Shown here: piece by piece, positions 1-64,000 of the stretch
How the letters are laid out: each line of letters starts with the position of its first letter
Position numbering within the stretch: the stretch's first letter is position 1
Origin: Shewanella seohaensis
GTDB taxonomy: Bacteria > Pseudomonadota > Gammaproteobacteria > Enterobacterales > Shewanellaceae
NCBI RefSeq assembly: GCF_025449215.1
Contig: NZ_CP104900.1
Coordinates: 1,550,001-1,614,000 of the forward strand
Length of the DNA: 64,000 nucleotides
Direction: 5' to 3'
Program-made: the position numbers and the translations under genes
Notes under the pieces: model-generated
What the model saw: only the letters and a program-made list of their open reading frames with translations
Database searches by the model: none
Told to the model about the DNA's origin: nothing

Positions 1-1295
1 TTGAGGCGCCACCAATGGTTGCGCCTGTTGAACCTGTGATCCCCGCCGAATTTAGCCTGTCGGAACACACTCAGTCGATGCCAGCAGTATTTGATATGCT
101 GCTGATATTGCTGCTGGCCTGTGGTAGCTGCGCGCTTGGGGTTGCTTGGTTTACTCGTCATTTAGCTCGCAGTCTCAATGCCTTAGAGGTTGGTTTACTC
201 AACTTTAACGACAATGACTTTAGCGTGAGCATTCCGGCAAATGGGGAGGGACAGCTGAAAGCATTGGCGGAATTATTCAATGATTCGGCGGCTAAGCTGC
301 GCCAAGAGCGGCAATATATTTACCAGCGGGAACTGCTGCTGGATAAGGTGATTCAAAGTTCTCCGAATGTGATGCTGCTGTTTAACTATCACCAAAAACT
401 CATGTATGCCAACGATGCGGCGCGGCATCTTTTTCATATCAAAGGCAAGATGGAAGGCTTAAGCCTCGATGAGCTGCTGCAAGACTTACCCGAAGCGCTT
501 GCCTTGGCACTTAAGCAAGAAAAGAGCGGCCTGTTTACCATGGGTGAGGATGATACTGAGACTTGGTATCTGAGCCGTGGCCAGTTTTTACTGAATAACC
601 AACAGCATAACTTAATCTTGCTCAAGCAGATGACCCGAGAGCTCAATCGTCAGGAAGTGGCGGTATGGAAGAAGGTGATCCGCATTATCAGCCATGAGTT
701 GAATAACTCTGTTGCGCCCATCGCCTCCATGGTGAACTCGGGGCGTTTACTGACGAAAGATCTCGATAATCCCAAGCTTAAGCTGATATTCGACACCATA
801 GAGAGTCGAACGAATCACTTGAGCCAGTTTATTTTCAATTATGCGCGCTTTGCTAAACTGCCTTTACCGCAGCGACGTGACGTGCCGTGGCAGCAGCTTA
901 TCGAACATTTAACCCAACATTATCCTTTTACCTTAGCCAATGAGTTACCCGCAGAGATGGGCTATTTCGACCAAGGGCAAATGGAGCAGGTTCTGCTGAA
1001 TTTACTGAAAAATGCCCATGAATCAGGTTCCAATCCCGATGAAGTCACGCTCTCGATTCGCTACCAAACCATGGTGGATGGGGCGGGCTTTAGTATCAAA
1101 ATCGAGGATCGCGGCAGCGGTATGTCCGAGGAAGTGTTAGAGCAAGCCCTATTGCCCTTTTACTCGACTAAACAATCGGGCACGGGGTTAGGTCTGCCCC
1201 TTTGCCGCGAAATTATCGAAGCCCACGATGGCAGCATTAGCATGCATAATCGCAGCGACGGTGGTCTGTCGGTACATTTGTGGCTGCCGCAATAA
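1..1295 (+). CDS. Sensor histidine kinase, C-terminal part (5' end outside window)
   Basis: The reading frame is already open at base 3, so the gene starts before the window; the ATG at 15 is internal. The visible part has a membrane helix (LLILLLACGSCALGVAWF), a HAMP-like linker, a PAS-like segment around visible residues 105-200, then the kinase core. The H-box is IISHELNNSVAPI with the phospho-accepting His. The ATPase domain has its N-box (LLNLLKNAHES), G1 box (EDRGSGM) and G2 box (GTGLGL). The arrangement resembles NtrY-type kinases that partner NtrC-like regulators; such a partner would lie upstream and is not visible. No csgD-like regulator is seen, so a link to the downstream curli genes is unsupported. 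Confidence 0.9.
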   Translation, partial: EAPPMVAPVEPVIPAEFSLSEHTQSMPAVFDMLLILLLACGSCALGVAWFTRHLARSLNALEVGLLNFNDNDFSVSIPANGEGQLKALAELFNDSAAKLRQERQYIYQRELLLDKVIQSSPNVMLLFNYHQKLMYANDAARHLFHIKGKMEGLSLDELLQDLPEALALALKQEKSGLFTMGEDDTETWYLSRGQFLLNNQQHNLILLKQMTRELNRQEVAVWKKVIRIISHELNNSVAPIASMVNSGRLLTKDLDNPKLKLIFDTIESRTNHLSQFIFNYARFAKLPLPQRRDVPWQQLIEHLTQHYPFTLANELPAEMGYFDQGQMEQVLLNLLKNAHESGSNPDEVTLSIRYQTMVDGAGFSIKIEDRGSGMSEEVLEQALLPFYSTKQSGTGLGLPLCREIIEAHDGSISMHNRSDGGLSVHLWLPQ

Positions 1296-1527
1296 ACCGC
1301 CTTTAAGTGTGTATCAAGAGGTTTCACTCCTCAGCCGAATGTATTACCCAAATGGGCTATTTTGCGGTTTTTACCTTAGCTTTTCGGGCTAATTTGCCCC
1401 TCCCTCTAATGACGACAGATCGGCTGTCCTGTTACCCTGCGTAAGCGAAAATGTTGACTAAGGGCTTGTCCTTGGTTCGGCTTTGGATATCGCGTAATGG
1501 GTGGCTTTCATCAACAGGGAGAGGAAA

Positions 1528-1938
1528 GTGAGATCGTTAAAAAAGCGGTTGTTCGTCTGCATCTTGTGTCCCTTGCTGTTTGTCAGTTCCCCCAGTGTTT
1601 TGGCCGATGATGACATTGAAATCAGTGGATTAGTCATAGACAGAACCTTAACCCGTTTTGGTAAAGATTTTGGCTTTTACTATTCAAGTTATTGGCGCGA
1701 ATTGCCCTTTACCCAAGGCTTTAACGTGACCCTGTATGAAACCGTGTTTCCGCAGGCGGGCACGGTTTTAACCTTGGAGGTCAACGGTACGCGCATCTAT
1801 ACCACGCACTTTGGTCGCCGCGCCAATCCGATTAAGGAAAGCGCAGAGCAGGCCATATTGCTGACCATTGATTACTTAGCTCAGGTTCGAGCTAATGCCA
1901 TTACGGGTGATTTTTCAGGAACAACGGACGACTTTTAG
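1528..1938 (+). CDS. csgE: CsgE, curli secretion specificity factor
   Basis: Periplasmic protein that caps the CsgG pore and directs curli subunits to it. I start at the GTG at 1528: a strong Shine-Dalgarno (GGGAGAGGA) lies just upstream and the product then opens with a clean signal peptide (MRSLKKRLFVCILCPLLFVSSPSVLA). A longer GTG start at 1501 in the same frame has no good ribosome site. The mature part (EISGLVIDRTLTRFGKDF, YETVFPQAGTVLTLEV) matches the CsgE family, and at 136 residues it has family length. csgF starts 10 bases after its stop and csgG follows, so the three form one operon. The subunit genes csgA and csgB are not in the window. Confidence 0.93.
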   Translation: MRSLKKRLFVCILCPLLFVSSPSVLADDDIEISGLVIDRTLTRFGKDFGFYYSSYWRELPFTQGFNVTLYETVFPQAGTVLTLEVNGTRIYTTHFGRRANPIKESAEQAILLTIDYLAQVRANAITGDFSGTTDDF

Positions 1939-1948
1939 GATAATAATA

Positions 1949-2302
1949 ATGACTTACAGGACGTTACTTTCTCTTGCCGTGCTCTGCATGGCATGCACAA
2001 GCCAAGCAACCGAATTAATCTATACCCCTGTGAATCCCAGCTTTGGCGGTAATCCGCTCAATGGCGCCTTTCTGCTGAATAAAGCGCAGGCTCAAAACGA
2101 TAACAAAGCCAGCTCGACCGAGAAGGACTTTGTTACCCGCTTTAAGGAATCCTTAGAACGCAACATCATCAACTCTATCACCCGTGGCGTGGCCGATGGG
2201 GAAATCACCGATGGCGTGTACGATACCGGTGATTTTCGTATTGAAGTGGCTTCCACTGGCACTGGAGTGATGCTGACCATCACGAATATCGAGAACCGGT
2301 GA
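1949..2302 (+). CDS. csgF: CsgF, curli nucleation/assembly factor
   Basis: Surface-exposed accessory protein that associates with the CsgG pore and helps anchor the CsgB nucleator. Start is the ATG at 1949, after an AGGAT-type ribosome site; an in-frame upstream opening at 1895 would run into csgE and lacks a signal peptide. Residues 1 to about 19 are a signal peptide ending near TSQA. The mature start TELIYTPVNPSFGGNPLNG is the hallmark CsgF sequence, and the rest (DFVTRFKESLERNIINSI) fits the family. Length is 117 residues. It lies between csgE and csgG on the same strand. Confidence 0.93.
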   Translation: MTYRTLLSLAVLCMACTSQATELIYTPVNPSFGGNPLNGAFLLNKAQAQNDNKASSTEKDFVTRFKESLERNIINSITRGVADGEITDGVYDTGDFRIEVASTGTGVMLTITNIENR

Positions 2303-2344
2303 AGTGACAGTGATTGAAATGCCAACCTTCGGAGGCGGAAACTA

Positions 2345-3151
2345 ATGACTCGTTTCATCTTTATCGCCCTGATGCTGCTGAGTATGTCAGCCTGTAGCTT
2401 GATCCCAAAGCCTGACTTAAATATCACGCCCGCACAGGTGAACCCCGTGAGTGAGGTGATGAAGGGATTACAGAGTCAGCCTGGGCCTAAGTTTCCTATC
2501 CCTGTGGCCGTGTATTCATTTCGCGACCAAACGGGCCAGTATAAGCCTCAGGCGAACGTGAGTTCCTTCTCCACGGCGGTCACGCAAGGGGCAACCTCTA
2601 TGTTGATGCAAACCTTGCTCGACTCGAAATGGTTTACCCCCGTCGAGCGTGAGGGCCTGCAAAATCTACTGACCGAGCGCAAAATCAGCAACAAACAAAA
2701 TGGCACCAAGGGCGATGATATTCCGGTGTTATCGACGGCGAGATTGCTATTAGAAGGTGGCATTATCAGCTACGAGACCAACACCAGCACTGGCGGCACT
2801 GGGGTGGAATACTATGGCATCGGCGCCTCGGAAATGTACCGTGAGGATTTAGTCACTATCTATCTGCGCGCGGTCGATGTGCACACGGGTAAAGTGATGA
2901 TGTCTGTATCTACGAGTAAAAGGGTACTTTCGCAGGAAATGCGTGCAGGCCTGTTCCGCTATACCAGTTTGAATCGTTTGGCCGAGGCAGAAGTCGGTTT
3001 TACCACTAACGAACCCGTGCAATTTTGCGTGCTGCAGGCCATCGAACTCGCGGTCGCCGAGTTGATTGATAAGGGCATTAAGCAAGGTTATTGGAGTCAG
3101 GCTCAGGTGACACCACCCGCTGAAAGACAGCAGGAGTTGAGCCAAGGTTAA
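2345..3151 (+). CDS. csgG: CsgG, outer-membrane curli export channel lipoprotein
   Basis: Forms the nonameric outer-membrane pore through which curli subunits leave the cell. The start has a GGAGG ribosome site about 9 bases upstream. The first 17 residues form a lipoprotein signal ending in the lipobox MSAC, so the mature protein would be acylated at Cys17. Family motifs are present: FPIPVAVYSFRDQTGQYK, SSFSTAVTQGA and LLLEGGIISYETN. Length is 268 residues, close to the usual 260-280. It ends the csgEFG operon and is followed by a strong hairpin terminator. Confidence 0.95.
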   Translation: MTRFIFIALMLLSMSACSLIPKPDLNITPAQVNPVSEVMKGLQSQPGPKFPIPVAVYSFRDQTGQYKPQANVSSFSTAVTQGATSMLMQTLLDSKWFTPVEREGLQNLLTERKISNKQNGTKGDDIPVLSTARLLLEGGIISYETNTSTGGTGVEYYGIGASEMYREDLVTIYLRAVDVHTGKVMMSVSTSKRVLSQEMRAGLFRYTSLNRLAEAEVGFTTNEPVQFCVLQAIELAVAELIDKGIKQGYWSQAQVTPPAERQQELSQG

Positions 3152-3171
3152 TTCCCATTGCGATAACAAGC

Positions 3172-3206
3172 ACCGAGCCAGCGACATGTCTGGCTCGGTT
3201 TTTTTA
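3172..3206 (+). terminator. Rho-independent terminator after csgG
   Basis: A perfect 10-bp stem (ACCGAGCCAG and CTGGCTCGGT, loop of 8) is followed by eight T residues. It ends the csgEFG transcript just before the convergent TetR gene. Confidence 0.9.
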
Positions 3207-3209
3207 TGG

Positions 3210-3818
3210 TTAATCGGACTGTAACGCCTTCCAAAACAGCGCAAAGCTGGCATCGCGATAATGCTTATCTTTGCCTAATTCTGGATTATCGATAAAAAAG
3301 CGCGTGGCGGCCAAGTATTGGCCGTGACAGTTTTCAAGCATTAAATCAACGGGATAGTGGGCAATCAATCCCATCAGTTGCCCCTGTTTTATCAATTGCG
3401 CGATAAAGCCTAAGATGCTGTTCATCGCCTGCTCGCGAATATGCACTGCTATCTGCGGCGACATAGAATACTGCTGGAAAAACAACTGTTTGACTGGATT
3501 TTCAATCGACCAATCGATCGCACTCTGCCAAAGCGTTTCGGCATTGTGTTTAAGATCTTGCCCCTCACCGACCTTTAATAACAAGGCATCGGCAAATTCT
3601 TGCTTGATGGTAAGAAACAGGCTTTCCATCAGTGCTTCCTTGGTCGGAAAATGATGGAACAGGGTGCCCGTGGCGACGCCCGCCTGCTTGGCTATCGATG
3701 CGGTCGAGGTGCCATGAAACCCTTGGTCGACAAATAAGCGTAAGGCGGTCTCCAAAATGGCCTGACGTTTATCTGTCATGGGTTTAGTGTCTGTATCTGT
3801 TGGTAATAAGCTCGGCAT
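3210..3818 (-). CDS. TetR/AcrR-family transcriptional repressor
   Basis: One-component repressor of 202 residues. The N-terminal DNA-binding domain is clear: RQAILETALRLFVDQGFHGTSTASIAKQAG, then VATGTLFHHFPTKEAL with the usual recognition-helix pattern. The C-terminal half is the variable ligand-binding region. I keep the ATG at 3818 because an AGGAGG site lies directly upstream; the internal Met at residue 14 has none. It is the second gene of an operon with the aldehyde dehydrogenase, 21 bases downstream of its stop. The likely operator is the palindrome at 5322-5343, which makes the operon self-regulating. The ligand is unknown; an aldehyde or a fatty-acid derivative is a guess from the neighbour. 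Confidence 0.9.
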   Translation of the reverse strand: MPSLLPTDTDTKPMTDKRQAILETALRLFVDQGFHGTSTASIAKQAGVATGTLFHHFPTKEALMESLFLTIKQEFADALLLKVGEGQDLKHNAETLWQSAIDWSIENPVKQLFFQQYSMSPQIAVHIREQAMNSILGFIAQLIKQGQLMGLIAHYPVDLMLENCHGQYLAATRFFIDNPELGKDKHYRDASFALFWKALQSD

Positions 3819-3839
3819 AACCCCTCCTAAGTGCCCCTA

Positions 3840-5264
3840 TTAGCGTAAAAACAGCTTCATCAACATGCGTTGGATAAAAGTACCATAGGGAGGGTGGACA
3901 AACTTACCCGTGTTGAAGCGACCTCGGCTGAGCACGGTTTTAGCGTGGCTAAAGGTGAGGAATCCTTCCTTGCCGTGGTAATGGCCCATCCCCGATGGAC
4001 CTATACCGCCAAAGGGGGCATCATCGGCGGCTACATGGAACACGGTTTCGTTGATGCACACACCGCCGGAATGGGTTTGCTTGAGGATTTTTTGTTGGCT
4101 CGCTTCATCAAAGCTCATCACATACAGGGCTAAGGGGCGGGCGCGATGGTTCACGTAGCTAATGGCCTCATCTAGGCTGTCATAACCAATCACTGGCAGC
4201 AGTGGGCCGAAGATTTCCTCTTGCATGAGTAGCATATCTTCAGTGGTGTCGGTAATGAGCTGAGTCGCGAGTTTACGATGCTGGCTATCAATCACGTCAT
4301 TCGAGGCGGGGATCACCTTAGCCCCTTTAGCCTTGGCATCCTCAAGCACGCTTAGCAGGCGCTCAAACTGGCGGGCGTTAATGATGCTGCCGTAATCTTT
4401 GTTGTGGGTAATGGCGCCATACATGGCCTGGAATTTCGTCTGATAGGCTTGGATAAACTCTGCCACTTTCGCCTTAGAACAAAGCACATAGTCAGGTGCT
4501 ACACAGATTTGTCCAGCATTCAAACACTTACCATAAATCATTCGTTCTACTGCTATCTCAAGTGACATATCGGGGGCGATAATCACTGGCGACTTACCGC
4601 CCAGCTCGAGAGTCACAGGTGTGAGATTATTGGCGGCGGCGCGCATCACATGGCGACCGACTGTGGTTGAACCGGTGAACAGCAGATGATCGAAGGGCAG
4701 GGCTGAAAACTGCGCCGCGACATCGGCTTCCCCTTCGACCACGGCAACATGGGATTCTTCAAACACTTCGGCAAGCAATTGCTTAATGACGCTATTGGTC
4801 GCTGGGGTGAATTCAGAGAGTTTGAGCATGGCATGGTTGCCAGCGGCGATAGCCGTGACTAAGGGGCCGATGGAGAGCATGACGGGGAAGTTCCAAGGCA
4901 CGATTATCCCAATCACCCCCAGTGGTTGATAATGCACTTTCACTTGGGCGGGGGCGAGTAAGATGCCCGCATGGCGGCGGCTTGGCTTGAGCCATTTCTT
5001 CAGGTTTTTTAGGCTGTAATTGATGTTGTTGACCACGGGCATAATGTCGGAAATCAAGCTGTCGTCGACCGATCTGTGGCCATAGTCCTGTGACAGCGCC
5101 TCGACGAGCGGCTGTTGGAATTTTAGCAAGGCGGCTTTAAGGCGGATTAAGCGTTCTTTACGGATTGCGTAATCGGGATTAGGAGCGGCCAAGTAACTTG
5201 CACGTTGGCGTTGGAGTAACTCGGTGAGTGGCGAGATTTTTGCTGGGTCTGTTGCCATATTCAT
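3840..5264 (-). CDS. Aldehyde dehydrogenase, coniferyl-aldehyde-dehydrogenase type
   Basis: NAD(P)-dependent oxidation of an aldehyde to its acid. The ALDH fold is complete: VIGIIVPWNFPVML (cofactor site), LLFTGSTTVGRHV, the general-base motif LELGGKSPV with Glu, the nucleophile segment CLNAGQICVAPDY with Cys, and EEIFGPLLPV. The short form with a C-terminal hydrophobic tail (GTFIQRMLMKLFLR) resembles coniferyl or long-chain aldehyde dehydrogenases and could hold it at the membrane. The start at 5264 (MNMATDPAK) has a GAGGAA site; an in-frame Met at 5402 would extend across the operator palindrome and is rejected. Length is 474 residues. The TetR gene downstream is probably its dedicated repressor. 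Confidence 0.9.
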   Translation of the reverse strand: MNMATDPAKISPLTELLQRQRASYLAAPNPDYAIRKERLIRLKAALLKFQQPLVEALSQDYGHRSVDDSLISDIMPVVNNINYSLKNLKKWLKPSRRHAGILLAPAQVKVHYQPLGVIGIIVPWNFPVMLSIGPLVTAIAAGNHAMLKLSEFTPATNSVIKQLLAEVFEESHVAVVEGEADVAAQFSALPFDHLLFTGSTTVGRHVMRAAANNLTPVTLELGGKSPVIIAPDMSLEIAVERMIYGKCLNAGQICVAPDYVLCSKAKVAEFIQAYQTKFQAMYGAITHNKDYGSIINARQFERLLSVLEDAKAKGAKVIPASNDVIDSQHRKLATQLITDTTEDMLLMQEEIFGPLLPVIGYDSLDEAISYVNHRARPLALYVMSFDEASQQKILKQTHSGGVCINETVFHVAADDAPFGGIGPSGMGHYHGKEGFLTFSHAKTVLSRGRFNTGKFVHPPYGTFIQRMLMKLFLR

Positions 5265-5321
5265 AGTGATTCCTCGGATGCAAGTCTTGAGCTGATGACG
5301 TGATTTGTGGTGGATAAAAAC

Positions 5322-5343
5322 AAACCGACTGATTAGTCGGTTT
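5322..5343. promoter_or_regulatory. Palindromic operator upstream of aldehyde dehydrogenase-TetR operon
   Basis: A perfect inverted repeat, AAACCGACT and AGTCGGTTT separated by GATT, lies 58 bases upstream of the aldehyde dehydrogenase start. Size and symmetry fit a TetR-family operator. That the operon's own TetR protein binds here is inference. Confidence 0.65.
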
Positions 5344-5461
5344 ATCCTAGCGAACAGCGTGAGCATACGCAAGTGTTCTGGTGCATTTATGAGCAAGATC
5401 ACGGCCCGTGATGGGCTTAACTTCTACACTTAAAAGGTAGTTTGTTAGACAAGGAGTAGGT

Positions 5462-5860
5462 ATGACTTTGTTAAAGCATGGTATTTCAGTTGGCATTGAG
5501 CGTTATGGTGACGATGATTTTTTTGTTGCCTTTAAAGCGATTGGCACCTTAACCCATCATGACTATGAGGTGATGGTGCCCGTGCTCGAAGCCGCGTTAG
5601 CTGGGGTAAAAGATCCCGATATTTATGCCTTAGTCGATGTTACTAAGCTCGATGGTTGGGAACTTCAAGCCGCTTGGGACGATCTAAAACTAGGGGTTAA
5701 GCATGTTCGCCACTTTGAGCGGATTGCCATAGTTGGTAAAACGACGCTACAGGAGGTGATGGCAAAACTGGCAAACTGGTTTACTCCGGCAGAGGTTAAG
5801 TTTTTTGTCGATAAGCTGGATGCTATTACTTGGCTCAAAGATGAGCTTCACGATGACTAG
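5462..5860 (+). CDS. SpoIIAA-like (DUF3478) STAS-fold protein
   Basis: A 132-residue soluble protein of the SpoIIAA-like family. Recognisable features are the opening HGISVGIERYGDDDFFVAFKAIGTLTHHDY, a central DIYALVDVTKLDGWELQAAWDDLK, and the end WFTPAEVKFFVDKLDAITWLK. The fold is related to STAS domains; members are small cytoplasmic proteins with few assigned functions, some thought to bind lipids or nucleotides. An AAGGAG site precedes the ATG. It sits 19 bases upstream of a UspA gene on the same strand, so the two probably form a stress-response unit. Function is not known. Confidence 0.8.
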   Translation: MTLLKHGISVGIERYGDDDFFVAFKAIGTLTHHDYEVMVPVLEAALAGVKDPDIYALVDVTKLDGWELQAAWDDLKLGVKHVRHFERIAIVGKTTLQEVMAKLANWFTPAEVKFFVDKLDAITWLKDELHDD

Positions 5861-5879
5861 CCATTAAGGAGAACAGATT

Positions 5880-6311
5880 ATGCGTTCAGGTCAAATACTC
5901 TGGCCCACAGATTTTTCGGAAACTGCGGCCCATGCGCTACGTTATGCTATTGAAATGGCAAATCTATACCATGTAGGGCTAAAGATTTTACACGTTGTTG
6001 AGCAACCCTTGGGTGACGAAAACTATATGATCTTAGCGATCACGCCCGAAGAACTCGCTAAGAGTATGGAAGAAGCCGCCGCAACTAAGATGCAGGCTTT
6101 ACTCGAGGGGCTCAAAACCGAATTACCAATCACGACCTTAATTCGCCGTGGCGATCCCGTCGATCAGATCCTCGAAGAGGCGAACGGTAAGGATGTGGGC
6201 ATGGTGGTAATTGCCAGCCATGGCAGGACGGGGATCTCGCACTTTTTACACACCAATGTCGCCGAGGCTGTTGCCAATGGCGCCGATTGCCCAGTACTGG
6301 TAGTAAAATAG
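5880..6311 (+). CDS. Universal stress protein, UspA family (first of two)
   Basis: Cytoplasmic stress protein of 143 residues with the Usp alpha/beta fold. The family opening is present (ILWPTDFSETAAHALRYAIE), followed by KILHVVE, and the end is MVVIASHGRTGISHFLHTNV then CPVLVVK. The nucleotide-site signature G-2x-G-9x-G(S/T) is incomplete: after SHGRTG no G(S/T) follows at the expected distance, so ATP binding is doubtful. A ribosome site AAGGAGAA precedes the ATG. It follows the SpoIIAA-like gene and is separated from its paralogue at 6486 by a terminator. Confidence 0.9.
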   Translation: MRSGQILWPTDFSETAAHALRYAIEMANLYHVGLKILHVVEQPLGDENYMILAITPEELAKSMEEAAATKMQALLEGLKTELPITTLIRRGDPVDQILEEANGKDVGMVVIASHGRTGISHFLHTNVAEAVANGADCPVLVVK

Positions 6312-6330
6312 CGTTTAACCTAGGTACAAG

Positions 6331-6356
6331 AGGGCGCTAAGGCGCCCTTTGTTTTT
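6331..6356 (+). terminator. Rho-independent terminator after first UspA gene
   Basis: Stem AGGGCGC and GCGCCCT around the loop TAAG, followed by a T-rich stretch (TTGTTTTTG). It separates the two UspA genes into different transcripts. Confidence 0.75.
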
Positions 6357-6485
6357 GATTGCTAAAGCATAATTAATTTTACGCCCTAGCTGCTTGTCCC
6401 GATTTACTGCTATAAAATACAGATTATCAGCAATGCGATTTGCCCCCAATATTGGGCGAAACAACAATCAGCGATGGATAAGATT

Positions 6486-6923
6486 ATGCGTACTCAAGAA
6501 GTGTTATGCCCGACGGACTTTTCGGCGACTGCCGCCCATGCTCTTAAATATGCGGTTGAAATGGCGAATCTTTATCAGGTGGATATCCGCTTGCTACATG
6601 TCGTTAGCCCCGCACGAAGCGCCCATTTTTACGGTGTAGCCGTGGAGACTCCAGCGGCATTGGAGCAAAAGCTGGCGGAATTTGTCGATGAAAAAATGCA
6701 GAGCCTACAGCTGGAGATGCAGCAAGGATTAAAGCCTGGCCTGAATATCAAATGCATTGTTCGCCACGGCGATGCGAGCGAAGAAATCCTCGCTGAAGCA
6801 GCCGATGTAGGTATGGTGGTTCTCGCCAGTCACGGTAGCAGCGGCTTGGCTGACTTTTTAAAACCCCATGTGAGCCAAGATGTGGTGAGACTGGCAAAAT
6901 GCCCAGTATTAGTGGTTAAGTAA
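6486..6923 (+). CDS. Universal stress protein, UspA family (second of two)
   Basis: Paralogue of the UspA protein just upstream, 145 residues, with the same opening (VLCPTDFSATAAHALKYAVEMANLYQV) and end (MVVLASHGSSGLADFLKPHV then CPVLVVK). Like its neighbour it lacks the full G-9x-G(S/T) part of the ATP-binding signature. I start at the ATG at 6486 by analogy with the first copy, which begins MRSGQILWPTDFS; a longer start at 6474 adds MDKI and has no ribosome site. The pair looks like a local tandem duplication. It has its own promoter region of about 130 bases after the terminator. Confidence 0.88.
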   Translation: MRTQEVLCPTDFSATAAHALKYAVEMANLYQVDIRLLHVVSPARSAHFYGVAVETPAALEQKLAEFVDEKMQSLQLEMQQGLKPGLNIKCIVRHGDASEEILAEAADVGMVVLASHGSSGLADFLKPHVSQDVVRLAKCPVLVVK

Positions 6924-6926
6924 AAA

Positions 6927-7784
6927 CTACAGCGGATCATGCTTTAACACTGTGTGTTCGAGCAGGGTATTTGAGGCCTCTGCATCGTTGTCGAGGGACA
7001 CGAAACGTCGATATTTTTCCTGTAGCGCGTTGATGGTTCCATCCTCGGTGATCTGCTTCAATCCCAGATTAAAGTCATCCCGAATTTGTTCATTTAAAAA
7101 GGCAAATTTATATTCCGTTGGCGGAAAAATGCGATTGCAAATAGCCACTTGCTTGATTTCCGCCTCGGTCAATTTCCCCTCGATAAATGCCTGCTTGAGA
7201 TAGTATTTAAAAATGTTCTTATCCATCACTACCACATCGGCCCTGTGTTTCATCAACATATAGACCTGTTGTATTTGCCTCGCCTGTTCTTGATAACCGC
7301 TGTTGGCTTTTGCCATTAGGCTAAATTCCTCGCCGAGCAACACTGAGGCCCGTTGAAAGGCGACTACCTTTTTATTGGCAAGGTCTTGAACACTGTTGAT
7401 AGCGAATCGATGTTCATCGAGGCTGATGGCACAGTTTTGATAGCGGATAGCGACATCGGAGTAGAATACGTTATCCACCATGCCTTCTTTGATGTTGATA
7501 ATGCCGTCGAGATTGCCCTTTCGAAGCTCATGAAAGGTACGCGCCAAGGGGAAATAATGGATACTGGCATTATGTCCCTTAACGGCGAGGGCTTTGTAGA
7601 GTAATTCAAGCTCTAAGCCACTATCGGTCTCTTGAATCACATAGGGAGGGATTGACACACTGACCCCTATTTTGAGTTCATCGGCTTTGCTTGAAAGGGG
7701 ATGAAATAGGGCGATTAGCCCCATCAGCGGGTAGCGAATATGGCAAAATTTAGCGTAAGCCGAAGCAAGGTTAACCTGTCTCAT
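6927..7784 (-). CDS. Periplasmic solute-binding protein, family 3 (amino-acid type)
   Basis: A protein of about 285 residues with an N-terminal hydrophobic signal (PLMGLIALFHPLSSKADE). The mature part has the SBP family-3 pattern: LKIGVSVSIPPYVIQETDSGLELELLYKAL, DGIINIKEG, a Lobe-2 crossover near KKVVAFQRASVLLGEEF and a C-terminal IRDDFNLGLKQITEDGTINAL. No transporter permease or ATPase is adjacent, so it may be an orphan sensor-like or recruiting protein. Two overlapping starts exist, GTG at 7787 and ATG at 7784; an AGAGG site lies about ten bases upstream and I take the ATG. It converges on the second UspA gene with only three bases between stops. The ligand cannot be read from sequence. 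Confidence 0.78.
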   Translation of the reverse strand: MRQVNLASAYAKFCHIRYPLMGLIALFHPLSSKADELKIGVSVSIPPYVIQETDSGLELELLYKALAVKGHNASIHYFPLARTFHELRKGNLDGIINIKEGMVDNVFYSDVAIRYQNCAISLDEHRFAINSVQDLANKKVVAFQRASVLLGEEFSLMAKANSGYQEQARQIQQVYMLMKHRADVVVMDKNIFKYYLKQAFIEGKLTEAEIKQVAICNRIFPPTEYKFAFLNEQIRDDFNLGLKQITEDGTINALQEKYRRFVSLDNDAEASNTLLEHTVLKHDPL

Positions 7785-7930
7785 CACTCATCAATACCTC
7801 TTAGTGAGTCACCAACCAGTTTTGGCCGCTCCATGACCTACTGCAATAAGTGTAGTTTGCTAATTTATAGTCTTGTTTAATTTATTTAGCAAAAGCGCAA
7901 CTAGCCCTTAGAAAGAGGACCCCGGCTGGG

Positions 7931-8458
7931 TTAAAAGGCGAGTTCATCGGCGGTGGATTCTCTGCCTAATATCTTGTTTCGATGAGGATAACGGCCAAAT
8001 CTATCAATGATGGCTTTGTGTCTAAGCTCAAATTCTAAATTGGCGATTGCCGCTTCTCGATTGAATAACTTTTCGGCGACCTGATGAATGACGGCCGACT
8101 CGCTATGCATGTATGGCATAAATAAAAAGGGCACTTGTTTTGGCTTAAGTGCTTGGTCAACCTGCTGGGCGACAGCCTCCTGGGCAAGGACGAGCGCGAT
8201 AGTATCGGCCTCAAAGGTGGCGGGCGTGTCGCGATAGATATTTCGGGAGAATTGATCCAGTACTATGATTTCGGCTAACCGTCCCTGAGGGGTGACGCGC
8301 CAATCGGCAAGCTCGCCCCGTTTCGCTTGTTTAAGCAACTCTTCAAATCGGGACTGGATAAGGGCGTCAAACTCGTGATCTTTTATCCACCAAGATTTAG
8401 GTGAGATTTCCTCAAACCAGAAATGCAGCACTTGCTCCGCAGTAATAATGTGGCTCAT
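7931..8458 (-). CDS. DUF924 family protein
   Basis: A conserved cytoplasmic all-helical protein of 175 residues. Family features are VLHFWFEEISPKSWWIKD, the highly conserved IIVLDQFSRNIYRDTPATFEAD, FLFMPYMHSES and the C-terminal RHKAIIDRFGRYPHRNKILGRESTADE. The family has a TPR-like fold and no firmly assigned function. The start at 8458 (MSHIITAEQ) has a GGGAGC ribosome site; an in-frame upstream Met at 8515 does not. It stands alone on this strand. Confidence 0.88.
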   Translation of the reverse strand: MSHIITAEQVLHFWFEEISPKSWWIKDHEFDALIQSRFEELLKQAKRGELADWRVTPQGRLAEIIVLDQFSRNIYRDTPATFEADTIALVLAQEAVAQQVDQALKPKQVPFLFMPYMHSESAVIHQVAEKLFNREAAIANLEFELRHKAIIDRFGRYPHRNKILGRESTADELAF

Positions 8459-8656
8459 CGCTTGCTCCCATCGATTGACTCCTTTTAGAAATAACAGCGA
8501 TGGGGGGATAAACACAAGTCAATGATGCAAAATTGTTCAATATTAGCGAGTGTAGCGCTGTAAACTCTGCCTAATAATTTGCGCTGAGGCTATTTCTTAT
8601 TCACTGAATATCAAGTAGTTTTATTGTCTCTTGGTTAATTTTTGGATCGCTCCGTT

Positions 8657-8992
8657 ATGCCCCTAGAAGTCGCAGCCACTCAATCGATGTCGAAACAGCA
8701 TAAGGCATTTTTGCGTAAGCTATATTTAGCGCATTTAATGGATGATGAACGGCATAACCTTTTATCTCTCAATAAGTTAACTGGAATGCCTAGGCGCACG
8801 CTGCAAGATTCTATCGCCGCATTTGAAGATATTGGCATTCGAGTCGAGTTTGTGCAGGACGGCAGTCGTAACAATGCGGGTTATTATCGTATCGTTACCT
8901 GGGGACCCATCAGCAGCGCCTGGGTTGATACCCATGTCGATGAAATTGCCGCAATTATTGGTGTTAATGCCTCGAGTGAAACCTTGGCGTGA
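8657..8992 (+). CDS. Small winged-helix-type protein, putative regulator
   Basis: A protein of 111 residues with a helix-turn-helix pattern: HNLLSLNKLTGMPRRTLQDSIAAFEDIGIRVEFVQDG, then a wing-like GYYRIVTWGPISSAW. That arrangement fits a winged-helix DNA-binding domain, but I cannot name the family. The start is uncertain: TTG at 8642, ATG at 8657 or ATG at 8687 all keep the domain, and none has a strong ribosome site. Its stop overlaps the GTG start of the FAD oxidoreductase (GTGA), so the two are translationally coupled and probably act together; local regulation of the enzyme is a reasonable inference. Confidence 0.7.
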   Translation: MPLEVAATQSMSKQHKAFLRKLYLAHLMDDERHNLLSLNKLTGMPRRTLQDSIAAFEDIGIRVEFVQDGSRNNAGYYRIVTWGPISSAWVDTHVDEIAAIIGVNASSETLA

Positions 8993-10464
8993 AAGAGCGC
9001 GGATTTTGGTTCGACACTGAGGCTAAGTTAATTCGACGAGCCGTTTTACCGCCCTTAGAGCAGGATATAAGCGCCGATGTTGCCATTATCGGTGCGGGGT
9101 ATTCCGGGCTTTGGACGGCCTATTATCTAAAACAATACCAGCCAAATCTGTCAGTGGTTATCCTTGAGGCCGAATGCATAGGCCAAGGTGCATCCGGTCG
9201 AAATGGCGGTTGGTTGATGGGCAGTTTTAGTGGCGATGTGGCCTATCTCAATCTGCTCGAGGGCGAGCAGCGCCTTAGCGCTAAAGCCATTATTCAAGCA
9301 ACCATTTCTGAAGTGGCCACCGTTTGCGCCAAGCATCATATCGACTGTGATTTACACCACGGCGGTAACTTGCGGGTGGCGGCGCGTTATCCCGAGCAAT
9401 TAGCGAATATTAAAGCCGAATTAGCGCAGTGGCGCGCAGAAGGTTTTGGTGAAGAAGATATTCGTTGGATGGATAAGGCCGAGCTCGATAAGCAAGTGTC
9501 TATGGCCGAGGGCCAAGCAGCACTTTTTACTCCCCATTGCGCGCGAATACACCCGGCGAAACTCGTCTGTGGTTTGGCTGACCTAGTGCAACGCTTAGGG
9601 GTAAAGATCTACGAGCACACTCCAGTAAATCACATGGCGCATCTTGGTGATGCACAAACCCTATTGCAAACACCAAAGGGACGAGTTCGTGCGGCGATTG
9701 TGGTGCCCGCAGTGGAAGGTTATCTGCGTCAGCTTAGTGGACTTGGGCGATTTACCTTACCCGTGCAGAGCCTACTTATCGCCACGGAGCCGTTAACGGA
9801 TGCCACATGGGATGCAATTGGCCTAGCCAATCGCGCGACCTTTAGTGATGCCAGCCGCATAGTGACTTATGGCCAGCGTAGCCCTGATAATCGGCTGATA
9901 TTTGGTGCCCGTGGCGGCTATGGCTTTGGCGCGAAAATACGCACAGAATTTGGTTTTGACCCTAAGCTGTTTAATGGGAAATTTCTTGTAAATCAAAGCC
10001 TACCTCAGCGTGCTTTCGAGGGCGAATTTGGCTTTCGTTATCAATTATTATTGGCGTTATTTCCTCAACTTAAGGGCGTACAAATTACCCATGGTTGGGG
10101 CGGAACGTTAGCCTTGGCGAGGCGCTTTGCTCCCCATGCCATTTTTGATAAAAGTCTCGGTTTAGGCCTGATTGGCGGCTATGGCGGGGAAGGTGTCGGG
10201 GCGGCAAACCTATTTGCCCGTACGCTGGTGGACTTAATATTAGGGCGTGATACACAGCTTGCATCTATGCCTTGGGCGTTTAATGCTCCAGTTCAACAGG
10301 TATTAGCACCCTGGGAGCGCGAGCCTTTACCTTGGCTCGCATACCATGGCATGAATAAGATTTTTGCGTGGGAAGATAGGCTCTACAGTCAGCCAAAGAG
10401 TGCGGCTTGGCAAAAGGGTTTAGCTAAGCGGCTCGCGAATCGATTAGAAGGCTTAATGAGTTAA
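8989..10464 (+). CDS. FAD-dependent oxidoreductase (DAO family)
   Basis: A 491-residue flavoenzyme of the D-amino-acid-oxidase/glycine-oxidase superfamily, similar in outline to gamma-glutamylputrescine oxidase and related amine oxidases. The dinucleotide-binding motif is VAIIGAGYSGLWTAYYL near residues 30-46, followed by VVILEAECIGQGASGRNGGWLMG, a typical flavin-contact segment. The C-terminal FAD site is GLGLIGGYGGEGVGAANLFARTL. Start is the GTG at 8989, which overlaps the stop of the small winged-helix gene. Substrate is not determined by the sequence; a secondary amine or polyamine derivative is plausible. The next gene is about 100 bases downstream. Confidence 0.85.
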   Translation: MKERGFWFDTEAKLIRRAVLPPLEQDISADVAIIGAGYSGLWTAYYLKQYQPNLSVVILEAECIGQGASGRNGGWLMGSFSGDVAYLNLLEGEQRLSAKAIIQATISEVATVCAKHHIDCDLHHGGNLRVAARYPEQLANIKAELAQWRAEGFGEEDIRWMDKAELDKQVSMAEGQAALFTPHCARIHPAKLVCGLADLVQRLGVKIYEHTPVNHMAHLGDAQTLLQTPKGRVRAAIVVPAVEGYLRQLSGLGRFTLPVQSLLIATEPLTDATWDAIGLANRATFSDASRIVTYGQRSPDNRLIFGARGGYGFGAKIRTEFGFDPKLFNGKFLVNQSLPQRAFEGEFGFRYQLLLALFPQLKGVQITHGWGGTLALARRFAPHAIFDKSLGLGLIGGYGGEGVGAANLFARTLVDLILGRDTQLASMPWAFNAPVQQVLAPWEREPLPWLAYHGMNKIFAWEDRLYSQPKSAAWQKGLAKRLANRLEGLMS

Positions 10465-10560
10465 TCTACTTATAAACCAGAGAGTTAATCAGCCCATTAC
10501 CGATTCATCTTTTTAATAAACGATTTATTCATACACGATAACTACTTTGATGATCCGATT

Positions 10561-10926
10561 ATGTTAACCGAGCAGTTTTTTCTACAGGGCCGCTTTAAGC
10601 TGGAGACCATTCCCCATGAAATGCGCATGTCCCATTGGGTATATGCGCCGAGATTAACCGACACGCAAAGCGGGCAAGTGCTGCTCGACCTTGTCGGCCA
10701 ATGCTGGGATTGTCAGTCAGCCATTGAGCAGGACAATACGCTTTGTCTAACACTCGATGGCTACCCCGACAGAGCCAACTGGCTCGAGTTGGCCTTTTTA
10801 CCCGAGACGGGGCGAGTCCAGCTAAAGGCTGGCAATATCAATGCTAAGGCACTAATGGCACAAGCGTTTCTGCCTCAGGAGCTGACTAGCTACCTTGATA
10901 GGTTACGCGCGAATATCCTCAGTTAA
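10561..10926 (+). CDS. Conserved hypothetical protein, 121 aa
   Basis: I do not recognise the family. The product is soluble, without signal peptide or membrane segment. It has a short motif with two cysteines (VGQCWDCQ) and aromatic-rich strands (HWVYAPRL, NWLELAFLPETGRVQLKAG), which suggests a small beta-rich protein. Its stop codon overlaps by three bases the stop of the convergent DUF2956 gene. The codon composition matches its neighbours. Confidence 0.7.
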   Translation: MLTEQFFLQGRFKLETIPHEMRMSHWVYAPRLTDTQSGQVLLDLVGQCWDCQSAIEQDNTLCLTLDGYPDRANWLELAFLPETGRVQLKAGNINAKALMAQAFLPQELTSYLDRLRANILS

Positions 10927-11264
10927 AGGAAGATATAAACCCCAAAGCCCAGCCAACTGAGGAGTAACAAGGCGATTGCTGCCCAAGCAACAGCAGTAAA
11001 TTGAGTCTGCGGCAGCGAAAAATCTTCGCCATCGTCCATCTCGTCGGCCGCGCTCGCTTGTTGGTTTCTGGCCCTTATCTGTTGTTTTCTCAGTTTATCG
11101 CGCTCACGGGCCTTGGCTTTTTGGCGCTTTTTGTATTCGGCAATGCCTTTTTCAATCCCCTGCGCGATAAGCTTGGTCTGTTCCTTCGTTTGCCCCGGTT
11201 TTTGCGTGGCTTTGGCAATGCTTAAGGCGTCTTGCTGTGTCTCTGTGGAAATCGTGGTTTTCAT
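10923..11264 (-). CDS. DUF2956 family membrane-anchored protein
   Basis: A 113-residue protein of the DUF2956 type. It opens with a polar region (SIAKATQKPGQTKEQTKLIAQGIEKGIAEYKKRQK), then a highly charged Lys/Arg-rich helix that may form a coiled coil, an acidic linker (DEMDDGEDF), and a single C-terminal transmembrane helix (FTAVAWAAIALLLLSWLGFGVYIF). The topology is that of a tail-anchored inner-membrane protein. Function is unknown. It lies downstream of hmuV on the same strand but separated by about 80 bases, and converges on the 121-aa hypothetical gene. Confidence 0.8.
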   Translation of the reverse strand: MKTTISTETQQDALSIAKATQKPGQTKEQTKLIAQGIEKGIAEYKKRQKAKARERDKLRKQQIRARNQQASAADEMDDGEDFSLPQTQFTAVAWAAIALLLLSWLGFGVYIFL

Positions 11265-11346
11265 CTGCTCAATGTACTGGCGATATCGATTGGCACGATT
11301 ATACCCTTAACCTTAAGTTAAAAAGCTTAGCGAGTTCGATTTCGGA

Positions 11347-12163
11347 TTAAAAAATCAATGGATAACCGCCCTGTGGTGCAGGAATAAACTCAGGTTCATA
11401 ATCCCATACTTGCCGAATTATCTCGGCCGACAAAGCTTCCTTTGCCGAGCCTTCACTAACGATTTCCCCTGCTTGAGGACGATAACTCTATCGCTGTAAC
11501 GGGCGGCCTGATTGAGATCGTGTAGTACCACAATCACAGTGTAGGCGTGTTTGTGGGCGAGATTTTTTGCCAGCGCTAATACCTTGTGTTGCTGCGCCAG
11601 ATCCAGTGCCGAGGTGGGTTCATCGAGCAGTAAAATCGGCGGGAAGGGGATTGGCTCAACTGAGTTAATACCCGCGCCAGTTGCACCCTTTGTTTTTCGC
11701 CGCCCGAAAGGGTGGGGTAACTACGCTGTGCCAAGTGCAATATCTCTACCTGGGTGAGCCATTTGTTCACGAGATTCTGTCCCGCCTGTTGGCTCAGCGT
11801 GAGGGGATACAGGCCCATGGCGACCACTTCATTCACCTTAAAGGGAAAGGTTAAACTCGCGTGCTGTGGTAACACCGCGAGCGATTTTGCCAGCTCAGCC
11901 CTTGGCCAATCAACAAGCGGGCAGTGTCCAAGCCGGATGCTGCCGCGCGCGGCGGGGATCTCTTGGCACAGTGCCTTTAACAGTGTGGACTTACCCGCGC
12001 CATTCGGCCCTAACAGAGCGGTGACACTGCCCGGTTGAAATTGCACACTAATGTCCTTCAACACCGCCTTATCGCCGATAGCGTAGCTGAGTCTATCCAC
12101 GCTTAATTGGGTACGTTCAAAATGTTGTTTAGCGACGGGCGCAGCCGATAAGCTCATAGCCAT
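11347..12163 (-). pseudogene. hmuV: HmuV, heme ABC transporter ATPase (two frame breaks as sequenced)
   Basis: ATPase that powers the HmuTUV heme importer. Starting at 12163 ([13 protein letters not shown]), the frame has Walker A ([16 protein letters not shown]), a Q-loop region ([14 protein letters not shown]) and the signature [15 protein letters not shown]. It then breaks near 11641-11649; Walker B ([12 protein letters not shown]) and the H-loop ([16 protein letters not shown]) continue in another frame. A second break lies at the four-base C run 11466-11469, after which [15 protein letters not shown] and the end GYPLIF follow in the third frame, with the stop at 11347. Restoring one base at each point gives 272 residues, the normal length. 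All catalytic motifs survive, so the breaks look like sequencing error. Confidence 0.85.
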
Positions 12164-12174
12164 GGAGTTCTCGC

Positions 12175-13206
12175 TTAGATTAATTTGCTGCGTTGTTGCA
12201 GGAGTAAAAAGATAAAGAATGGTGCGCCAATGAGCGCTGTCACTAAGCCAACAGGCAGTTCCGCAGGGTAAAAAGGCGCGCGCGCCGATATCGGCAAGTG
12301 CCAACAAGGCGGCACCTAACAGAGCGCTCATGGGGAGGAGGCGTTGATGATCTGGCCCCAACAACATACGCACTAAATGGGGTACCACTAAGCCAATAAA
12401 ACCGATAATGCCCGTTGCCGCAACACTGACGCCGACCCCTAAGGCGCAGAGCAGGATGAGTCTCAGCTTGAGTGAATCAACATCAATCCCTAAATGCCTA
12501 GCCTCGGCCTCACCGAGCAGCAGGGCATTAAGCGCCTTAGCATCACGATTAAATTGCCAACTGAGCAGGGCCAACACCACTAAACACAAGCCCACATATT
12601 GCCATTGTGCGCCAGCAATACTGCCCATCTGCCATAGGGTTAAGTCCCTGAGCGCCATATCATTGGCTAAATAGGTGAGCACGCCAATCCCTGCTCCGGC
12701 GAGCGCGGCAACGGCGACACCTGATAAGAGCAATAACACGACCGATGTGCCTAAAGCGCTGCTGGCAAGACGATAGACGATAAGAGTAGTGATTAAACCA
12801 GAGGTAAAAGCACTGACAGAAATCATGACAGATTCGGCGTGGGGGAATAGCACTATGCAGATGGCCGCACCTAATGCCGCGCCGGATGACACGCCAATAA
12901 TCCCTGGATCCGCCAGAGGGTTACGAAACAATCCCTGCATCACCGCACCGCATTGGGCTAGCATAGCCCCAACGGCAAGAGCCAATAAGGTGCGAGGCAA
13001 GCGGACATTGCTGACAACCAGTTGCTCGTGGGGGCGAGATTGCCAATGTTTTGTTCCGTGGCCCAATTAAATACCGCGCTGAGGGAGTCGATAAGGCTGA
13101 TATTCACAGGCCCGACACTGACGGAAAGCAAGCTGCTAAGGAGTAGCAGCGTTGCCATGGTGGGCCATAGCCAGCGATGTTGTAACATACTCATCAGCCC
13201 TAACAT
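12175..13206 (-). pseudogene. hmuU: HmuU, heme ABC transporter permease (two frame breaks as sequenced)
   Basis: Inner-membrane permease of the BtuC/FecCD family for heme import. It starts at the ATG at 13206, overlapping the hmuT stop as TAATG. The first frame runs MLGLMSMLQHRWLW to NIGNLAP and breaks at the G run 13030-13034, where one base is missing. The main frame then has the family core ([24 protein letters not shown].., [33 protein letters not shown]). A second break near 12264-12286 (one base extra or two missing) precedes [17 protein letters not shown] and the end QRSKLI. Corrected length is about 343-344 residues. Without these breaks the permease would appear fused to HmuV, which is an artefact. 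Confidence 0.85.
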
Positions 13207-14129
13207 TATTGATCTTGCTTGAGCAAAGTGGCGGCCAAGTCTTCAGCCGCTCCGATAGCACTAATGCCTAATCCGCCGAGTAAGGCTTGCGGCGCAAGGG
13301 TTTGGATATGACCATTTTTGCCTGCGGGAGTGTGGGCGAGTAACGGCATTTCCTTTAAGAGTGCTTGCGCGGTTTGTTCATCCGTTTGTGGATCGCTCTG
13401 CTCGCTGCGCTTAGAGAGTAAAATCACATCGGGCTGGAGTGAGAGAATGCCCTCTTGAGAGAGACTCTTGTAACCTTCAAAGTCGGCAATATTTTTCGCC
13501 CCCGAGAGCGCGATAATGGTATCGGCTGCAGTGCCTTTACCGCCGACACGGGCGCCGCGTCCTTCCTGTAATAACATAAACAGGATTTTCGGCTGGGCCT
13601 GCTGTTGGCTCAATTGCTGTTGCTGTTTATTTAGCCCATCAAGTCTTTGATACAAATCTTGTTTTAACTGTGTCGCTTGGTCTGTGCGTTTCAGTAGCTG
13701 AGCGAGGGTATCAATATTGGTCATCAGCTGTTTCTCATCGGCACTTGAGGGTAACTTCACTACCTCAATCTTGGCCTGTTTGAGCACATTAAGGGTGGTT
13801 TCTGGGCCCATTACCTCAGAGCCGACAACTAAAGTTGGCGACAACGCTATAATGCCCTCGGCCGACAGCATTCTGTGATATCCCAATTTGGCAACCGATG
13901 CCAAGTGCTCGGGAAGATAGCTGGTGGAGTCCACCGCAACCAGCTCGTGGGCTGCATCGAGGGCAAGCACCAACTCTGTCACTCCAGCGCCCGCACTAAC
14001 CAGTTTTATCTCCTGTGATAAGGCATTGGTCGAGAATAAGGCCGCGAGCGTTGAGAGAGTGAGCGCCTGTAAAAATAGCCGCCAGTTATTGATTGATTGA
14101 TTGGCATGACGATTGGCTTGAAACAACAT
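13206..14129 (-). CDS. hmuT: HmuT, periplasmic heme-binding protein
   Basis: Periplasmic carrier that receives heme from the outer-membrane receptor and delivers it to HmuUV. It has a signal peptide ending near ALSQ, then the class-III binding-protein fold: IKLVSAGAGVTELVLALDAAHELVAVDSTSYLPEHL, with the helical backbone segment rich in Gln (LNKQQQQLSQQQ). The segment VDSTSYLPE includes a Tyr in the region where related proteins place a heme ligand. Length is 307 residues. Start has an AGGAG site. It follows exbD and its stop overlaps the hmuU start, so hmuTUV are coupled. Confidence 0.9.
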   Translation of the reverse strand: MLFQANRHANQSINNWRLFLQALTLSTLAALFSTNALSQEIKLVSAGAGVTELVLALDAAHELVAVDSTSYLPEHLASVAKLGYHRMLSAEGIIALSPTLVVGSEVMGPETTLNVLKQAKIEVVKLPSSADEKQLMTNIDTLAQLLKRTDQATQLKQDLYQRLDGLNKQQQQLSQQQAQPKILFMLLQEGRGARVGGKGTAADTIIALSGAKNIADFEGYKSLSQEGILSLQPDVILLSKRSEQSDPQTDEQTAQALLKEMPLLAHTPAGKNGHIQTLAPQALLGGLGISAIGAAEDLAATLLKQDQ

Positions 14130-14209
14130 GGGTAAACTCCTACTTCATCTGTGTGCAAGGCAGGTAAAATCGACTGCCAAGGGAAAATGTTCTGCTTTAA
14201 CCTAAGTGA

Positions 14210-14647
14210 TTAATGTTCCATCAAAATCTGCGTCTGGCTGATGGCATTGCCCTGCAAGAGCGCTAACAGCTGCATTAAGGGTTCTACCGGCGCGGCTTTA
14301 TCTGCGGCGATAATGATACTGGCCTGAGGATGGTGTTTTAGCTGTTCTTCAAATGCCAAGCTGAAGGCGCTTAAGTCGGAATAGGTATCACCATTTAGCG
14401 CCCAGTGGGGAGCGCTTGCCATAATATTGATGGCGATGGATTGTTTCGGTTCGACGGCCGAGATCGCGCTGCTTGGGCTTTGCGGCACTTCCACGGGTAA
14501 ACTCATCAAACGGCTATTGGCGGTGAGCAACAGAAACACTAAGACGATAAAAATAATGTCAATCAACGCAGTAAGATCGATGCTCGGCAGGGGCTCTAAG
14601 GCCGAGATCCCCGCTTGAGGTAATGAGGCTCTATCGGCACTGATCAT
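14210..14647 (-). CDS. exbD: ExbD, TonB-complex proton channel subunit
   Basis: Inner-membrane subunit of the ExbB-ExbD motor that energises TonB. It is 145 residues with a short cytoplasmic start, one transmembrane helix (LTALIDIIFIVLVFLLLTANS) that carries the conserved Asp (ALIDIIF) needed for proton use, and a periplasmic domain ending in AISQTQILMEH. The start codon overlaps the exbB stop by four bases, so they are translationally coupled. It belongs to the tonB-exbB-exbD-hmuTUV operon under the Fur box at 16425. Confidence 0.92.
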   Translation of the reverse strand: MISADRASLPQAGISALEPLPSIDLTALIDIIFIVLVFLLLTANSRLMSLPVEVPQSPSSAISAVEPKQSIAINIMASAPHWALNGDTYSDLSAFSLAFEEQLKHHPQASIIIAADKAAPVEPLMQLLALLQGNAISQTQILMEH

Positions 14648-15381
14648 GGCTGTGACTCGAGTTGAGTGTTAGATGCGGGTTTAGCGCGATTAACGTCGGC
14701 AAAAGCCTGATAGTGATTCTGCTCGAGGGCGATATGTTCAACCCCAGATAGCCACAAATTGAGTTGATTCAATACATGACTCACTTTTACGCACTGACTA
14801 TGGGCCCAGATCCCAAACAGATGGGCGGCGGTAATGGTCGGCACCGCAATAATCAGGCCCGCTGCCGTGGTGTTCATCGCCAAGCCAAGCCCTGCACTGA
14901 GCTGTGATGGGGTGACAGGACCTTGGGATTGCCCTAACTGGGCAAACATTTCAATCAGCCCCAGTACCGTCCCCAGTAAACCCAGTAATGGGCTAATAAT
15001 CCCAATCACTTGCAGTAACTTGAGGCCTGCTTGTAAGTCCCTTTGCTGTTTGTTCATCCATAGACTGAGTAATTCTTCCCTGAGCTGCTTTGGTTTATCA
15101 GCTTGTTTTAGCAGTAAATTGGCGCCTCTTGTCAGTAAGTCCTGCTGACGACTCGTACTATTGATAAGCGCTTGAATAGTATCACTGCTGGCCTTGGCAT
15201 CGGATTGACGTAGCGTTTTCACCCAAGCCTGTTTTTTGGGGGACATAGATGCAAAGGATTGCTGTAAAAATAAGGCACTACGTTCGAGACAAATCATTAA
15301 CGCGAGAAAGGCGCAGATAAGTAGCGGCCAAGTCAGGGCGCCGAGTTGAGCCTGTAGGGTAGAAAAGTCAGTCATGGGCAA
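14644..15381 (-). CDS. exbB: ExbB, TonB-complex channel subunit (MotA/TolQ/ExbB family)
   Basis: Inner-membrane component of the TonB motor, 245 residues, with three hydrophobic segments: near residues 15-35 (LTWPLLICAFLALMICLERS), 125-150 (VIGIISPLLGLLGTVLGLIEMF) and 165-190 (LSAGLGLAMNTTAAGLIIAVPTI). The second and third carry the family's conserved Gly- and Thr-rich sequences. Either M1 or M3 could be the start; both leave the protein intact. It is second in the heme-uptake operon, 83 bases after the tonB stop. Confidence 0.92.
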   Translation of the reverse strand: MPMTDFSTLQAQLGALTWPLLICAFLALMICLERSALFLQQSFASMSPKKQAWVKTLRQSDAKASSDTIQALINSTSRQQDLLTRGANLLLKQADKPKQLREELLSLWMNKQQRDLQAGLKLLQVIGIISPLLGLLGTVLGLIEMFAQLGQSQGPVTPSQLSAGLGLAMNTTAAGLIIAVPTITAAHLFGIWAHSQCVKVSHVLNQLNLWLSGVEHIALEQNHYQAFADVNRAKPASNTQLESQP

Positions 15382-15464
15382 TTGAGCCTCTTAGGTCAAA
15401 ATCGTTATCTAATAATGGGTTATCAAGCTATCAGCGATAACTGGAATGCTGCGGTTAGGGACGT

Positions 15465-16349
15465 TCAATTTAAGGCGAAGCGAATAGGTACTCTCACCTT
15501 GTAATGGCTGGCCAGTTTGTTGGTGGGAGCTTGAAATTCCCAAGTCTCAACCGCCTCTAATGCCGCTTGATCTAGCAGCCCCACCCCCGAACTTTTTACT
15601 AAGGTGAGGGCGAGCTGTTGTCCAAATTCGTTAAACATCACTTCTACCGTCGCCGTGCCTTCAAGCCCTTTTTTACGTGCCATGCGTGGATAGGTGGGTT
15701 GCGGCGGTTTACTGGCAAAAGTTGGCGTCGCCAGTTCAATAATCTCGGGAGTGGCGTCACTGCTCTCGCTGGTACTGGTGGACGTCATATTGGTGTTGTT
15801 AATGGCGGCCTTATCTTGAGCCTTGATTTCTGCCATTTGCGACAACACTCGATCAGAAGGTTTTGAAACCTCTTCAGTTTCTTTTTGATGCTGAGTATTA
15901 GTGGCCATAAGCGGCATAGCCGTTGTCGCATCAGCTTTCGAAGATGTGTTTGGCACAGGCTTGTTCTTTACATCAGATTGAACCGTTTGCGGCTTAGCTG
16001 TGGCTGGTGCTTGTCTTGCCATTTCTGCTGTTAGCGTTTCAGCTGGTTTGGGCGCCGTTAGGGGCTGACTGGTTTTAGACGAGCTGGTATGAGTCACATT
16101 TGTGGAGGTTTTATCCAAGGTAGCGGTATTCGCTGGCGTACTTTTTACCGCAGATATGGCTGCTGATTTTTCTGCTGCACGAGGTGCTGCAAAGCTTAAG
16201 GTAACCGCTTTATTTGCTTCATTGAATGCGGCCATTTGAGTCGATTCATTGAGAATACTTGGTAATGGCATAGCAGGCTGCGATGCAATCACACCCGTTT
16301 GGATTGCAACGGTTAATGCGCCAAAAACCAGATATCGTTTCGGTGTCAC
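15465..16349 (-). CDS. tonB: TonB, energy-transducing protein
   Basis: Couples inner-membrane proton motive force to outer-membrane receptors such as HugA. I start at the GTG at 16349: GGAAGG lies six bases upstream and the product opens with the N-terminal anchor (TPKRYLVFGALTVAIQTGVIA). A longer TTG start at 16391 has no ribosome site. The middle is Ala/Thr/Lys/Ser-rich instead of the usual Pro-rich spacer. The C-terminal TonB domain is clear: PTYPRMARKKGLEGTATVEVMFNEFG, then AALEAVETWEFQAP and VRVPIRFALN. Length is 294 residues. It is the first gene after the Fur box on this strand. Confidence 0.9.
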   Translation of the reverse strand: MTPKRYLVFGALTVAIQTGVIASQPAMPLPSILNESTQMAAFNEANKAVTLSFAAPRAAEKSAAISAVKSTPANTATLDKTSTNVTHTSSSKTSQPLTAPKPAETLTAEMARQAPATAKPQTVQSDVKNKPVPNTSSKADATTAMPLMATNTQHQKETEEVSKPSDRVLSQMAEIKAQDKAAINNTNMTSTSTSESSDATPEIIELATPTFASKPPQPTYPRMARKKGLEGTATVEVMFNEFGQQLALTLVKSSGVGLLDQAALEAVETWEFQAPTNKLASHYKVRVPIRFALN

Positions 16350-16424
16350 AGTACGCCTTCCAAGTTCAAAAAACAGTCTCTCATCAATCAATGCTAATTA
16401 AGATACATAAATACAATTGAGATC

Positions 16425-16443
16425 GCAAATGATAATGATTTCT
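16425..16443. promoter_or_regulatory. Fur box between tonB and hugA operons
   Basis: GCAAATGATAATGATTTCT matches 13 of 19 positions of the Fur consensus GATAATGATAATCATTATC. It lies 76 bases upstream of the tonB start and 155 bases upstream of hugA, in the shared divergent promoter region, so iron repression of both operons is expected. Confidence 0.75.
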
Positions 16444-16597
16444 ATTTGATCAATTTTCTAATCTCAGTTAGAGTGCCAGCAATTACGAAAATGGATGCTC
16501 AAAAATGCAGCAGTTCGACCTAGGTTGACGGACCAACCACAAATGGTCGATTTGAATTCTAATCGATTAATATCATTGATGATTTGAGGATGTAACC

Positions 16598-18685
16598 ATG
16601 AAAAAGAAGCCGTTAGTTATCGCCGTTGCGATCGCATTAACGACTACGGCGCTAAGTTTTACGTTAGCGGCTGAAGAAGGTGTGACTGCTCAGCGAAAGG
16701 AAAAAAAGCCAGGAGTAGTCGAGACTGAGTTTGATGAAGTATTAGTAAGCGCGACACGCTTGAGTGAAAAAGTCTCCCAAACGAGTCGCAGTGTCGCCGT
16801 TGTGAGTGAAGAACAACTCAATGTGGCTCAGGCATCATCGGTTGCTGAAGCATTAAAGAATGAGGCCAACATCACTTTAACCAATGGACCGAGAGCGACG
16901 TCTCAAGGGGTTGAGATCCGTGGCTTAAGCGGCGATCGCGTATTACAAACCATTGATGGCGCAAGACAGAATACCAGTTCAGGTCACCGTGGTTCTTACT
17001 TTATGGATCCTGAATTACTCAAATCGATAGAGGTGATTCGCGGTCCTGCCAGTAGCCTCTGGGGCAGTGGTGCCATCGGTGGTGTGGTGGCGCAGAATAC
17101 TAAATCGGCTCAAGACTTCTTAGCCCCTAACGAAACCTTCGGTGGCTATCTAAAGCAAGGCTATGACACCAATGGCGATCGCACTAAAACCAGCGCCGCC
17201 GTGTATGGCCAACAAGATACTATTGATTGGTTAATCAATGGATCTTACTTCGACTCCAATAATATCAATACGGGGAATGACGAAACCTTAGCGAACAGTG
17301 CTTCTTTGGGGAGCAACGGTTTGGCTAAGTTTGGATGGCAAGCCGATGAGGCTTCACGCTTAGAGTTATCGGCAAGAGTTGGCAAGATTAATGAACTCGT
17401 GCCGAGTAATCCTTCCGCCGCGGTGAGCAGTTCGGTGCCTTTAGTGCGCCGTAAAACGGACGATCAAAACGTCACCCTTAATTACAGCTTGGCGCCGGCA
17501 AATAATCCGTATTTGGACACAAAAGTCCAAGTCTATTGGAATAGCACGGATTATGACGAAGACAGGGTGACCAAAGGTCAATTCGATAGCACCGAATACC
17601 GCACCATTGGGATTAATCTCAACAACAGTTCGCAGTTGGGTAACACTAAGTTGACCTATGGTGTCGATGGTTATCGCGATACCCTTAAAACCGTTAGAGA
17701 CGACAAAGGCCAAGTGGGGCAACGCCCAGGGGGTATTGATGGTGAGACCACTGTGTGGGGCGCCTTTACCCGTGCTGATATTCAATTGTCGCAAACCGTC
17801 AATCTCGACGCCGCCTTACGTTACGACAGCTTTAAAAACGAGAGTCACAACCTCAATGCTTCTGCGGATGACAATGAGTTATCGCCTTCGCTGGGCTTGA
17901 GTTGGCAGGCTCAGCCGTGGCTGACCTTAAGTGCCCGTTACGATCAGGCTTTCCGTGCACCGACGGTAGAGGAAATGTTTTCTACCGGAACCCATTATTG
18001 CATTCCACCGATCCCAGGGTTTTTACCCCAAGGTCTGTGTAATACCTTTGCGACGAATCCCAACTTAAAGTCTGAAGTCGCCCGCAATAAAGAACTGAAA
18101 GCCGATTTTCGTTTCAACGACTTAGCCGGTGATGATGAGCTGGCTTTCACCGTAAACATCTTCCGTAACGATGTGGACGATTTTATCGTTCAGCAAGTCT
18201 CCAATCCGTTAATGGGGATCCCAGGATTTGAGCAAACCACCTCATGGAATAACGTGGAAGATGCGCAGTTAACGGGCTTTGAGCTCAGCGGCCGTTATCG
18301 CATTGGTCAAACACGGCTGACGATGAATTACGGTCAGACCCGCGGCGAAGACCGAAAGACTGGTGACTATATCGAAGGTATGCCCGCCAATAAGTTTAAC
18401 GTCGATCTCTCCCAAGGCATTATGGAAGGCGATATGAAACTCGGCACCCGAGTGACCTATGTCGCCAGCCAATCCAATACACCCGAGGGTTATCGCGTGG
18501 CTAAGTATGACGACTACACCCTGTGGGATGTTTACCTCGCCTGGGAGCCTGCTATGGGGGCTATGTCTGGCCTGAGAGTCGATTTCGCCATTGAAAACAT
18601 TGGTGACGAGAAATACCAACAGGCATGGCAGACCCTGTATCAACCTGGCCGCAATATGAAGTTGTCAGCACGTTATATGTTCTAG
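16598..18685 (+). CDS. hugA: HugA, TonB-dependent outer-membrane heme receptor
   Basis: Outer-membrane gated barrel of 695 residues for heme or hemoprotein uptake. It has a signal peptide (ending TLAAEE), a TonB-box region (FDEVLVSATRLSEK), a plug domain (SVAVVSEEQLNVAQASSVAEAL, VEIRGLSGDRVLQTIDGARQ, DPELLKSIEVIRGPASSLWGSGAIGGVV) and a C-terminal barrel ending in an aromatic residue (SARYMF). Barrel motifs typical of heme receptors include YDQAFRAPTVEEMFSTGTHY and NPNLKSEVARNKELKADFRF. Start has a GAGG site. It heads the hugA-hugX-hugZ operon opposite tonB, under the shared Fur box. Confidence 0.94.
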   Translation: MKKKPLVIAVAIALTTTALSFTLAAEEGVTAQRKEKKPGVVETEFDEVLVSATRLSEKVSQTSRSVAVVSEEQLNVAQASSVAEALKNEANITLTNGPRATSQGVEIRGLSGDRVLQTIDGARQNTSSGHRGSYFMDPELLKSIEVIRGPASSLWGSGAIGGVVAQNTKSAQDFLAPNETFGGYLKQGYDTNGDRTKTSAAVYGQQDTIDWLINGSYFDSNNINTGNDETLANSASLGSNGLAKFGWQADEASRLELSARVGKINELVPSNPSAAVSSSVPLVRRKTDDQNVTLNYSLAPANNPYLDTKVQVYWNSTDYDEDRVTKGQFDSTEYRTIGINLNNSSQLGNTKLTYGVDGYRDTLKTVRDDKGQVGQRPGGIDGETTVWGAFTRADIQLSQTVNLDAALRYDSFKNESHNLNASADDNELSPSLGLSWQAQPWLTLSARYDQAFRAPTVEEMFSTGTHYCIPPIPGFLPQGLCNTFATNPNLKSEVARNKELKADFRFNDLAGDDELAFTVNIFRNDVDDFIVQQVSNPLMGIPGFEQTTSWNNVEDAQLTGFELSGRYRIGQTRLTMNYGQTRGEDRKTGDYIEGMPANKFNVDLSQGIMEGDMKLGTRVTYVASQSNTPEGYRVAKYDDYTLWDVYLAWEPAMGAMSGLRVDFAIENIGDEKYQQAWQTLYQPGRNMKLSARYMF

Positions 18686-18706
18686 GCCCAGCTTTAGGAG
18701 ACGCAA

Positions 18707-19261
18707 ATGACACAAACAATCGACACCGAAATTGCTCACTCGAGCCATAAAATCGATGCCGGCTCGCAGTCAATGTTAAGGCAGCGCTTTGTCAGCCAGC
18801 CCGATTTAATGCCTGCACAACTGGCGAGTGAATTAGGTATTGCCGAGCTTGATGTGGTCGCAGCACTGCCGCAAGCGCAGCGGGTGTTTTTACCTTTAAC
18901 ACAAATCGACGAGCTGCTGCAGAGCTTACCCGAGTGGGGACCTCTGACCACGATAGTGATGCTCTCGGGCAGTGTGTTTGAATTTAAAGGTGATTTCCCT
19001 CAAGGGAAATTTGCCCATGGTTACTACAACCTCTACAGCAAAGGTGATGGCCTTCATGGTCATCTTAAGCTGGATAACATGCGAGCAATCGCCTTAATCA
19101 GCAGACCCTTTAGGGGCAGCGAGAGCCATTCGATTAACTTTTTTGGCCCTCAAGGCGAGGTGGTATTTAAAGTTTATTTAGGACGAGACAAGCAAAGAGT
19201 GCTTTTTCCTGAGCAAGTTCGCCGTTTTAAAACGCTAGCGGGCACCTTTGCCACTCAATAG
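18707..19261 (+). CDS. hugX: HugX, heme utilization protein (HutX/ChuX family)
   Basis: Cytoplasmic heme-carrier protein of 184 residues, a partner of HugZ. Family features are PDLMPAQLASELGIAELDVVAALPQ near the N-terminus (helical), PEWGPLTTIVMLSGSVFEFKGDFPQG in the centre and YYNLYSKGDGLHGHLKLDNMRAIALISRPF, which includes the conserved heme-pocket stretch. The end is VFKVYLGRDKQRVLFPEQVRRFKTL. It starts 21 bases after hugA with a TTAGGAGA ribosome site and is followed by hugZ. Known family members hold heme and pass it to the HutZ-type enzyme. Confidence 0.9.
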   Translation: MTQTIDTEIAHSSHKIDAGSQSMLRQRFVSQPDLMPAQLASELGIAELDVVAALPQAQRVFLPLTQIDELLQSLPEWGPLTTIVMLSGSVFEFKGDFPQGKFAHGYYNLYSKGDGLHGHLKLDNMRAIALISRPFRGSESHSINFFGPQGEVVFKVYLGRDKQRVLFPEQVRRFKTLAGTFATQ

Positions 19262-19291
19262 TCACCGACATAATTTATTAAGGTATCCAAC

Positions 19292-19849
19292 ATGAAGCCT
19301 GAAATCTCCGAGCAAGAACAACGTTTAAGGGACAAACTGTTACCCGAAATTGAGGCCTTTAAACAGCAGCGCCATACTTTGCAACTCGCAACTGTGGATA
19401 CGGATGGGCAACCCAATGCCAGTTACGCGCCATTTGCCTTAGCTGACGATGGGTTTTACATCTTAGTGAGTGACTTAGCCCGCCACGGCCACAACCTTAA
19501 ACAGTCGACCAAAGTGTCTGTGATGCTGGTGGAGGATGAAGCCGAAGCTAAGTCGGTATTCGCCCGTAAACGCCTCACTTTCGATGCAATCGCTCAAGCG
19601 GTTGAACGCGATACGCCCTCGTTTAGCAAAGGAGTCAGCCTGTTATCAAAACGCTTTGGCGACATGTCCGATAACCTCGCGGCACTGATGGACTTTAATC
19701 TGTATAAGTTAGCGCCCCATCAGGGATTGTATGTGAAAGGTTTTGGCCAAGCCTTTAGTCTGACAGGGAGTGAATTACTCGATGTTAACTGGAAGCGTGA
19801 TGGCCACCATGGCACGCCTAAAGCACCCGAAGATATGCAGGTAGCTTAA
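19292..19849 (+). CDS. hugZ: HugZ, heme oxygenase/utilization protein (HutZ/HugZ family)
   Basis: Split-barrel FMN-binding-fold protein of 185 residues that binds and breaks down heme in related organisms. Motifs are LRDKLLPEIEAFKQQRHTLQLATVD, GQPNASYAPFALADDGFYILVSDLARHGHNLK, and the C-terminal MDFNLYKLAPHQGLYVKGFGQAFSL with a His that matches the proximal heme-ligand region of the family. It follows hugX with 30 bases between and ends the operon, just before two hairpins. Confidence 0.9.
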   Translation: MKPEISEQEQRLRDKLLPEIEAFKQQRHTLQLATVDTDGQPNASYAPFALADDGFYILVSDLARHGHNLKQSTKVSVMLVEDEAEAKSVFARKRLTFDAIAQAVERDTPSFSKGVSLLSKRFGDMSDNLAALMDFNLYKLAPHQGLYVKGFGQAFSLTGSELLDVNWKRDGHHGTPKAPEDMQVA

Positions 19850-19885
19850 GTGCCTTTAGCTTAAACATTTGTGTTTTGAAAATCT

Positions 19886-19950
19886 GCGCCTTGAGCTTGA
19901 CCGACTCAAGGCGCCAGCATAAACCCGCTATCTAGGCGGGTTTATTGTTA
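19886..19950 (+). terminator. Double hairpin / terminator after hugZ
   Basis: The first hairpin has a perfect 10-bp stem (GCGCCTTGAG and CTCAAGGCGC, 19886-19914) without a T tract. A second (AAACCCGC and GCGGGTTT, 19921-19943) is followed by a T-rich stretch and is the likely terminator of the hugAXZ transcript. Confidence 0.75.
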
Positions 19951-20115
19951 TATTCCTCAAGGCATTTTTACTTTTACCTTCATCCTTTGTTATTGCCGGA
20001 TTTCAGAGACGCCTTGCTAAACTCACTTTGTTTATCCTTAGGGCATTCGGGTATGCTCTGTTGATGCTCGCATGTGCTAAGGTTGATGGGCACATAAAGA
20101 CTAAGGATATCAATA

Positions 20116-21972
20116 GTGAACAAACCGCTAACTGAGCCTACAGAATTGAGTACACTTCCCCCACGATCATTATCAGAGTCCACTATGCCTCACAACGCTG
20201 CTAATACCTCGATTCGCCAACGGGCGGTATTGCCCTGGATTTGGCAATTTCTTAAGCCCTATCGCCTGCGGGTGGTTGCGGCGATTGTATTTCTTTTGAT
20301 TGGCTCCTTGGCCTGGCTATCCCTCGGGCAGGGCGTGCGGCTGATGGTGGACGAAGGTTTTATTAAGGATAACGCCCAGCGTCTCAATGAAATTATTTTG
20401 TTGGTACTGCTCATCACCGCCGTGAGTGGCACTGCGGTGTTTTGTCGTTTTTATTTGATGACTTGGCTCGGCGAGCGGGTCAGCGCCGATATAAGGCTGA
20501 CGGTTTACAATCAACTGCTGAAGTTGTCTCCAGCCTTCTACGCCAAGGTGCGTACCGGTGAGGTGATTTCGCGCTTTACCGCCGACTCGACTCTGCTGCA
20601 AACCGTGGTCGGCTCGAGTCTCTCGATGGCGCTGCGCTCCGGCGTGACTGTGATCGGTGGGCTGGCGATGATGGGGATCACCAGCGTGAAGATGACGCTG
20701 CTCGTCTTACTGGCCGTGCCTTTGGTGCTGGGGCCTGTCGGTTTCTTTGGCCGAAAAGTGCGAACCTTAGCGCGGGAGAGTCAAGACCGGGTGGCGGATT
20801 TGGGGGCCTATGTGGATGAAACCTTACATGAAATTCACACAGTGCAAGCCTATGGGCATGAGGATAAGGACCGCAGTTTGTTTAATGGTCGTGTTGAAGA
20901 TGTGATGACCGCCGCCAGTGGTCGCATTCGTTACCGCGCCATGTTGATTTCCTCCGTGATGTTTTTAAGTATCGCCGCCATTGCATCTGTGACTTGGGTC
21001 GGCGCCCACGACGTGATGTCGGGTAAAATGACGGGCGGCGAACTGTCGGCCTTTATGTTTTATGCCGTGATGGTGGCTGGCGCCGTTGCCACTATCAGTG
21101 AAGTTGTCGGTGAGATCCAACGCGCCTCGGGCGCCGCCGAACGTTTAATCGAGTTGGCTGAAACTGAGGTCGATATTCCTGCGCCAGTGGTGCCTAAAAC
21201 ACTGCCCACGAAAGTGCGTGGCGAGCTGCAACTACAAGAGCTGAATTTTCATTATCCCGAGCAAACTCAGTTAGTGCTCAGCGACTTAGATCTAACGATA
21301 ACCGCGGGCGAGCGGGTGGCCTTGGTCGGGCCAAGTGGGGCCGGCAAGAGCACGCTATTTCAGTTATTGCAGCGGTTTTATGTGCCGTCTTTGGGCAGCA
21401 TTCATTTGGATGGGATTGATATTGCTGAGCTTTCACCAAAGGATTTGCGGGCGCAGTTTGCGCTTGTGCCGCAGGACTCAGTGATTTTTGCTACTAGTGT
21501 GCTGGAAAATGTGCGCTATGGCCGCGTCGATGCCAGCGAACAGGAGGTGATTGATGCCTGTATTGCAGCCCGTGCCCATGAGTTTATCAGTGAGTTTAGT
21601 GAAGGTTATCAAACCTACTTGGGTGAGCGTGGCGTGCGCTTATCCGGTGGTCAAAAGCAGCGTATCGCCATTGCGAGGGCGATTTTAGCCGACAGGCCTA
21701 TCTTGCTGCTCGATGAGGCGACCAGTGCGCTCGATGCCTTAAGCGAGCAAAAAGTGAAGCAGGCACTCGATGAATTGATGAAGGGGAAAACCACGCTTAT
21801 CATCGCCCATCGCCTCGCCACAGTGATCAATGCGGACCGAATTATCGTGTTCGATAAGGGGCGTATCGTCGCCAGTGGTAAGCATCAAACCCTTTTACAA
21901 ACCAACGCCTTATATCGTGAATTTGCCAGTTTGCAGCTTCTGACGGATGACGTGAGTGCGCTTAGCGAGTAA
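20116..21972 (+). CDS. ABC exporter, fused membrane-ATPase (MsbA/lipid or drug exporter type)
   Basis: Half-transporter of 618 residues that should act as a homodimer. Residues about 50-335 are the six-helix type-1 exporter domain (VVAAIVFLLIGSLAWLSL, MALRSGVTVIGGLAMMGI and others). The ATPase domain has Walker A (LVGPSGAGKSTLFQLL), Q-loop (FALVPQDSVIF), signature (RLSGGQKQRIAIARA), Walker B (PILLLDEATSALD) and H-loop (TLIIAHRLATV). A GTG start at 20116 has an AAGGAT site; an internal ATG at 20185 remains possible and would remove a polar 23-residue extension. It has its own promoter region after the hugZ terminator. Substrate cannot be told from sequence. Confidence 0.87.
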   Translation: MNKPLTEPTELSTLPPRSLSESTMPHNAANTSIRQRAVLPWIWQFLKPYRLRVVAAIVFLLIGSLAWLSLGQGVRLMVDEGFIKDNAQRLNEIILLVLLITAVSGTAVFCRFYLMTWLGERVSADIRLTVYNQLLKLSPAFYAKVRTGEVISRFTADSTLLQTVVGSSLSMALRSGVTVIGGLAMMGITSVKMTLLVLLAVPLVLGPVGFFGRKVRTLARESQDRVADLGAYVDETLHEIHTVQAYGHEDKDRSLFNGRVEDVMTAASGRIRYRAMLISSVMFLSIAAIASVTWVGAHDVMSGKMTGGELSAFMFYAVMVAGAVATISEVVGEIQRASGAAERLIELAETEVDIPAPVVPKTLPTKVRGELQLQELNFHYPEQTQLVLSDLDLTITAGERVALVGPSGAGKSTLFQLLQRFYVPSLGSIHLDGIDIAELSPKDLRAQFALVPQDSVIFATSVLENVRYGRVDASEQEVIDACIAARAHEFISEFSEGYQTYLGERGVRLSGGQKQRIAIARAILADRPILLLDEATSALDALSEQKVKQALDELMKGKTTLIIAHRLATVINADRIIVFDKGRIVASGKHQTLLQTNALYREFASLQLLTDDVSALSE

Positions 21973-21996
21973 GGTTTGGATGGGAATGTAATGCAA

Positions 21997-22034
21997 ACAA
22001 AACCCCAGAGTGTTGCTTTGGGGTTTTGTTTTGG
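21997..22034. terminator. Bidirectional terminator between ABC exporter and fadD
   Basis: A long hairpin (ACAAAACCCCA and TGGGGTTTTGT) is flanked by A-rich and T-rich sequence, so it can stop transcription from both convergent genes. Confidence 0.8.
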
Positions 22035-22073
22035 ATTTAAGACTGCTCGCACATCACTGATGTTTAGCTATGT

Positions 22074-23678
22074 TTAAGCCTGATGTTTCAGTTCTCGGCG
22101 CAGAATTTTACCCACGGTACTCTTAGGTAGCTGCGGCATAAATTCAATCAACTTCGGCAGCTTGTAGGCGGTGAGTTGCTCGCGGCAGAAGTTGATAATG
22201 GAGGTTTTCATTTGATCATGATCTTGGCTGTCATCTTTTAGCACAACAAAGGCTTTGACCGCTTCTCCTGAGTGTTCATCCTTTACACCAACCACGGCAC
22301 ATTCAATGATATTCGGATGGCTGGCGAGCACGTTTTCGACCTCATTCGGATAGACGTTAAAGCCGGAGACAATAATCATATCCTTTTTGCGATCAACGAT
22401 TTGATGGAATCCTTCCTCGTTCAAAATCGCAATATCCCCGGTTTTAAAGAAACCATCGGCAGTCATTACATTGGCCGTTTCTTGGGGATTATTCCAATAA
22501 CCCAGCATCACTTGCGGGCCTCGGGCGGCGAGTTCGCCAGCTTCCCCTTGCGCAACTTCATTGCCGTTTTCATCTAACAGTTTGACCTCAGTGCCGAGAA
22601 CAGGCTTACCGATAGTGCCAATCTTCTGATATCCGGGAGCATTGAGTGAAATCACCGGTGAAGTTTCGGATAATCCATAACCTTCACTGATGGTATTGCC
22701 CGTAGTTTGTTGCCAGATATTGGCTGCGGCCGCGGTGAGTGCCGTACCACCCGAAATAGTGATTTTTAAATGACTGAAATCTAGCGCCTTAAACTCTGGC
22801 TGATGGCACAAAGCGACAAAGAGGGTGTTAAGCCCTGCAAAGCCGGTAAAAGGATATTTCGCCAGTGTCTTGATTAAGCCACTAATATCACGGGGATTGG
22901 GGATCAATACCGAGCAACCACCACATTCAAAATACAGTACTAAGTTCACCATAAAGGCGTAGATATGGTAAATCGGCAGTGGCGCGACAAAAATATCTTC
23001 CCCTTCGCTGATAACGCTGCCGATGCGGGATTTTACCTGCGCCGCATTGGCGAGCATATTACCGTGGGTCAGCATGGCACCCTTGGAGAGGCCCGTTGTG
23101 CCACCGGTATATTGCAGCGCCGCTAAGTCACCTGCGGCAGGGGCTACACGGTTAAAGGGTAGCTCGGACCCTTGTTTTAGCACATGACAGAATTCGACAT
23201 TTTTAAGCCCCGTTTTGGGCTGCACCTGCGGATCGATAAGATCTAACGGGTGAGTGGAAATCACCAATTCAATTGGTGTGGTCGCAACCACTTTAGCAAG
23301 GGTTGGCAACAGATCTGACAGCACTACTAAGGCCTTCGCACCTGAGTCATTAAACTGATGAATAAGCTCTCGCTCCGTGTAGAGCGGGTTAGTGTTGACT
23401 AGGATAAGTCCCGCCCGCAACGCACCATAGGCGGCGATAACGAATTGGGTAATATTGGGTAATTGAATCGCGATCCGATCGCCGGGTTTTAGGTTAGTGT
23501 TATTCTGCAAATAGGCCGCAAAATAGCGTGAATCGCGTTCTATATCATTGAAGCTGCTGGTTTTCCCCAAACAAGCATATGCCGTTTTATCACCAAAGCG
23601 TTGGCTAGTGCGTTCGATTAAGTCTATGAGTGATGAGTATTTGCCAAGTTCGAGTTGTGACTCTTGATCGTATGCCAT
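22074..23678 (-). CDS. fadD: Long-chain fatty-acid-CoA ligase
   Basis: Activates fatty acids to acyl-CoA for beta-oxidation, using ATP. The adenylate-forming enzyme motifs are all present: P-loop ALQYTGGTTGLSKGAMLTH, then EGYGLSETSPVISLN, the FACS signature region FFKTGDIAILNEEGFHQIVDRKKD, and MIIVSGFNVYPNEVENVL, with the C-terminal catalytic Lys in STVGKILRRELKH. Length is 534 residues; similar enzymes are 550-560. It is monocistronic, with a possible PsrA-type site at 23724-23737 upstream. Confidence 0.9.
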   Translation of the reverse strand: MAYDQESQLELGKYSSLIDLIERTSQRFGDKTAYACLGKTSSFNDIERDSRYFAAYLQNNTNLKPGDRIAIQLPNITQFVIAAYGALRAGLILVNTNPLYTERELIHQFNDSGAKALVVLSDLLPTLAKVVATTPIELVISTHPLDLIDPQVQPKTGLKNVEFCHVLKQGSELPFNRVAPAAGDLAALQYTGGTTGLSKGAMLTHGNMLANAAQVKSRIGSVISEGEDIFVAPLPIYHIYAFMVNLVLYFECGGCSVLIPNPRDISGLIKTLAKYPFTGFAGLNTLFVALCHQPEFKALDFSHLKITISGGTALTAAAANIWQQTTGNTISEGYGLSETSPVISLNAPGYQKIGTIGKPVLGTEVKLLDENGNEVAQGEAGELAARGPQVMLGYWNNPQETANVMTADGFFKTGDIAILNEEGFHQIVDRKKDMIIVSGFNVYPNEVENVLASHPNIIECAVVGVKDEHSGEAVKAFVVLKDDSQDHDQMKTSIINFCREQLTAYKLPKLIEFMPQLPKSTVGKILRRELKHQA

Positions 23679-23723
23679 GCCTAACTACCTCAAATAGGTT
23701 TATCGTTGTTATTATTTTAAAAT

Positions 23724-23737
23724 CAAACGAGTGTTTA
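23724..23737. promoter_or_regulatory. Candidate PsrA-type fatty-acid regulator site upstream of fadD
   Basis: CAAAC and GTTTA separated by GAGT resembles the CAAAC-N4-GTTTG arrangement of PsrA operators and lies 46 bases before the fadD start. PsrA controls fatty-acid degradation genes in Shewanella. The second half-site is imperfect. Confidence 0.4.
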
Positions 23738-23914
23738 GATTAGAAGGATTCAACCTGTCAGGTCAACGTTTATCGTTAAATTATTGTAGCAATTTGCACG
23801 GCTATCCAATTGTAAAAATAGAATTTTTACTCTAATGAAGGGCGGTGAACTGCAGTGCAAATTTACTACAGCACACCTGAATTTGAGATGAAAAAGCGAG
23901 GGTTAGCGTCGAAA

Positions 23915-24697
23915 TTAACGGGGAGATTGCTCATCATGGCGTAGGGTGAGCACTTCGTATCCCATAGGGGTGACAAGTATCGTATGTTCTGATTGCGCCG
24001 AGAGTTTTTTATCGCGGGTAACAACCGTCCAACCATCTTTTTTGAGCTTTATCTTTTCAGTGCCCTGATTCACCATGGGCTCAATGGTAAACACCATGCC
24101 CGCTTTGAGCTTAAGGCCTTGATTCGGTTTTCCATAGTGAAGGACTTGCGGCTCTTCATGCATTTCTTGACCTATCCCATGGCCGCAGTAATCCCTGACG
24201 ATGCTATAACCAAAGGATTGCGCATATTGTTGAATCGCATGGCCAATATCGCCTAATGTGGCCCCAGGTTTTACCTGTTTTATCCCCTGCCACATGGCAA
24301 GATAGGTCACATCGGCCAGCTTTTGGGCAGTGGCGGGCGCCTGTGGCATCGCATACATTTTACTGGAGTCGGCAATATAGCCGTCTTTCTCGAGGGTAAT
24401 ATCTAAGTTAATGATATCTGTGCTTTTGATGACCTCAGTCGCTGAGGGCACACCATGGCAGACCACCTCGTTAATGGATGAATTCAACACATATTGATAG
24501 CCATACTGACCCTTACTCGCGGGACGCGATTTTAGCTCATTGACGATAAAGGCTTCGACCGTATCGTTGATATCCATGGTGCTGATGCCTGGGCGGACAT
24601 AGGTATCAAGGATTTGAAATACTTGAGCGAGTAATTGCCCGGCGCGGCGCATCAGTGCAATTTCTTCGGCAGATTTTATCTTCACTTGATTATTCAT
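23915..24697 (-). CDS. map: Methionine aminopeptidase, type I
   Basis: Removes the initiator methionine from new proteins; a two-metal enzyme with the pita-bread fold. All five metal ligands can be placed: Asp in NLDITLEKDGY and Asp in IADSSKMY, His in GHGIGQEMHEEP, Glu in FTIEPMV and Glu in AQSEHTILV; the substrate His is in VCHGVPS. Length is 260 residues. Its start overlaps the end of the ParD-like gene by eight bases, so the two are co-translated. A paired antitoxin-like gene is unlike the housekeeping map gene next to rpsB, so this is probably a second copy. Confidence 0.9.
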   Translation of the reverse strand: MNNQVKIKSAEEIALMRRAGQLLAQVFQILDTYVRPGISTMDINDTVEAFIVNELKSRPASKGQYGYQYVLNSSINEVVCHGVPSATEVIKSTDIINLDITLEKDGYIADSSKMYAMPQAPATAQKLADVTYLAMWQGIKQVKPGATLGDIGHAIQQYAQSFGYSIVRDYCGHGIGQEMHEEPQVLHYGKPNQGLKLKAGMVFTIEPMVNQGTEKIKLKKDGWTVVTRDKKLSAQSEHTILVTPMGYEVLTLRHDEQSPR

Positions 24698-24914
24698 CGG
24701 CCATTTCCTTTACCTGGCTCACGTTGGCTAGGTTCACATCTGCAGATTTCATCAAATCGGCGACTAACTGATTAAAGGAGAGTTGTGGATGCAATTCTGC
24801 CAGCATCCCGATCCTTATCCAGAATTCTGCCTGCGAGTTGATTGAGCGTGACATGACCGAACTGGCTTTTCTCAGCTCATCATGCAGTTCTTCGGAAATT
24901 TTAACTATGCCCAT
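24690..24914 (-). CDS. ParD-like antitoxin-family protein
   Basis: A 74-residue protein that resembles the ParD-like family. It opens GIVKISEELHDELRKASSVMSRSINSQAEFWIRIGMLAEL, a ribbon-helix-helix pattern (strand IVKIS, helices either side of MSRSINSQA), followed by a polar tail. RHH proteins usually bind DNA as dimers and regulate their own promoter. It overlaps the start of map by eight bases. No ParE-type toxin gene is present, so the usual partner position is taken by map. A 10-bp inverted repeat covers its start codon. Confidence 0.8.
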   Translation of the reverse strand: MGIVKISEELHDELRKASSVMSRSINSQAEFWIRIGMLAELHPQLSFNQLVADLMKSADVNLANVSQVKEMADE

Positions 24915-24946
24915 AAATATACTTTATATATGTTTCGTATATTTAT
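24913..24946. promoter_or_regulatory. Inverted repeat over the ParD-like gene start (candidate autoregulatory operator)
   Basis: Perfect 10-bp arms ATAAATATAC (24913-24922) and GTATATTTAT (24937-24946) flank a 14-bp AT-rich spacer. The proximal arm includes the ATG of the ParD-like gene. An RHH protein could bind here, or the RNA could fold and hide the start. Both are inference. Confidence 0.5.
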
Positions 24947-25245
24947 TGTATTCGATCTATATGGCGCTCCGTCAATAATAAATCGACATTGGTTTACCGC
25001 AATGACAGCCGAGCCTCTTTTGAGGCTGTCGCCGTAAGCGCAAGAGAAGTGGTTAGAAGGCTATGGTTTTGCATTGGCATATTTCATGTTTGTGCGGCGC
25101 GAGTTGAGGCTATTTAGCGGATTTAAGGAAACAAGCTGAGTAAAAAGCCCTGCAACCTCTGTTATTCAATGGGCAAGATTCGCGCAAGTGACTAACAGTG
25201 ATGGAGTGTGCTCGCTTATCGGCGAGCACACTGCCGCATGACGCG
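24947..25245. other. Intergenic region upstream of ParD-like/map and downstream of ccoG
   Basis: About 300 bases with no open frame that looks real. It should hold the promoter of the ParD-like/map operon close to 24950. I see no clear terminator hairpin with a T tract for ccoG, and no RNA gene. Confidence 0.5.
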
Positions 25246-26676
25246 CTAAGGGCTAAAGAAGCCGGTTTCTTGGCTAACGCTTTGTTCAGGTTTGCTCACA
25301 TCCGTTACCGAGAATTCGATAATTTTGCGCCCCGTTGGGATTGCATCCTTATCGGCTAATACTGTCACGGGATAATCCGATTGCTCGCCCGGAGCAAGGG
25401 TAATGACCGAGTCGGCAATTAAGCTGAAGGGCATTTCGCTGTTGACCGCGAGTTGATATTGCTTGGTTTGCTGAGTCTTGTTACGGATCTTCAGCTGGTA
25501 GGTATTTTCAACTTTGTTATCGGCGGTTTCGCGATACAGGCTCTGTCTGTCGCGAATGACGTTAAGCTGAATTTCACTGCGACTGGAGAGATCTAAACCT
25601 ATTACAACCAACATAATGACAACGGCTGCGCCGTAACCTAAAAAGCGTGGCGAGCGCCAGTTGGAATGGGTGATGCCCTTTAATTCATTCTCGCTGACAT
25701 AGCTAATTAGGTTTTGTTTGTAGTCGAATTTTTGCATGGTTTCATTACAGGCATCGACACAGGCACCGCAGTTAATGCACTCGTATTGGAGCCCTTGGCG
25801 AATATCAATCCCCGTCGGGCAGACTTCGACACATAAGTTACAGTCAACACAATCACCGAGTTCAGTCTGTTGTTTGCGCTTACGTGGGCCGCGCGCTTCG
25901 CCGCGTGCGGCATCATAGGTGACGGTTTTAGTGTTGGCATCGAACATGACTGCCTGAAAACGCGCATAGGGGCAGCAGTGTAAGCACATTTGCTCGCGCA
26001 TCCAGCCAGCATTTAAGTAAGTACAAATCGCGAAAAACCATACCCAGCAGGTTGTCCAAAAGCCGGCGTTGCCGGTAAAAATATCCAAATAGAGTTCGCG
26101 GGCGGGGATGAAATAACCGATGAATCCACAGCCAGTAATTAAGGCGGCTAATCCCCACAGGCCGTGTTTGAGACTTCTTTTACCGAGTTTATTGGCTGAC
26201 CATGGCGCCTTATCGAGCAATTTGCGTTTGTTGCTGTTGCCCTCAATTCGGCTCTCGAGCCAAACAAACATAAAAGTCCACGCGGTTTGCGGGCAAAGAT
26301 AGCCACACCAGACACGCCCCCAAAACACAGTAATGAAAAACAACCCAAAGGCGGCGGCAATAAACACCCAAGCGAGCAAGGTGAAATCCTGTGGCCAGAG
26401 CGTGAGGCCAAAAAAGAAGAACTGCTGCTGACTCACATCCAGCAATATCGCTTGCCGACCATCAAAGGAAATAAAGGGCAGAGCAAAAAACAGCAGTACT
26501 AACAGGCTATTCATTGTGGTTCTTAGACGCTGAAAATAACCCTTCTGCTCTCGAAAATGAATCTGACCATTCACGGGGGCTGGTTTATCGTCCGCCTGGA
26601 TATTTTTTACGGGGATAAATTGCTCAGCAGAGGGGCGCTTGGCGTTCTCTCTGTGTTGGATGTCACTTTTGGGCAT
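25246..26676 (-). CDS. ccoG: CcoG/RdxA-type polyferredoxin, cytochrome c oxidase accessory protein
   Basis: Membrane iron-sulfur protein implicated in copper handling for cbb3-oxidase assembly. It has membrane helices (LLVLLFFALPFISF, FFFFGLTLWPQDF, LLAWVFIAAAFGLFFI), the conserved WCGYLCPQTAWTF motif, CLHCCPYARFQAVMFD, and two 4Fe-4S clusters (CVDCNLCVEVCPTGIDIRQG and CINCGACVDACNETM). The C-terminal periplasmic region is Ig-like (QLKIRNKTQQTKQYQLAVN). Start is at 26676 (MPKSDIQHREN) with an AGGA site; a longer in-frame start at 26772 would overlap the sigma-54 promoter at 26716-26732. Length is 476 residues. The cco structural genes are not nearby, so this may be a second copy. Confidence 0.9.
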   Translation of the reverse strand: MPKSDIQHRENAKRPSAEQFIPVKNIQADDKPAPVNGQIHFREQKGYFQRLRTTMNSLLVLLFFALPFISFDGRQAILLDVSQQQFFFFGLTLWPQDFTLLAWVFIAAAFGLFFITVFWGRVWCGYLCPQTAWTFMFVWLESRIEGNSNKRKLLDKAPWSANKLGKRSLKHGLWGLAALITGCGFIGYFIPARELYLDIFTGNAGFWTTCWVWFFAICTYLNAGWMREQMCLHCCPYARFQAVMFDANTKTVTYDAARGEARGPRKRKQQTELGDCVDCNLCVEVCPTGIDIRQGLQYECINCGACVDACNETMQKFDYKQNLISYVSENELKGITHSNWRSPRFLGYGAAVVIMLVVIGLDLSSRSEIQLNVIRDRQSLYRETADNKVENTYQLKIRNKTQQTKQYQLAVNSEMPFSLIADSVITLAPGEQSDYPVTVLADKDAIPTGRKIIEFSVTDVSKPEQSVSQETGFFSP

Positions 26677-26715
26677 ATGCTGTCCTAACGGCTTAAATAA
26701 GATTCGGCTCCCTAT

Positions 26716-26732
26716 AGCAAGCGTTAGGCCAA
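26716..26732 (-). promoter_or_regulatory. Sigma-54 promoter of ccoG
   Basis: On the minus strand TTGGCCTAACGCTTGCT fits the sigma-54 consensus YTGGCACGRNNNTTGCW: the GG of the -24 element and the GC of the -12 element are present with exact spacing, and 11 of 14 specified positions match. The transcript would start near 26703, about 27 bases before the ccoG ATG. Confidence 0.7.
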
Positions 26733-26783
26733 GTTTAACGTATTGATTTTTAATGGTTAAATTGGATGGCAATTTGGCGGGTG

Positions 26784-26816
26784 TCGCGATATATCGCTAA
26801 TTGGCGATATATCGCG
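26784..26816. promoter_or_regulatory. Tandem palindromic operators (upstream activator sites for ccoG)
   Basis: Two copies of the perfect palindrome GCGATATATCGC (26786-26797 and 26804-26815), centres 18 bp apart, lie about 80-115 bp upstream of the predicted ccoG transcription start, the usual place for a sigma-54 activator. The two copies can also fold into one 13-bp stem with a 6-nt loop. A near-identical third site precedes the activator gene. Confidence 0.65.
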
Positions 26817-26825
26817 TTTTTAAAG

Positions 26826-28292
26826 TTATTCTTCCGCGAGGGTTTGACGTGTAATCCCGAGCTTCTTCATCCGCGATCTAAGTGTACTTGGCGGGACGCC
26901 GAGCACATTGGCCGCACCGTTGGGGCCCGAAATACGCCAATTGAGCTGCTTTAATGTTTGCTCTATGTGTTGTGCTTCCGCCTCGGCCAAGGTTTGTAAT
27001 GGTGAGGCCGCGGTTTGAGTCTGCAGGTGATGCGTGGGCATGGCATGGATATGTAAAATATCCGTTTGAGATAAAATGGCCTCCCGCTCGAGGATATTTT
27101 GCAATTCACGCACATTACCCGGCCAGCTGTAGGCCATCAGTTTTTGCAGACCTTTTTGGCTCACGCCGCGCAGTTTCTTACCGAGTTTGCGGTTTAGGGA
27201 ATGCAAAATGTGGCTGACAAGCTCGGGCATGTCCTCAAGTCTTGCCCTCAGCGGCGGCACTTGGATGGGGAAGACGTTCAAGCGGTAATAGAGATCCATC
27301 CTGAATAAGCCCTGTTCAACGCGCTTGAGTAAATCATGGTGACTGGCGGCGACTAAGCGAATATCGACCTTAATGGTTTCACTGCCGCCGAGTCGTTCGA
27401 AGGATTGCTCTTGGATCACCCGAAGTAACTTAGATTGCGCCTCCAAACTTAATTCGGCCACCTCATCGAGAAACAGCGTCCCTTGATGGGCGAGTTCGAA
27501 GCGGCCCTTGCGCAGCTGAGTCGCACCAGTAAAGGCACCTTTCTCATGACCAAACAACTCACTCTCTAACAGCGAGGCTGAAAACGCCGCGCAGTTAACG
27601 CTGATCATGGGCTTATCTTTACGGCGACTCAGTTGATGTAAGTTACGGGCAACCAGTTCTTTGCCTGTGCCATTTTCGCCACAAATCAATACGGTACTGT
27701 CGGTATTGGCCACCATATGCAGCTGCTGGATCATATGACGGATCACCGCGCTACTGCCCGAAATATCCACATCGCCGGTCTTATCGGCTAACTCGGCTTG
27801 GAGATAATGATTCTCGCTGGCCAGTTGCTCCGACAGGGCTTGAACCTGCGCTAAAGCTTGACGTAGCGACTGCTCGGTTTGTTTCTGAATACTGATGTCA
27901 CGAAATATCGCGACTACGCCGATAAGCTTGTTGTCCCGATAGACGGGCGTCGAGCTGTAATGTACTGGAAAGCTGCTGCCATCTTTGCGCCAAAACACAT
28001 CGTGGGTGATTTCCCTTGCAATCCCATCCTTCAAGGTGTTGTAGATAGGACAATCTTCTTGGGGATAATGACTGCCATCCGCGTGGCTATGATGATGGCA
28101 ATTATGGATATTTTTGCCGAGTAATTCTTCATTCTTCCAGCCCGTCATGCGCTCAGCGGCGGGATTAATGAAGACGGCATTACCATTTAAATCAAACCCA
28201 TAAATGCCTTCACCCACGGCATTGAGCAGTAGCTGATTCTCTGGCAGAAAATGTTTATCCAAGGGCATTGCGGCGGGTTGTGTTGAGTTCAT
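26826..28292 (-). CDS. Sigma-54-dependent activator with PAS sensor (PAS-AAA-Fis)
   Basis: Enhancer-binding protein of 488 residues. A PAS domain (about residues 18-130) contains a His/Cys-rich stretch, [21 protein letters not shown], that could hold a metal or redox group. A short coiled coil follows. The AAA+ domain has Walker A ([17 protein letters not shown]), the sigma-54 contact loop EKGAFTGA, Walker B ([12 protein letters not shown]) and [15 protein letters not shown]. The C-terminal Fis-type helix-turn-helix is [22 protein letters not shown]. There is no receiver domain, so the PAS domain is the likely input. It is encoded upstream of ccoG on the same strand, separated by 149 bases that carry operators and a sigma-54 promoter. 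Confidence 0.92.
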
Positions 28293-28346
28293 TCCGTTGA
28301 TTCCTTAATACGAATGAGTGCCCAGAGTATAACCCCTTGAGTCGTG

Positions 28347-28362
28347 TCGCGATATATCGTGA
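28347..28362. promoter_or_regulatory. Third operator copy, at the activator gene's own promoter
   Basis: TCGCGATATATCGTGA matches the ccoG sites (GCGATATATCG shared, preceded by GTGTC in both this site and the first ccoG site). It lies 55-70 bases upstream of the activator start. On the minus strand TATACT at about 28326-28331 could be a sigma-70 -10 element, which would put the operator over the -35 region and suggest autorepression. Confidence 0.5.
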
Positions 28363-28720
28363 ATTACTCGGTAACGCTCGAATTGAATGGTTTAGAGATA
28401 TGTTTAGAGGTCTGACCATTAACTTGTTGATAATAAAAAGCTTATATTTTAATCGATCGAAAGTTGTATTTAGTGCTGGCGTAAAAGAGTAAATTGTTAT
28501 AAAAATGTTTCATAAATATCTTTGGCTAAGTTGACCTGAATAAAGCAGGCTCGCCCTTAATACTGGGGATTCACGGCAACGCAGGGATGTTTATTGCAGT
28601 ACGGTGTGAGTGAATGACCGAGTTAAATAGCGTTTTGGGGTGAGATGGCTGTGTTAAGAGTATGGAGTGATTTTCTGCCCACCTTTCCGGGAAATTACTT
28701 TCTACTGATTTGAAGTGTGC
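28363..28720. other. Intergenic region, no gene seen; possible small RNA
   Basis: Part of a gap of about 510 bases between the activator and the membrane thioredoxin gene. I find no convincing open frame. On the plus strand the stretch from about 28565 leads into a strong hairpin with a T tract at 28721-28746, so a plus-strand RNA of 150-180 nt is possible; a TTGACC at 28531 is 21 bases from TAATAC, too far for a standard promoter. Confidence 0.25.
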
Positions 28721-28746
28721 AAAAAGGCTGCGATGCAGCCTTTTTT
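28721..28746. terminator. Bidirectional terminator downstream of the thioredoxin-like gene
   Basis: The stem AAAAAGGCTGC and GCAGCCTTTTT around GAT has A and T runs on both sides. On the minus strand it ends the membrane thioredoxin transcript; on the plus strand it has no annotated gene before it. Confidence 0.85.
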
Positions 28747-28805
28747 ATTGCGCGAGTGTTTGTGTCTTAAAGCTTTGTTTTTGAAGTTTAAGCCAAATAA
28801 ACAGC

Positions 28806-29351
28806 TTACAGTGCTTTTGCCTGAGCTAAGCCATTAAGCACGGCCTCTATGGTGAGCGTTGAAGGCAGCACTATGCCGTTTGGCGTCCTTGGACCATAGA
28901 CCTTATTGTAAGGTGTACCCGGTACGCCTTCATGCTTCATATAACCCGCAATGGTGGAATCGGCTTCGCTCCAATTTCCCTGCATCAAAATAACCTTGTC
29001 GGCCATCAGCGCATTCACCACTTGCTCTCTATGGGTGACTTCAGCCTTGTTGGTTTGGCAAATGCTGCACCAGTCTGAGGTGATATCCACAAACACTGTG
29101 TAGCCATCGGCGACCAGCGGCGCGATTTTTTCAGGGGCCAGCGTATGCCACTGCAGCTTTTGATAGGCTTGATAATCTTCGCCTTTATGTACAAAACCGA
29201 TAATTCCGCCTAGACCTACGGCGAAAAATCCCAATACAAAAATTACCGCGAGTGGAATGCGCTTACCTTTGCTGCGTTGCCAGATTAGCAGGCCAATCGC
29301 GCTCACGAGTAATGCGAGAATGACCAGACTGATAAGAGTGATAGTGCCCAT
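28806..29351 (-). CDS. Membrane-anchored thioredoxin-like protein (DsbD C-terminal-domain type)
   Basis: A 181-residue protein with two N-terminal transmembrane helices (LISLVILALLVSAIGLLIW and LAVIFVLGFFAVGLGGIIGFV) and a thioredoxin-fold domain. The active site is SDWCSICQTNK, a CxxC pair, which together with VFVDITSDWCSIC and GVPGTPYNKVYGP resembles the gamma domain of DsbD/ScsB. The central electron-transfer membrane domain of DsbD is absent, so it must receive electrons from another protein or act as an oxidant or a metal-resistance factor. It has its own terminator. Function beyond thiol exchange is inferred. Confidence 0.82.
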   Translation of the reverse strand: MGTITLISLVILALLVSAIGLLIWQRSKGKRIPLAVIFVLGFFAVGLGGIIGFVHKGEDYQAYQKLQWHTLAPEKIAPLVADGYTVFVDITSDWCSICQTNKAEVTHREQVVNALMADKVILMQGNWSEADSTIAGYMKHEGVPGTPYNKVYGPRTPNGIVLPSTLTIEAVLNGLAQAKAL

Positions 29352-29554
29352 AGATGCCTACATGAGTTTCCGATAATCCATTCTATCTTAGCGGCTAACA
29401 GCTTAAATCTGCGTGAATTTATGCTTTAAAAGCCGATTAAACCTTTGACGCATTCGGTTGCAATTGTGCTTTTGCGCCGAGTGCACAGTATTTGTAAGCT
29501 GGTGCACCAATAAAAAGATCACAAAATAACCACTACAGAAGGGAAGAATAATTG

Positions 29555-31105
29555 ATGCGAGCGCTAACAGAGAAGCAAACGCCCTCAAAACTGAAATGGG
29601 CAAGTGTGCTGCTGCCCTTGTTATTCACTGTCTCCATAGTCGGTCATGCCGAGCCCGCGCAAAAAAGCGAAGCTAAAGTGGATAAGCTAGTGCCAGAGGT
29701 GGTGACGACTAAGCACAGAATGACGATTCAAAATCAGAAGATCAGTTATCAAGCCATTAGTGGAGAAACCATTTTAGAGGATGATAAGGGTGAGCCTCAG
29801 GCGAGTATCTTCTCTATTACGTATTTACGGGATGATGTGCAGGACAGCAGTAAACGCCCTGTCACGTTTATTTTTAACGGAGGCCCAGGTTCAGCTTCGC
29901 TCTGGTTGCACATGGGACTCTTTGGGCCAAAACGTGTGATTGTGCCCGGTGATGCCAAAGATGATGGTGCGGCGCCTTATCGGATTGAAGCCAACGATTA
30001 CTCATTACTCGATGAGTCTGATTTAGTATTTATCGACCCTGTGGGTACCGGTTTTAGCCGCGCGCTTGGTGAGAAGAAAGGCGCTGATTTTTGGGGCGTG
30101 AAAGAAGATGCCCAATCCATTGCCGAATTTATGCGCCGTTGGTTGATTGAACATAAGCGTTGGAATTCGCCTAAATATCTTGCCGGTGAAAGTTATGGTA
30201 CGACGCGAGCCGCAGCATTAGTGGATGAACTCCAAGGCGGTTGGACCGATATCTCGGTCAATGGCGTGATGCTGATTTCATCGATTCTCGACTTTAGCCA
30301 CGCTCGTTATCAACCCGGTAATAACCAACCCTACATTGGTTTTTTACCGACCATGGCGGCAACTGCTTTTTATCACAATAAAGTTAGTGATGCCGACAAG
30401 GCCTTAGGGCTCGAAGTGTTTGTCGAACAGGCGCGTCAATTCGCTATTAAGGATTACGCCTTAGCCTTATTACAGGGCAGCCGTTTAGCGCAAAGCGATT
30501 ATCAGAGCGTACGCAAACAGTTGGCGCGTTTTACGGGCCTGAGTGAGTCTTATCTTGACCGAGTAAATTTGCGGGTGAGTGCGAGTCGCTACACCAAAGA
30601 ATTGCTCAGGGATCAGGATTTGACCGTCGGGCGGTTAGACAGTCGTTATACCGGCAAAGATTACGACAGTGGCGGTGACTCGACCGATAACGACCCGTCA
30701 GGATATGGTATCGATGGCGCTTATACGGCGGCAATCCATCAGTATCTGTATGAGGATTTAGGGGTTAAATTATCACGCCCCTTCAACGTGCTCTCCACCG
30801 ATGCTAATCGTGGCTGGAACTGGAATATCAGCGGTAAGCAAATGCATTATGTGAATGTGGCGCCCTATTTAGGGCAGGCGCAGCGTGAGAATAAAGATCT
30901 GCGAATATTTGTCGGTAACGGTTATTTCGATTTTGCGACGCCCTTCTTTGCGACCGAAAATACCTTTGCCGATAATGGTATAGATAATAGCCGTGTCACT
31001 ATGCACTACTACAAAGCGGGTCATATGATGTATGTGGAGCCCGCGTCGCTTGCGCAACTGGTGCAAGATATCCGCGCTTTTTATCATCCTAAGGCGGCTA
31101 AATGA
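29555..31105 (+). CDS. Secreted serine carboxypeptidase-like protein (peptidase S10)
   Basis: An alpha/beta-hydrolase peptidase of 516 residues exported by an N-terminal signal (WASVLLPLLFTVSIVGHAEPA). The family marks are FIFNGGPGSASLWLHMGLFGPKRV (oxyanion region), FIDPVGTGFSRAL, and the nucleophile in YLAGESYGTTRAAAL. The catalytic Asp is likely in GNGYFDFATPF and the His in YKAGHMMYVEP. It would trim C-terminal residues of peptides in the periplasm or outside. I take the ATG at 29555 after a GGGAAG site; the TTG just before it adds one residue. It is divergent from the thioredoxin-like gene. Confidence 0.88.
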   Translation: MRALTEKQTPSKLKWASVLLPLLFTVSIVGHAEPAQKSEAKVDKLVPEVVTTKHRMTIQNQKISYQAISGETILEDDKGEPQASIFSITYLRDDVQDSSKRPVTFIFNGGPGSASLWLHMGLFGPKRVIVPGDAKDDGAAPYRIEANDYSLLDESDLVFIDPVGTGFSRALGEKKGADFWGVKEDAQSIAEFMRRWLIEHKRWNSPKYLAGESYGTTRAAALVDELQGGWTDISVNGVMLISSILDFSHARYQPGNNQPYIGFLPTMAATAFYHNKVSDADKALGLEVFVEQARQFAIKDYALALLQGSRLAQSDYQSVRKQLARFTGLSESYLDRVNLRVSASRYTKELLRDQDLTVGRLDSRYTGKDYDSGGDSTDNDPSGYGIDGAYTAAIHQYLYEDLGVKLSRPFNVLSTDANRGWNWNISGKQMHYVNVAPYLGQAQRENKDLRIFVGNGYFDFATPFFATENTFADNGIDNSRVTMHYYKAGHMMYVEPASLAQLVQDIRAFYHPKAAK

Positions 31106-31149
31106 GAGTGACCGTATTATTTGGCCAGTGTTAAACTGCCACTCCTGTG

Positions 31150-31173
31150 AAGGCCCTATTGAGGGCCTTTTTA
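31150..31173 (+). terminator. Terminator after the S10 peptidase gene
   Basis: The perfect stem AAGGCCCT and AGGGCCTT with the loop ATTG is followed by TTT. It separates the peptidase from the exporter gene, whose start lies 20 bases beyond. Confidence 0.8.
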
Positions 31174-31191
31174 TGCTTTAAAGGGTTAAAA

Positions 31192-31806
31192 ATGAGCTTT
31201 AGTACTTGGTTAGGACTATTGGCGATTTGTTGCTTGGGCGCTATGTCTCCCGGGCCGAGTTTGGCCATGGTTGTGCGTCATACCTTGGGCGGTGGTCGCG
31301 GCAAGGGGATCGTTTGCGCTTGGGCACACTCGATTGGTATTGGCATTTATGCGTTAGTGACGTTACTCGGCCTAGCCGTTGTACTGAAAAAAGCGCCGTT
31401 GATTTTTAATGGGATAGCGATTTTAGGCGCGCTCTATCTCGCATGGATGGGGATCCAAGCATTGCGCTCAAACGGTGGTATGCAGGCAAAGCTTGCGGCG
31501 GGGGAGGCGACGGATACACTCACAGCAGCGCGCGATGGTATCGCGATTTCCCTGTTCAATCCTAAGATTATGTTGTTCTTTTTAGCGCTGTTTAGCCAGT
31601 TTGTGATGGTGGCCGATAGCTTGACGGGTCAAGCACTTATCGTGCTAACGCCTTTGGTGGTTGATGGGCTGTGGTACACCTTGATTGCCTTACTGTTGTC
31701 CCATTCGAGTGTATTGCCTAAGTTACGGGAAAAAGCGGGACTTATCGATAAACTTTCTGGTGTGGTACTGATCCTGCTCGCGATACGCGTGGTGTACACT
31801 CTCTGA
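31192..31806 (+). CDS. LysE/RhtB-family amino-acid exporter
   Basis: A membrane protein of 204 residues that exports amino acids. The start motif of the family is present, LLAICCLGAMSPGPSLAMVVRHTLGGGRGKGI, followed by hydrophobic helices (IYALVTLLGLAVVL, IAILGALYLAWMGIQAL), the conserved ISLFNPKIMLFFLALFSQFV and a C-terminal helix ending IRVVYTL. The start at 31192 (MSFSTWLG) has an AAAGGG site; an upstream in-frame Met at 31147 lies across the terminator and is rejected. The substrate is not determined. Confidence 0.9.
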   Translation: MSFSTWLGLLAICCLGAMSPGPSLAMVVRHTLGGGRGKGIVCAWAHSIGIGIYALVTLLGLAVVLKKAPLIFNGIAILGALYLAWMGIQALRSNGGMQAKLAAGEATDTLTAARDGIAISLFNPKIMLFFLALFSQFVMVADSLTGQALIVLTPLVVDGLWYTLIALLLSHSSVLPKLREKAGLIDKLSGVVLILLAIRVVYTL

Positions 31807-31856
31807 CGTATCACAATGCACATTGATGAGTGTGAAGAAATAAGTGCGAAGAGATA

Positions 31857-31887
31857 AAAAAACGCCATCATAAGATGGCGTTTTTTA
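31857..31887. terminator. Bidirectional terminator between LysE-type exporter and DUF3144 gene
   Basis: The stem AACGCCATC and GATGGCGTT with the loop ATAA sits between an A run and a T run, so it can serve both convergent genes. Confidence 0.85.
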
Positions 31888-31926
31888 TGGGATTTTAGCA
31901 GGCGATGCTTGGCCTATAGCGCATCA

Positions 31927-32244
31927 TCAGCCTTTAAAGATTTGTACCGAGTCATCCGCCGCCACCGCTTCTTCCTGCATAACGGGTGGATTCGCGATAT
32001 GGTCGTCTAGATTGTCGCTTAGCATTTCACGGTATTCGGCGCTAAACCAGTCGAGCGCATTGTCTTTTTCTGCGCCTAAATCGGCAGATTTGATCGCGGC
32101 TTCAAAGGCGTTAAAACGCGCTGCGGCAAAACGCAGGGCCGTGCCGACTTTACCGACATCACCTTCCTGCTGGCTTAGCTGATTGGCTAAGGCAATAAAT
32201 TGATCGGCAAGTTCAAAAATCGTGGTGTTGCTGGTATCAGTCAT
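31927..32244 (-). CDS. DUF3144 family protein
   Basis: A 105-residue cytoplasmic helical protein. Family features: FELADQFIALANQLSQQEGDVGKVGTALRFAAARFNAFEA, then AEYREMLSDNLDDHI. The C-terminal tail is acidic. The family is found in gammaproteobacteria and has no assigned function. It is monocistronic and ends at a shared terminator. Confidence 0.85.
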   Translation of the reverse strand: MTDTSNTTIFELADQFIALANQLSQQEGDVGKVGTALRFAAARFNAFEAAIKSADLGAEKDNALDWFSAEYREMLSDNLDDHIANPPVMQEEAVAADDSVQIFKG

Positions 32245-32639
32245 AGCGCTTACTCAAAATAATTTATTGGTGGGCGATTCTATCCTAAATTCTGCAGGAA
32301 GGAACCGCTTACGCTTAAGTATTGGGATCTAAATCTGTTGTAGTGAGCCCAATACTTAGTAGGTCATCCATCGCTAAATTGCGGTTAGTTTGATGGTTGA
32401 TTGGGCGATATTGTAATTGGTATCAATGGGTTTTACTTCATCATATCAAGGCAGAATATGCAGGTCTGTTCTGTCATCGTGATTTAAATTCTTGCCGATT
32501 TGGGATGTAAATAGCCTGCCGAAATACAAGGTCTGCATGGCGGTGCGGGGGAAATAATATCTGATTTAGCCTCCTGTGAAGATTCATCTTCTGTTCAGTT
32601 AGCCACTCGCATACTGCTTCCATCAACAGGAGAACCGCC
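32245..32639. other. Intergenic region between DUF3144 and secreted protein genes
   Basis: About 395 bases holding the divergent promoters of the flanking genes. No open frame, hairpin terminator or repeat stands out. An AGGAG ribosome site for the downstream gene is at 32628. Confidence 0.5.
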
Positions 32640-33074
32640 ATGAAAGCAATTAAACTTACTCTGTCAGCCTTACTACTCGCTGCAGCTTCATCTTCGGCCA
32701 TTGCGGCTGATGTCGGAGTGTCGATTAACATCGGCGATCCAAACTTTTACGGTCAGATCAATATTGGTAATTTTCCTCGTCCACAGGTGATTTACGAACA
32801 GCCTATCGTGATAGAGCAGTCTCGGGTCGTGTATGAACCTATCTATCTGCATGTGCCGCCTGGTCATGCAAAAAAATGGGGCCGCTATTGTGCCTCCTAC
32901 GGTGCCTGCGGTCGTCCAGTCTATTTTGTTCAGGATGTCTGGTATCGCGATGAGTACGTCCCCCGTTATCGCTCCTATAAACAAGATAAGCATCACCACA
33001 AACATTACGACAAACATGAGCGCCGCAAAGATAGGGATGACGATCGTGGTCATGGCCACCGTGGTCGCGATTAA
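32640..33074 (+). CDS. Secreted hypothetical protein with His/Arg/Asp-rich tail
   Basis: I do not recognise the family. The product has a clear signal peptide (MKAIKLTLSALLLAAASSSAIAAD) with an AGGAG ribosome site. The mature part starts GVSINIGDPNFYGQINIGNFPRPQVIYEQP, is rich in Tyr, Val and Pro, and contains HVPPGHAKKWGRYCASYGACGRPVYFVQDVWYRDEY with two cysteines that could pair. The last 30 residues are extremely charged (KDKHHHKH-like clusters, then RRKDRDDDRGHGHRGRD). The His cluster could bind metal. It is 144 residues and stands alone. Its nearest look-alikes are small envelope proteins with PPGxAKK motifs. Confidence 0.75.
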   Translation: MKAIKLTLSALLLAAASSSAIAADVGVSINIGDPNFYGQINIGNFPRPQVIYEQPIVIEQSRVVYEPIYLHVPPGHAKKWGRYCASYGACGRPVYFVQDVWYRDEYVPRYRSYKQDKHHHKHYDKHERRKDRDDDRGHGHRGRD

Positions 33075-33373
33075 TACGGATTGTTTATACAAACGCCCCT
33101 ATCACGCTAGCTGATGGCTTATCAGAGTCATTTGCGAATCAAAGCGCCGAGGCTCAACGTGGCTCAGCACTCAACTTTGCTCGAGTTAACTTTTGCGATT
33201 CGGGGCGTTTCTCGATAGCAATCGATTGCCTTAACCAAAGGGACGGAGCGGGTTTAGACCTTAATATGCTTGTGATATCTCAAGACTCGGGAATAAAAAC
33301 CGGAGTTGGCTTGTCATGTCGCGCTATCACTTTTAAGCTAACGGCATCGTAACTTAAGTAAGAGAAACAGATT
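33075..33373. other. Intergenic region upstream of ung
   Basis: About 300 bases without an open frame that looks real. It should hold the ung promoter. I see no terminator with a T tract for the preceding gene. Confidence 0.4.
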
Positions 33374-34032
33374 TTGGCGACTTGGCAGGCATTTATTGAC
33401 CATCAACGTTCTCAACCCTATTACCAGCAGTTGATAGCATTTGTGAATCAAGAGCGTGAATTGGGTAAGGTGATCTATCCTCCTAAAGAGGATGTGTACA
33501 ACGCCTTTAAAACAACCCCATTGGAGCAAGTGCGTGTAGTGCTTATTGGTCAAGATCCCTACCATGGTCCGGACCAAGCCCACGGTTTGTGTTTCTCGGT
33601 TAAGCGAGGCATTAAACCGCCGCCATCGCTGGCCAATATGTACAAAGAGTTAGTGGACGATATTCCCGGTTTCCAAATCCCGAACCATGGTGATTTAACC
33701 CAATGGGCGGAGCAGGGGATTTTGATGCTCAATACCGTGCTGACGGTGGAACAAGGGCAAGCCCACTCACATGCCAATGCAGGCTGGGAAACCTTTACCA
33801 CTGAGGCGTTAAAGCTGCTTAATGCGCAGGAGCGGCCGATTATTTTCGTACTCTGGGGCAGTCATGCCATCAAAAAAGGGGCGGTGATTAGTGCGCCACA
33901 GCATCAAATTCTGTCGGGCCCCCACCCGTCACCACTGTCGGCTTATCGCGGCTTCTTCGGTTGTGGGCATTTCTCTAAAGTGAATCAACTGCTGATGGCG
34001 CGGGGGAAGCGCCGATCCAATGGCAGGTTTAA
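33374..34032 (+). CDS. ung: Uracil-DNA glycosylase (frame break near the C-terminus as sequenced)
   Basis: Removes uracil from DNA in base-excision repair. The catalytic water-activating loop [18 protein letters not shown] (Asp), [11 protein letters not shown] and the DNA-intercalation loop [13 protein letters not shown] (His) are all present. It starts at a TTG (33374); MATWQAF matches the start of related enzymes. As sequenced the frame runs on to 34150 with an unrelated 50-residue tail. Adding one G in the run 34002-34006 gives the expected end GEAPIQWQV and the stop at 34032, for 219 residues. That end fits the family and comes before the terminator at 34061; the long tail runs through the terminator. 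Confidence 0.88.
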
Positions 34033-34060
34033 GTTCACTTTGATAAAGAATGTTAAAAAT

Positions 34061-34089
34061 AAAAAGGCCTTGCTAAGCAAGGCCTTTTT
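34061..34089. terminator. Bidirectional terminator between ung and ispB
   Basis: The stem AAAAAGGCCTTGC and GCAAGGCCTTTTT with the loop TAA is symmetrical and has A and T runs at both ends, so it stops both convergent genes. Confidence 0.9.
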
Positions 34090-34108
34090 ATTGATTTATC
34101 GCTGCCAA

Positions 34109-35080
34109 TTAGTGGTTACGATCAACGGAGATTTTTGCCAGCGAAATTAATGCGGTTTTGAAGTCACTGTCGGGTAATACCGCCAACGCTGCAATCGCCT
34201 TGTTGGATTCTTCAATGGCTTTTTGCTGAGTGTAAGTGAGTGCGCCGCAGTGATGCAGAGCGGCAACAATTTTCTCAATGGCGTGTGTGCCATCACCTTG
34301 CTCAATCGCTTGGCGAATCAGTTGCTGCTCTTCTTCTGTGCCATGGGCAATAGCATAGATCAGCGGTAAGGTCGGCTTACCTTCGGCGAGATCATCACCG
34401 ATGTTTTTACCTAACTCTTCACTGTCTGCGGTGTAGTCGAGTAAATCGTCGGTCAGCTGGAAGGCAGTACCTAAATACTTACCATAGTCGCCTAATGCGG
34501 CTTCTTGCTCGGGTGTGGCGCCGGCTAATACCGCGGCCAGTAACGTGGCGGCTTCGAATAGTTTGGCGGTCTTGCAATAGATCACCCGCATATAGCTTTC
34601 TTCGGTGGTATTAGGGTCGTTGCAGTTCATTAGCTGCAATACTTCACCTTCAGCCAATACGTTAGTGGTATCGGCTAATACACGCAGTACTCGCATGCTA
34701 TCGAGTTCGGTCATCATTTGGAATGAGCGGGTATAAAGGAAGTCACCTACTAATACACTGGCGCTGTTACCAAAGAGCGCGTTGGCGGTTTCGCGGCCGC
34801 GTCTGAGGGTCGATTCATCGACCACATCATCGTGCAGTAATGAAGCGGTATGAATAAATTCAATAATCGCGGCAAGCTTAAGGTGGGCTTCACCTTGATA
34901 GTCGACGGCGCGCGCTGCGAGGACGGACAGTAAAGGACGAAGACGTTTACCACCACCATTAATAATGTAAAAACCTAACTGGTTAATCAGGGCGACATCT
35001 GACTCCAGCTGTTTATAGATCAGCTGATTGACTGCTTGCATATCAGTGTCAGCCAGTTGACGAATAGCGTTTAAATCCAT
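34109..35080 (-). CDS. ispB: Octaprenyl diphosphate synthase
   Basis: Makes the C40 side chain of ubiquinone and menaquinone from farnesyl diphosphate and isopentenyl diphosphate. The two Asp-rich motifs of trans-prenyltransferases are present: [16 protein letters not shown] and [29 protein letters not shown] is the conserved N-terminal segment. Start at 35080 (MDLNAIRQ) gives 323 residues, the same as the E. coli enzyme; an upstream in-frame start at 35104 adds 8 residues. It is divergent from rplU, as in many gammaproteobacteria. Confidence 0.93.
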
Positions 35081-35353
35081 AATAGACTCTGGTTGTGGGG
35101 CCATTACGTACCCGGCCTCTATTTTAGGCTCACGTGTTATATAGAATGAATTTTACCTAAAATTCCGACATATGACAGTACTCACACTACTAATGTGCGA
35201 GTTATTCCGGCCTTTTTTTATTCTTTCCTAATTAGGGCTTGCCAGATAAGGATTCTTCGCGTAAACTCCGCGCCCATTGTCAATAAAGTTTTTGTAGCAC
35301 CCTGCCTCCCATAGTGTGAGCCAGCGTGTTAGGAATATCGGAGTAAAATAGCT

Positions 35354-35665
35354 ATGTACGCTGTTTTTCAAAGTGGTGGTAAGCAACACCGTGTAGCCCC
35401 TGGCCACACAGTTCGTTTAGAAAAATTAGAAGTTGCTACTGGTTCAACTGTTGAATTCGATCAAGTATTACTGATCGCTGACGGTGAAAAAGTGCACGTT
35501 GGTGCACCTTTAGTAGCTGGTGGTAAGGTTGTTGCTGAAGTTGTCAGCCATGGCCGTGGCGAGAAAGTAACTATCGTTAAGTTCCGTCGTCGTAAGCACC
35601 ACGATAAGAAGATGGGCCACCGTCAGTGGTTCACCGAAGTCAAAATTACAGCTATCAACGCTTAA
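35354..35665 (+). CDS. rplU: Ribosomal protein L21
   Basis: A 103-residue component of the large ribosomal subunit. The sequence is typical: [42 protein letters not shown], and the C-terminal [23 protein letters not shown]. It is the first gene of the rplU-rpmA pair; the 270-base divergent region with ispB holds its promoter. Confidence 0.97.
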
Positions 35666-35677
35666 TAAGGAGTCTGA

Positions 35678-35935
<258 letters not shown>

Positions 35936-35958
35936 TTTTCGAGTCTAGCTTATACTGT

Positions 35959-35990
35959 AAAGCCCCGCCATTGGTGGGGCTTTCTGTTTT
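35959..35990 (+). terminator. Terminator after rpmA
   Basis: An 11-bp stem with one G-T pair (AAAGCCCCGCC and GGTGGGGCTTT, loop ATT), then a T-rich run. It separates rplU-rpmA from obgE. Confidence 0.85.
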
Positions 35991-36117
35991 TTATGCTTCT
36001 ATTTACCTGCGTTTCTGGTGAGTTTGGTAAATCTTTATCAAATTGAGGGCGTTGGCTGGTAAGATTGGGAGCAAGTATCTCGAGTTTTTTGGCGACCGAT
36101 GAAGTTAAACGGTATAA

Positions 36118-37314
<1,197 letters not shown>

Positions 37315-37341
37315 TATCCCAACCTAAGTTTTGAGAGTCCC

Positions 37342-38101
37342 GTGTACGCAGATACTCAAAATGATATTACTCGGCAGGTTGTGCGTGTCGCACAACTGCT
37401 ACTGGCCTACGGTGCTGAATCTGATTTAGTTGAAGAAATCAGCCAGCGCCTAGGTCAGGCCTTAGGATTGGCAAGTGTTGAGCTTTCCATCTCCTCTAAT
37501 TCCCTCGTGTTAACCAGTTTAGTGCATGGTCGCTGTATCACGACGACGCGTCGGATCCGCGAGCATGGCATCAATATGACAATAGTCTGCGAGTTGCAAC
37601 GCATCTGTTTGTTGGCGGAAAAAGGTCTCTATGGCCCCAACGAAGTGCGTAAACGCTTAGCGCGGATTGAACCTAAGACCTATCCGCCCTATCTCGTGAT
37701 CTTGATGATAGGCCTGTCCTGCGCCAGTTTTTGCCACCTGTTTAATGGCGATGTTGCCGCATCAGTTATCACCTTTTTGCCTCCGCGGTCGGGATGTCGG
37801 TGCGCCTTGCGATTGCCAAGCGGCATTTTAATTTGCTGGTCAATTTTGCGGTGACGGCATTTGTCACTAGCATGCTGGCGCAGACGGGTTATGTATTTCA
37901 CTTGAGTGAAACCCCGCAGGCGGCCATGGCGGCCAGTGTGTTGATGCTGGTGCCGGGTTTCCCGATGATCAATGCGATTTCTGATATGGTCAAAGGCCAT
38001 ATGAACGTGGGCATTTCCCGTTGGGGTCATGCCACCTTGCTCACAGTGTCATCCGTTATCGGCATCACCATTGCGATGCAGATTGGGGGATCTTCCTATG
38101 A
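37342..38101 (+). pseudogene. ThrE-type exporter, N-terminal half (DUF1212; two frame breaks as sequenced)
   Basis: Membrane protein of the ThrE/DUF1212 family, proposed amino-acid or dicarboxylate exporter half. The GTG start at 37342 opens YADTQNDITRQVVRVAQLLLAYGAESDLVEEISQRL, and the conserved SSNSLVLTSLVHGRCITTTRRI follows. One T is missing in the run 37774-37778; after it the frame reads SAVGMSVRLAIAKRHFNLLVNFAVTAF. One G is missing in the run 38085-38089; corrected, the gene ends IFL with TGA at 38099, overlapping the ATG of the second half as ATGA. Corrected length is 253 residues. Both halves are coupled. Confidence 0.8.
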
Positions 38102-38571
38102 TCGCCTTACTGTGGACGCTGTTGCACGATGCCTTTTTCTCGGCGATTCCCGCAGTGGGTTTTGCCATGGTGTTTAACGTGCCGAAACGTTTCTTACCCT
38201 ACTGCGCGCTTGCAGGCGCCATAGGGCACAGCTCGCGCACGTTAATGCTGCAATTTGGCTTGCCTATCGAATGGGCGACCTTTGCCGCCGCGGCTCTAGT
38301 CGGCACTATCACTATCGGTTTTGCTAAGCGCCATCTCGCGCCGCCGTTGATGTATGCCGTTGCGGCGATTATCCCGATGATCCCAGGCACCTATGCCTTT
38401 AATACTGTGATTGCCTTAGTGCAATTAACGGCGCAGTCGCAGGTCAGTCAAGAGCTAACCGGACAAGTGATCAGTAACGGCTTAAAAACGGTGTTTATCT
38501 TAGGTGCACTGTCGGTGGGCCTTGCCTTACCGAGTCTGCTGTATTTTAGAACCCGCCCTGTTATTCAATAA
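38098..38571 (+). CDS. ThrE-type exporter, C-terminal half (DUF3815)
   Basis: Small membrane protein of 157 residues, partner of the preceding half. It has about four to five hydrophobic segments, including ALLWTLLHDAFFSAIPAVGFAMVFN, ATFAAAALVGTITIGFA and LAPPLMYAVAAIIPMIPGTYAFNTVIAL; the PPLMYAVAAIIPMIPG motif is typical of the family. It starts at the ATG at 38098, which overlaps the stop of the first half, and ends 20 bases before folA. In other bacteria the two halves are fused as ThrE. Confidence 0.85.
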   Translation: MIALLWTLLHDAFFSAIPAVGFAMVFNVPKRFLPYCALAGAIGHSSRTLMLQFGLPIEWATFAAAALVGTITIGFAKRHLAPPLMYAVAAIIPMIPGTYAFNTVIALVQLTAQSQVSQELTGQVISNGLKTVFILGALSVGLALPSLLYFRTRPVIQ

Positions 38572-38593
38572 AAACAATACCAAAGGAGTGCTC

Positions 38594-39076
38594 ATGCGCA
38601 TTGCTATGATAGCCGCGATGGCAAACAATCGAGTCATCGGAAAAGACAACAAAATGCCATGGCATCTGCCCGAAGATTTACGCCACTTTAAAGCCATGAC
38701 CTTAGGCAAACCTGTAGTCATGGGACGTAAAACCTTTGAGTCCATCGGTCGCCCTCTGCCTGGGCGCCACAATATTGTGATTTCCCGCCAAGCGGATTTG
38801 CAGATTGACGGTGTGACCTGCGTGACCTCATTTGAAGACGCTAAACTGGCGGCGGGTGATTGTGAAGAGTTAGTCGTTATCGGTGGTGGGCAATTGTATC
38901 AGCAATTACTACCTCAAGCCGATACACTCTACCTGACGCAAATTAGCTTAGATGTTGAAGGCGATACCTTTTTCCCTGCTTGGGATAGCGATAAATGGCA
39001 AGAAACCGAATCGGTAACCGGTATAAATGGCGATGGGGTGGAATATCGCTTTATCAATTTGACAAAAAAATGTTAA
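38594..39076 (+). CDS. folA: Dihydrofolate reductase
   Basis: Reduces dihydrofolate to tetrahydrofolate with NADPH. Motifs: MIAAMANNRVIGKDNKMPWHLPEDLRHFKAMT (substrate and Met20-type loop, with the catalytic Asp/Glu in PEDL), PVVMGRKTFESIGRPLPGR (NADPH phosphate contacts) and ELVVIGGGQLYQQLL. It has 160 residues, and an AAAGGAG site lies upstream of the start at 38594; an upstream in-frame Met at 38504 lies inside the preceding gene. Confidence 0.95.
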   Translation: MRIAMIAAMANNRVIGKDNKMPWHLPEDLRHFKAMTLGKPVVMGRKTFESIGRPLPGRHNIVISRQADLQIDGVTCVTSFEDAKLAAGDCEELVVIGGGQLYQQLLPQADTLYLTQISLDVEGDTFFPAWDSDKWQETESVTGINGDGVEYRFINLTKKC

Positions 39077-39278
39077 ATTACGTTGTTCTGTTGTGTACCC
39101 TGTGCGTATGGATTGTCAATATGTCTAAGGTATTAGATCCGATAGGCCTGACTTAGTTGAGATAGCGGTTTTTTACGGCTTCTTTACTGATGATTCCTAG
39201 GAGGCCAATATCCGCTAGAGATAGACGCAAAACATACAAAACATAATAAAACTATAAGAAAGTATTAAGGAGTATCGG

Positions 39279-39692
39279 ATGCGTCTTATGCCTGTAGCTT
39301 TGGCTGCACTAATCGGATTTAGCTATGTTTCTGTGCCAACCACGGCAAAAGCCGAAGCTGATCCACTTGTCGCGAGTATTTGTGATTACGTAAAAGCGAA
39401 CGATAAAAACCGTTTACGTAAAAAACTAAAAGAAAGCCGTGTTAAGTTACGTCAAGTGTACAGCGGGATTAGCTGTGATGGTCAAAGCTTGTTGCGTACT
39501 GCCTATGCCGCGAATGCGAATGATGCCGGTGAGTTTGTGGCTAAGCGTTTATCAGTTAACGAACTGAGCGTACCAGAAGCCGATGGCATGACGATTCAAG
39601 CTTGGGCTGAAGCGAATGGTCACGGTGCTAGCCCTATCACAGCGGCAGTCAAAGAGCGTTTAGGCGCTGCTGCTGGCGGTGAAGAAGAGTAA
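39279..39692 (+). CDS. DUF3718 family secreted protein
   Basis: A 137-residue exported protein with a signal peptide (PVALAALIGFSYVSVPTTAKAEA). The mature segment SICDYVKANDKNRLRKKLKESRVKLRQVYSGISCDGQSLLR fits the DUF3718 family, with two cysteines spaced to form a disulfide. An acidic/Ala-Gly tail ends the protein (AAAGGEEE). The start has a TTAAGGAG ribosome site. Function unknown. It stands alone, about 200 bases after folA. Confidence 0.88.
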   Translation: MRLMPVALAALIGFSYVSVPTTAKAEADPLVASICDYVKANDKNRLRKKLKESRVKLRQVYSGISCDGQSLLRTAYAANANDAGEFVAKRLSVNELSVPEADGMTIQAWAEANGHGASPITAAVKERLGAAAGGEEE

Positions 39693-39745
39693 TCATCTGT
39701 CCCATCATTTTTTAATGTGCGTTTACACAAGGAAAAAATGATAGT

Positions 39746-39776
39746 TAAAAATGCCGAACTGAGTTCGGCATTTTTT
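39746..39776 (+). terminator. Terminator after DUF3718 gene
   Basis: Stem AAAATGCCGAAC and GTTCGGCATTTT with the loop TGA, then T residues. Confidence 0.85.
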
Positions 39777-39895
39777 ATGCACGTCGTTTAGGCCGTTTTT
39801 ACCGAATATTGAGCAGGGTACTTGAGTATGATGCTGATGAGTGTCGAAACTGAGTATATTGCTTGAGCTATTATTTTCGCCGCGAAAGCGCAAAC

Positions 39896-39923
39896 CAAAG
39901 AAAAGGGCCGCAATCGCGACCCT
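39896..39923 (-). terminator. Terminator after the chemoreceptor gene
   Basis: On the minus strand AGGGTCGC and GCGGCCCT pair around GATT with one mismatch, followed by TTTTCTTT. It lies 20 bases beyond the chemoreceptor stop. Confidence 0.6.
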
Positions 39924-39943
39924 ATTGATGCCTGAGTGTTTGC

Positions 39944-41965
39944 TTACACTCTAAATTCACCGACAGAAGCTTGTAGCTCTTCGGCAAGCTTAGCCACCTG
40001 ATGGCTCGATTGCGCGGTTTGGTCGGCGCCGATGGCGGTTTCTTCCGAAATGGCCGCGATATGCTCAAGTTTCTCAGACACTTGCTGACTTACCAGATTC
40101 TGCTCCTGCGCAGCATGGGCAATGTGCGTGCCCGCATCATAGGCCTTGTGGACCGACTGACTGATGGTCTCTAGAGCGAGGTTAGCTTGTTCGGTTTTGT
40201 CGACGCAGGCATTGGCTTGGGCACGACCCATATCCATTGCAGCCACGGCTTGCTGGGCGCCCTGTTGCAGCACTTCGATCATTTGTTGGATCTCGCGGGT
40301 CGACACTTGAGTTCTCGATGCAAGGCTGCGTACTTCGTCGGCAACGACTGCGAAACCACGGCCCTGTTCTCCGGCGCGCGCCGCTTCAATGGCTGCGTTT
40401 AATGCCAGCAGGTTAGTCTGCTCGGCAATGCCACGAATAACATCGAGGATCGAGCCGATTGAGGCGCTGTCCGATTGCACTTTGTTGATCACTTGGCCAG
40501 CTTTAGCGACTTCGTCAGCGAGGGCTAAAATGGTGCGCTTATTCTCTTCGGCGATAGTACGCATGTGTTTGGCTTCTTGATCGGCCTGCTTGATTTGCGC
40601 GAGTGCATCGTCGGCGCTCATCGACACTTGTTGTGCGCTGGAGCTTAACTCTGTGGTCGCAGTCGCAACTTGGTCAACTTGGTTCTTTTGCTCTTGAATG
40701 CCCGTCGTGGTTTGCGCCGTGATTGCCGAGGTTTGCTCTGCTGCAGCAGCGAGCTGGTTAGAGCGGTCCAAGATACCAACGATTAGGCTGCGTAAACTGT
40801 CGACTAAACGGTTACAGTTTTTCGCCAGTTCAGCAAATTCATCGTGGCCAGAGTCATCCAGTTTATGAGTTAAATTGCCAGAGGCTAACACGTTAAGTGC
40901 ATTGTTAACTTGGTAGAGTGAACGCTTCAATGGCGCAACCACGGCAAAACTGATGATGACGGCGGCAACGATAGCGATTAGCACCACTATAATGGTACGG
41001 ATACTGGCCGAATCAATTTTGGCTATGGTGGCTTGGCTCATTTCTGCGGCTGCCGACTCAATGTTATTACTTACATCTTCCATATTGCGGTCAATAACTT
41101 TGACGTCTTTCTCAATGATGGCCAGTTGATTTGCCGCCGCCTGAGCGTGGGTTAATTGGCTCGCCTTAAGTTGCACCATAGAGTCAGAGCCTTCGAGCAG
41201 CCCAAGGACTTTTTTAATGTCTTCGTTGACAGATTTTAAGGTGTCCGCATCCACAATATCCTGCGCATGGCGGTTGACGTACTCAAGCTTGTTTTTGCTC
41301 TCGCTCAGGATGTAGTCGAGTTCTTTAGAGATAAGCTCATGCTTACTCATTTCGTCATTGGTGACTAAATCGGTAATGGTGGTAATGATATTGCCCATGC
41401 TGGTATCGATAGCGCTTGCCGATGCCGCAAGACTCTGAGCATCGGGGTTTTGGCTATTTTCTAGGTCGATAATATCGAGTAATCCCGATGAGGCATCATC
41501 GGCGGCATTCTCCAGCTTTTTCTTTAATCCGATGAGTTGTTCTTGCTTGCTGAGGGTTGCTTCGCGCTCATTGAGCATGGCGAGGCTGTCACGCTCGAAG
41601 GTCGAGAAACTGCCATCCAGTTGTGAGATCAACGATGAAAGGTTCGCTTGCCCTTGAACCAGTCGCGTTAGGTTACTGATCTCATTTTTAAACTGGCTAC
41701 CGTGGTCGCTAAAGACTTTACGGATATCGGGAATGTTAGAGGATTTTGGCGCATGAAAGGCAATGAGCACTTGGCGCTGTTGTTCGCTCAAGGATTCGGT
41801 TAAATGAGTGGTGGCCTTCAGGGCTGGCAAGCTTAACTCTTGCATCATAGCCGAACTATCTTTAAGGCTAATGTTCGTCAGGTACGAGGTAAATCCTAAC
41901 AACACAAGTAAAAGTGTAACAACACTAAACCCGCCAATGACTCGGGTGGCTACATTAACTTTCAT
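39944..41965 (-). CDS. Methyl-accepting chemotaxis protein
   Basis: Transmembrane chemoreceptor of 673 residues. A first membrane helix ([21 protein letters not shown]) is followed by a long helical periplasmic region of about 290 residues with no recognisable CACHE or other named sensor fold. The second helix ([23 protein letters not shown]) leads to a HAMP domain ([24 protein letters not shown]) and the coiled-coil signalling domain, with the conserved hairpin [17 protein letters not shown] and [15 protein letters not shown]. There is no C-terminal CheR tether (NWETF-type). The ligand cannot be told from sequence. Confidence 0.93.
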
Positions 41966-42072
41966 AGGATACTCCGGTTATTATTATATTATTCCGAATG
42001 AAAAGATTATTAAATTCAGGGCATAGGGTACTGTCGTATATCGACCACTCTCGGGCTTAGTTTAACCCTTTT

Positions 42073-42885
42073 TTAACTTTTTTGGGTAATTTTTTGGTCT
42101 TTTTCAAGATGCCATAGGGTTAGATATTCGCCCCAGCAACAGCCTGTGTCTAGCGCTTTTAATTTGGGATCGTTCACTTTACCCATCAATGCCGCCCAAT
42201 GTCCAAACACCAAAGTGTGACTCTGGCGTAACGCAGAGGTAAATTCAAACCAAGGGCGTAGCTGTGGATTGTTACAGTCCTCTGGCGGTTGTTTGCAGTC
42301 AAAATCTAAATGACCATCGACATACAGATAACGCATGCGGGTCAGGGCATTGATACAAAAGCGCAGGCGGTTTAAGCCTATGGCGCTTGGATCCCAACGC
42401 TCCGCAGTATCGCTGTACATTTGGCTTATCAGTGCCTCGAGGTAATCACTCTGCTTGAGGGCTTGGCTGACAAGTTGCGACTCTTGCCTTAAGACGTCTA
42501 ATGACCACTGTGGCGGCACACCAGCGTGGGTCATGATGACCTTGTGCTCTGGCAACTCCCGCATTAAGGGTTGCTGCCTTAACCAATCGATTAAACTGGC
42601 AATATCAGGCGCATTTAACAGTGGCGCGAGGTTATCGCTGGGTTTATCCCGCTTGAGTTTGCCATGGAGAGCGAGCAGATGCAGATCGTGATTACCGAGG
42701 ACGGTTTTACCCGCATCCCCTAGGGATTGAAAATAGCGCAGCGTGGCTAATGAATCGGGACCTCTGGCGACCAAATCGCCCACCGCCCAGAGTTCATCGC
42801 GGGATGGGTTAAAGTCGACCTCAGCAAGTAATCGTTTTAATTCGGCAAAACAGCCTTGGACATCACCAACAAAATAATGGGCCAC
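42073..42885 (-). CDS. apaH: Diadenosine tetraphosphatase (ApaH)
   Basis: Symmetrical Ap4A hydrolase, a metal-dependent phosphoesterase that also removes Np4A caps from RNA. The phosphoesterase blocks are HYFVGDVQGCFAELK (metal), WAVGDLVARGP and VLGNHDLHLL, then VIMTHAGVPPQW, and FGHWAALMG. Length is 270 residues. It is the last gene of the lptD-surA-pdxA-rsmA-apaG-apaH run and starts 22 bases after apaG. Confidence 0.95.
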   Translation of the reverse strand: MAHYFVGDVQGCFAELKRLLAEVDFNPSRDELWAVGDLVARGPDSLATLRYFQSLGDAGKTVLGNHDLHLLALHGKLKRDKPSDNLAPLLNAPDIASLIDWLRQQPLMRELPEHKVIMTHAGVPPQWSLDVLRQESQLVSQALKQSDYLEALISQMYSDTAERWDPSAIGLNRLRFCINALTRMRYLYVDGHLDFDCKQPPEDCNNPQLRPWFEFTSALRQSHTLVFGHWAALMGKVNDPKLKALDTGCCWGEYLTLWHLEKDQKITQKS

Positions 42886-42906
42886 AATATCCTTTCTATT
42901 TATAAA

Positions 42907-43286
42907 TCAGTGTAATAAACCGGGGAGTGCTAAACGGAAGGGCTTAATCGTTGCCTTAAAACGTTCGCCAGATTCGCTGACCATACCATAAGTACCATAC
43001 ATAATGCCAAGGGGCGTATCGAGTACGGTACCGCTGGTATATTGATAGGCGGTATTGGGGGGATCGTTGGGGTTTCGCCGACGACGCCTGCGCCTTGCAC
43101 TTCACTGATTTTGCCGTTGGCGTCGGTAATAATCCAGTGGCGGGTTTCGAGTTTGGCGGCTTGCTCACCGAGGTTAACTATGGTGATAGTGTAGCTAAAG
43201 AGGTATTTCTGATCCTCGGGCGAGGACTGTTGTTCAATGTATTCGGTTTTGACTTCGACTCGGATTGAGTCATCCAATGCGCTCAT
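42907..43286 (-). pseudogene. apaG: ApaG (one frame break as sequenced)
   Basis: Small Ig-like-fold protein, linked to Ap4A metabolism and co-transcribed with apaH. Start is the ATG at 43286 (MSALDDSIRVEVKTEYIEQQ) with a GGGAG site. The frame runs through YTITIVNLGEQAAKLETRHWIITDANG to VVGETPTIPP and breaks at the G run 43057-43062 on the plus strand (one base missing). The continuation in the next frame is AYQYTSGTVLDTPLGIMYGT, VSESGERFKATIKPFRLALP, ending LLH at 42907. Corrected length is 126 residues, the same as E. coli ApaG. Confidence 0.88.
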
Positions 43287-43341
43287 GCTGCTCCCTTTAA
43301 TAAGATAGGGCACCCTAAAGTGCCCATCAAACTGATATTGC

Positions 43342-44147
43342 TTAAGCCTGCTTATCACACACCATATTCGCCATGGCGACATATTGTTCAACGCTTATTT
43401 GCTCAGGGCGCAGGTTAGGGTCTATGCCTAGTTGCTCAAACTCTTCATCGCTCAATACTTGCTTGAGGTTATTACGCAGTGTTTTACGGCGCATGTTAAA
43501 GGCCGTGGTACACAGCTGGCGCAGTACATTCACATCCTTACAAGGGAATGGTTTTTCGGCATAGGGCAGTAGACGTACCACGGCGGAATCGACCTTAGGC
43601 GGTGGCGCAAAGCTATGGGGCGGTACTTCGAGTACGGGAACCACTTGGCAGAAGTACTGTGCCATCACAGTTAAGCGGCCATAGGCCTTGTTGCCAGGGC
43701 TTGCCGATAAACGCAGCACCACTTCTTTTGCAGCATAAAGTGCATGGTTTCAATCTGCTCGGCAAATTCGAACAGATGGAACATCAAAGGGGTTGAAATG
43801 TTATAGGGTAAGTTACCAAACACTTTGAGTTTTTTACCCGGTACCACCAACTGGCTAAAGTCGAACTGCAGCGCATCGCCTTGGTGAATCGTGAGCTTAT
43901 CCTTAAGTACAGGGTGATTCTGCAAGCGCTCAACAAGATCGCGGTCTAACTCAACCACTGTCAGGTTATCTATCGCTGTGGCGACAGGTTCGGTTAAGGC
44001 GCCAAGGCCGGGGCCGATTTCGACCATCACATGGTCATTATCGGGGGCGATAGCACCCACAATGCGGTTAATCACATTGTCGTCGGTTAAGAAGTTTTGT
44101 CCGAAACGCTTTCTGGCCGTGTGGCCTAAATGTACTTTGCTACTCAT
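43342..44147 (-). pseudogene. rsmA: RsmA (KsgA), 16S rRNA dimethyladenosine transferase (one frame break as sequenced)
   Basis: Dimethylates the two adjacent adenines of helix 45 in 16S rRNA, using SAM. The N-terminal part has [11 protein letters not shown], the SAM-binding [24 protein letters not shown], and the catalytic [14 protein letters not shown]. The frame breaks in the T run 43726-43729 (plus strand): MHFMLQK continues as [25 protein letters not shown] after one A is restored. The C-terminal part ends [13 protein letters not shown]. Corrected length is 268 residues, the normal size. Two split open frames here are one gene. Confidence 0.9.
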
Positions 44148-44161
44148 TAATATCTAATCGT

Positions 44162-45148
44162 TTAGTTTTTTGAGGATAACTCAATGGCTTTATTCAAGGC
44201 GCAGACAAAACTGCCAATATCGGCTTTGCCAGTTCCCGCAAGATCGAGCGCCGTACCATGGTCAACCGAGGTACGGATATAAGGTAAACCTAAGGTAATG
44301 TTTACCGATTTGCCAAATCCCTGTGACTTTAGAACGGGTAAGCCTTGGTCATGGTACATGGCCAACACGACATCCGCGTCCTGTAAATATTTAGGTTGGA
44401 ACAGGGTATCGGCGGGCAGAGGGCCGACAATGTTCATTTGATATTCTTCACGCAGTTCATTCAGCGCCGGAATAATTACATCGATTTCTTCCCGGCCAAG
44501 ATGGCCGTCTTCACCCGCGTGTGGGTTTAAGCCACAGACATAAATTTTAGGGGAAGCAATGGCAAACTTGCTGATAAGGTCAGCGTGTAAAATCTTGATA
44601 ATATGATGCAAACGCTGGCGCGTAATGGCTTTTGCCACATAGGCCAGAGGAATATGGGTGGTCACCAGTGCCACCTGTAAACCTTGGGTTGCTAACATCA
44701 TGACCACATCGGGGCAGTTAGCCTGATGGGCAAAAAACTCGGTATGGCCGCTAAAGGAAATCCCCGCTTGGTTGATGATTCCTTTGTGGACAGGGCCTGT
44801 GACAACGGCATCAAATTCGCCGCTCATGTTTTTTTCACCCGCATAACGCAGGGTTTCAACCACGTAAGCACTGTTCTGATCGTCGAGCTGGCCACAAACG
44901 GCGTCTGTTACCAGTTTGAAAGGCGCAATGGTAAGCGTGCCTGCTTCCTGCGGTTTAGGCGGTTGCTCAGGCAAGTAAGGGCGAAACGTGACATTCAGGC
45001 CGAGTCGTTTAGCTCGGCTGGCTAATAATTCGGGATCCGCACAAACGACTAACTCAGCAGGCCAAGCCTGCTGAGCGAGTTGCACGACTAAATCGGGGCC
45101 GATACCCGCTGGTTCTCCGGGGGTAACGGCAATACGTTTAGTGGTCAA
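44162..45148 (-). CDS. pdxA: 4-hydroxythreonine-4-phosphate dehydrogenase
   Basis: NAD-dependent step in pyridoxal-phosphate synthesis. Motifs include [30 protein letters not shown] and the metal-binding histidines in [22 protein letters not shown] and [18 protein letters not shown]. Length is 328 residues. It follows surA by 6 bases and precedes rsmA by 14 bases, so it is part of the same transcript. Confidence 0.95.
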
Positions 45149-45154
45149 TTTACC

Positions 45155-46459
45155 TTAACCTCGGTTTGACTCAGGCTGAAAGACTTCAATGTATGCGTCG
45201 GCACGCATTTCGTCTAGCCAGTTTTGCAGTTCTTCATTAAATTTGCGACGGAAGATCAGTTGGTGCGCACGGTTAGTATTAAATTGATCCGTGGCATCGG
45301 TTTTTCTGCGCTCTTCCAGTTGCGTGATATGCCAGCCGTGGGTCGTACGGAAAGGCTCACTGATTTGATCTTGGCTTAAGCTATTCAGCGTTTGCGCAAA
45401 CTCTGGCACATAAATGCTTGGCTCAGCCCAACCTAGCTCACCACCTTTGGCTGCTGAACCTGGATCTTCAGAGTATTGACGCGCTAAATCTTCAAACTTG
45501 GCTTCGCCAGAGCGAATTTGCTTTAAGAACTGCTCTAACATGGCCTTAGCACGGTCTTCCGACAGAATTGGCGATGGCTTGAGCAGGATATGGCGCGCTC
45601 GAACTTCTTCAATTTCTTTGGTTTGTAAACCACGGGCATCCATGATCTTGATGATGTGGAAACCTGCGCCACTCTTGATTGGGCCGATAATATCGCCTTT
45701 CTTGGCGCCGTTGATGACTTCCGCAAACAGCGTTGGCATCTCGTTGATGTTCATGTAATCCCAGATACCGCCTTCCAGTGCCTTAGGACCCGATGAAGAG
45801 GCGATGGCGGTGCGGCGGAAATCTTCACCACTCTTTAAACGCTCGAGTACGGCGTTCGCGCGCTTGCTCGAGGCTTCCAGTTGTTCACTGCTTGGGTTGT
45901 TAGGTACGTCAATCAGGATATGGCCGATTTGGTATTCGACGTCCTTCATGCCTTGCTCTTGGATCAGTTTTACTAGGCCGGTAATTTCCTGTGGTGACAC
46001 TTGGATACGGCGTTGAACTTGGATACGTTGGATTTCACCTAGGGTGATTTCTTCACGCAGTTGCTCACGGTATTGGCTGAAGCTTAACCCTTCGCTCTCG
46101 ATTTTTTGCTGCATTTGCGCCACGGTCATTTTTTGTTCGCGGGCAATGTTTTCAATTGCTTGGTCTAACTGTAAGTCACCGATATGCAGACCTATACGAT
46201 CCGCCATCTGCAACTGCAAACGAGTGAGGATGAGTCGCTCGATAACCTGAGTACGCAGTGCACTGTCGGATGGCAACGATTGATTCGCGGCTCTCGCATT
46301 GGCTTTTACAGTGTCAATCATGTTGGTGATTTCACTTTCGAGCACAATGCCGTCGTTGATTTGAACGGCAACACGGTCGATTGGCTGGGGAGCGGCCATA
46401 GTAGGCTGGCTGATGGCGAGTGCAAATAAAGCAAAAATCAGATGTTTACTGGGTTTCAT
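45155..46459 (-). CDS. surA: SurA, periplasmic chaperone and peptidyl-prolyl isomerase
   Basis: Helps outer-membrane proteins reach the BAM complex. It has a signal peptide (MKPSKHLIFALFALAISQPTMAA), an N-terminal chaperone region (IDRVAVQINDGIVLESEI) and two parvulin domains, near residues 170-270 (VEYQIGHILIDVP, SSGPKALEGGIWDYM) and 280-385 (VRARHILLKPSP, SAAKGGELGWAEPSIYVPEFA). Start at 46459 has an AAGGAT site; an upstream Met at 46477 adds six residues before the signal and is less likely. Length is 434 residues. Confidence 0.95.
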   Translation of the reverse strand: MKPSKHLIFALFALAISQPTMAAPQPIDRVAVQINDGIVLESEITNMIDTVKANARAANQSLPSDSALRTQVIERLILTRLQLQMADRIGLHIGDLQLDQAIENIAREQKMTVAQMQQKIESEGLSFSQYREQLREEITLGEIQRIQVQRRIQVSPQEITGLVKLIQEQGMKDVEYQIGHILIDVPNNPSSEQLEASSKRANAVLERLKSGEDFRRTAIASSSGPKALEGGIWDYMNINEMPTLFAEVINGAKKGDIIGPIKSGAGFHIIKIMDARGLQTKEIEEVRARHILLKPSPILSEDRAKAMLEQFLKQIRSGEAKFEDLARQYSEDPGSAAKGGELGWAEPSIYVPEFAQTLNSLSQDQISEPFRTTHGWHITQLEERRKTDATDQFNTNRAHQLIFRRKFNEELQNWLDEMRADAYIEVFQPESNRG

Positions 46460-46679
46460 CCACAAAATCCTTGGCACGTTCTAAGGTCAAATTCGACGGC
46501 TTATTTAAGTTAACTTTACCATTTATATCGAAATTACAGTGAGTTGCCTAAATGTTCTTTTGTTAGTAACTCTAAAAGCGTGCGTTCCGAGACTTTTTTG
46601 GGGAGGAGCGCACGGCTTTCATTAACCTGTTTGGACTCTCAGTCCTTGTTGAGGTTCAGCAATCTACCACAAATCTTTG

Positions 46680-48977
46680 CTAATTCCTCAGATAAAGCGG
46701 TTTTCTGTAGTTAAACAGACCATCATTGAGCATATCCGATACGCCTAATGGGCCAGAACCACCGAGTCCTTTGATGACTAAATTCAGGTAAACACCGCTT
46801 TCAAATTGCTCGCGCTCATCGATAACGGCCGAACCAATGTTGTCATCGTAATTGGTCTTAATTCGGTAGTGATAGCTGAGACGGATTGCATAACAGCATG
46901 ATTCATACTGGAAACCTGTATAGGTTTCTATGCTGCGGCTCTCGTTGAGGTCGTAGTACCAGTTACCGACAAAATACAGACTGTCGTTAATCGGCCATGC
47001 GCCACGCACACCCGCTTGGGAAATATTCACCAGATCGTTGGTGTTGGAGTTCAATAGATCCGGCACATAACGATAACTGAGCTGCAAGAGTTTATTGGCT
47101 TCGGGGCGGAAGTCTAAGGTGACTTCGGTCTTCTTGTTATCGCTTGAGTTGGTGTCGTATTGAATCGCGGCACCTAAATACCAGTCATGGCTTAAGCGGG
47201 TATCTAATTCGGCGGCCAATACTGAGGTCGATTGATTTTGCTCGAAGAGGTTATCTTCGTAACCCAGTTTACTGTCCTGTAGATAGAGGATCTGACCTAG
47301 GCTGAACTTAGTCGCCTCTTGGTTGTGATCGTCGAAGAAACGCGTGGTCACACCTAGGGTGACTTGGTTTGCATCGGCGATACGGTCAAGACCTGAGAAG
47401 CGGCGGTCACGGAACAGACCAAAGTAGTCGTCCTGTAACTGGGCAGTATCGTAAATACCGATGCCACGCTGATCTTCATAACCCACGTACAAATACTGGA
47501 ACTGAGGTTCGAGCGTCTGACGGTAGTTTTGATCGAACAGTTCGGTAAAGCGCTCGAAGTTAATCTGACCATTGATCCGCACCTGTGGAATCGTGCGGCT
47601 CACTGTATCGTCTAAGCCATCGAAGGCACTGTTATTTTGTTCCTGCCAATAGTTGGTTTGCATCAACTTTACTTGGCTGGTCAATGAGCCAGATGGACCA
47701 TGAATAGGAAGCGTCAGGCTAGGTGCCATATGCAAACGAGTAGCGGTATTCATGTCGCTGTCTTGATGGGCGAAATTGGTCAGCTCCGAGTTAAAGCCAA
47801 AGTCCAAGTTGTTCCAAAAGTCGGCGGCGCGGTAGTTAAAGTTCACCTGTGGCATCACTTGATAAGGTTTTTCGTCCTCACCCAGTACTTTAATGTCTTG
47901 CACCCGCGTGCTGATATCCCAGTTACGTTCAAAGTAGCTGACTTCACCAATCCGCGATAATTGGTTATCGGTGGCGCGGTTCACATCTGACTTTAAGTCG
48001 TTGAAATAGTTGTTATCAGACACTTCGGTAAAGTTGGCGAGTACCCGCCAGTTTTTATCGATAGCGCCTTGATGTTGCCAGTTATAGAGGTAACGATTTG
48101 GGCTACCGCTGATCATCTGATCGTTGCCCAAATACTCTAAATTCAAGCGGCCATTTTGGGCCTCACCCGCGAGATAACGAAACTCTGTCTTGGTGAATAA
48201 ACCACGGCTAGACATATAGTTAGGTGTAAAGGTGAGGTCATATTCCGGCGCGATATTCCAATAATAGGGCGCGGAAACTTCAAAACCGTTGGTGGTGCTG
48301 GTGCTAAAACTTGGGTAGAGGAAGCCAGTTTTACGTTTATCGGAAACTGGCACCGTCATATACGGAATGTAGAACACCGGAATATCGGCGACTCTCAGCT
48401 TGGCATTCCAAATCTCGCCCCATTCTTCTTCGCTGTTGATCTTGATTTTTTCTGCTTCGAGCAGCCAAGAAACATTGTCTGGCGGACAAGTGGTGAAGTT
48501 AGTGTTGGTTAAGATCAGGTTGTTGTTCATGGTGATTTGCAGCTTTTCGGCATCGCCGTGAACCTGCTGACCATGTAGCCAATACTGGGCACCCTTTAGG
48601 GTTGCGCGGTTGCTGCGCATCTGTGCCTGCAGCGAATCGGCGGTAACGGTAAAAATACTGTCTTGGAAAACGAGGTTGCCATTGGCATCGAACTGCTCGG
48701 TCGCTTGGTCGAGAATCGCTTCATCGGCGGCAATGTGTCTGTCGCCCTGACTGAAGACCACATCACCGGTAAAAATGGCTTGTTTGCCCATTTCGGCGTT
48801 GGAGCGGTCCGACACGATACGAATTTTCTCTTGATCGGCGGCGCTCAGGCCGGGCTCAGATACGATACGAGGTACTGGCGGTTCAATGACGCATTGTGAC
48901 GCTGAGGCTGTGGGAGATTCGTCTGCCAGGACAACTTGCGGTAACAGGCTCAAGGCCAGAAAGTAACGGATCTGCAT
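46680..48977 (-). CDS. lptD: LptD, outer-membrane lipopolysaccharide assembly protein
   Basis: Barrel protein that inserts LPS into the outer leaflet with LptE. It has a signal peptide (MQIRYFLALSLLPQVVLADE), a periplasmic beta-jellyroll region (GKQAIFTGDVVFSQGDRHIAADEAILDQ, LKGAQYWLHGQQVHGDAEKL), then a barrel of more than 500 residues (TGFLYPSFSTSTTNGFEV, PYYWNIAPEYDLTFTPNYMSSRG). Conserved cysteines are present near both ends (SQCVIEPP, TTCPPDNVSW and YESCCYAIRLSYH), as needed for its disulfide maturation. Length is 765 residues. It heads the operon with surA, about 220 bases upstream of surA. Confidence 0.95.
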   Translation of the reverse strand: MQIRYFLALSLLPQVVLADESPTASASQCVIEPPVPRIVSEPGLSAADQEKIRIVSDRSNAEMGKQAIFTGDVVFSQGDRHIAADEAILDQATEQFDANGNLVFQDSIFTVTADSLQAQMRSNRATLKGAQYWLHGQQVHGDAEKLQITMNNNLILTNTNFTTCPPDNVSWLLEAEKIKINSEEEWGEIWNAKLRVADIPVFYIPYMTVPVSDKRKTGFLYPSFSTSTTNGFEVSAPYYWNIAPEYDLTFTPNYMSSRGLFTKTEFRYLAGEAQNGRLNLEYLGNDQMISGSPNRYLYNWQHQGAIDKNWRVLANFTEVSDNNYFNDLKSDVNRATDNQLSRIGEVSYFERNWDISTRVQDIKVLGEDEKPYQVMPQVNFNYRAADFWNNLDFGFNSELTNFAHQDSDMNTATRLHMAPSLTLPIHGPSGSLTSQVKLMQTNYWQEQNNSAFDGLDDTVSRTIPQVRINGQINFERFTELFDQNYRQTLEPQFQYLYVGYEDQRGIGIYDTAQLQDDYFGLFRDRRFSGLDRIADANQVTLGVTTRFFDDHNQEATKFSLGQILYLQDSKLGYEDNLFEQNQSTSVLAAELDTRLSHDWYLGAAIQYDTNSSDNKKTEVTLDFRPEANKLLQLSYRYVPDLLNSNTNDLVNISQAGVRGAWPINDSLYFVGNWYYDLNESRSIETYTGFQYESCCYAIRLSYHYRIKTNYDDNIGSAVIDEREQFESGVYLNLVIKGLGGSGPLGVSDMLNDGLFNYRKPLYLRN

Positions 48978-49005
48978 CTTAGGTCAATAATAATGATTTC
49001 TTTGT

Positions 49006-49033
49006 CTGGACAAGTATCGACGGGGAAAGTTGC
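49006..49033 (-). promoter_or_regulatory. Candidate sigma-E promoter of lptD
   Basis: On the minus strand GCAACTT, a 16-base spacer and TCCAG resemble the sigma-E consensus GGAACTT-N16-TCNAA. lptD is a sigma-E target in E. coli. The predicted start is about 20 bases upstream of the ATG. The -10 match is weak. Confidence 0.35.
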
Positions 49034-49134
49034 AAACTACAAGTGCAACGCAGCAAATAAATCTCTCAATTTCTTAGCTGTTTCCAAATTATATGCCAGC
49101 TATAATAAAGCAATTTTTCTATAAGAGCCATGAA

Positions 49135-50184
49135 ATGACTTTATCCGACTCGAGATTTATTTCCCTTAATCAGTGGCTGAACCGTTATTTTTCCTATGAT
49201 GTGACCCCGATTCTGATTTCCGGTGACGCCAGTTTTAGGCGCTATTTCCGGGTCACGGACCGCGATGCAAGCTACATTGTTGCCGATTCACCACCCACCT
49301 TAGTGCCTATCGCACCTTTTATTGCCCTCGCCAGAGCCTATGCAGCGGCGGGACTGACAGTTCCAAAAGTCATCGCCTCCGATGCCGAGCAAGGCTTTAT
49401 GCTACTGAGCGATCTCGGGGATACTCAGTTGTTGTCTGTGCTGACCGATGCGAATGTGGCTGACTACTATCGCCGCGCCTTGGCATTATTGCCTCAGGTG
49501 GCCTCAGTGGTTGAAAGCCTTGACCCTGTCACTGGCAGCACGCAGCCATTGCCTTTATATGATGAGGCGTTTGTGCGCCGTGAGCTGGGGATTTTTACCG
49601 AGTGGCTGTTAGAGAGACATTTACAGCTTGAACTTAGCCATGAGGAACGCTCACTGGTAGAGCAGAGTTTTGACCTATTGGTGGAAAATGCCCTCGCGCA
49701 GCCTAAGGTGGGCATGCACCGCGATTACCACAGCCGCAACTTGATGCTCAAAGAGGGCGAGCTGTGCGTGATTGATTTTCAAGATGCGGTACTAGGGCCT
49801 GTGACCTACGATGCCGTGTCATTACTGCGGGATTGCTATGTGCGTTGGCCGCAAACCATGGTGCAGGAATTAATGAAGCAGCATTATCAGCAAGTGCTTG
49901 AGTTGGGGCAAATCCCGGCGCAGACATCTTTTATCCAGTATCAAACCTGGTTTGATTTAATGGGGTTGCAGCGCCATATCAAGGCGGCGGGGATTTTTGC
50001 GCGGTTACATTATCGGGATAACAAGCCAGCCTATATGGCCGATATTCCGTTAACCTTGTCGTACATTGTGGATATTGCCAGCCTTTATCCTGAGTTGGCG
50101 CCATTTTCCGCTTGGGTGCAGTCGTGTGTTGTGCCTGCGTTTGCGGCTAAGGGAAAGAATTCTCTGCAGGGAGACAAGCAATGA
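49135..50184 (+). CDS. amgK: AmgK, N-acetylmuramate/N-acetylglucosamine anomeric kinase
   Basis: Phosphorylates recycled cell-wall amino sugars at C1, as in the Pseudomonas bypass pathway. It has the aminoglycoside-phosphotransferase fold: GDASFRRYFRVTDRDASYIVADSPP (nucleotide loop), VGMHRDYHSRNLMLKEGELCVIDFQDAVLGP (catalytic Asp and metal Asp) and PVTYDAVSLLRD. Start is the ATG at 49135 (MTLSDSRF); a longer start at 49093 is possible. Its stop overlaps the murU start (ATGA), so the two enzymes are coupled. It is divergent from lptD. Length is 349 residues. Confidence 0.88.
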   Translation: MTLSDSRFISLNQWLNRYFSYDVTPILISGDASFRRYFRVTDRDASYIVADSPPTLVPIAPFIALARAYAAAGLTVPKVIASDAEQGFMLLSDLGDTQLLSVLTDANVADYYRRALALLPQVASVVESLDPVTGSTQPLPLYDEAFVRRELGIFTEWLLERHLQLELSHEERSLVEQSFDLLVENALAQPKVGMHRDYHSRNLMLKEGELCVIDFQDAVLGPVTYDAVSLLRDCYVRWPQTMVQELMKQHYQQVLELGQIPAQTSFIQYQTWFDLMGLQRHIKAAGIFARLHYRDNKPAYMADIPLTLSYIVDIASLYPELAPFSAWVQSCVVPAFAAKGKNSLQGDKQ

Positions 50185-50848
50185 AGGCCATGATCCTCGC
50201 AGCAGGCAGGGGGAGCGTTTACGCCCTTTGACCGATACCCTGCCCAAACCTTTAGTGCCCGTCTTAGGTAAACCACTGATTGTGTACCATATTGAGAAGT
50301 TGGCCGCGGCGGGTATCGTGGATATCGTAATAAATCACGCTTGGCTTGGGCACAAGCTGGTCGAAACCTTAGGCGATGGCCACGCCTTTGGGGTCAAGAT
50401 CCAATATAGCGCCGAAGCATCGGCCCTCGAGACCGGTGGCGGAATTAAGCAGGCCATATCTTTGCTGACAGACGGCGACTCGGATGCAGCGTTTTTAGTG
50501 CTCAATGGCGATGTGTTTATCGATGCCTTGCCGACGATTGCTCCCTTAGCGGATACTGCTCAAGCGCATTTATGGTTGGTGCCAAATCCAGAGCAACATC
50601 CTAACGGCGACTTTGCCTTGGAACAGGGCCTTGTGCGTGAGCAGGGTGAGCAAAAATACACTTTCTCTGGCATGGGCTTATATCGCCCATCATTATTTGA
50701 CGGCACGCCAGATGGTGCCTTTGCCCTTGGGCCTTTGCTGCGGGCTAAAATGGCCGATGGCCTGATCACCGGAGCACACTTTAATGGACTCTGGTGTGAT
50801 GTTGGGACGATTCCACGTCTGCAAGCATTAGAGTCAGCGCTGGCGTAA
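50181..50848 (+). pseudogene. murU: MurU, MurNAc-alpha-1-phosphate uridylyltransferase (one frame break as sequenced)
   Basis: Makes UDP-MurNAc from MurNAc-1-phosphate, the step after AmgK in muropeptide recycling. The ATG at 50181 opens MKAMILAAGRG, the nucleotide-binding signature. One G is missing in the run 50209-50213; restored, the frame continues ERLRPLTDTLPKPLVPVLGKPLIVYHIEKL. Later motifs are LETGGGIKQAI, FLVLNGDVFID and FNGLWCDVGTIPRL. Corrected length is 222 residues, normal for the family. As sequenced the main frame would open from a fused, unrelated N-terminus inside amgK. Confidence 0.88.
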
Positions 50849-50941
50849 TGGCGTATCGCCTAACGTTTAGCGCCTTGAGTGAACGGTTTCACTCGCTATG
50901 TCGATTGAGTGACTGAATAAATTATCAAATTGGGAATTAAG

Positions 50942-51730
50942 ATGCGCCTTTGGGGTAAGTTTTTTGGATTTGTTATCGGGTTTATGTTTGGCCGTATTTT
51001 CGGTGCGCTACTGGGCTTATGGCTTGGGCATCTCTACGACAAACGCGCCGGTGGTGGCGCCAGTTTTAGCCAGATCTTAGGTCAGGCCAAGAATCGACAG
51101 GGGATATTCTTTAACACCACCTTCGCCGTAATGGGCCATGTGGCCAAGGCGTCGGGTCGAGTGACTGAGACCGATATTCGTATCGCGACTATGTTGATGG
51201 ACCAGATGCGCTTAACGGGTGAAGCCCGTAAAGAGGCGCAGCAGGCGTTCCGTGAGGGTAAAGAGCCAGACTTTGACCTACGTAGCAGTCTGCAAGCCTT
51301 TCGCGCCGTGACCCAAGGTCGCCAAGAACTGGTGCAAATGTTTATCGAGATCCAAATTCAAACTGCCTTATCGGACGGTGAGCTCGATCCCGCTGAGCAT
51401 GCAATCCTGATGACGGTGGCCCAAGAGTTAGGTTATGGTCGTGGGCAACTCGATGAATTACTTAAACGTTGGCAAGCGGAATACCGTTTCCACCAGACTT
51501 CTAATGGCAACAAAACCTCGATTACTGACGCCTATCATTTGCTCGGCATTAATGCCGAGGCGACGGATCAAGAGGTGAAACGGGCTTATCGCAAGTTGAT
51601 GAATGAACACCATCCCGATAAGTTAATCGCTAAGGGATTACCACCCGAGATGATGGAAATTGCCAATCGTAAAGCGCAGGACATCCAAGCTGCGTACGAC
51701 AGGGTGAAATCGGAGCGCGGCATGCGCTAA
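50942..51730 (+). CDS. djlA: DjlA, membrane-anchored DnaJ-like co-chaperone
   Basis: Co-chaperone of DnaK, 262 residues. A single N-terminal membrane helix (FFGFVIGFMFGRIFGALLGLWLG) is the glycine-rich dimerising segment typical of DjlA. A TerB-like central domain follows (TFAVMGHVAKASGRVTETDIRIATMLMDQM, and IQTALSDGELDPAEHAILMTVAQELG). The C-terminal J domain has DAYHLLGINAEATDQEVKRAYRKLMNEHHPDKL with the essential HPD. Start is the ATG at 50942 after GGGA; a TTG at 50930 is the alternative. Confidence 0.94.
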   Translation: MRLWGKFFGFVIGFMFGRIFGALLGLWLGHLYDKRAGGGASFSQILGQAKNRQGIFFNTTFAVMGHVAKASGRVTETDIRIATMLMDQMRLTGEARKEAQQAFREGKEPDFDLRSSLQAFRAVTQGRQELVQMFIEIQIQTALSDGELDPAEHAILMTVAQELGYGRGQLDELLKRWQAEYRFHQTSNGNKTSITDAYHLLGINAEATDQEVKRAYRKLMNEHHPDKLIAKGLPPEMMEIANRKAQDIQAAYDRVKSERGMR

Positions 51731-51785
51731 CGCTTCCGTTAACGTTGTCGACGCAAGGAATAATAACGACAGATAAGGGATTAAG

Positions 51786-52430
51786 ATGAAATACGTTAAC
51801 CGATTTACTGTGATTGCTGGTTTGTTACCCCTCGCCCTCGCATTACCAACCTATGCAGAACCTGAGCTGTTTGTCGCCCCCTACGGTGGTTACAGCTTTG
51901 GTGGTAGCTCGTTCGATATCAATGAACTCGATGCGAACAAGGCCGAAACCGATAATAAGCAGAGTGTGGGTATCGAAGAGGCGAGTCATTACGGCATCAT
52001 GTTAGGGATTGGCACTAACGATCCCGGCAATATTTACCTGCTCTACAGTCGACAATCCTCCGAGCTGAAAAGCGGCGGCCTGTTTACCCCAGACTTAGTC
52101 GCCTCCTTAGATGTGGACTATATCCACCTTGGCGGCACCTTATTCTTCCCAAGTGGCGATTTTCAGCCCTACATTACCGCCAGTGTCGGGGTGACTCGGA
52201 TGATGCCCGATGATTGGTCAACGGAAACCCGTTTCTCCATGGGCATTGGTGGTGGCGCCGAATACCGCATGACGCAAAACTTCGCCCTGTTTGCGGATTT
52301 GCGTGGCTACGCCACCTTTATCGACAGTGACAGCTCACTTTTTTGTAATGAAGACCAATGCCTATGGCATGTAACATCGGATGTCATGTGGCAAGTGCAA
52401 GCCAATCTTGGGGTCAAACTCAGTTTTTAA
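51786..52430 (+). CDS. Outer-membrane beta-barrel protein, small porin-like
   Basis: A 214-residue protein with a signal peptide (TVIAGLLPLALALPTYAEP). The mature part alternates strands with aromatic ends: LFVAPYGGYSFGGSSFD, HYGIMLGIGTNDPGNIYLLYSRQS, FQPYITASVGVTRM, FSMGIGGGAEYRMTQNFALFADLRGYATF and the C-terminal VQANLGVKLSF, ending in Phe as outer-membrane barrels do. Two cysteines (LFCNEDQCLWH) could form a disulfide. The family resembles OmpW/OmpX-sized eight-strand barrels. Function unknown. Confidence 0.8.
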   Translation: MKYVNRFTVIAGLLPLALALPTYAEPELFVAPYGGYSFGGSSFDINELDANKAETDNKQSVGIEEASHYGIMLGIGTNDPGNIYLLYSRQSSELKSGGLFTPDLVASLDVDYIHLGGTLFFPSGDFQPYITASVGVTRMMPDDWSTETRFSMGIGGGAEYRMTQNFALFADLRGYATFIDSDSSLFCNEDQCLWHVTSDVMWQVQANLGVKLSF

Positions 52431-52475
52431 TTTCTCAGCTTTCGGGCAAGGTGCAAACGCAGTTAAGAGGTAAAG

Positions 52476-53428
52476 ATGAAAATAGTCGTACTCGATGGTG
52501 AAACCTTAAACCCTGGGGATTTAACCTGGCAAGCAGTCAGCGCATTAGGGGAATTTAGCTGTTTTGCCCGCACGCCCTCGGCGGAGATTATCCCCGCGCT
52601 CAGGATGCCGAGATAGTGCTCACCAACAAGACGCCCCTCGATGCCAACACCTTAGCCCAACTGCCTAAGCTTAAATATATCGGCGTGCTCGCCACGGGCA
52701 CTAACGTGGTGGATCTTGCCGCCGCAAAAGAGTTAGGCATAGTGGTCACCAACGTGCCCGCCTATGGCCCCGATGCCGTCGCACAAATGGTGTTTGCCCA
52801 TATTTTGCATCACACGCAAGCCGTTGCGGCGCACCATCAAGCCGTTGCCGCAGGGCAGTGGAGTAATTGCAGTGACTTTTGTTTTACCTTAATGCCGCTG
52901 CAATCCCTTAAAGGCAAAACCTTAGGCTTGATTGGTTATGGGGATATTGGTCAGCAGGTGGCTAAACTTGCCTTAGCCTTCGGCATGAAGGTATTAGTGA
53001 ATACCCGCACCGAACCTAGCGATTTACCCCAAGGCGTGAGTTGGACATCCCGTGATACGGTATTTAAGGAGTCCGATATTCTCTCGCTCCACTGTCCTCT
53101 CACCCCTGAGACCACCGAGCTGATTAATGCTCAAACCCTCGAATTAATGAAGCCGCAGGTGCTACTGATCAACACCGCACGCGGCGGCTTAATCGATGAG
53201 GCCGCGCTGGCGGCCGCATTAACGCAGGGCAAAGTCTTTGCTGGCGTCGATGTACTCTCGACCGAACCACCGAGTGCGGATAATCCGCTACTAACAGCGC
53301 CCAATATCAGTATCAGCCCCCACAATGCTTGGGCGACCAAAGAAGCGCGGCAGAACTTACTTAATATCGCGACGGCAAATCTCAGCGCTTATCTAGCTGG
53401 CGATAGAGTGAATTGGGTAAATCCATAA
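52476..53428 (+). pseudogene. D-2-hydroxyacid dehydrogenase (one frame break as sequenced)
   Basis: NAD-dependent enzyme of the D-isomer-specific family (glycerate dehydrogenase-like). The ATG at 52476 (MKIVVLDGETLNPGDL) has an AAGAGG site. One C is missing in the run 52592-52595; restored, the frame passes from AEIIP to RAQDAEIVLTNKTPLD and on. The nucleotide-binding motif is LGLIGYGDIGQQVAKLA, the catalytic Arg lies in LLINTARGGLIDEAAL and the His in SPHNAWATKEARQNL. Corrected length is 317 residues. It precedes the repeat-bounded insert, which would have entered beyond its 3' end. Confidence 0.85.
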
Positions 53429-53864
53429 GGATTATGGGTTTTGGGGGCTTTTGATAAGAGATAATGCGTTTATTCCAAAGTCACTCCGTTGTGTGCTGAA
53501 GAGTGTAATACATGGAGTAGATAGTGACGCTAAAGGGATAAATCTTGGGAATTTAACTCTTTAAGTGCTGAGTTATAGGTGAGTGAGCCATGGTATTCGC
53601 TCACCGACACGCAGCGAGTCCATCCGTGGATGCTCGACCGCCCCGTCCATGGGGCGGACGGTCGTCTCGCAAACCTCCATGGCTCACCTGCTTAGCATTG
53701 GCGTGGCATGTAGGTTTTAATAAAGAAATACACCGCATGTTTTGGGGCTGTTCCGCGTTACGATTTCTGGTGAATGTTGGACGTTTGGATAAATTCTGGT
53801 AGGGCAAAAGGAAATATCTAACCCTTTAGCTCTTCATGATCTTGATAATAAAAGCGATTTAAAA
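53429..53864. other. Gap with a palindromic repeat element; left edge of AT-rich insert
   Basis: About 435 bases without a gene. The repeat at 53583-53687 is its main content. Around 53750-53860 the sequence becomes AT-rich toward the next gene. I see no tRNA, no insertion-sequence ends and no integrase. Confidence 0.6.
53583..53687. repeat. Palindromic repeat element (about 105 bp) with 11-bp terminal inverted repeats
   Basis: GTGAGCCATGG at the left end and CCATGGCTCAC at the right end are exact inverse copies. Inside is a nested hairpin whose stem runs CGACCG to CGGTCG and is capped by CCCC and GGGG around GTCCAT, and a small one, CATCC-GT-GGATG. The form is that of a non-coding repeat scattered in Shewanella genomes, or a MITE-like element. 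Confidence 0.65.
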
Positions 53865-56141
53865 ATGGACGACATGAGCAACATTGATGATAAACAAATA
53901 ATCAATTGGATTAAAAACCGAAAATTTTCAAAGCTAACTTTTCTAGATAACTGTTGGCAGTCAGATGAAAATAAATGGTATCTAGGCTTTTATTACTTTA
54001 TTCAATATCTAAAGCAAGAATGCTTAGATGATGTTATTGCTGAAGTAACTTCACGACACGGTGATGAATCGTCCGTCTACTGTTATCTTGGGGATACCGC
54101 CAATAAGATTTACAACTCATTCAATGAACAACACATACCAGCCTGCTTCTATCGACACGCTATAAAACTAAACCCAAACAACGCTGACGCCCATTGGGGG
54201 CTTTTCATAACGGATCACAATACGAATTCATGCATCAAATCGTTAAAACTCTATTATGAAAACAATCAATTTAAGCACTTAGGCCACAGAATAGATACCC
54301 TGCACCACCGCAGCCCACACTTCTCATGCTTTACACTTCATGACTGGCAGTTTATTAAATCATTAATTCAAGACAGTAACGTTACTTGCAAGAGTGACAT
54401 GCTTGTTTTTGTGCATTTCTATCTTGATGAAGTTGAGGATTGTTTAGCCCTAATAGAATCAATGAAGACCGTAAGTATTGAAATCATCGAGGAGTATTTC
54501 AATCGCAACTTAATCAGTAAGGAGTTTGCGCTAAGCAAGCTTTTTTACTGGCAGATCGATAAGTTCTTGGGTGACGACTACAAAGCAATTTACCAAGCTT
54601 ATGTTAAGGAATCAGAGAAAGTAGGATCTAACCCTCTGAGGCAGGTACTAATACAAAAAGCCTATCATGCTGGAGAATATGAAGACGTAGTTAGTTACTA
54701 CGAAGAAGCACCAACAGACGATGCATTTTACCGACACGATATAAACGGAAGCCTGTATTATTTACTAGCGTTGTCACACCTAAAACAACCAGTAAACAAG
54801 CAAGTTTTGGAGTTTATTAATGGCAAGGCAGACATCTTGCGCGGGGAATCTAAAGTTCTATACCAAGCCCTTAGATGTAAGCACAAAATTGAGGAACTTG
54901 AGCAGCTATTCTTAGAGCAGACACACTTCGACGAGCAAATTGATATTTGGGGAATATATCAAGAAGTGACTAAGTCATTCGATTCCCCAGACCTAATGAA
55001 ACACCAAATATATGAGCATTTGAGTAGCGAGTTACAGTCATTAAAAACTAAGTGGAATAATGCATACTTCGATACACAGTTCGCAGAGATGAAAGTCAAA
55101 CTATCTAACGGAGATATGAGTAGTGACGATTTCCTACGTTTATACAACTTAGGTATAGAGTGCAATGAGTTTGATTTCGTAATAGAAAATGTCACCAAGT
55201 TTCATGCTAGTAACCAACCGACCATGTCATCTTACAATTGCATTGGCGTGTGTCATGAGCGCAAAAAAGAACTTAGTCATGCTTTTGAATACTACAAGCT
55301 TGCTATAGAGTTGATGCACTCATTAAAAGACTACAATCACATTATCATTGGCAATTACATTGGCTGTGCAGAAAGATTGCCCGACGTAGAAATCGCAGCA
55401 GAAGAATATAACGATTTGCGACGTAGGTATAATACTGATTTAGTCAACCAGTTCAAATGGCATACCTTTACAGCAAAATCAGGCCGACTTTTTAAGTACT
55501 CTCCTTTTAATGTCAATAGTATTGATGCACTTACAAACCAGTATTTCTATTTAGCGTCAAAAAAACAGTTAAATGACCCCATTGAACTACCAGCATTAAG
55601 CAAGCTTGATTCGAATAACCTCATAGATACTAACTATCGTATTTGCTCACTATCGAACAACAATAATTCTATGTTGATGTGGTCCCACTACGCCCAAGAC
55701 CACCAAGGCATAATGGTCGAGTATTGGTTTGGCGGCGAATTCCCCAGTGGGGTTGGTATTGAAAAAGTGAGTTATTCGGATGAGTCTAAAAGAAATTTAG
55801 AAAAAGATTTATATGTTTTTAATCAGTACCTTATAACTAAAAACAACGACTGGTCTTACGAAGATGAAGTTCGAATATTCACTAATGTTAAAGAAAAGAT
55901 CAACTTTGAGAGTTTTGAGTACCCAAATACCGACCGCACAAAAATCAACGCTAGGATTAGCAGTATTACGCTAGGGTGCGATTTCCCTGACGATAAGAGA
56001 AAACTTATAGCAAATATAGCTAACACTATAAATTCAAAAAGAAAAAGTCATGAACCTAAAATGATTTTGCGAGAAGCTGTTATCTCACCAGATAACTGTT
56101 TCGCATTAGAGTATCGGGAGATCGACATTTCAAAAATCTAA
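53865..56141 (+). CDS. TPR-like protein with C-terminal DUF2971 domain; AT-rich accessory gene
   Basis: A 758-residue cytoplasmic protein without signal or membrane helix. The first about 530 residues are helical with TPR-like pairs (SSVYCYLGDTANKIYNSF, ACFYRHAIKLNPNNADAHWGLF, SYNCIGVCHERKKELSHAFEYYKLAIELM). The last about 210 residues match DUF2971: LFKYSPF near 541, LNDPIELP, MLMWSHYAQDHQGIMVEYW near 604, WSYEDEVRIF near 662 and SSITLGCDFPDD. DUF2971 is often found in accessory regions; some members sit among phage-defence genes, but function is not assigned here. Base composition is near 35-40% GC by eye and it uses AGA and ATA codons, unlike its neighbours, which points to transfer. No ribosome site is convincing. 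Confidence 0.75.
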   Translation: MDDMSNIDDKQIINWIKNRKFSKLTFLDNCWQSDENKWYLGFYYFIQYLKQECLDDVIAEVTSRHGDESSVYCYLGDTANKIYNSFNEQHIPACFYRHAIKLNPNNADAHWGLFITDHNTNSCIKSLKLYYENNQFKHLGHRIDTLHHRSPHFSCFTLHDWQFIKSLIQDSNVTCKSDMLVFVHFYLDEVEDCLALIESMKTVSIEIIEEYFNRNLISKEFALSKLFYWQIDKFLGDDYKAIYQAYVKESEKVGSNPLRQVLIQKAYHAGEYEDVVSYYEEAPTDDAFYRHDINGSLYYLLALSHLKQPVNKQVLEFINGKADILRGESKVLYQALRCKHKIEELEQLFLEQTHFDEQIDIWGIYQEVTKSFDSPDLMKHQIYEHLSSELQSLKTKWNNAYFDTQFAEMKVKLSNGDMSSDDFLRLYNLGIECNEFDFVIENVTKFHASNQPTMSSYNCIGVCHERKKELSHAFEYYKLAIELMHSLKDYNHIIIGNYIGCAERLPDVEIAAEEYNDLRRRYNTDLVNQFKWHTFTAKSGRLFKYSPFNVNSIDALTNQYFYLASKKQLNDPIELPALSKLDSNNLIDTNYRICSLSNNNNSMLMWSHYAQDHQGIMVEYWFGGEFPSGVGIEKVSYSDESKRNLEKDLYVFNQYLITKNNDWSYEDEVRIFTNVKEKINFESFEYPNTDRTKINARISSITLGCDFPDDKRKLIANIANTINSKRKSHEPKMILREAVISPDNCFALEYREIDISKI

Positions 56142-56271
56142 TAAAATTAAAAACCGCGGGGACAGGCCTTTTTTCTTGCCATCTATTATTTTTGTATCTT
56201 AAACCAGCAAATTAACTAAACGAACAGCTAGAGGGATTGTTGTGATTGCCATTGTTGCAACTGTGACCGTT

Positions 56272-56341
56272 GGCGGCATGGCCGCTCTTTCACATCCATG
56301 TGATCGCGGCATTTACACTTCCATGTGTTGCAGATGCCGCC
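56272..56341. repeat. Palindromic repeat element (about 70 bp)
   Basis: The ends GGCGGCAT and ATGCCGCC are exact inverse copies, and the inside contains CACAT-CC-ATGTG and ACAC..GTGT stems with TCCATG loops. The TCCATG loop also appears in the element at 53583, so the two could be related repeat families. No coding capacity. Confidence 0.5.
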
Positions 56342-56384
56342 GTCGAGCCTATAGGGACAACTCTTGTTAAATAAAGAGGCGGCG

Positions 56385-56406
56385 TGTCACTGGGGAAACA
56401 GTGACA
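56385..56406. repeat. Short perfect hairpin
   Basis: TGTCACTG and CAGTGACA form an 8-bp stem around GGGAAA. There is no T tract, so a terminator role is doubtful; it may be part of the adjacent repeat. Confidence 0.4.
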
Positions 56407-56451
56407 ATTCCTCCTGCATACCTAATGACAAATTATCAGGCAGTTAGCTTT

Positions 56452-56482
56452 AGCGCCTTTCTTTGGTTATAAGAAAGGCGCT
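56452..56482. terminator. Long hairpin downstream of the TPR lipoprotein gene
   Basis: A perfect 12-bp stem (AGCGCCTTTCTT and AAGAAAGGCGCT, loop of 7) lies nine bases beyond the stop of the minus-strand gene at 56491. The T run follows on the plus-strand side only, so its direction is unclear. Confidence 0.55.
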
Positions 56483-56490
56483 GTGTGTTT

Positions 56491-58770
56491 TTACTGTTTA
56501 CGCTTTCTTCTGCGCCACGCGTAAGCGCCGAGTAGGGCGGCGATGATGGCAAAGCTAACGGCCACGGGCTTTTTCAGTTTGTGGTAAATCGCATTCCACT
56601 CGGCGATTTGGTTGGCTTTTTCCCGTTCGACGGCGCGGTCAAAGTCTGGGGTTTCACACTGCGTACCAAAATTCTCCGCCCAAGGCACAAAGGGGCCGTT
56701 GGCGACGTATTTTTTATAGTAGCGTTGGGCGAGTTCATCATCGCGATATAACACCCAACCTGTGGCTTGGCATAATAACGCCGCATAGGCTTGGCTGTTG
56801 TGGGGCACGAGATCGGCGGCCTTGCTTGCAAGTTCTGCTGCTTGGTAGCGATAGTGGAAACGTTTGTCGGGAATCGCTTGGCTGGCGCTGATGCGTTGCT
56901 GCTCTTTATCGCTGAGCTTATCCGCTGCATACCAATCTCTTAGGTCGAACATCCCAGCATAAATCGAATAATCCGGCGCTAATTCAAAGCCTAAGATTTC
57001 CATGCCTTGATGACGCGCGAGTTCGGCGGCAGACCAATAGGCGCGGGCGCTCTCAATGCCCTTGCTACTCTTGGCTGTGGTCAGTGCCTTGCCATACTCC
57101 TGCACATTGGCATTGAGTGTGGGATTACTGAAATAAGCTGGAGCCTCGGCAATCGCGCCTTCACGCAGTAAGCGACGACCTAATAAGTAACGCAGGCGAT
57201 TGTTGAGTGGCTCGACACTGTCGTACCAATCGCTGTTCTTGGGATACTCGAAGTTCATTACTGGCACATGCTCGTCGATAAACAGCTTAAGCTCGGCGGT
57301 GGTGAGCACGCGCTCGGCCACATAGGCAATATCCTGCCAATACTCATCACCACTGGCGAACAGTTGGCTTAGGGCATCGATATATTCGCCCCGCTCAAGG
57401 GATAGCACGCCCTGCTCGGCGCGAATGCGGCAATAGGTGGCTTGCTCGGCATCGGCTTCAATGGCCTGCTGCTGGGCATCCTGTTGGCTGCCAGTTGCGG
57501 CAGTAGCGTTCATATCCGTTGGGAAATGGCGCACCGCTTCGGCATAGGCCTTGGCGGCTTGGGCTTGATCGCCCTTTTGCATCATTAATTTTGCCGTGAG
57601 CCACCAAGTCAGGCCGCTGGGTTTTGCGAGGGCAATGAGGCGCTCGGCACTGGCATAGTCGCCCAACTGATAATAAATCGCGGCTAACTTATCGCCTTGG
57701 CTCAGCATCAGGCCGTCGGTTGGGAAGACGGTCAGCGTTTTAGCGACCTGTTGACCCATTTCTGTAAGCTGTCCATCAAAGGCTAAGTCATTGGCACTGC
57801 TCTGCCAGTAGGCGATAAGCAACTGCTGCACACTTGGTTGCTGCAATAAAGGCTTAATCTCAGTGATATCTTTCGCCATTAAGCTGCGGCTTAACATCAA
57901 CAGCGAATCATAACCGCTGCTGTCACCCTCGGCCGATTGAGTGGCATACAGCTCGATAATCTTATCCAGCGTCGCGGGATTTAAGGCCACATCAATTTTC
58001 GGCGGCTCATATTCCCCACGAGCCACTTGGATTTGAGCTTGGCCTTGATGCAGCAGAATATAAGCCTGCTCGCCAAGGCCTGCCAAACTCAAGCGCAGCG
58101 GATCGGCGGCGCCCTGAGTCACCTCAGTTTGTAGCTGCTGCAAGTAAGCATTAGCTTGGACAAAGTGGCTATTATCGCTGGCGGTTTTGCTCTTAATTAG
58201 CTCGATACGAGACAAGCTATACAGCGCCCACAGGCTGCGACCCGCGCGCTCAGTCTCAGGTAGGGCGATGACTTTTTTAAAGTAATCGCTGGCTTTATCG
58301 TACTCTTTGGCATCAAACGCCATGGCGCCAAGGCTGTACCAGGTTAAGGCAGGCGCTAAGCTCTCTTTTAACTGCGCGGCGATTTGCTCGGCTTCTGCCA
58401 AGCTTTGCGCATCACGCAGACTATTGACCAGCGCGAGCTGCGCCTCGGATAACTCGCTGTTTTCATAGGCGCGAGTCTGGGATAGATAGCGACTATGCAC
58501 CTCATCCCAGAGGTATTCCTGTGCCGCAGGCTCATCTTGAAATTGCCAAGCTAACGGCTTAGCAAGCCCATTGATTTGCTGGCTAAAGCTGGTTTGCGGT
58601 AAATAGCTTAAGTTGTATTGCCTGTCTTGGGTTAATTGCAGCGGAAAGTCTGGGCCGCAGGCTAATAGCGCAGGGGAGAAGAGACTTAAGCCAATCAGGC
58701 TGGTTTGTTTGAATTTGGTTTTCCAGCGAGGGAGAGGATTCGCTGGCAATGAATGTGGCTTATGGCGCAT
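56491..58770 (-). CDS. Periplasmic TPR-type lipoprotein, hypothetical
   Basis: A 759-residue exported protein. The start at 58770 (MRHKPHSLPAN) has an AGGGAA site and a signal that ends in the lipobox LLACG, so the mature protein begins with an acylated Cys. The long middle has repeated helical pairs: TWYSLGAMAFDAKEYDKASDYFKKVIALP, KLAAIYYQLGDYASAERLIALAKP and WWLTAKLMMQKGDQAQAAKAYAEAVRHFP. The C-terminus carries a membrane helix (PVAVSFAIIAALLGAYAWRRRKRK), so both ends may be membrane-bound. Its start overlaps the stop of the upstream DUF3142 gene by 11 bases, so the two are coupled. Function unknown; a scaffold for an envelope process is inferred. Confidence 0.72.
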   Translation of the reverse strand: MRHKPHSLPANPLPRWKTKFKQTSLIGLSLFSPALLACGPDFPLQLTQDRQYNLSYLPQTSFSQQINGLAKPLAWQFQDEPAAQEYLWDEVHSRYLSQTRAYENSELSEAQLALVNSLRDAQSLAEAEQIAAQLKESLAPALTWYSLGAMAFDAKEYDKASDYFKKVIALPETERAGRSLWALYSLSRIELIKSKTASDNSHFVQANAYLQQLQTEVTQGAADPLRLSLAGLGEQAYILLHQGQAQIQVARGEYEPPKIDVALNPATLDKIIELYATQSAEGDSSGYDSLLMLSRSLMAKDITEIKPLLQQPSVQQLLIAYWQSSANDLAFDGQLTEMGQQVAKTLTVFPTDGLMLSQGDKLAAIYYQLGDYASAERLIALAKPSGLTWWLTAKLMMQKGDQAQAAKAYAEAVRHFPTDMNATAATGSQQDAQQQAIEADAEQATYCRIRAEQGVLSLERGEYIDALSQLFASGDEYWQDIAYVAERVLTTAELKLFIDEHVPVMNFEYPKNSDWYDSVEPLNNRLRYLLGRRLLREGAIAEAPAYFSNPTLNANVQEYGKALTTAKSSKGIESARAYWSAAELARHQGMEILGFELAPDYSIYAGMFDLRDWYAADKLSDKEQQRISASQAIPDKRFHYRYQAAELASKAADLVPHNSQAYAALLCQATGWVLYRDDELAQRYYKKYVANGPFVPWAENFGTQCETPDFDRAVEREKANQIAEWNAIYHKLKKPVAVSFAIIAALLGAYAWRRRKRKQ

Positions 58771-60268
58771 AAATTCCCTGTAAATGTAATGACTCACAAC
58801 GTGCCCAGCCTATGACTCTGCGTCCGTTTGGGCTTAGCTCGACCGCTGAGATTAAATTCGGCGCAAACTGCGAGGAGGCTGGCGCGGCTGCGCGCTCCGT
58901 TGAGGTGGCTTGCGGTAACTGCCACACTAATGTTCCTTGGGTTAATTTGGCTTGATAACCGTTTTGCGCATCATACCCGCTGCACGCCTGCGCCGCTAGG
59001 GACAACTGGCTCGGTAACTTGCCCGCAAGATTGCCCTTATTGACTAACACAAGTTGAAATAAGCGGCTTCCCGGCGCCTCATGTTGGGCCGAATCGGTAT
59101 TGGCTTGGCTTAAGATTTCTAGCTCAATGTGCGGGGCGAGTGGTTGCTGCTGGGCGACCGCAATCAGGGTCGAGAGTGGCCAAACCCGTTTATCCCCTTC
59201 GAGGGGTAATCGAAACCAAATCATTCCCTTAAGCCTTGGGTCGGCAAAGGTGTACAGTTTTTTTACGAAGGACTGCAACTCCAGTGGATCGGCCATCAGC
59301 TCTTGGCGCGCAAGATGCTGCGAAGATGCCGTGTCTGCCAAAGGCATTCGCATCGGCACTTCACTCTCCACTCGATAACCCGATGCCGTGCTATACACCG
59401 CCGAGCCGTAGGATGGCAGGGCGATGAGAAATGGCACCTTGGCTAACCGTGACAGCTGCTCGACCCATTGCCAGCCTTGTGTGGCGTCGAACAGCCCTAA
59501 ACGTGGGTCGCTGACACTGTGAATTTGCAGTACCAGCTCATCGATATTGTCAAACAACGGCGGAAACTCTGGGCTGCTCAACCAAGCGGGCAATGAGGTA
59601 ATGCTGAGTTTAAACGTGTGAGGTAATTGGCTTTTTAACTCGCGTAAAAAGACGTTATAGGCCGCGAGTTTACTGCTGGCGCTATCGTGATCGATTTCAA
59701 TTCCCGCAAGATTGGTGCCCTTTGCTTGCCAGTCTTGAACGAGTGCGAGGATTTTTTGGATGACTTCGCGATTATTGAGGCGCGTCAGTTGTCCATCTAA
59801 TCTTATCACCGCCACTTTAGGGCGAGGATCGGCTTGTAACCAAGCATGGTTGACCTGCACTTCAAACCAAATATCCGCGCCATTGGGTTTAGGATGGGCC
59901 TGCAGTGCCAGAATGCGCACGCCATTAAAGGCGTTTTGGCTTTCGACCAAGGCGTTTTGATTGGCATCGCGCCATTGCCGCTGCCACACATACACCTCTT
60001 GGGTTAATTCACGCGGGGCGGTGGTGGCTGTTTTGATGCTCGGAGTATCTTGATTCGCAGGCTGACAGGCACTAAGGAAAACTAAGCCAAAGGATAACGC
60101 CAGCAGCTGGGATAACCTGAGCAAAAGTGAAAGGGTGCGATGTCTCGCTTGCAAGGATTTTGAGCGCTTGGGCTCAAAGTGCTTGGACTGAAAGCGACTA
60201 GAGTGAGATCGCCTAGAGTGAAAGCGCTTAGAGTGAAAAAGAGTGGAATAACGACTGCGTAAATCCAT
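58760..60268 (-). CDS. DUF3142-domain lipoprotein with FHSKR-type repeats at its N-terminus
   Basis: A protein of 502 residues from the ATG at 60268; the true start is uncertain. It opens with five five-residue repeats (FHSKR, FHSRR, SHSSR, FQSKH, FEPKR), then a hydrophobic signal ending in the lipobox LSAC (FGLVFLSACQPAN). The DUF3142 part has QEVYVWQRQWRDANQNALVES, NLAGIEIDHDSASSKLAAYNVFLRELK, VPFLIALPSYGSAVY and GMIWFRLPLEGDKRVWP, which resembles a glycosidase-like barrel. A C-terminal segment with two Cys-containing strands follows. The gene overlaps the downstream TPR lipoprotein gene by 11 bases. Function is unknown. Confidence 0.75.
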   Translation of the reverse strand: MDLRSRYSTLFHSKRFHSRRSHSSRFQSKHFEPKRSKSLQARHRTLSLLLRLSQLLALSFGLVFLSACQPANQDTPSIKTATTAPRELTQEVYVWQRQWRDANQNALVESQNAFNGVRILALQAHPKPNGADIWFEVQVNHAWLQADPRPKVAVIRLDGQLTRLNNREVIQKILALVQDWQAKGTNLAGIEIDHDSASSKLAAYNVFLRELKSQLPHTFKLSITSLPAWLSSPEFPPLFDNIDELVLQIHSVSDPRLGLFDATQGWQWVEQLSRLAKVPFLIALPSYGSAVYSTASGYRVESEVPMRMPLADTASSQHLARQELMADPLELQSFVKKLYTFADPRLKGMIWFRLPLEGDKRVWPLSTLIAVAQQQPLAPHIELEILSQANTDSAQHEAPGSRLFQLVLVNKGNLAGKLPSQLSLAAQACSGYDAQNGYQAKLTQGTLVWQLPQATSTERAAAPASSQFAPNLISAVELSPNGRRVIGWARCESLHLQGIYAP

Positions 60269-60492
60269 GGGATAAGAGTAAAAGCCTAGCGTGGGGCATG
60301 CCAAATATAGGACTACTATGCCTCAAAACCACCTTGGATTGCATCAGGCTTTTGCATTAGACGCGAAATCAATTGGAGTGAATAAGAGATGGCGGTTAAC
60401 TCGGCTAAAATGCCTTAATAACGCGCCCAGCAACAGGCTGGGCGCAGTGATTATCGCCAAGGTGTTGGCGACAAGTCGTTAAGCATTCAAGC

Positions 60493-61683
<1,191 letters not shown>

Positions 61684-61874
61684 TTATATTGGGATAATTG
61701 ACGCCTTTGGACGTTCTTGGGCCATAGTCTACCCCGATTGGCGCTAAAGCATGAGACTGAAATTAACAACTGTGTTTTCGATCAAGCTATTAGTGCTTGG
61801 GTGTGGTAAAAATCCTGTTTGTGGCGGTGTTTTATGTTAACTTTTCGTTTCATAACGGATTATGGAAACCTAAG

Positions 61875-63362
61875 ATGCAAGACATTCGCGATTTGACCGC
61901 TGTACTACGCTCTAAAACGCCTATCGTAGTGATTGAAACCTATGAGGAATACCGTGTTGTAGACATGCTTAAGCGGGTGGCGAATGTGCTCTATCAGCCC
62001 TTATTTACTTGGAGTATTACCCAAGGGCTGACGCGGGTGGATAAACCCATGGCTGCGCAGAAATTTAATACTGAACCTGGCGATATCCTAGGGCAGATTA
62101 AATCGACGACCCAGCAGGGCATCTATGTGCTCTGTGATTTTCATCCCTTTGTGGTTGATGCGCCCAAGAATGTCCGTTTGCTTAAAGAAATCGCCCTCGA
62201 ATACGATGCGCTGCAACATACGTTGGTACTGGTGAGCCATGCCTTTGAGATCCCGCCCGAAATTAAACGTTATTGCGCCTATTTTCAGCTGACCCTGCCG
62301 AGTACCTCCCAGCTTGAGAACTTGATTTATTTAGAGGTGGATAAAGTGCGCGGCCAAGGCATGCCGCTTACTGTGGATGATAAAGCCGTGGTTAAACTGG
62401 CGGAAAACCTTCGCGGTGTAACCTTAGATGATGCCAGACGTTTGATCCACAAGGCGATTGTGGATGATGGCGCCATTACCCATTCGGATGTGGACCTTAT
62501 CAATAAAGCCAAATTCCAATTGCTCGATCTTAACGGTGTGCTGCAATTTGAATACGACACCAGTGATTTTTCGCAGATTGCTGGCTTACATAATCTCAAA
62601 AAATGGTTAAAGCAGCGCGCGCCCGCAGTGCAGATAACCACCGATGCCAAGGCTACTGTACAACCCGATGCGCCCAAGGGCGTGTTATTACTCGGAGTGC
62701 AGGGCAGCGGTAAGAGTCTTGCGGCCAAGGCGGTAGCGGGTGTGTGGCAACGGCCTTTGCTCAGACTCGATATGGGCGCCTTATATAACAAATACATAGG
62801 CGAAACCGAAAAGAACCTGCGCAACGCCCTCGAGCTGGCCGATATGATGTCGCCCTGTATCCTTTGGATTGATGAAATAGAGAAAGGCTTAAGCGGCAGT
62901 AGCAGTGATGAGGGCACTTCGACCCGCATTCTTGGCACACTGTTAACCTGGATGGCGGAGCGTAAGTCCGAGGTCTTTGTGGTCGCTACCGCTAACGATA
63001 TTCAAGCTCTGCCGCCAGAGCTGATGCGCAAGGGGCGAATGGATGAAATCTTCTTTGTCGATTTACCCGACGAGGCCATACGTCAGGCGATTTTCCTGAT
63101 CCATTGCCAGCGCCGTGGTATTGATGTGACTCGGCTCGACCTTGCGCAGCTTTCGCGCCACAGCCAAGGGTTTTCGGGAGCTGAAATCGAGCAAGCAGTT
63201 ATCGCCGCCATGTACAGCGCCCGCAGTTTAGCGCGAATGCTCGACCAAGACATGTTGCTAGAAGAGCTGACCAAAACTAAACCTTTATCCATAGTGATGG
63301 GCGATAAGATTAATGCCCTAAGACAATGGGCCGCGGGGCGCACAGTCAATGCCCATGAGTAG
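61875..63362 (+). CDS. AAA+ ATPase, Ycf46-like
   Basis: A cytoplasmic ATPase of 495 residues. The N-terminal half is a non-ATPase domain (DLTAVLRSKTPIVVIETYEEYRVVDML, HTLVLVSHAFEIPPEIKRYCAYFQLTLPS). The C-terminal AAA+ domain has Walker A (LLLGVQGSGKSLAAKAVAG), Walker B (CILWIDEIEKGLSG), sensor-1 (VFVVATANDIQALPPELMRKGRMDEIFFV) and the second region of homology with paired Arg. The overall plan resembles cyanobacterial and chloroplast Ycf46. The start is at 61875 (MQDIRDLTAVL); an in-frame upstream TTG at 61797 adds 26 hydrophobic residues and is less likely. The substrate is not known. Confidence 0.82.
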   Translation: MQDIRDLTAVLRSKTPIVVIETYEEYRVVDMLKRVANVLYQPLFTWSITQGLTRVDKPMAAQKFNTEPGDILGQIKSTTQQGIYVLCDFHPFVVDAPKNVRLLKEIALEYDALQHTLVLVSHAFEIPPEIKRYCAYFQLTLPSTSQLENLIYLEVDKVRGQGMPLTVDDKAVVKLAENLRGVTLDDARRLIHKAIVDDGAITHSDVDLINKAKFQLLDLNGVLQFEYDTSDFSQIAGLHNLKKWLKQRAPAVQITTDAKATVQPDAPKGVLLLGVQGSGKSLAAKAVAGVWQRPLLRLDMGALYNKYIGETEKNLRNALELADMMSPCILWIDEIEKGLSGSSSDEGTSTRILGTLLTWMAERKSEVFVVATANDIQALPPELMRKGRMDEIFFVDLPDEAIRQAIFLIHCQRRGIDVTRLDLAQLSRHSQGFSGAEIEQAVIAAMYSARSLARMLDQDMLLEELTKTKPLSIVMGDKINALRQWAAGRTVNAHE

Positions 63363-63596
63363 CAACTTATTTCGCTATCACTGATCGCGTTCTGGTGGCG
63401 TATGGGGCGGCTGAGCCTTATCCACGATAAGCGGCTTTAGATTTTAGTGTTGGCTTTGGGTTGGGGAAAGTTGGATATCATCACAGTTGATGTTAACTTG
63501 CTGGTCGATATGGATTATTTTTCAGTTTTAATGGCAAGTTTTTAGTGTGAGTAATATTCGCCGTTTGAGCCGTACAGCATGATAAGCAGGGAAGAG

Positions 63597-64000
63597 ATGA
63601 GTTTCGAGCAAGAGTTTACAGAAAAAGTCGGTGGTTACTTAGACAATCTCACCGATGAGTTACAGCCCATTCTTAAGCAACTGATTGAGCATGATTATCC
63701 CCAAGAGGTTGCCACGCTGGCGTTTGAAGTCTTTGTCGATAGTTTTTCATCCCAATTCCCGGTGCGGGTGTTTTTTATTGATATCGATGGCAAGGCCGCA
63801 TATCCGTCCCCAGTCAATCCAAATTTGCTCGACATAGACCATGTCTATCCCGATGAGTTTGAAGAGGAATATATCGAAAAGGATGGGGACCTTGACCCTT
63901 GGCATATCGCGACAAACGCGCTTATCGAATGGTTCTCTCAGTGCTGGATTGCCGCAGGCGGCCAAAACTTTAAGCTAAAGGCCAATATCGCCCCCCATGA
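63597..64000 (+). CDS. Hypothetical protein, 5' part (gene runs past the window end)
   Basis: The ATG at 63597 has a strong AGGGAAGAG site; the frame is open for 134 codons up to the window end. The product starts SFEQEFTEKVGGYLDNLTDELQPILKQL, is acidic (DIDHVYPDEFEEEYIEKDGD) and has no signal or membrane segment. I do not recognise the family. The pattern of acidic residues and the segment WHIATNALIEWFSQCW suggest a small soluble protein of about 150-200 residues. Confidence 0.75.
   Translation, partial: MSFEQEFTEKVGGYLDNLTDELQPILKQLIEHDYPQEVATLAFEVFVDSFSSQFPVRVFFIDIDGKAAYPSPVNPNLLDIDHVYPDEFEEEYIEKDGDLDPWHIATNALIEWFSQCWIAAGGQNFKLKANIAPH

Follow-up and report, generated by a model that had tools for sequence, protein, structure and literature searches.

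A probable one-target sigma-54 circuit for a second CcoG paralogue in Shewanella

The closest described relatives of the locus analysed here are the CcoG/RdxA/FixG cupric reductases, the PAS-AAA+-Fis activators of the CynF/NitA type and the gene pair SO_3660/SO_3662 of Shewanella oneidensis MR-1. In the accessible parts of the respective papers, CcoG is presented as a cupric reductase (PMC8267372), which in R. capsulatus acts for the cbb3 oxidase (PMC7558416); CynF is reported to be needed for expression of cynABDS, which cyanate induces (PMC6627978); and nit1C is described as being regulated by NitA, a sigma-54 protein of the Fis family (PMC11049912). For S. oneidensis, the accessible part of one study calls SO3662 FixG-related and gives it the value -1.18 in an electrode comparison (PMC3271074), and that of Rowe et al. 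2021 (PMC8357807) names SO_3660 a transcriptional regulator and SO_3662 an inner-membrane ferredoxin. According to the same part of Rowe et al., clean deletions of SO_3660 and SO_3662 lose cathodic electron uptake, not deposition, and are complemented, and dye oxidation fails in SO_3662 mutants in an assay that used fumarate or nitrate (PMC8357807). The dye phenotype is also reported there for disruptions at each of the loci SO_3656 to SO_3665 (PMC8357807), which weakens a specific link of the pair to uptake. The words ‘sigma’ and ‘CcoG’ do not occur in the accessible part of that paper, and nothing was found there on the operator, the type of promoter or the status as a paralogue. Searches of the open-access literature, covering articles and not their supplements, returned no description of sigma-54 together with ccoG in Shewanella; searches of that literature for the PAS motif, and for cyanide with PAS, returned nothing naming this system.

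The window, meaning the whole 64,000-nucleotide stretch of DNA that was analysed, comes from a 4.75-Mb genome on one contig. Read along its minus strand, the locus consists of an activator gene (28292-26826), two palindromes (26815-26804 and 26797-26786), a -24/-12 site (26732-26716) and a ccoG/fixG gene that starts at 26676. The activator (26826..28292, minus strand, 488 aa) contains a PAS domain (residues 20-134; PF00989/PF13426), an AAA+ domain (PF00158), a lid (PF25601) and a Fis-type helix-turn-helix (residues 434-478; PF02954), each scoring above its Pfam cut-off. The GAFTGA loop named in the initial annotation is located at residue 252, and this motif in a Sigma54_activat AAA+ domain, together with the Fis-type helix-turn-helix, assigns the protein to the sigma-54-dependent activators. 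The PAS coding region (residues 13-145; 27858..28256, minus strand; pLDDT 91) includes the aligned residues H63, H67, H68, H70, Y76 and C81. The ccoG/fixG-family gene (25246..26676, minus strand, 476 aa) encodes two 4Fe-4S cysteine motifs and reaches 518 bits against the TIGR02745 equivalog cut-off of 316.7, which identifies the product as CcoG/FixG. Directly upstream of the activator gene, and sharing its strand, is a thioredoxin-like ORF (PF13899) at 28806-29351 of the window; genome G092 likewise has one.

On re-scanning, the two copies of GCGATATATCGC described in the initial annotation proved exact, with the copy distal to ccoG at 26804..26815, the proximal copy at 26786..26797 and a distance of 18 bp between them. 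The GG of the -24 element and the centre of the proximal copy are 61 bp apart. The predicted sigma-54 promoter of ccoG, TTGGCCTAACGCTTGCT, occupies the position first given for it (26716..26732, minus strand); its spacing, earlier read as N8, is in fact TGGC-N7-TTGC, the canonical GG-N10-GC, and the gap to the ATG at 26676 measures 39 bases rather than 27. The near-identical third palindrome is also present: GCGATATATCGT at 28349..28360, upstream of the activator gene, differs from the 12-mer by one mismatch and forms the centre of the 16-mer TCGCGATATATCGTGA at 28347-28362. An Rfam scan of 26600-28500 returned no match.

These parts probably form a one-target sigma-54 circuit for a dedicated CcoG paralogue in Shewanella and some related bacteria, as judged from sequence comparison. 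The PAS-AAA+-Fis activator would bind the two side-by-side CGATATATCG operators upstream of the ccoG -24/-12 promoter and, once its PAS domain is triggered, would remodel the sigma-54 polymerase at that promoter. Its own predicted sigma-70-type promoter has one operator across the -35 position, which the activator would occupy to repress itself. Within the inner membrane, the iron-sulfur clusters of the CcoG paralogue would carry electrons, either to copper or to another acceptor.

An activator orthologue was found in 102 of 129 genomes of the genus (E<=1e-120), a count in which G042 is included only via a longer paralogue of 49% identity and six genomes via partial matches (G003, G070, G113, G115, G126 and G129); the orthologue of Shewanella sp. 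SG41-4 is 72% identical. The flanking DNA was examined in 63 loci, namely the 21 best (L001-L021), a further 41 (L170-L210) and L060, which is the one Shewanella locus used from a scan of genome contigs whose listed matches were mostly distant activators. The initial annotation had treated the activator, the paired operator and the sigma-54 promoter on ccoG as one unit and had suggested looking for the palindrome at orthologous ccoG/activator pairs. Comparison bears this out for the gene pairing, the putative operator pair and the promoter: operator and sigma-54 site both lie between activator and ccoG in 58 of the 63 loci, which are related to each other, in some cases nearly identical, and do not provide independent counts, and four more loci carry the unit in displaced form. 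In G003 (L021, 1501-2553), the activator orthologue has internal stop codons and a truncated alignment, with operators, sigma-54 site and ccoG kept.

The distance from the proximal operator centre to the GG of the promoter is 69-73 bp in 52 of the 58 loci (69 in one, 70 in seven, 71 in 22, 72 in 18 and 73 in four) and 61-62 bp in four (61 in one, 62 in three), with single values of 81 and 85; the spacing of L204 is ambiguous, being 81 in one measurement and 63 in another. The steps of about 10 bases equal one helical turn, and the operator-promoter distance is thus helically phased, with the window's own value of 61 lying ten below the 71 of near relatives. The distance between the operators, in the 51 loci with two sites, is 18 bp in 45, 19 bp in five and 10 bp in one. 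The five loci outside the 58 are L202, where operators are present, no sigma-54 match was found and the -12 element reads GA, and the four loci of family f16 (L020, L203, L205 and L208). In these four, ccoG lies about 1 kb from the regulator, and the operators and promoter are found at ccoG, 71-72 bp apart; the element therefore follows its target and not the regulator. The displaced distance is 71 in each of L203, L205 and L208, the last with a degenerate operator, and 72 in G038 (L058), where the operators are at 10479 and 10499, the sigma-54 site is at 10575 and at least one gene (9640-10455) stands between regulator and ccoG. The same distance of 72 is retained in G092, which we take to be S. 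oneidensis MR-1, with a 279-bp insertion between regulator and operators. This insertion (L245, 11319-11597) has inverted GGGCGTGTTGAC/GTCAACACGCCC ends, resembles a MITE and starts at the end of the activator gene; neither the operators nor the promoter are disrupted by it.

The position of the element bears on a different explanation, in which the tandem palindrome is a hairpin, acting as terminator or attenuator behind the regulator gene, and the copies are not operators. On the plus strand the pair could fold into a 14-bp stem with T5 after it, and across 46 distinct pairs the paired arms of the two operators match in 473 of 552 cells, compared with 422 of 552 for self-matches, so that base pairing by itself is compatible with a hairpin. 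The T-run is however missing from the transcribed minus strand, variation at the inner pair 10/19 shows no covariation (GC 26, GT 7, AC 7 and AT 6 of 46) and the third copy of the palindrome stands alone. The distance from the regulator stop ranges from 13 to 309 bp in intact loci while the promoter distance is phased, and in four genomes the element is found about 1 kb from the regulator, at ccoG. A two-fold symmetry of the pair as a whole, with A/T at the outer and C/G at the inner ends, might account for the excess of cross-pairing instead, and a hairpin is very improbable as the explanation of the element.

Reading the palindromes as operators raises the matter of how specific they are. 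Under a first-order dinucleotide model, 0.005 exact copies of the 12-mer are expected per 64 kb. With up to two mismatches the 12-mer is not rare (seven found and 3.2 expected in 64 kb), and the 16-mer with up to two mismatches occurs at nine places in the window's own genome, compared with 12 and 5 for the reversed control, which is no excess. The exact tandem pair is found in 12 of 40 genomes, once in each and always adjoining this regulator, and its reversed control has no match in any of the 40. What lies beyond chance is the exact tandem pair and its conservation. Single 16-mer sites elsewhere cannot be judged, since in the window's own genome they show no excess over the control, and the regulon is accordingly taken as ccoG plus the activator itself, with weaker single-site targets possible. 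Four of the nine places are in this locus, including 27898-27913 inside the regulator coding sequence, where conservation is put down to the encoded protein (FRDI). The best outside match (L052), upstream of a porin gene, was rejected as a regulon member: by eye it sits inside a longer inverted repeat that looks like a terminator. The palindrome there is TCACGATATTTCGTGA, at about 6090-6115 between topoisomerase-like and porin-like ORFs, beside a GAF-type sigma-54 activator.

The third operator, or a variant with up to two mismatches, is found upstream of the activator in 62 of the 63 loci. The best -10-like hexamer, often TATACT, lies 22-26 bp from its centre in 35 of these 62 (a raw count), a gap that places the operator on the -35 position; in the window the putative -10 box TATACT is at 28326..28331 (minus strand) and the operator covers the -35. 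A consensus sigma-70 scan lists no promoter at this place, as there is no -35 match. The initial annotation had proposed that the regulator controls its own gene. The operator in front of the activator gene agrees with that proposal, but a sigma-54 route is unlikely given a site at the -35 of a TATACT-type -10 box. The lone operator suggests autorepression instead, which on this positional evidence is an even call or slightly better.

The ccoG gene of the proposed circuit is one of two. The window's genome holds two FixG-family genes, this one and G000:C1:558746, which are 49% identical. In the set of 40 genomes an activator orthologue is present in 21, and the same 21 hold two FixG copies; the other 19 comprise 14 with one copy and five with none. 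The oxidase gene ccoN is present in 34 of the 40. Of the 35 genomes that carry FixG at all, 34 have it, and the one that does not, G039, is a 91%-complete assembly of 450 contigs. Some genomes, for example G001, G008, G012 and G023, have ccoN and lack the regulator/ccoG pair. The window ccoG is thus the second paralogue, which co-occurs with the regulator, and the other copy tracks the cbb3 oxidase. This co-occurrence with ccoN makes the other copy the more likely housekeeping oxidase factor. In a ccoG tree of 52 rows, from which 10 of 62 candidates were left out (seven missed by the motif and three too short), a branch with modest support (85/35; 86% of 200 bootstrap trees) separates the activator-linked copies from the rest. 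No copy has lost any of the 12 iron-sulfur cysteines (23 of 23 linked copies and 29 of 29 others). Additional cysteines mark the linked group: C218 occurs in 23 of 23 linked and 5 of 29 other copies, C234 in 17 of 23 and 0 of 29, and C183 in 16 of 23 linked copies. The window protein therefore shares with the described CcoG/RdxA/FixG cupric reductases the TIGR02745 match and the 12 conserved cysteines, and differs from them as a second copy with the extra C218 and C234, encoded outside any ccoGHIS cluster.

The paralogue data also bear on the signal. One reading is that copper or the redox state of the cell is what the PAS domain detects, and that the paralogue feeds copper to the cbb3 oxidase, which would follow the role of R. 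capsulatus CcoG as a cupric reductase for cbb3 in the accessible part of that report (PMC7558416) and the full retention of the iron-sulfur cysteines. G150, in which ccoG and a gene for a copper P-type ATPase lie downstream of a related activator, points the same way. Against this, the first ccoG copy already tracks ccoN, there are ccoN genomes without the pair, and the SO_3662 mutants fail to oxidize the dye with fumarate or nitrate, conditions in which oxidases are not the acceptor and which argue against an effect only through the cbb3 oxidase (PMC8357807, accessible part). This copper reading is doubtful. The initial annotation had pointed to a His/Cys cluster in the PAS domain and considered a metal or redox signal tied to oxidase copper supply plausible; the cluster is real and conserved and may bind a metal, sense redox or respond to a reactive small molecule, and oxidase copper supply becomes one possibility for the paralogue and not the default, given that the other ccoG copy tracks ccoN.

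The preferred circuit, with its dedicated paralogue, has a counterpart in S. oneidensis. G092, taken as strain MR-1, carries the same regulator (97% identity) and ccoG as a pair of the same kind as that of the window. Annotation and gene order, including the single insertion between the genes, match this pair to SO_3660/SO_3662, to which the window pair presumably corresponds. Electron transfer by the CcoG paralogue would fit the electron-uptake phenotype of this counterpart. Extracellular electron transfer as the sole selective reason for the pair was considered and rejected, in that MtrB/PioB, found in 24 of the 40 genomes, does not track it: G018, G028 and G038 have the pair and no MtrB, and G001, G005, G008, G012 and G023 have MtrB and no pair. 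In the window's own genome the MtrB/PioB-type genes at G000:C1:2221052-2222979 and 2230869-2232820 each match in two pieces, split near profile position 150-170, from either a frame break or a sequencing error.

The sensor domain connects the regulator to a wider family. H63, H67, Y76 and C81 are present in 68 of 68 aligned PAS rows, H70 in 67 and H68 in 66, an invariance partly built in by the choice of these rows, cyn-linked ones included, for similarity to the window PAS. The PAS model has a mean pLDDT of 91.3, and its structural matches are generic PAS and LOV folds. Sequence alignments with DosP put no invariant His on the heme-ligand His of DosP. Seven chromosomal relatives of about 50% identity (L235-L238, L240, L244 and L059) adjoin cynS or cyn transport genes. 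Plasmid relatives are 46-49% identical over residues 18-482; of 575 matching records, 56 cover at least 80% of the query, and in the five regions opened the neighbours are a nit1C-type nitrilase cluster (L248, L252), cynABDS (L249, L250) or both (L251). All five plasmid proteins keep H63, H67, H68, Y76 and C81, and four of the five keep H70. The operator has relatives as well. The initial annotation knew of no described regulator with such a site, yet CGA-N4-TCG sites precede the activators of cyn clusters, and all of the 10 cyn-linked loci opened have at least one ahead of the activator (a raw count); the exact pattern is present in neither of two nit-only loci and neither of two others. In the G150 locus (L241), whose 51% relative is upstream of ccoG and the ATPase gene, GCGATATATCGC and TCGATATATCGT follow the activator and TTGGAACAAATCTTGCC can be seen beyond by eye, while a pattern scan finds one CGA-N4-TCG only and no sigma-54 site. 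Neither the sensor nor the predicted operator is unique to the ccoG regulator.

The window regulator thus shares the PAS-AAA+-Fis architecture and the PAS signature with activators of the CynF/NitA type, a kinship that rests on the gene neighbourhood of the relatives, and shares CGA-N4-TCG operators with the cyn-linked ones. It differs in its target gene, in the TATA core of its operator, in having one PAS domain rather than a longer N-terminus and in its AAA+ clade; its neighbour is ccoG, not cyn or nit genes. In an AAA+/HTH tree of 52 rows, which excludes L251, the ccoG activators form one clade (99/99) and the cyn and nit activators together another (90/90), with a deeper join that has no support. 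The wider clade on the ccoG side (98/95) includes L061, in which the His/Cys signature is missing. The window PAS profile matches 86 of 369 genomes of the class, many matches lying in frames of 700-2000 aa that resemble multi-domain sensors. In some gammaproteobacteria the His/Cys PAS variant is repeated within a genome, with up to 11 matches (G709), in long multi-domain frames. Among the 20 best loci opened, 18 have an activator, seven have cyn genes and seven have neither cyn genes nor an NTF2-like gene, which we take to be DUF1348. The same PAS signature occurs in the activators of L242, L239, L289, L290, L293 and L295, beside NTF2-like, PPOX-ferredoxin-reductase, short-chain dehydrogenase and hydrolase-like ORFs, neighbours which indicate that the family controls more than cyano genes.

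These relatives suggest a further reading of the signal, in which the PAS domain responds to a cyano compound such as cyanide or cyanate, or to a similar reactive species, and the CcoG paralogue contributes to rebuilding or bypassing respiratory metal centres under this stress. The plasmid and chromosomal relatives beside nit1C and cyn genes, the retained His/Cys residues of all five plasmid proteins and the requirement for CynF in cyanate-induced expression of cynABDS (PMC6627978, accessible part) are consistent with it, as is the G150 relative upstream of ccoG and the copper ATPase gene. It is nevertheless unlikely: cynS is absent from all 24 Shewanella genomes of the 40-genome set (it is present in G042, outside that set), the PAS signature family is broad, only seven of the 20 best loci have cyn genes and as many have neither these nor the NTF2-like gene, and in the AAA+ tree the ccoG activators and the cyn and nit activators are distinct clades, with a join that has no support. 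A more speculative and distinctly unlikely proposal is that the His/Cys PAS module of cyanate/cyanide regulators was rewired in Alteromonadales to a private CcoG paralogue with extra membrane cysteines, giving a stress-gated electron branch. In such a branch the signal would be a reactive species, of cyano type or other, or the poisoning of a terminal oxidase, and the inner-membrane iron-sulfur reductase made in response would reroute electrons. For the circuit itself, the His/Cys cluster may be the trigger whichever signal it receives.

The findings mean that the label ccoG hides two paralogues. Cathodic electron uptake in S. oneidensis depends on two genes for which a mechanism has been lacking, and the proposed circuit would supply a testable one, in which operator and sigma-54 promoter are specified and one gene is the target. 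The occurrence of the sensor family beside cyanate and cyanide genes means that the signal could be screened with a short list of compounds. If the stress-gated branch were real, the rerouting of electrons under stress would be what the electrode-uptake screen picked up.
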